This document shows, one piece after another, positions 1-11,060 of a stretch of DNA of 11,060 nt. The notes below the pieces were generated by a model that worked only from the letters and a program-made list of their open reading frames with translations, was not told the origin of the DNA and did not search any database. The DNA is from an uncultured Gammaproteobacteria bacterium. GTDB lineage: Bacteria > Pseudomonadota > Gammaproteobacteria > Pseudomonadales > Azotimanducaceae_A. The stretch is from positions 1 through 11,060 of the forward strand of contig CAJWGQ010000091.1 of the NCBI GenBank assembly GCA_913041025.1, read 5' to 3'. Both the position numbers and the translations under genes were made by a program. Within the stretch, counting starts at the first letter, position 1. The number at the start of each line of letters is the position of its first letter.

Positions 1-97
1 ACAGTCGCTCCATCGCCGTGTTGAGTTCACCCTTGGACTCAGCGAGTGCTCGCTGGGAGGTGAGGGACGAAATATTGGTATTTATTACAAGAGCCAT
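1..97 (-). CDS. Flagellin, N-terminal fragment (runs off the window edge)
   Basis: Only the first 32 codons are in the window. They read MALVINTNISSLTSQRALA, then an amphipathic stretch ending in TAMERL. This is the conserved D0 helix that starts bacterial flagellins (family pattern MAxVINTNxxSL...ALxxAMERLSSG), so the product should be the exported filament subunit. It does not match the FlgC or FlgL N-terminus. The ATG lies 28 nt after the flgB stop on the same strand. Upstream there is only a weak purine tract (ACGGAAAT) and no obvious sigma-28 promoter in the short gap. Codons favour C-ending forms (ACC, TCC, CTC, AAC), as expected of a highly expressed gene. Which paralogue it is (fliC, flaA and so on) cannot be told from 32 residues. 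A flagellin at this place, where flgC is expected, is unusual. Confidence 0.85.
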   Translation of the reverse strand, partial: MALVINTNISSLTSQRALAESKGELNTAMERL

Positions 98-125
98 AGT
101 TATTTCCGTAAGTTATTCGTTAGTG

Positions 126-506
126 TCATTCGCCTCTGAGTGCTCTGCGAATGCCTCCAATTCTGTTTTCCAGGAACTGTAAGGTCGCGGTATAGCGAGC
201 CGATTCCTTACCAAATTGGGCCTGCTCATAATTTAATTCGACGGTGTTTCCGTCCGCGGCAGGGTTATTTGGTGTACGAAATATGAGAGCAGGATTGCGA
301 GAATTCGTGCTATTCATATGTCCAGGCTGGCTAAGCTTTATGGAAAAATCCGTTTCCTTAGCCATGATCTTTTTAAAGTCGATGTCCTTTGCTTTGTAGT
401 GTGGCGTATCTGCATTCGCAATATTCTGACCGAGCAACGCTAGACGACGCTGACGCAAACTCATCGCTTTCTCGTGCACTCCAAATATTCCGTTTAAGAC
501 ATCCAT
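126..506 (-). CDS. flgB: Flagellar basal-body proximal rod protein FlgB
   Basis: FlgB is one of the proximal rod subunits that link the MS ring to the rest of the rod. It is exported by the flagellar type III apparatus without a cleaved signal. The 126-residue product is close to the usual 130-140. It carries the family's N-terminal rod signature around residues 14-45 (LRQRRLALLGQNIANADTP, then Y-KAKDIDFK). A Pro/Asn-rich middle follows (NPALIFRTPNNPAADGNTV), then a C-terminal helix (YTATLQFLENRIGGIRRAL). The start ATG at 504-506 is preceded by a GAGAAG-type purine stretch. A consensus sigma-54 promoter lies about 140 nt upstream on the same strand, at 645-661. In most relatives flgC, flgD and flgE follow immediately; here a flagellin gene follows. 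Confidence 0.93.
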   Translation of the reverse strand: MDVLNGIFGVHEKAMSLRQRRLALLGQNIANADTPHYKAKDIDFKKIMAKETDFSIKLSQPGHMNSTNSRNPALIFRTPNNPAADGNTVELNYEQAQFGKESARYTATLQFLENRIGGIRRALRGE

Positions 507-644
507 CTACTTCTCAATCCTAATTCTCATGTTTTTCTGTCTATCGTTTAAAAATCTCAATTTTTTTCTAAAGTTCTCTAACTTGTTACCGATTCATTAA
601 ATAGCGAACCTTTTTGACAAGTACGCCTTTGTGAAATTTACTAA

Positions 645-661
645 AGCAAGCACCGTGCCAA
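645..661 (-). promoter_or_regulatory. Sigma-54 (RpoN) promoter for flgB
   Basis: Read on the minus strand the site is TTGGCACGGTGCTTGCT. It matches the consensus YTGGCACG-N4-TTGCW at every defined position, with GG (659-658) and GC (647-646) separated by exactly 10 nt. Transcription should begin near 634 and run into flgB after a leader of roughly 130 nt. RpoN control of rod operons through FleQ/FlrC-type activators is established for Pseudomonas and Vibrio. Confidence 0.88.
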
Positions 662-933
662 TTCAGGAAAGTACCGAAGCAACAGCCTTTCTAAAGCCTT
701 CTCACTAAAACCAGTTAGAATTTTTTGTTCAAAGCGGCAAAGAAATGCCAGATGAGATTTGATTGTCTAGGATAAAATTTGCCGCTATCAACAAAAACGG
801 CAATCTTCTTGAGAAGTGTAAGGACAACTGAGCAAATACCAAGTCAAGTAGAAGACCTTAAAAGTAAGATGAATGTAACTATCAGGAAAAAAGGCTACAG
901 AAGGTGCCGCTCGCTTTTGGCTGAACTACAGAT

Positions 934-950
934 TTGGCACTTCTATTGCA
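934..950 (+). promoter_or_regulatory. Sigma-54 (RpoN) promoter for flgA
   Basis: The site TTGGCACTTCTATTGCA has the -24 GG at 936-937 and the -12 GC at 948-949, with the required 10-nt spacing. It differs from TGGCACG-N4-TTGCA at one base (T for the last G of the -24 block). The expected start of transcription is near 961, giving a leader of about 55 nt to the flgA ATG at 1017. The downstream genes flgM and flgN are probably also read from here. Confidence 0.82.
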
Positions 951-1016
951 GTCTATTCGTTATTAACAAGATAGCGCATCCAATTGACGAGTTACCGACA
1001 CTTAAGTGACCAGACA

Positions 1017-1991
1017 ATGACAGAAACAGTGGAAATTGGGCTTTTAGCAAAATTTAAAAGCAGTTTGCTTTTATCACTGTCTGTACTCTTTGTATTTTCT
1101 ACATACAGTCCTATAGCTCTTTCTGGCTCTGCTAGTAAATCTTTAGAAAAAGAAATACACAACTGGCTGGTTCATCAGGGATTTGAAACCGACGCTCTTA
1201 TTATCCAAGTTAATGACTCTCGACTGCAGGTACCTATTTGCGAAAGTAATTTCCAGCTGGAGCCAGGTAACGGGGGTACCGGATCCATGCTCAGAACTGT
1301 CAAAGCGAGCTGTCCTGGTTCCGACTGGACCCGACTAATCCGGCTTAAAAACAAGATAGAAAACTCGGAAAAAGTTCGAAACAAAACGTTTGTTGCAACG
1401 ACTACAGTTCTAGTTACCCAGAGCCCAATTAACCAATACGCAAAAATTTCACACGATGTACTTGCTAGGAAGGAGATACCCAATAACCGACTACCCCCTA
1501 ATGCTCTAAAGGGTTCCCACACAATGAACCATTCTTTCGCGAAAAGGCCTCTCCGGGTGGGGCACATTATTACGACAGCGGATCTGACAAGCCCCAAAAA
1601 GGTCGTCGTCATTAAATCTTCGATGCCAGCTCACACCGTTATTAAAAGACAATACTTTTCAATTGAATACCGCCTCAAAGGAATTCCACACGACGCAATT
1701 CACTCTTTAGATGGATTAGATAACCTTGCTACAAACAGGCTGTTACACCCCGGCGACGTACTTCGTAAACGAGATTTGAGCAAAGCGAAGCTCGTTAAAC
1801 GCGGAGATCTGGTCTTAGTCGAAGCAAAAAGTAACGAATTCCAGATAGTAAACGAAGCAATCGCCTTTCAAGATGGTTATTTAGGCGACCAAATCAAACT
1901 GACAAGTGTCGATTCTAAGCGCGAGATTCAAGCAACCGTGATTGGTCAAGGCAAAGTCAGCGCTTTATCAAAAAGATGGATTATAAAATAA
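1017..1991 (+). CDS. flgA: Flagellar P-ring assembly chaperone FlgA, with two SAF-like units
   Basis: FlgA is a periplasmic chaperone that helps FlgI polymerise into the P ring. From the ATG at 1017 the product is 324 residues, long for a family that is usually about 220-250. Residues about 10-37 form a Sec signal peptide (Lys-rich start, hydrophobic core LLLSLSVLFVF, Ala/Ser-rich end). The N-domain has the typical paired cysteines in VPICESNF and VKASCPGSDW. Two SAF-like segments then follow. The first covers about residues 129-195 (ending AKRPLRVGHIITTADL) and the second about 196-264 (ending NRLLHPGDVLRKRDL, KRGD). After them comes the normal C-terminal domain (AIAFQDGYLGDQIKL, VIGQGKV). 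A TTG at 984 in the same frame would add 11 residues; I prefer the ATG because it gives a cleaner signal peptide and follows AAGTGA. The gene is transcribed from the sigma-54 site at 934-950. Confidence 0.88.
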   Translation: MTETVEIGLLAKFKSSLLLSLSVLFVFSTYSPIALSGSASKSLEKEIHNWLVHQGFETDALIIQVNDSRLQVPICESNFQLEPGNGGTGSMLRTVKASCPGSDWTRLIRLKNKIENSEKVRNKTFVATTTVLVTQSPINQYAKISHDVLARKEIPNNRLPPNALKGSHTMNHSFAKRPLRVGHIITTADLTSPKKVVVIKSSMPAHTVIKRQYFSIEYRLKGIPHDAIHSLDGLDNLATNRLLHPGDVLRKRDLSKAKLVKRGDLVLVEAKSNEFQIVNEAIAFQDGYLGDQIKLTSVDSKREIQATVIGQGKVSALSKRWIIK

Positions 1992-2013
1992 GAGATTTTG
2001 CAATTATCGATAA
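1985..2013 (+). promoter_or_regulatory. Weak candidate sigma-28 promoter upstream of the small ORF and flgM
   Basis: ATCGATAA at 2006-2013 matches 6 of 8 bases of the sigma-28 -10 element GCCGATAA. A TAAA lies upstream at 1985-1988, but the spacer is about 17 nt instead of 15, and the element overlaps the end of flgA. In many bacteria flgM has its own FliA-dependent promoter, so the position makes sense, but the match is poor and may be chance. Confidence 0.25.
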
Positions 2014-2052
2014 CAACTTAACTCATTGAAAAATATGGAATAAAGGAGAATA

Positions 2053-2163
2053 ATGACTAAATTCGAAGAATTATTGAAAAAAGATGAACTTTTTACTAAA
2101 GTTCTGCGCCGGCCTACCGATTACATACGAGTAGGAAATTATTTGCTGAAGATGAGGCCTTAA
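2053..2163 (+). CDS. Uncharacterised 36-residue small protein between flgA and flgM
   Basis: This short ORF starts MTKFEELLKKDELFTK, continues with an Arg-rich segment (VLRRPTDYIRVG) and ends NYLLKMRP before TAA. Its Shine-Dalgarno sequence (AAAGGAG at 2042-2048, 4 nt before the ATG) is the strongest seen in the window. Only 4 nt separate its stop from the flgM ATG, and the GAGG that can serve flgM (2154-2157) lies inside its last codons, so the two could be translationally coupled. The product is charged, probably an amphipathic N-terminal helix with a basic tail; no signal peptide or membrane segment. I do not recognise the family. It could be a real small protein, a leader peptide controlling flgM translation, or a chance ORF. 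The ribosome binding site and tight spacing argue against chance. Confidence 0.55.
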   Translation: MTKFEELLKKDELFTKVLRRPTDYIRVGNYLLKMRP

Positions 2164-2167
2164 GACA

Positions 2168-2461
2168 ATGGCAGACAGCATAAACACAGTAGGTGGTAAC
2201 ACCAACGTCAATAACGACAGGGTTATTAAATCTAATAAGCCACAGGGCGAAGCAGCTGCTTCTCGGGCTCAAGAGTCTGATAATGGAGTAAGAAGCGTCG
2301 AAGTGGAGCTTAGTGATGAAATTCGTCAAGCCGAGGAGCGTGCGGTTTTTGATGATGCCCGAGTAAAGGAGATGCGAGACGCAATAGAGTCTGGCACTTT
2401 TCCGCTTGACTCTCGACGGATTGCGGAAAATTTTGCCGAACTTGAAAACTTAATCTCTTAG
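2168..2461 (+). CDS. flgM: Anti-sigma-28 factor FlgM
   Basis: FlgM binds and inhibits FliA (sigma-28) until the hook is complete, and is then exported through the flagellar apparatus, releasing late-gene transcription. The 97-residue product has the family layout. There is a disordered N-terminal half rich in Asn, Ser and Gly (INTVGGNTNVNNDR), then a conserved C-terminal sigma-binding half from about residue 43 (VEVELSDEIRQAE, RVKEMRDAIESGTFPLD, RRIAENFAELENL). The start ATG is 4 nt after the stop of the small ORF, with GAGG 10 nt upstream inside it. The flgN start follows 9 nt after the flgM stop. Its likely target is encoded at the right end of the same window (position 10996 on). Confidence 0.93.
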   Translation: MADSINTVGGNTNVNNDRVIKSNKPQGEAAASRAQESDNGVRSVEVELSDEIRQAEERAVFDDARVKEMRDAIESGTFPLDSRRIAENFAELENLIS

Positions 2462-2470
2462 ATTTTCGTT

Positions 2471-2878
2471 TTGACAGATACTGAAGGCATCGCAACGGTG
2501 CTTAACTTGGCTAGGACACTTTCTTCTATACTCGAAGAAGAATTCGCTGTGCTCGAAAGCAAAAATCTGGAAGCACTTGAATCCATTCAGGATCACAAAG
2601 TTACTGTGCTGCAGGAGCTTGACAGTTCATGGACCAACTTAAATGCTCAGCATGAAGCGGCCACACCTGAACTCGAAGAGCCAGCCATCAAGGATACTCT
2701 ATGGGAAGAAGCCATTGGTCTCATTAACAGCTGCAAAGAAGCCCACATCCGAAATGACCTATTACTCAAAAAGCAGCTGGAAGTCGTAAGAACTGTACTT
2801 TCTGCTATCACAAAGAAATCGGATACGGGCCACGGCGACTTATATGACAAAATGGGCCGAATGGGCAAAAAACGCTAG
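2471..2878 (+). CDS. flgN: Flagellar export chaperone FlgN (for hook-filament junction proteins)
   Basis: FlgN-family proteins are small cytoplasmic helical chaperones that bind the C-termini of FlgK and FlgL and bring them to the export gate. The product is 135 residues, almost all predicted helix: a long N-terminal helix (LARTLSSILEEEFAVLESKN), the family-typical LEALESIQDHKVTVLQEL, and a C-terminal helix (IRNDLLLKKQLEVV) with a polar tail. The call rests on this pattern, its length and its position directly after flgM. The only start that fits is TTG at 2471; there is no in-frame ATG until near the C-terminus, and a stop (the flgM TAG) lies just upstream. No clear Shine-Dalgarno precedes it, so it probably depends on ribosomes finishing flgM. 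Confidence 0.83.
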   Translation: MTDTEGIATVLNLARTLSSILEEEFAVLESKNLEALESIQDHKVTVLQELDSSWTNLNAQHEAATPELEEPAIKDTLWEEAIGLINSCKEAHIRNDLLLKKQLEVVRTVLSAITKKSDTGHGDLYDKMGRMGKKR

Positions 2879-2887
2879 AGCACTCTA
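2876..2887. repeat. Perfect inverted repeat made by the two convergent stop codons
   Basis: TAGAG-CA-CTCTA is a 5-bp perfect inverted repeat. Its outer three bases on each strand are the TAG stop of flgN and the TAG stop of the FlhB-like gene. The stem is too short, GC-poor and without a T-tract, so I do not call it an intrinsic terminator. The two operons therefore have no visible terminator between them. Confidence 0.5.
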
Positions 2888-3214
2888 ATCGTCCCAAGGA
2901 GTCCGCTCAGAGAGCCAATACACCCAAGATAACAACACCGCGACAGAACGGTAAAGCTCCTCGGGTATTTCTTCTTCCAACTGCAAATAAGACAAGGTCT
3001 CCGCCAGAACGGGGTCTTCAGCCACATGAACCCCGTGACTTTGAGCAGCCCGAATAATATCCCAAGCGAGCTCTCCTTGACCTTTAGCTTTAACGACAGG
3101 AGCGTTTACCTTGTCGTACAGTAATGCAACAGCCTTCTTGCCTCCATCACCATACTCGGCACCTTCCCCAAACACAGGGCTCGACTGAGGTTCGTCGTAG
3201 GTTTGATTAGGCAC
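2885..3214 (-). CDS. FlhB C-terminal-domain protein (FlhX/FhlB type, export switch paralogue)
   Basis: The 109-residue product matches only the cytoplasmic C-terminal part of FlhB (YscU/HrcU family). From about residue 26 it reads KKAVALLYD, APVVKAKGQGELAWDIIRAA, GVHVAEDPVLAETL and EEIPEELYRSVAVLLSWVY, each with a direct counterpart in FlhB after its cleavage site. The four membrane helices and the NPTH autocleavage motif are absent, so it resembles the separate FlhB C-terminal fragment left by cleavage. Stand-alone proteins of this kind (Campylobacter FlhX, Bacillus YlqH) are known, and FlhX can substitute for the FlhB C-terminal part. The start is GTG at 3214, overlapping the fliK-like stop by 8 nt, so the two are likely translated together. 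It is the last gene of the operon and meets flgN tail to tail. Confidence 0.85.
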   Translation of the reverse strand: MPNQTYDEPQSSPVFGEGAEYGDGGKKAVALLYDKVNAPVVKAKGQGELAWDIIRAAQSHGVHVAEDPVLAETLSYLQLEEEIPEELYRSVAVLLSWVYWLSERTPWDD

Positions 3215-4286
3215 TGACTTCTAAACCTTTAAACCCAGGCGGGATTGAGGACTCTTTTTGAGCTCGCTGCGTAGGATAAAACTGAATACCAAGCACCGCG
3301 AGGCCCGCTTGTTTCAGAAGATCCGTCAATTTTAACTTATGCTCCACCGCCAAACTAAAAAGCTCTTTATGGGGTATCCAAGCAGTTACCTTGACCTGAT
3401 TCTCTTTATTAAATTCAAGGTTTGCTCCACAGCGAACTTCGTTTTTGACAGGGATTTCAAGGTCAACATACCAATTAGAACGTTCTCCCGCTTTCTGTTC
3501 CTCCTTTTCGTCTTCCGCTTTTTTCCCCAAGCTTAAGAAAACGGGCATTTGATCGGTAAACGGGAGAACCCAAGACAGATTTAAGGTTCGAGAACCTAGC
3601 AAACTCGATAGCGAGTCTAGCTGCCGGGCCTCTAGTTCATCGATTGCTCCCCCAATACCGCTGGCATCCATCTGACGAGACCTCATTAGTCTCTGAATAG
3701 CCAGCAGAATCGACTTCAAGCTAGTTCCTTCGATAGATTGCCCACTCTTAAGCTGGTTTTCTAAGAAAAGACCTGAATTCTCCATCGCGCGCTTTACTTG
3801 CTCCGGTAAAAGCGAATGGCCTGACAAAATCAGTTGGCGTAAAGATTGGCCTTCCTTTGAGTCTGCAAACTGCTCGATCAGTCTGGATAAATTATCGGGA
3901 TTTAATTGCCTGGAAAGGTGAAAACTACCGGTCTGACCCAGTAGTCTATTAAATCGTTGTTGTGGAGCCCCTTGAGCTCGGGGTTTTGTCTGGGTGCTCG
4001 CCTGTCGCTCGGTTAGGGAAAGCACTATTTGACCCCCCACTAGACTAACCAGCAAGCTTACGGCAGTTTGACCAGCCGCAAACCCAGGGGGTAAGGCCAG
4101 ACTTTTTGCTCCAAGAAGCAGCACCGAACCATCCGGCCGATTTGCCACCAAGGCATTAATTACCTGCCCTTCCCTCAAACCTAGCCCTCTCGCCTGCTCT
4201 GGTGCGAGCCTTAGAGCAGAGGTCCCTCCTTCGACATATACAAGGTTGGGTCTCGTTTGCAAATTGACTGACTCAGAAGTCAACAT
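3207..4286 (-). CDS. FliK-like flagellar hook-length control protein
   Basis: FliK measures hook length and, by touching the FlhB C-terminal domain, switches export from hook to filament substrates. The product is 359 residues, short for FliK (often 400-600). Residues 1-95 form a compact beta-rich domain (LRLAPEQARGLGLREGQVINALV, read in parts). A linker rich in Gln, Arg and Pro follows (about 95-115), then a helical region (about 125-230). The C-terminal Flg_hook-type domain covers about 238-340 (WVLPFTDQMPVFLSLG, WYVDLEIPV, LAVLGIQFY). An acidic, Lys-rich loop at 254-270 interrupts it. The ATG follows GAGGG, which abuts the stop of the upstream lipoprotein gene. Since a main fliK usually lies in the fliJ-fliK-fliL cluster, this may be a second copy specialised to act with the FlhB-like protein made from the overlapping gene. 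The family is clear, the exact role inferred. Confidence 0.78.
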   Translation of the reverse strand: MLTSESVNLQTRPNLVYVEGGTSALRLAPEQARGLGLREGQVINALVANRPDGSVLLLGAKSLALPPGFAAGQTAVSLLVSLVGGQIVLSLTERQASTQTKPRAQGAPQQRFNRLLGQTGSFHLSRQLNPDNLSRLIEQFADSKEGQSLRQLILSGHSLLPEQVKRAMENSGLFLENQLKSGQSIEGTSLKSILLAIQRLMRSRQMDASGIGGAIDELEARQLDSLSSLLGSRTLNLSWVLPFTDQMPVFLSLGKKAEDEKEEQKAGERSNWYVDLEIPVKNEVRCGANLEFNKENQVKVTAWIPHKELFSLAVEHKLKLTDLLKQAGLAVLGIQFYPTQRAQKESSIPPGFKGLEVSA

Positions 4287-4297
4287 AAATGAGCCCT

Positions 4298-4921
4298 CTA
4301 GGGATATCTAACCCAGCCTTCGTACGGGTCTTTGGCTGACGACTTGTTGTCGGGCTGGTCCTTAAAAATCACCCTTTTAATGTCCTCCACGCCCGGGATT
4401 CGCATCGTCTTATTCGCATACATCCAATTCGGATTCGATCTTCTGAACACTTTTGGGTTGGATTGAACAAACGCTTTTCTTAGAATATCGCGCTTAAAGG
4501 GATAATTCCCGACCGTTGAACTGATGATCTTATCCAAATAATCGCCACGCTTAACGAGATAGGTTCCATCGCTGTTTGCAGATATGCCTTCATTTGCCTC
4601 CTGCATGGCCTGTTCTAGGTCCTTGACTAAGCGCCTCAAGGCAGAATCTAGCTCGCTTTGTTTGCGTTGATCTTCACTAAGATCCATATCAAAAGGATTT
4701 GAATCTCCTTCTTCAGCTTCGCTTTGTTTTACTTCAATTTCGGTCGTAAGCTGGCCAGTCTCTTCGGCCGACTCTTCTGCTATTTCGCTACGCTCGACGC
4801 CAATTTCTATTGGCAATTGGCTGCACCCGCAGGCAAAAATCAATATCAACAGATACGATAGACTCTTGAACACGCGTCTAGGAGCAACAGGACTTATAAA
4901 TTGCACTCTCTTATTACTCAT
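4298..4921 (-). CDS. LysM-type lipoprotein of the flgP-flgT operon
   Basis: From the ATG at 4921 the product is 207 residues. It begins with a basic segment and a hydrophobic core (SLSYLLILIF) ending ACGCS, a lipoprotein-like signal with Cys31 or Cys33 as the lipidated residue. A strongly acidic, Glu/Ser-rich linker follows (about 40-80, with an imperfect repeat GVERSEIAEE / EVKQSEAEE), then a short helix with LRRLVKDLEQAMQEA. A LysM-like domain spans about 121-176 (YLVKRGDYLDKII, ILRKAFVQSNPKVF, NKTMRIP), close to the form found in FimV/HubP-type proteins. The tail ends EGWVRYP. It probably sits in a membrane with the LysM part on peptidoglycan, perhaps helping to hold the H/T-ring parts. 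The frame is open 28 codons further upstream, but that start would lie inside flgT; the ATG chosen is 7 nt after the flgT stop and preceded by AAAGG. Confidence 0.72.
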   Translation of the reverse strand: MSNKRVQFISPVAPRRVFKSLSYLLILIFACGCSQLPIEIGVERSEIAEESAEETGQLTTEIEVKQSEAEEGDSNPFDMDLSEDQRKQSELDSALRRLVKDLEQAMQEANEGISANSDGTYLVKRGDYLDKIISSTVGNYPFKRDILRKAFVQSNPKVFRRSNPNWMYANKTMRIPGVEDIKRVIFKDQPDNKSSAKDPYEGWVRYP

Positions 4922-4928
4922 TTGCCTT

Positions 4929-6101
4929 TCAGCCTTCAAAAATTCCTGCATGCGACAGAGGAATAGCCAGCATATTATCATAATCAAGCTCGGGCATGCC
5001 TGCATATACTTCTATATGCGCAGTATGCTCATAAACACTTACGATCTCAGCCAGGGAAACCAGACTCAGCCCCTTTTCCAAGCCTTCTAAACTAAGCCGT
5101 TCGCCTTTTGGAGCCAATATAAATTTTTGCCCTTTAAACAGGCCTATGTCTTTTCCCCCAACAATGCTTCCAGCCCCTGAGCGCCCCCCGGCCATGTTCA
5201 AAGAGATTTTTCCGTGACAACGAGCTTGCTTTGAGATCATTGGCATTAGCCAGTCCGACCAATTTTTTATCCGAGAGATCGTGGACTCTGAAAGTTGGGT
5301 CAGCAAAACCTGCGAATTCTGAGATGAAACACTCGAATTAAAACCCTCTGACCATAAAATAGTCCCTTCCGACGAACGAACAGATACGGAGACGTTTAAC
5401 TCGTAAGAGCGAGGTGAGCTCCTCCAAGGGTTAATCGAGTTCTTAAATGCTCGCTTAATCTGATATTTCGATGCGTTAGAACTTATGACCAATTTCAAAT
5501 CACTTGGACCTTGATACGCCCCCGTAAAATAGAGCTGATAACCCGACTTTCCCCGATTTGGCTCATAAATAACCAGGTTCTGGTTTAAAGAATTCTCTGC
5601 GTTTTGTGATTTGATGGCATCCGAAACCACCTTGTTGGCATGGTTTGCCAAATTTATTGCCACTGTATCTGTAGATGTAGACTGTTCGACCTCCAGCAAT
5701 ATTCTCTGTTTGCGCGGAGCTGGAAGCTCACAAGAACCATCTTCGTCTTTTCGCGATCTTAATCTTGATCCAAAGCCTCTGGAAATATTTGCTTCATTAA
5801 CATCATAAATTCGAGAACCCCGATCACCCCTACCATAATCGAAGGTTTGGAAACGCAAATCTTCTAAATCGAGTCGGTTGTAGACTAATAATTCTTCTTC
5901 TATTGACCCAGAACCGGATATCCAGGAGTTAGCTGCCACATAAGCCTTATTATCAAGAGCGTATTCCAAAAGCGAGGACTTTATATTGGCCAGTGACCGC
6001 TCGCTATCGATTGAATCGCCGAAAACGCCTAGGGAATAGCTGAAAAGGCTTGTTAGTACCCATAACAATCCATAAGTCCTAGTTCGAGAACAAAAAAACA
6101 T
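4929..6101 (-). CDS. flgT: Flagellar H-ring protein FlgT
   Basis: FlgT forms the H ring around the LP ring in Vibrio, stabilising the rings and allowing the T ring (MotX/MotY) to assemble. The 390-residue product is close to Vibrio FlgT in length. It has an N-terminal signal peptide (YGLLWVLTSLFSYSLGVFG, about 10-28) and a first domain of about 30-120 with the typical NLV-like core (YALDNKAYVAANSW, YNRLDLEDLRFQTF). A middle alpha/beta domain follows (about 125-290: RILLEVEQS, NLVIYEPNRGKSGYQLYFTG, VSVSVRSSEGTILWSEGF). The C-terminal beta domain (about 300-385: GKDIGLFKGQKFILAP, LVSLAEIVSVYEHTAHIEVY) is the family's most recognisable part. The ATG is 8 nt after the flgP stop with GGTGA upstream; codons 2-3 are TTT in a run of seven T. 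A Cys pair (in SCELPAP and ARCHGK) might form a periplasmic disulfide. Confidence 0.85.
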   Translation of the reverse strand: MFFCSRTRTYGLLWVLTSLFSYSLGVFGDSIDSERSLANIKSSLLEYALDNKAYVAANSWISGSGSIEEELLVYNRLDLEDLRFQTFDYGRGDRGSRIYDVNEANISRGFGSRLRSRKDEDGSCELPAPRKQRILLEVEQSTSTDTVAINLANHANKVVSDAIKSQNAENSLNQNLVIYEPNRGKSGYQLYFTGAYQGPSDLKLVISSNASKYQIKRAFKNSINPWRSSPRSYELNVSVSVRSSEGTILWSEGFNSSVSSQNSQVLLTQLSESTISRIKNWSDWLMPMISKQARCHGKISLNMAGGRSGAGSIVGGKDIGLFKGQKFILAPKGERLSLEGLEKGLSLVSLAEIVSVYEHTAHIEVYAGMPELDYDNMLAIPLSHAGIFEG

Positions 6102-6109
6102 GACATCAC

Positions 6110-6673
6110 CTATCGAGTTTCATTACTCGTGATCAGCCTTCGCGCCCTGATCTCCGCGTCTCGCGTACGAGCCTTTGCTTTCCTGCCACCTAGATAGTTT
6201 TCAATAATCTCATTTACTGTTTTTTGGTCTAGAGAAAGCTTAGTTTCATAAGTTTCACCGCCGATTGGGGTAATGCTAACTAGGCGAGCACCGTAAATCA
6301 CCCCTTCTACCCTGGCTTTGAGTTGATCTTCCGACAAAGCAAAGTCTACAAGGTTATCCGACGCGTCTATCCATTGACCATAAACCTGTTCTGTTAAGGA
6401 CCGGTAAGCATCTAATTTGGACGCTTTAATCGCCATCAAGCGCTGTTGAGCCTCTGTATCTCCCTTTTGGCTAGCAATCACGGCATAACCTGTGGCAGTT
6501 ATTCCTTTCGCTGAACCAGGCGCCATAACAGGATAATGCTGCTCCATACGCTGGGAGGTAGAAGTGCAGCCGCTTGCAACACAGACAAAGAGGCCAACCA
6601 ATGTAAACCATGCAATAAACTTGCGATCTTTTCTTCTCAAGGCCAACCACCTCGAGGATTTTCGTGATTTCAT
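6110..6673 (-). CDS. flgP: Outer-membrane lipoprotein FlgP (LPP20 family)
   Basis: FlgP forms the outer-membrane basal disk in Vibrio and Campylobacter and is needed for full motility. The product is 187 residues. A long basic n-region (MKSRKSSRW, RRKDRK) and a hydrophobic core (FIAWFTLVGLFVCV) end in the lipobox ASGC, with Cys36 as the lipidated residue. The LPP20 core follows: GITATGYAVIASQKGDTEAQ, QRLMAIKASKLDAYRSLTEQ, VEGVIYGARLVSITPIG, TKLSLD. The tail is Arg-rich (RKAKARTRDAEIRARRL). It heads the operon with flgT, the LysM lipoprotein, the fliK-like gene and the FlhB-like gene, all spaced by 11 nt or less. The ATG at 6673 has only a weak ribosome site; a TTG at codon 12 preceded by GAGGTGG would give a more usual signal peptide length and is a possible alternative. 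FlgO, the usual neighbour in Vibrio, is missing. Confidence 0.86.
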   Translation of the reverse strand: MKSRKSSRWLALRRKDRKFIAWFTLVGLFVCVASGCTSTSQRMEQHYPVMAPGSAKGITATGYAVIASQKGDTEAQQRLMAIKASKLDAYRSLTEQVYGQWIDASDNLVDFALSEDQLKARVEGVIYGARLVSITPIGGETYETKLSLDQKTVNEIIENYLGGRKAKARTRDAEIRARRLITSNETR

Positions 6674-6711
6674 CTAAAGAACGACCCATTCTTTTCAAAA
6701 ACTCATAATAT

Positions 6712-6738
6712 CTATCGGTTAAATTCGACAATTCTTGA
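6712..6738 (-). promoter_or_regulatory. Candidate sigma-28 (FliA) promoter for the flgP operon
   Basis: On the minus strand TCAA (6738-6735) is followed after 15 nt by ACCGATAG (6719-6712). The consensus is TAAA-N15-GCCGATAA, so 3 of 4 and 6 of 8 positions match with correct spacing. Transcription would begin near 6702, about 30 nt before the flgP ATG. No sigma-54 site was found on this strand in the gap, so this is the best candidate. Confidence 0.4.
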
Positions 6739-6794
6739 ATGGTGCAATGCCTATAGTTACAGGTTGTTAAGGCTATCAACACATTTCTAAAAGT

Positions 6795-6811
6795 TAGGCA
6801 CGATTCATGCA
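6795..6811 (+). promoter_or_regulatory. Sigma-54 (RpoN) promoter for flhA
   Basis: TAGGCACGATTCATGCA has the -24 GG at 6797-6798 and the -12 GC at 6809-6810, separated by 10 nt. It differs from TGGCACG-N4-TTGCA only by A for T at the start of each block. Transcription should begin near 6822. The -12 block contains the ATG at 6807, the furthest upstream start in the flhA frame, so that ATG would not be in the mRNA; the next good start is 6879. RpoN/FleQ control of flhA is established in Pseudomonas and Vibrio. Confidence 0.8.
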
Positions 6812-6878
6812 GAGTCCTAGTGGAAATGTTGGTTTATGCGAAAAACCACCCTATTTAACGACGAATTTAAGAGCAGTA

Positions 6879-9035
6879 ATGGCAGTAGCATCTTTCACAG
6901 TGTCAGATCTTCGACAATTTGCCGGGAGCATATCCTGGTCATCGCTCGCCATGCCAACCGTGGTACTGATCGTACTCGCCATGCTCGTTCTACCAATGCC
7001 CCCAATAATGTTGGATATCTTTTTCACATTCAATATTTTACTTGCACTATTGATCATCATGGTAGGCCTCAACAGCTCAGAACCTCTTGATTTCTCAGCG
7101 TTTCCACCAATTATTTTATGGTCCACTATGCTCAGGTTAGGGTTGAATGTTGCCTCTACTCGCGTTGTGCTTCTCGAAGGGCATCAGGGTGGCGCCTCAG
7201 CAGGCAAAGTTATCGAGGCTTTCGGTGAGGTTGTTGTAGGAGGCAATTATCTCGTCGGATTTATCGTTTTTGCGATCATTATGATCATCAATTTCATTGT
7301 GATCACCAAAGGTGCTGGACGGGTTTCTGAGGTAATCGCTCGCTTTACGCTGGACGCACTGCCGGGCAAACAGATGGCGATAGATGCGGACCTTAACGCA
7401 GGTATTATCGATCAGGACGCAGCTCGAATTCGACGGGCTCAAGTTACTCAAGAATCAGATTTTTTCGGCTCAATGGACGGTGCATCGAAATTCGTTAGAG
7501 GTGATGCGGTTGCTGGCCTGTTGATTTTGCTAATAAATCTCATTGGTGGTTTAACCATTGGCATCATTCAATATGACCTCAGCTTTGAAGATGCAGCCAG
7601 AGTTTACGTATTATTGGCGATTGGAGACGGACTGGTCGCCCAAATTCCAGCCATTATTCTGTCACTTGGCACTGCAGCAATTGTCACGAAAGTCACGACA
7701 TCACAATCGATGCCAGATCAAGCTGCAAGTCAATTAGCTAATCCAACAGCTTTCTACATAGCTGGAGGTATCCTGGTATTTCTCGGCATACTTCCCGGTA
7801 TACCTTGGATCTTTACCATCATCGGGTTGCTCGCACTGGCCCTTGGATACTTTTCTAAAACTTATCAACCAGCCACCCCGGATCCTCTGCTTGGGCCAGA
7901 CATGATCGAAAGTGGAGAAACCTCCTCCCAAGGAGAGGATATTTTGGAATTGGATTGGGACGACGCCGGTCAAGTAGATGTAGTTAGCCTTGAGCTGGGC
8001 TATGGTTTGATCCCGATGGTTGATGCCGATGGGGGAGGTAGATTACTCAATCGCATAAAAGGAATTCGCAAAAAGCTTTCTTCCGAAATGGGCTTTTTGT
8101 TGCCAGCTATAAGGATAAGAGACAATTTAGACAACCCACCTGATACATACAAAATAGTGATTAACGGGTCGACCCGAGGCACTGGACATATACAGGCAGG
8201 TAAAGAGCTGGCAATCAATCCTGGACATGTATTGACAGAAATCGAAGGAATTCCTGGAAAAGATCCAGCTTTTGGGCTGGATGCAGTTTGGATAGACCCC
8301 GCTGATAGCGAGTACGCACAAGCATCGGGTTATACGGTTGTTGATACTGCCACGGTAATGGCAACACACCTAAACAGCGTCATTAAAGATAATGCCGAAG
8401 AACTGATGACTTACGATGTTGCACAAGAGCTTATCAACAAGATAGAGGAAAGCTCACCTAAGCTCATCGAAGATTTTATTCCTGAAAAGTTAGCATTAGG
8501 CACTATCGTTAGAGTCCTACAAAACCTTTTAAAAGAAGGTGTCCCTCTCAGAGATATGCGTACAGTTCTAGAAACACTCGCAGAGGAATGCGATAAAACT
8601 CAAGATGCTGGCGAGCTCTCTTCGTTAGTCCGGCCTAAACTAGGCCGACTCATCCTACAAGAATTGGTAGACGTGGACGAAACTTTAGCGGTAATGACCC
8701 TTGAACCAAGTTTAGAACAACTGTTAAGTGAACTGGTCGTTCGTGCTGAAAGTCTTGATGATATAGCGTTAGAGCCTAATCTGGCAGAAGGCCTATTCAC
8801 CTCAATTAGAGAAAACATGCAGCTAATGGAGCAGGAAGAAACACCACCCGTATTAGTGGTTTCCCCTTTACTTCGCCCATGGCTCGCTAGGCTGTTGAGA
8901 AGAAGTACTCGAGACCTAACTGTTTTGTCCTACACGGAATTACCGGACGATCAATCAATAAGAGTTTCTTCTTCAATTGAGGTCAACCTCAATTCAACAG
9001 AAGAACCCAGACCAGAAGATACAACTGAATCCTAA
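6879..9035 (+). CDS. flhA: Flagellar type III export gate protein FlhA
   Basis: FlhA is the large inner-membrane export gate subunit; its cytoplasmic ring docks chaperone-substrate complexes and uses the proton motive force. From the ATG at 6879 the product is 718 residues, against about 690-700 in most relatives. The N-terminal half holds about eight membrane helices (VVLIVLAMLVLPM, FNILLALLIIMVGL, LVGFIVFAIIMIINFIVI and others). It also holds the FHIPEP-family signature (LRLGLNVASTRVVLLEG) and the near-invariant cytoplasmic loop (GRVSEVIARFTLDALPGK, DADLNAG, MDGASKFVRGDA). A linker leads to the cytoplasmic domain (LELGYGLIPMVD onward, IRDNLDN, GTIVRVLQNLLKEGVPLRDM). The tail is acidic and Thr/Glu-rich. 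The start is chosen because the sigma-54 promoter overlaps the ATG at 6807, and AAGAG precedes 6879. flhB does not lie upstream, unlike the usual fliR-flhB-flhA order; flgP diverges instead. Confidence 0.95.
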   Translation: MAVASFTVSDLRQFAGSISWSSLAMPTVVLIVLAMLVLPMPPIMLDIFFTFNILLALLIIMVGLNSSEPLDFSAFPPIILWSTMLRLGLNVASTRVVLLEGHQGGASAGKVIEAFGEVVVGGNYLVGFIVFAIIMIINFIVITKGAGRVSEVIARFTLDALPGKQMAIDADLNAGIIDQDAARIRRAQVTQESDFFGSMDGASKFVRGDAVAGLLILLINLIGGLTIGIIQYDLSFEDAARVYVLLAIGDGLVAQIPAIILSLGTAAIVTKVTTSQSMPDQAASQLANPTAFYIAGGILVFLGILPGIPWIFTIIGLLALALGYFSKTYQPATPDPLLGPDMIESGETSSQGEDILELDWDDAGQVDVVSLELGYGLIPMVDADGGGRLLNRIKGIRKKLSSEMGFLLPAIRIRDNLDNPPDTYKIVINGSTRGTGHIQAGKELAINPGHVLTEIEGIPGKDPAFGLDAVWIDPADSEYAQASGYTVVDTATVMATHLNSVIKDNAEELMTYDVAQELINKIEESSPKLIEDFIPEKLALGTIVRVLQNLLKEGVPLRDMRTVLETLAEECDKTQDAGELSSLVRPKLGRLILQELVDVDETLAVMTLEPSLEQLLSELVVRAESLDDIALEPNLAEGLFTSIRENMQLMEQEETPPVLVVSPLLRPWLARLLRRSTRDLTVLSYTELPDDQSIRVSSSIEVNLNSTEEPRPEDTTES

Positions 9036-9047
9036 TATAGGGAATAA

Positions 9048-10157
9048 ATGATGGAACTTAAAAGATTCATTGCTGAGAACTCACGAGATGCTCTACAACA
9101 AGTCAAAGAAAACCACGGTGATGATGCGCTAATCATTTCAACAACAAAAGTGGGTAAAAAAACCGAGGTGATATGCGCCGTCGAGGAATCACTAGACGGG
9201 GAAAAGGCAGCGAGCAAAAAGACTAAAGCCGCTACTTCTTCGGATGCTAGCTCCGAAAAATCAGTCGTCAAAAATACAGAAGCTCTTCGAGAAGAGCTTT
9301 CAAGCATCGAATTCTCCGAACAACTAGGGAGAATAGTAAGCAAATCAGAATCGAAGAAGCCATCTAAAACTCCAGACATCAATGAGCTAATGAAAACAAT
9401 ACAGGCTGATCTATCTGAGCTTCGAAACAAAATGGAAAACCAAACAAATACAGTTACGCCTATCAACAAAGCAAGATCCGCACTAAATACCTTCGGGAAG
9501 AGAGAAAAATTTCTAGAAAAACAAGATCAATTGGCCGACTCCATAAGCAAACTGTTAGAAAAACAAATATCTAGTCAGCGGCATTGGAAAGGAATTAATG
9601 TTTTTTATGGCATGCCAGGGTCTGGGAAGACCAGAACAATAGAATCAATAATTTCCGGAATTCGTGATCAGGAAGATTTATCAGATTGCACCCTCATCGA
9701 GTTTAACTCCTTAAAAGGGAGCAATCGCCAGACTTTTGGAAACCTTTCAAAACTAAGTGAACACTTCAATGTCGCTCACTTTCGCGAAAGCGATCCCACT
9801 AATTTGTTGAACAGACTGGAAAAGCTCGACGAATCTAATAGAACTTTCGTTGAGGTCTCCTACGAAGACCTTGAATTAATCAGGCTTCATTATTCAAAAT
9901 TAAACAAATTGGATGTTAATCATTTCCTATGCTTAGCTGCCGATGCTGCGCTCCACAGCCTCCGCAAAATTGTCGATACCTCTCCAGATCTCTTGAAATC
10001 GATAGTAATGACACGCTTGGATCTAATCCCTGAGATAGATGACTTGCTGGCAGCACTGGCAGACCTTTCTGGCTCAATACTGGCTGTATATAGCCACACT
10101 AGTAATGATGATCTAGCTTCTGTAGATTTACTGTCGGAAACGGCTGCAAAAGTCTAA
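9048..10157 (+). CDS. flhF: FlhF homologue (polar flagellum placement), divergent GTPase domain
   Basis: FlhF is an SRP-family GTPase that marks the pole where a flagellum is built. Identity rests on the N-terminal motif (MELKRFIAENSRDAL, DDALIISTTKVGKKTEV), a charged linker (50-135), a C-terminal NG-like region and its place between flhA and flhG. The product is 369 residues, shorter than the usual 430-480. The P-loop is kept (GMPGSGKT, 188-195). The other GTPase motifs are not: where FlhF has DTYRIGA this reads FNSLKGS (219-225), the DTAG position reads EVSY (269-272), TKLDE reads TRLDL (322-326), and the C-terminal GQ-P-D-L motif reads HTSNDDL. Either ATG 9048 or ATG 9051 could be used; 9051 has better spacing (7 nt) from AGGGA at 9039-9043. 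The gene starts 12 nt after flhA. Confidence 0.82.
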   Translation: MMELKRFIAENSRDALQQVKENHGDDALIISTTKVGKKTEVICAVEESLDGEKAASKKTKAATSSDASSEKSVVKNTEALREELSSIEFSEQLGRIVSKSESKKPSKTPDINELMKTIQADLSELRNKMENQTNTVTPINKARSALNTFGKREKFLEKQDQLADSISKLLEKQISSQRHWKGINVFYGMPGSGKTRTIESIISGIRDQEDLSDCTLIEFNSLKGSNRQTFGNLSKLSEHFNVAHFRESDPTNLLNRLEKLDESNRTFVEVSYEDLELIRLHYSKLNKLDVNHFLCLAADAALHSLRKIVDTSPDLLKSIVMTRLDLIPEIDDLLAALADLSGSILAVYSHTSNDDLASVDLLSETAAKV

Positions 10158-10189
10158 GAAATTGGTTATCCAAAACACGAGAAGCTGAA

Positions 10190-10966
10190 ATGGAAGCAGA
10201 CACTCAGGAAATGACTGTTATTGGCATAGCTTCTGGAAAAGGAGGCGTAGGCAAATCAACTGTTGCCGTGAACTTAGGTCTTGCGTTCGCCGAGCTCGGG
10301 AGAAAAACACTGCTGCTCGATGCAGATCTAGGTTTAGCTAATGCCCAGATTTTAATGGGTTTGGACGCGCCCTACGATATTGGCGACGTCGTTTCCGGAA
10401 AGAAAAATATAAAAGAGGTTGTAGTGCAAAGTAATGAGAATTTTGCTCTTATTCCCGGTGCATCGGGCAATACTTCTCTCGCAAACATTTCACCAATAAC
10501 CGCCAATAATTTAATAGATAGCGTCAAATCAGAACTCAATACGGTCGAGATTCTAATAATCGACTGCGCGGCGGGCTTAGCCGAATCGAACTTAGCTTTT
10601 CTCGATTGCTGCAGCATAAAGATCATCGTCGTGCAAGATGAACCAGCTTCGATAGCGGACTGTTATGGGGTAATAAAGATTGAGAACAAAAAAGACCAAA
10701 TGGACAACATTTTTATACTACCAAATCGAGTCAAGAGCGAAGCTGAAGGCAAAACACTATTTGATAAGCTCAATCAGGTCTGCATGAAGTTTCTTGAACA
10801 GCCGGTTAATTACGTCTCATCAGTTTTAGACAGTCAATTAATAACCGGCTTAAATAGGAAAAGGGAAAGTCTTTTTCCAAATCATGCTAAAACGCCCCCG
10901 GCACACAATTTTCTGGCGTTGGCAACAAAGATATCTGAGCTTAAATCTATAAAACCGGTATTATAG
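10190..10966 (+). CDS. flhG: FlhG/FleN, MinD-like ATPase controlling flagellar number
   Basis: FlhG (FleN) is a ParA/MinD-type ATPase that limits flagellar number by restraining FleQ/FlrA and acting on FlhF. The 258-residue product has the deviant Walker A (SGKGGVGKST, residues 15-24), the switch I-type motif LLLDADLGLANAQILMG (42 on), and Walker B/switch II as LIIDCAAGL (D125). The QDEPASIADCYGVIKI segment is typical of FleN. It is slightly shorter than the usual 270-300. The N-terminus (MEADTQEMTVIGIAS) lacks the DQAxxLR-type motif that stimulates FlhF GTPase activity in Bacillus, Shewanella and Vibrio proteins, and reading upstream in frame does not recover it. The C-terminus ends ISELKSIKPVL; a clear membrane-targeting helix is not evident. 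The gap to flhF is 32 nt and the ribosome site (GAGAAG) is weak. Confidence 0.92.
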   Translation: MEADTQEMTVIGIASGKGGVGKSTVAVNLGLAFAELGRKTLLLDADLGLANAQILMGLDAPYDIGDVVSGKKNIKEVVVQSNENFALIPGASGNTSLANISPITANNLIDSVKSELNTVEILIIDCAAGLAESNLAFLDCCSIKIIVVQDEPASIADCYGVIKIENKKDQMDNIFILPNRVKSEAEGKTLFDKLNQVCMKFLEQPVNYVSSVLDSQLITGLNRKRESLFPNHAKTPPAHNFLALATKISELKSIKPVL

Positions 10967-10995
10967 TACCCGTTGAGAAATACCAAATTCGAAAT

Positions 10996-11060
10996 ATGGC
11001 TGATCTAAAAGGTTATTCGGATCAAACTGAAACAAATGTTAGCGATCATTATGCGTTGGT
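10996..11060 (+). CDS. fliA: Probable flagellar sigma factor FliA (sigma-28), N-terminal fragment
   Basis: Twenty-one codons are in the window, starting MADLKGYSDQTETN and ending SDHYALV as the frame leaves the edge (the last V is incomplete). The SDHYALV end fits the FliA N-terminus (pattern ...xRHAxLVKRIAxHL), and fliA follows flhG/fleN in most polar-flagellum clusters. No conserved sigma region is complete, so the call rests mainly on gene order. The ATG is 29 nt after the flhG stop; the ribosome site is poor (GAGAAA is 15 nt or more upstream). The frame stays open upstream into flhG, so a further-upstream start cannot be fully excluded. Confidence 0.62.
   Translation, partial: MADLKGYSDQTETNVSDHYAL

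Follow-up and report, generated by a model that had tools for sequence, protein, structure and literature searches.

In the portions of the literature cited here, FlhF is described as a bridge: its N-terminus binds FliG and its NG domain binds HubP/FimV, the latter independently of nucleotide, whether GDP or GTP (PMC11236974). In P. aeruginosa the GTPase domain was found to direct FlhF to the pole, and for FlhF localization in P. aeruginosa and V. alginolyticus GTP binding was reported to be needed but hydrolysis was not (PMC12713375). In FlhG, a DQAxxLR helix triggers hydrolysis and a C-terminal helix serves membrane cycling (PMC12826062). FipA was reported only in genomes that have both FlhF and FlhG, and the recruitment of FlhF needs FipA (PMC11620751). 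We analyzed a window of 11,060 nucleotides (the whole stretch of DNA presented above) and the clade of marine Gammaproteobacteria to which its flhF gene belongs. The clade has lost or altered every one of the handles named above.

The flhF locus

The window is a flagellar locus with the gene order flhA-flhF-flhG, the last encoding a MinD-like protein (Table 1). The initial annotation had read the middle gene as an flhF with an intact reading frame and a decayed GTPase domain. Its frame is indeed open throughout, and gene position, the match of the N-terminal domain, the predicted fold and profile homology agree on FlhF. The NCBIfam model of FlhF, TIGR03499, matched residues 2-198 with 64 bits, far below its cut-off of 174. 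No Pfam SRP54 match was found in the protein, and the only hits, of AAA type, were all sub-threshold. We filed the protein as a divergent FlhF orthologue by homology and gene place, not as a TIGR03499 equivalog. A pseudogene or a sequencing error was rejected because the frames are intact in the relatives and dN/dS is low.

Judging from the match to 9en1, a solved N-terminal domain of FlhF (3.8e-5 with phmmer; 2.6e-8 with the profile), an N-terminal domain of the FliG-interacting type is present. It is the most conserved part of FlhF (dN/dS 0-0.092). In an AF2 model, which was confident overall and had pLDDT below 50 at residues 224-227 of the G2 loop, the NG-type (SRP-GTPase) fold was predicted to be kept and to be closest to FlhF. 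The modeled protein ends soon after the G5 region, without the C-terminal helix. Gene place, N-terminal domain, SRP-GTPase fold and P-loop are thus common to the window protein and the FlhF of S. putrefaciens (8r9r) and B. subtilis (2px0/2px3). Unlike them, it lacks the DTxR Asp and Arg, the DTAG Gly, the Lys and Glu of TKxDE, the G5 Gly and the C-terminal helix, and its N domain is shortened.

Table 1. Features of the window around flhF (positions in the window; residues are those of FlhF)
Feature	Position	Strand	Evidence or remark
flhA, upstream neighbor of flhF	6807..9035	+	TIGR01398, 809 bits (cut-off 772)
flhF orthologue, catalytic motifs lost	9048..10157	+	369 aa; TIGR03499, 64 bits; profile homology to FlhF
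N-terminal domain (residues 2-46), equivalent to the part of FlhF that interacts with FliG	9051..9185	+	match to 9en1; conservation
Shortened equivalent of the N domain, consisting of two long helices (residues 111-135, 138-169)	9378..9554	+	AF2 model
P-loop GMPGSGKT (G1, residues 188-195), kept	9609..9632	+	motif counts in the clade
G2 region EFNSLKGSNRQT in the place of DTYR, variable loop without catalytic Asp or Arg	9699..9734	+	alignments
G3 region EVSY (residues 269-272) in the place of DTAG	9852..9863	+	acid is Glu269; Gly gone
LCLAAD (residues 294-299) with clade-specific C295 and D299	9927..9944	+	103/103 and 102/103
G4 region TRLDL (residues 322-326) in the place of TKLDE	10011..10025	+	alignments
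G5 region YSHTSNDDL (residues 348-356) in the place of the DGQ-type loop	10089..10115	+	Gly 0/103; model
flhG (MinD-like ATPase)	10190..10966	+	ATPase motifs present; DQAxxLR and C-terminal membrane-targeting end absent

Several other genes of the window drew attention. A LysM-type lipoprotein-like gene inside the flagellar cluster (4298-5005, minus strand) had no Pfam match; it may encode a polar or flagellar factor of the periplasm. Weak FimV_core matches were seen at the flagellar locus of many clade genomes and of one further genome, G052. A stand-alone 109-aa protein (2885-3214, minus strand) matched the C-terminal end of FlhB only (PF01312 positions 262-335), and the adjoining 359-aa gene (3207-4286) is FliK-like by place and size only.

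Relatives and the clade

A protein database search found at least 21 relatives with 47-99% identity, two of them partial and none with a Pfam domain. With the profile of the wider family (E <= 1e-10), at least 121 proteins were found, and among the matches listed the more distant ones had SRP54 domains. The protein searches scored the best 7996 and 7998 candidates by shared words. A scan of species genomes gave nine loci. One of them (L001, in the Gammaproteobacteria MAG RS465) has 73% identity; the other eight are more distant and include L007 of the K189A clade. Among 58 relatives of genome G001, the family profile matched in 34, which were sorted into 24 clade members, the intermediate G052 and nine genomes of SRP54 type. 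Four of the clade members (G009, G018, G019 and G025) are represented by partial genes only; in G009 and G019 no G-domain motifs were seen, and these two are members by kinship only. With an SRP54-type FlhF as the query (E <= 1e-30), 14 SRP54-type genomes were found.

The clade alignment had 103 rows including the window. They represent one clade with many near-copies, so the rows are not independent in the counts below; some contain X, and that of G034 ends before G4. The partial sequences P0014, P0022, P0085, P0086, P0087, P0110, G009, G018, G019 and G025 were kept outside the 103. Of the named relatives, MAG RS465 is the closest, with an FlhA that is 93.5% identical over residues 249-742. 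The K189A clade, in which NCBI places isolate HTCC2089, is more distant. The clade likely has its putative counterpart in the GTDB families HTCC2089/Pseudohongiellaceae, which are named in part of PMC8371827.

A second, active FlhF was considered. In each of nine genomes, one frame matched the FlhF model from position 1, and the other matches to the model started at position 13 or later; therefore, no second FlhF was seen in these genomes.

Active-site motifs

The motif strings quoted in the initial annotation are all present in the translation, FNSLKGS being at residues 219-225, and their placement by eye was matched by three alignments. In the MAFFT alignment with the FlhF of relatives, the motif places were as read by eye. 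The profile-profile comparison with 10 SRP54-type FlhF (probability 99.7, E = 7.4e-26) paired FVEVSYEDL with LVDTAGLAR and TRLDL with TKLDE. The third alignment compared the family profile with the solved FlhF 8r9r (E = 2.5e-12). A string search of the whole window FlhF found no DxxR and no DTAG-like string; the DTSP at residues 309-312 is not shared across the family. With these alignments and the string search, we rejected the possibility that the catalytic motifs lie elsewhere in the protein. It was also rejected that the loss is special to the window: the same losses are common to the at least 21 database relatives and run through the 103 aligned members of the clade.

The P-loop Lys is found in 103/103 rows and its Thr/Ser in 102/103. 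DTxR had been described as lost, and its Asp and Arg columns are indeed both 0/103, but the region is a gapped loop, free in length and sequence, and two of the 103 rows (G005 and P0079, one species) contain the string DEAR, with the spacing D..R, which is absent from their close relatives. DTAG had likewise been described as lost. This stands for the Gly, which is gone throughout the clade (0/103), but not for the acid, which is present in 103/103 (Asp in 82; Glu in 21, including the lineage of the window). At G4, the TKxD guanine-recognition motif, TRLDL of the window retains the Thr and the Asp and has Arg for Lys; in the clade, Thr is found in 101/103, Arg for Lys in 101/103, Asp in 97/103 and Leu for Glu in 101/103. 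The G5 Gly is missing in all 103. Comparatively, among 15 SRP54-type genome rows (G052 included), the DTxR Asp is present in 13, the Arg in 13, the G3 Gly in 14, the G4 Lys in 13 and the G5 Gly in 13. As far as alignments can tell, of the motifs of an active SRP-family GTPase the P-loop GxxGxGK(T/S) is present, and DTxR and DTAG are absent.

Four pocket residues are near-invariant only in the clade: C295 (103/103), D299 (102/103), R323 (101/103) and L326 (101/103). SRP54-type FlhF have V/L, T/N, K and E in these columns. Together with the kept P-loop Lys, G3 acid and G4 Asp, they point to a pocket remodeled under constraint. Thus, the description of the G domain as decayed was not supported.

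Evolutionary origin and selection

Both trees indicated that the loss of the catalytic motifs had one origin. In the FlhA tree (37 rows, 351 columns), the 22 rows with degenerate FlhF cluster together (100/99), with G052 as the sister lineage (100/99). In the FlhF tree (70 rows), the clade and a shorter form of 305-306 aa form one group (100/98), and G052 groups with a set of metagenome proteins (100/99), jointly the nearest relatives of the clade (92/78). As long branches are present, we regard the FlhA tree as the better witness.

Among the metagenome proteins, P0094-P0109 are closest to G052. All 16 of them have the DTxR Arg, the G3 Asp and, at G4, Lys, Asp and Glu, with the DTxR Asp shifted one column later (xDxR). 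These intermediates and G052 resemble the clade in a MELKR-type start and, in part, an altered G5. Unlike the clade, G052 has ADQK, DTSG and TKLDE, and the membrane end of its FlhG is present. Because the intermediates hold the Arg, the G3 Asp and a full G4 while the Asp is displaced, the loss of DTxR, DTAG and TKxDE may be read as stepwise.

The initial annotation had supposed flhF to be under selection. Selection is purifying: the dN/dS of the G domain was 0.055-0.241 in 14 of 16 pairs, the other two being saturated. Between the window and G001, it was 0.241 in the G domain and 0.092 in the N-terminal domain. The mean identity ratio of the G domain to the N-terminal domain was 0.80 in 12 SRP54-type proteins, 0.72 in 10 intermediates and 0.45 in 18 clade members. 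The low ratio, with dN/dS below 1, indicates that the constraint on the G domain is weaker but clearly not gone.

Two further groups deserve mention. In the shorter form of the same clade (P0088-P0093), the G2 loop has nearly vanished and G3 has Glu. Ten proteins of 386 aa (P0112-P0121) have lost DTxR and DTAG with TKxDE intact; they have a MESEVVNW-type G2 and IVDVSLI at G3, and their branch in the FlhF tree is very long (3.96). They are possibly an independent loss of catalysis. No match to this group was found in 369 genomes of the class, in a search run without a positive control.

Partner proteins

The loss of FlhF motifs is clade-wide, and FlhG, FipA, FimV and FleQ change alongside. An LEFFVE-type membrane-targeting end was found in none of 19 clade copies of FlhG (18 plus G021). 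It is present in the nine SRP54-type copies seen whole, in G057, G013 and G017, and in G052 as LQFFVERML. DQAxxLR was found in none of the 29 FlhG checked, two of which are cut short. This agrees with its published absence from the FleN of pseudomonads, as described in part of PMC12713375.

FipA (PF10975) was found in 12/58 genomes, 10 of them among the 14 with SRP54-type FlhF, and in neither the 24 clade genomes nor G052. SRP54-type FlhF occurs without FipA in G041, G046, G054 and G056, and FipA occurs without an FlhF match in G047 and G048. The N-terminal domain of FleQ (PF06490) had some match in 26/58 genomes and one of at least 45 bits in 13/58, 11 of these among the 14 SRP54-type genomes, three of which lack a strong match. 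None of the 24 clade genomes had a strong match; sub-threshold ones were seen only in G021 and G034, and none in G052. For each of the two proteins a single Pfam model was applied to draft genomes, so very divergent forms could be missed.

FimV (TIGR03505) frames of 324-623 aa, the 324-aa one near a contig end, were found in 21/24 clade genomes; G021, G025 and G033 gave no match above the threshold. The length is 777-1124 aa in 13/14 SRP54-type genomes (G050 had a weak match only) and 596 aa in G052. Short frames were also seen in four genomes without an FlhF match (G020, G029, G036 and G040). After the membrane helix of FimV there are ~115-245 residues in six clade proteins, ~440-475 in three SRP54-type ones and ~155 in G052, with lengths reckoned from the first Met of the frame. 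The clade proteins still have a conserved stretch at the C-terminus. FliG was found in 46/58 genomes and 19/24 clade genomes, being missing from the draft assemblies G001, G002, G003, G005 and G019. The genome set for FimV, FipA, FliG and FleQ excludes G007. One or two branches, or evolutionary events, account for all the partner changes, which therefore prove neither coupling nor cause.

A soluble protein of ~180-190 aa follows fliA in G001, G038 and G052 (L001:7537-8109, L110:7612-8226, L105 minus strand). The gene that comes next in G052 encodes 230 aa with a single membrane helix, and a FipA counterpart might be sought there.

Discussion

Considering the homology, the motif losses, the single clade, the purifying selection and the changed partners, we think it probable that the window FlhF is the orthologue of one marine clade of Gammaproteobacteria and acts as a pseudo-GTPase scaffold. 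Its N-terminal domain would recruit FliG, as family knowledge and conservation suggest, and its G domain, with the predicted SRP-GTPase fold and a phosphate-binding P-loop, may have a nucleotide as its structural cofactor. No exception to the P-loop Lys or to the G3 acid was seen, so a nucleotide is perhaps retained as a structural element. Without the DTAG Gly or the Asp and Arg of DTxR, and with a variable loop in place of the one that bears DTxR, the protein would not hydrolyze GTP by the composite-site mechanism of FlhF, and a GTP-driven homodimer would not form. FlhG, lacking the activator motif and the membrane end, would be unable to reset FlhF through triggered hydrolysis. Placement would then rest on FlhF as a tether between a polar landmark and the earliest parts of the flagellum. 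The term placement scaffold, proposed in the initial annotation, fits the described bridging of FliG and HubP/FimV with nucleotide-independent HubP binding (PMC11236974). The reported hydrolysis-independent localization of FlhF (PMC12713375) was also counted in its favor. Several observations count against it. The kept G3 acid, P-loop and most of G4 make some nucleotide chemistry possible, the pocket residues that became fixed in the clade hint at more than passive scaffolding, and two rows of one species have the D..R-spaced DEAR in the G2 loop. The short FimV of the clade also raises doubt whether the known FimV contact exists there.

It might be argued that the pocket was rebuilt rather than abandoned and that nucleotide or another ligand is turned over or sensed via the P-loop Lys, the G3 acid, C295, D299 and R323. 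The invariance of the first two and the near-fixation of C295, D299, R323 and L326, unlike in SRP54-type FlhF, are what would be expected of it. However, the G2 loop, the catalytic seat of SRP GTPases, is free to vary in both sequence and length, and the G4 Asp is lost in G028, P0023 and P0026 (Gly) and in P0080 (Asn). We regard this explanation as unlikely.

Alternatively, only the FliG-binding N-terminal part might matter while the G domain drifts as a relaxed remnant. The fall of the identity ratio from SRP54-type proteins through intermediates to the clade, the loss of the G4 motif in G027 (SITE) and the existence of the 305-306 aa form are in line with this, but a G-domain dN/dS far below 1, intact frames and fixed pocket residues among the 103 and a confident predicted fold make it quite improbable. 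That the protein is not FlhF, or is an assembly artefact, is hardly credible: the absent SRP54 match, the sub-threshold AAA-type hits and the FlhF model score below cut-off are outweighed by the flhA and flhG flanks, the N-terminal domain match, the fold, the profile homology and relatives from separate assemblies, which already contradict it.

Going beyond the scaffold, we tentatively entertain, as a possibility on the unlikely side, that an SRP-family GTPase was converted once and stepwise into a non-hydrolyzing protein with a rebuilt pocket (C295, D299, R323 and L326 around the kept P-loop), which positions flagella without an NTP-driven FlhF/FlhG switch. Its cue would be another ligand or partner. 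Lost alongside would have been FipA, FleQ, most of the cytoplasmic length of FimV and the membrane end of FlhG.

In the open literature, with preprints and most subscription papers outside the search, we came across no work that describes FlhF or an SRP GTPase as a pseudo-GTPase. Septins are eukaryotic and belong to a different class of GTPases. Some are described in part of PMC10731463 as having degenerated into pseudo-GTPases and, as proposed for the clade FlhF, belong to a GTPase family that lost catalysis and retained the domain for assembly. Active partners exist for septins, whereas no second FlhF was seen in the nine genomes considered above.

The role of GTP hydrolysis by FlhF is not settled, and a clade without the hydrolysis motifs is a natural test of it. 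With its sister group, which keeps most motifs, the clade offers a comparison for testing which step depends on hydrolysis. Our results suggest that the FlhF/FlhG switch can come apart in evolution while both genes persist. Judging from the sequences, this clade of marine bacteria appears to retain FlhF as a conserved scaffold without the GTP-hydrolyzing machinery.
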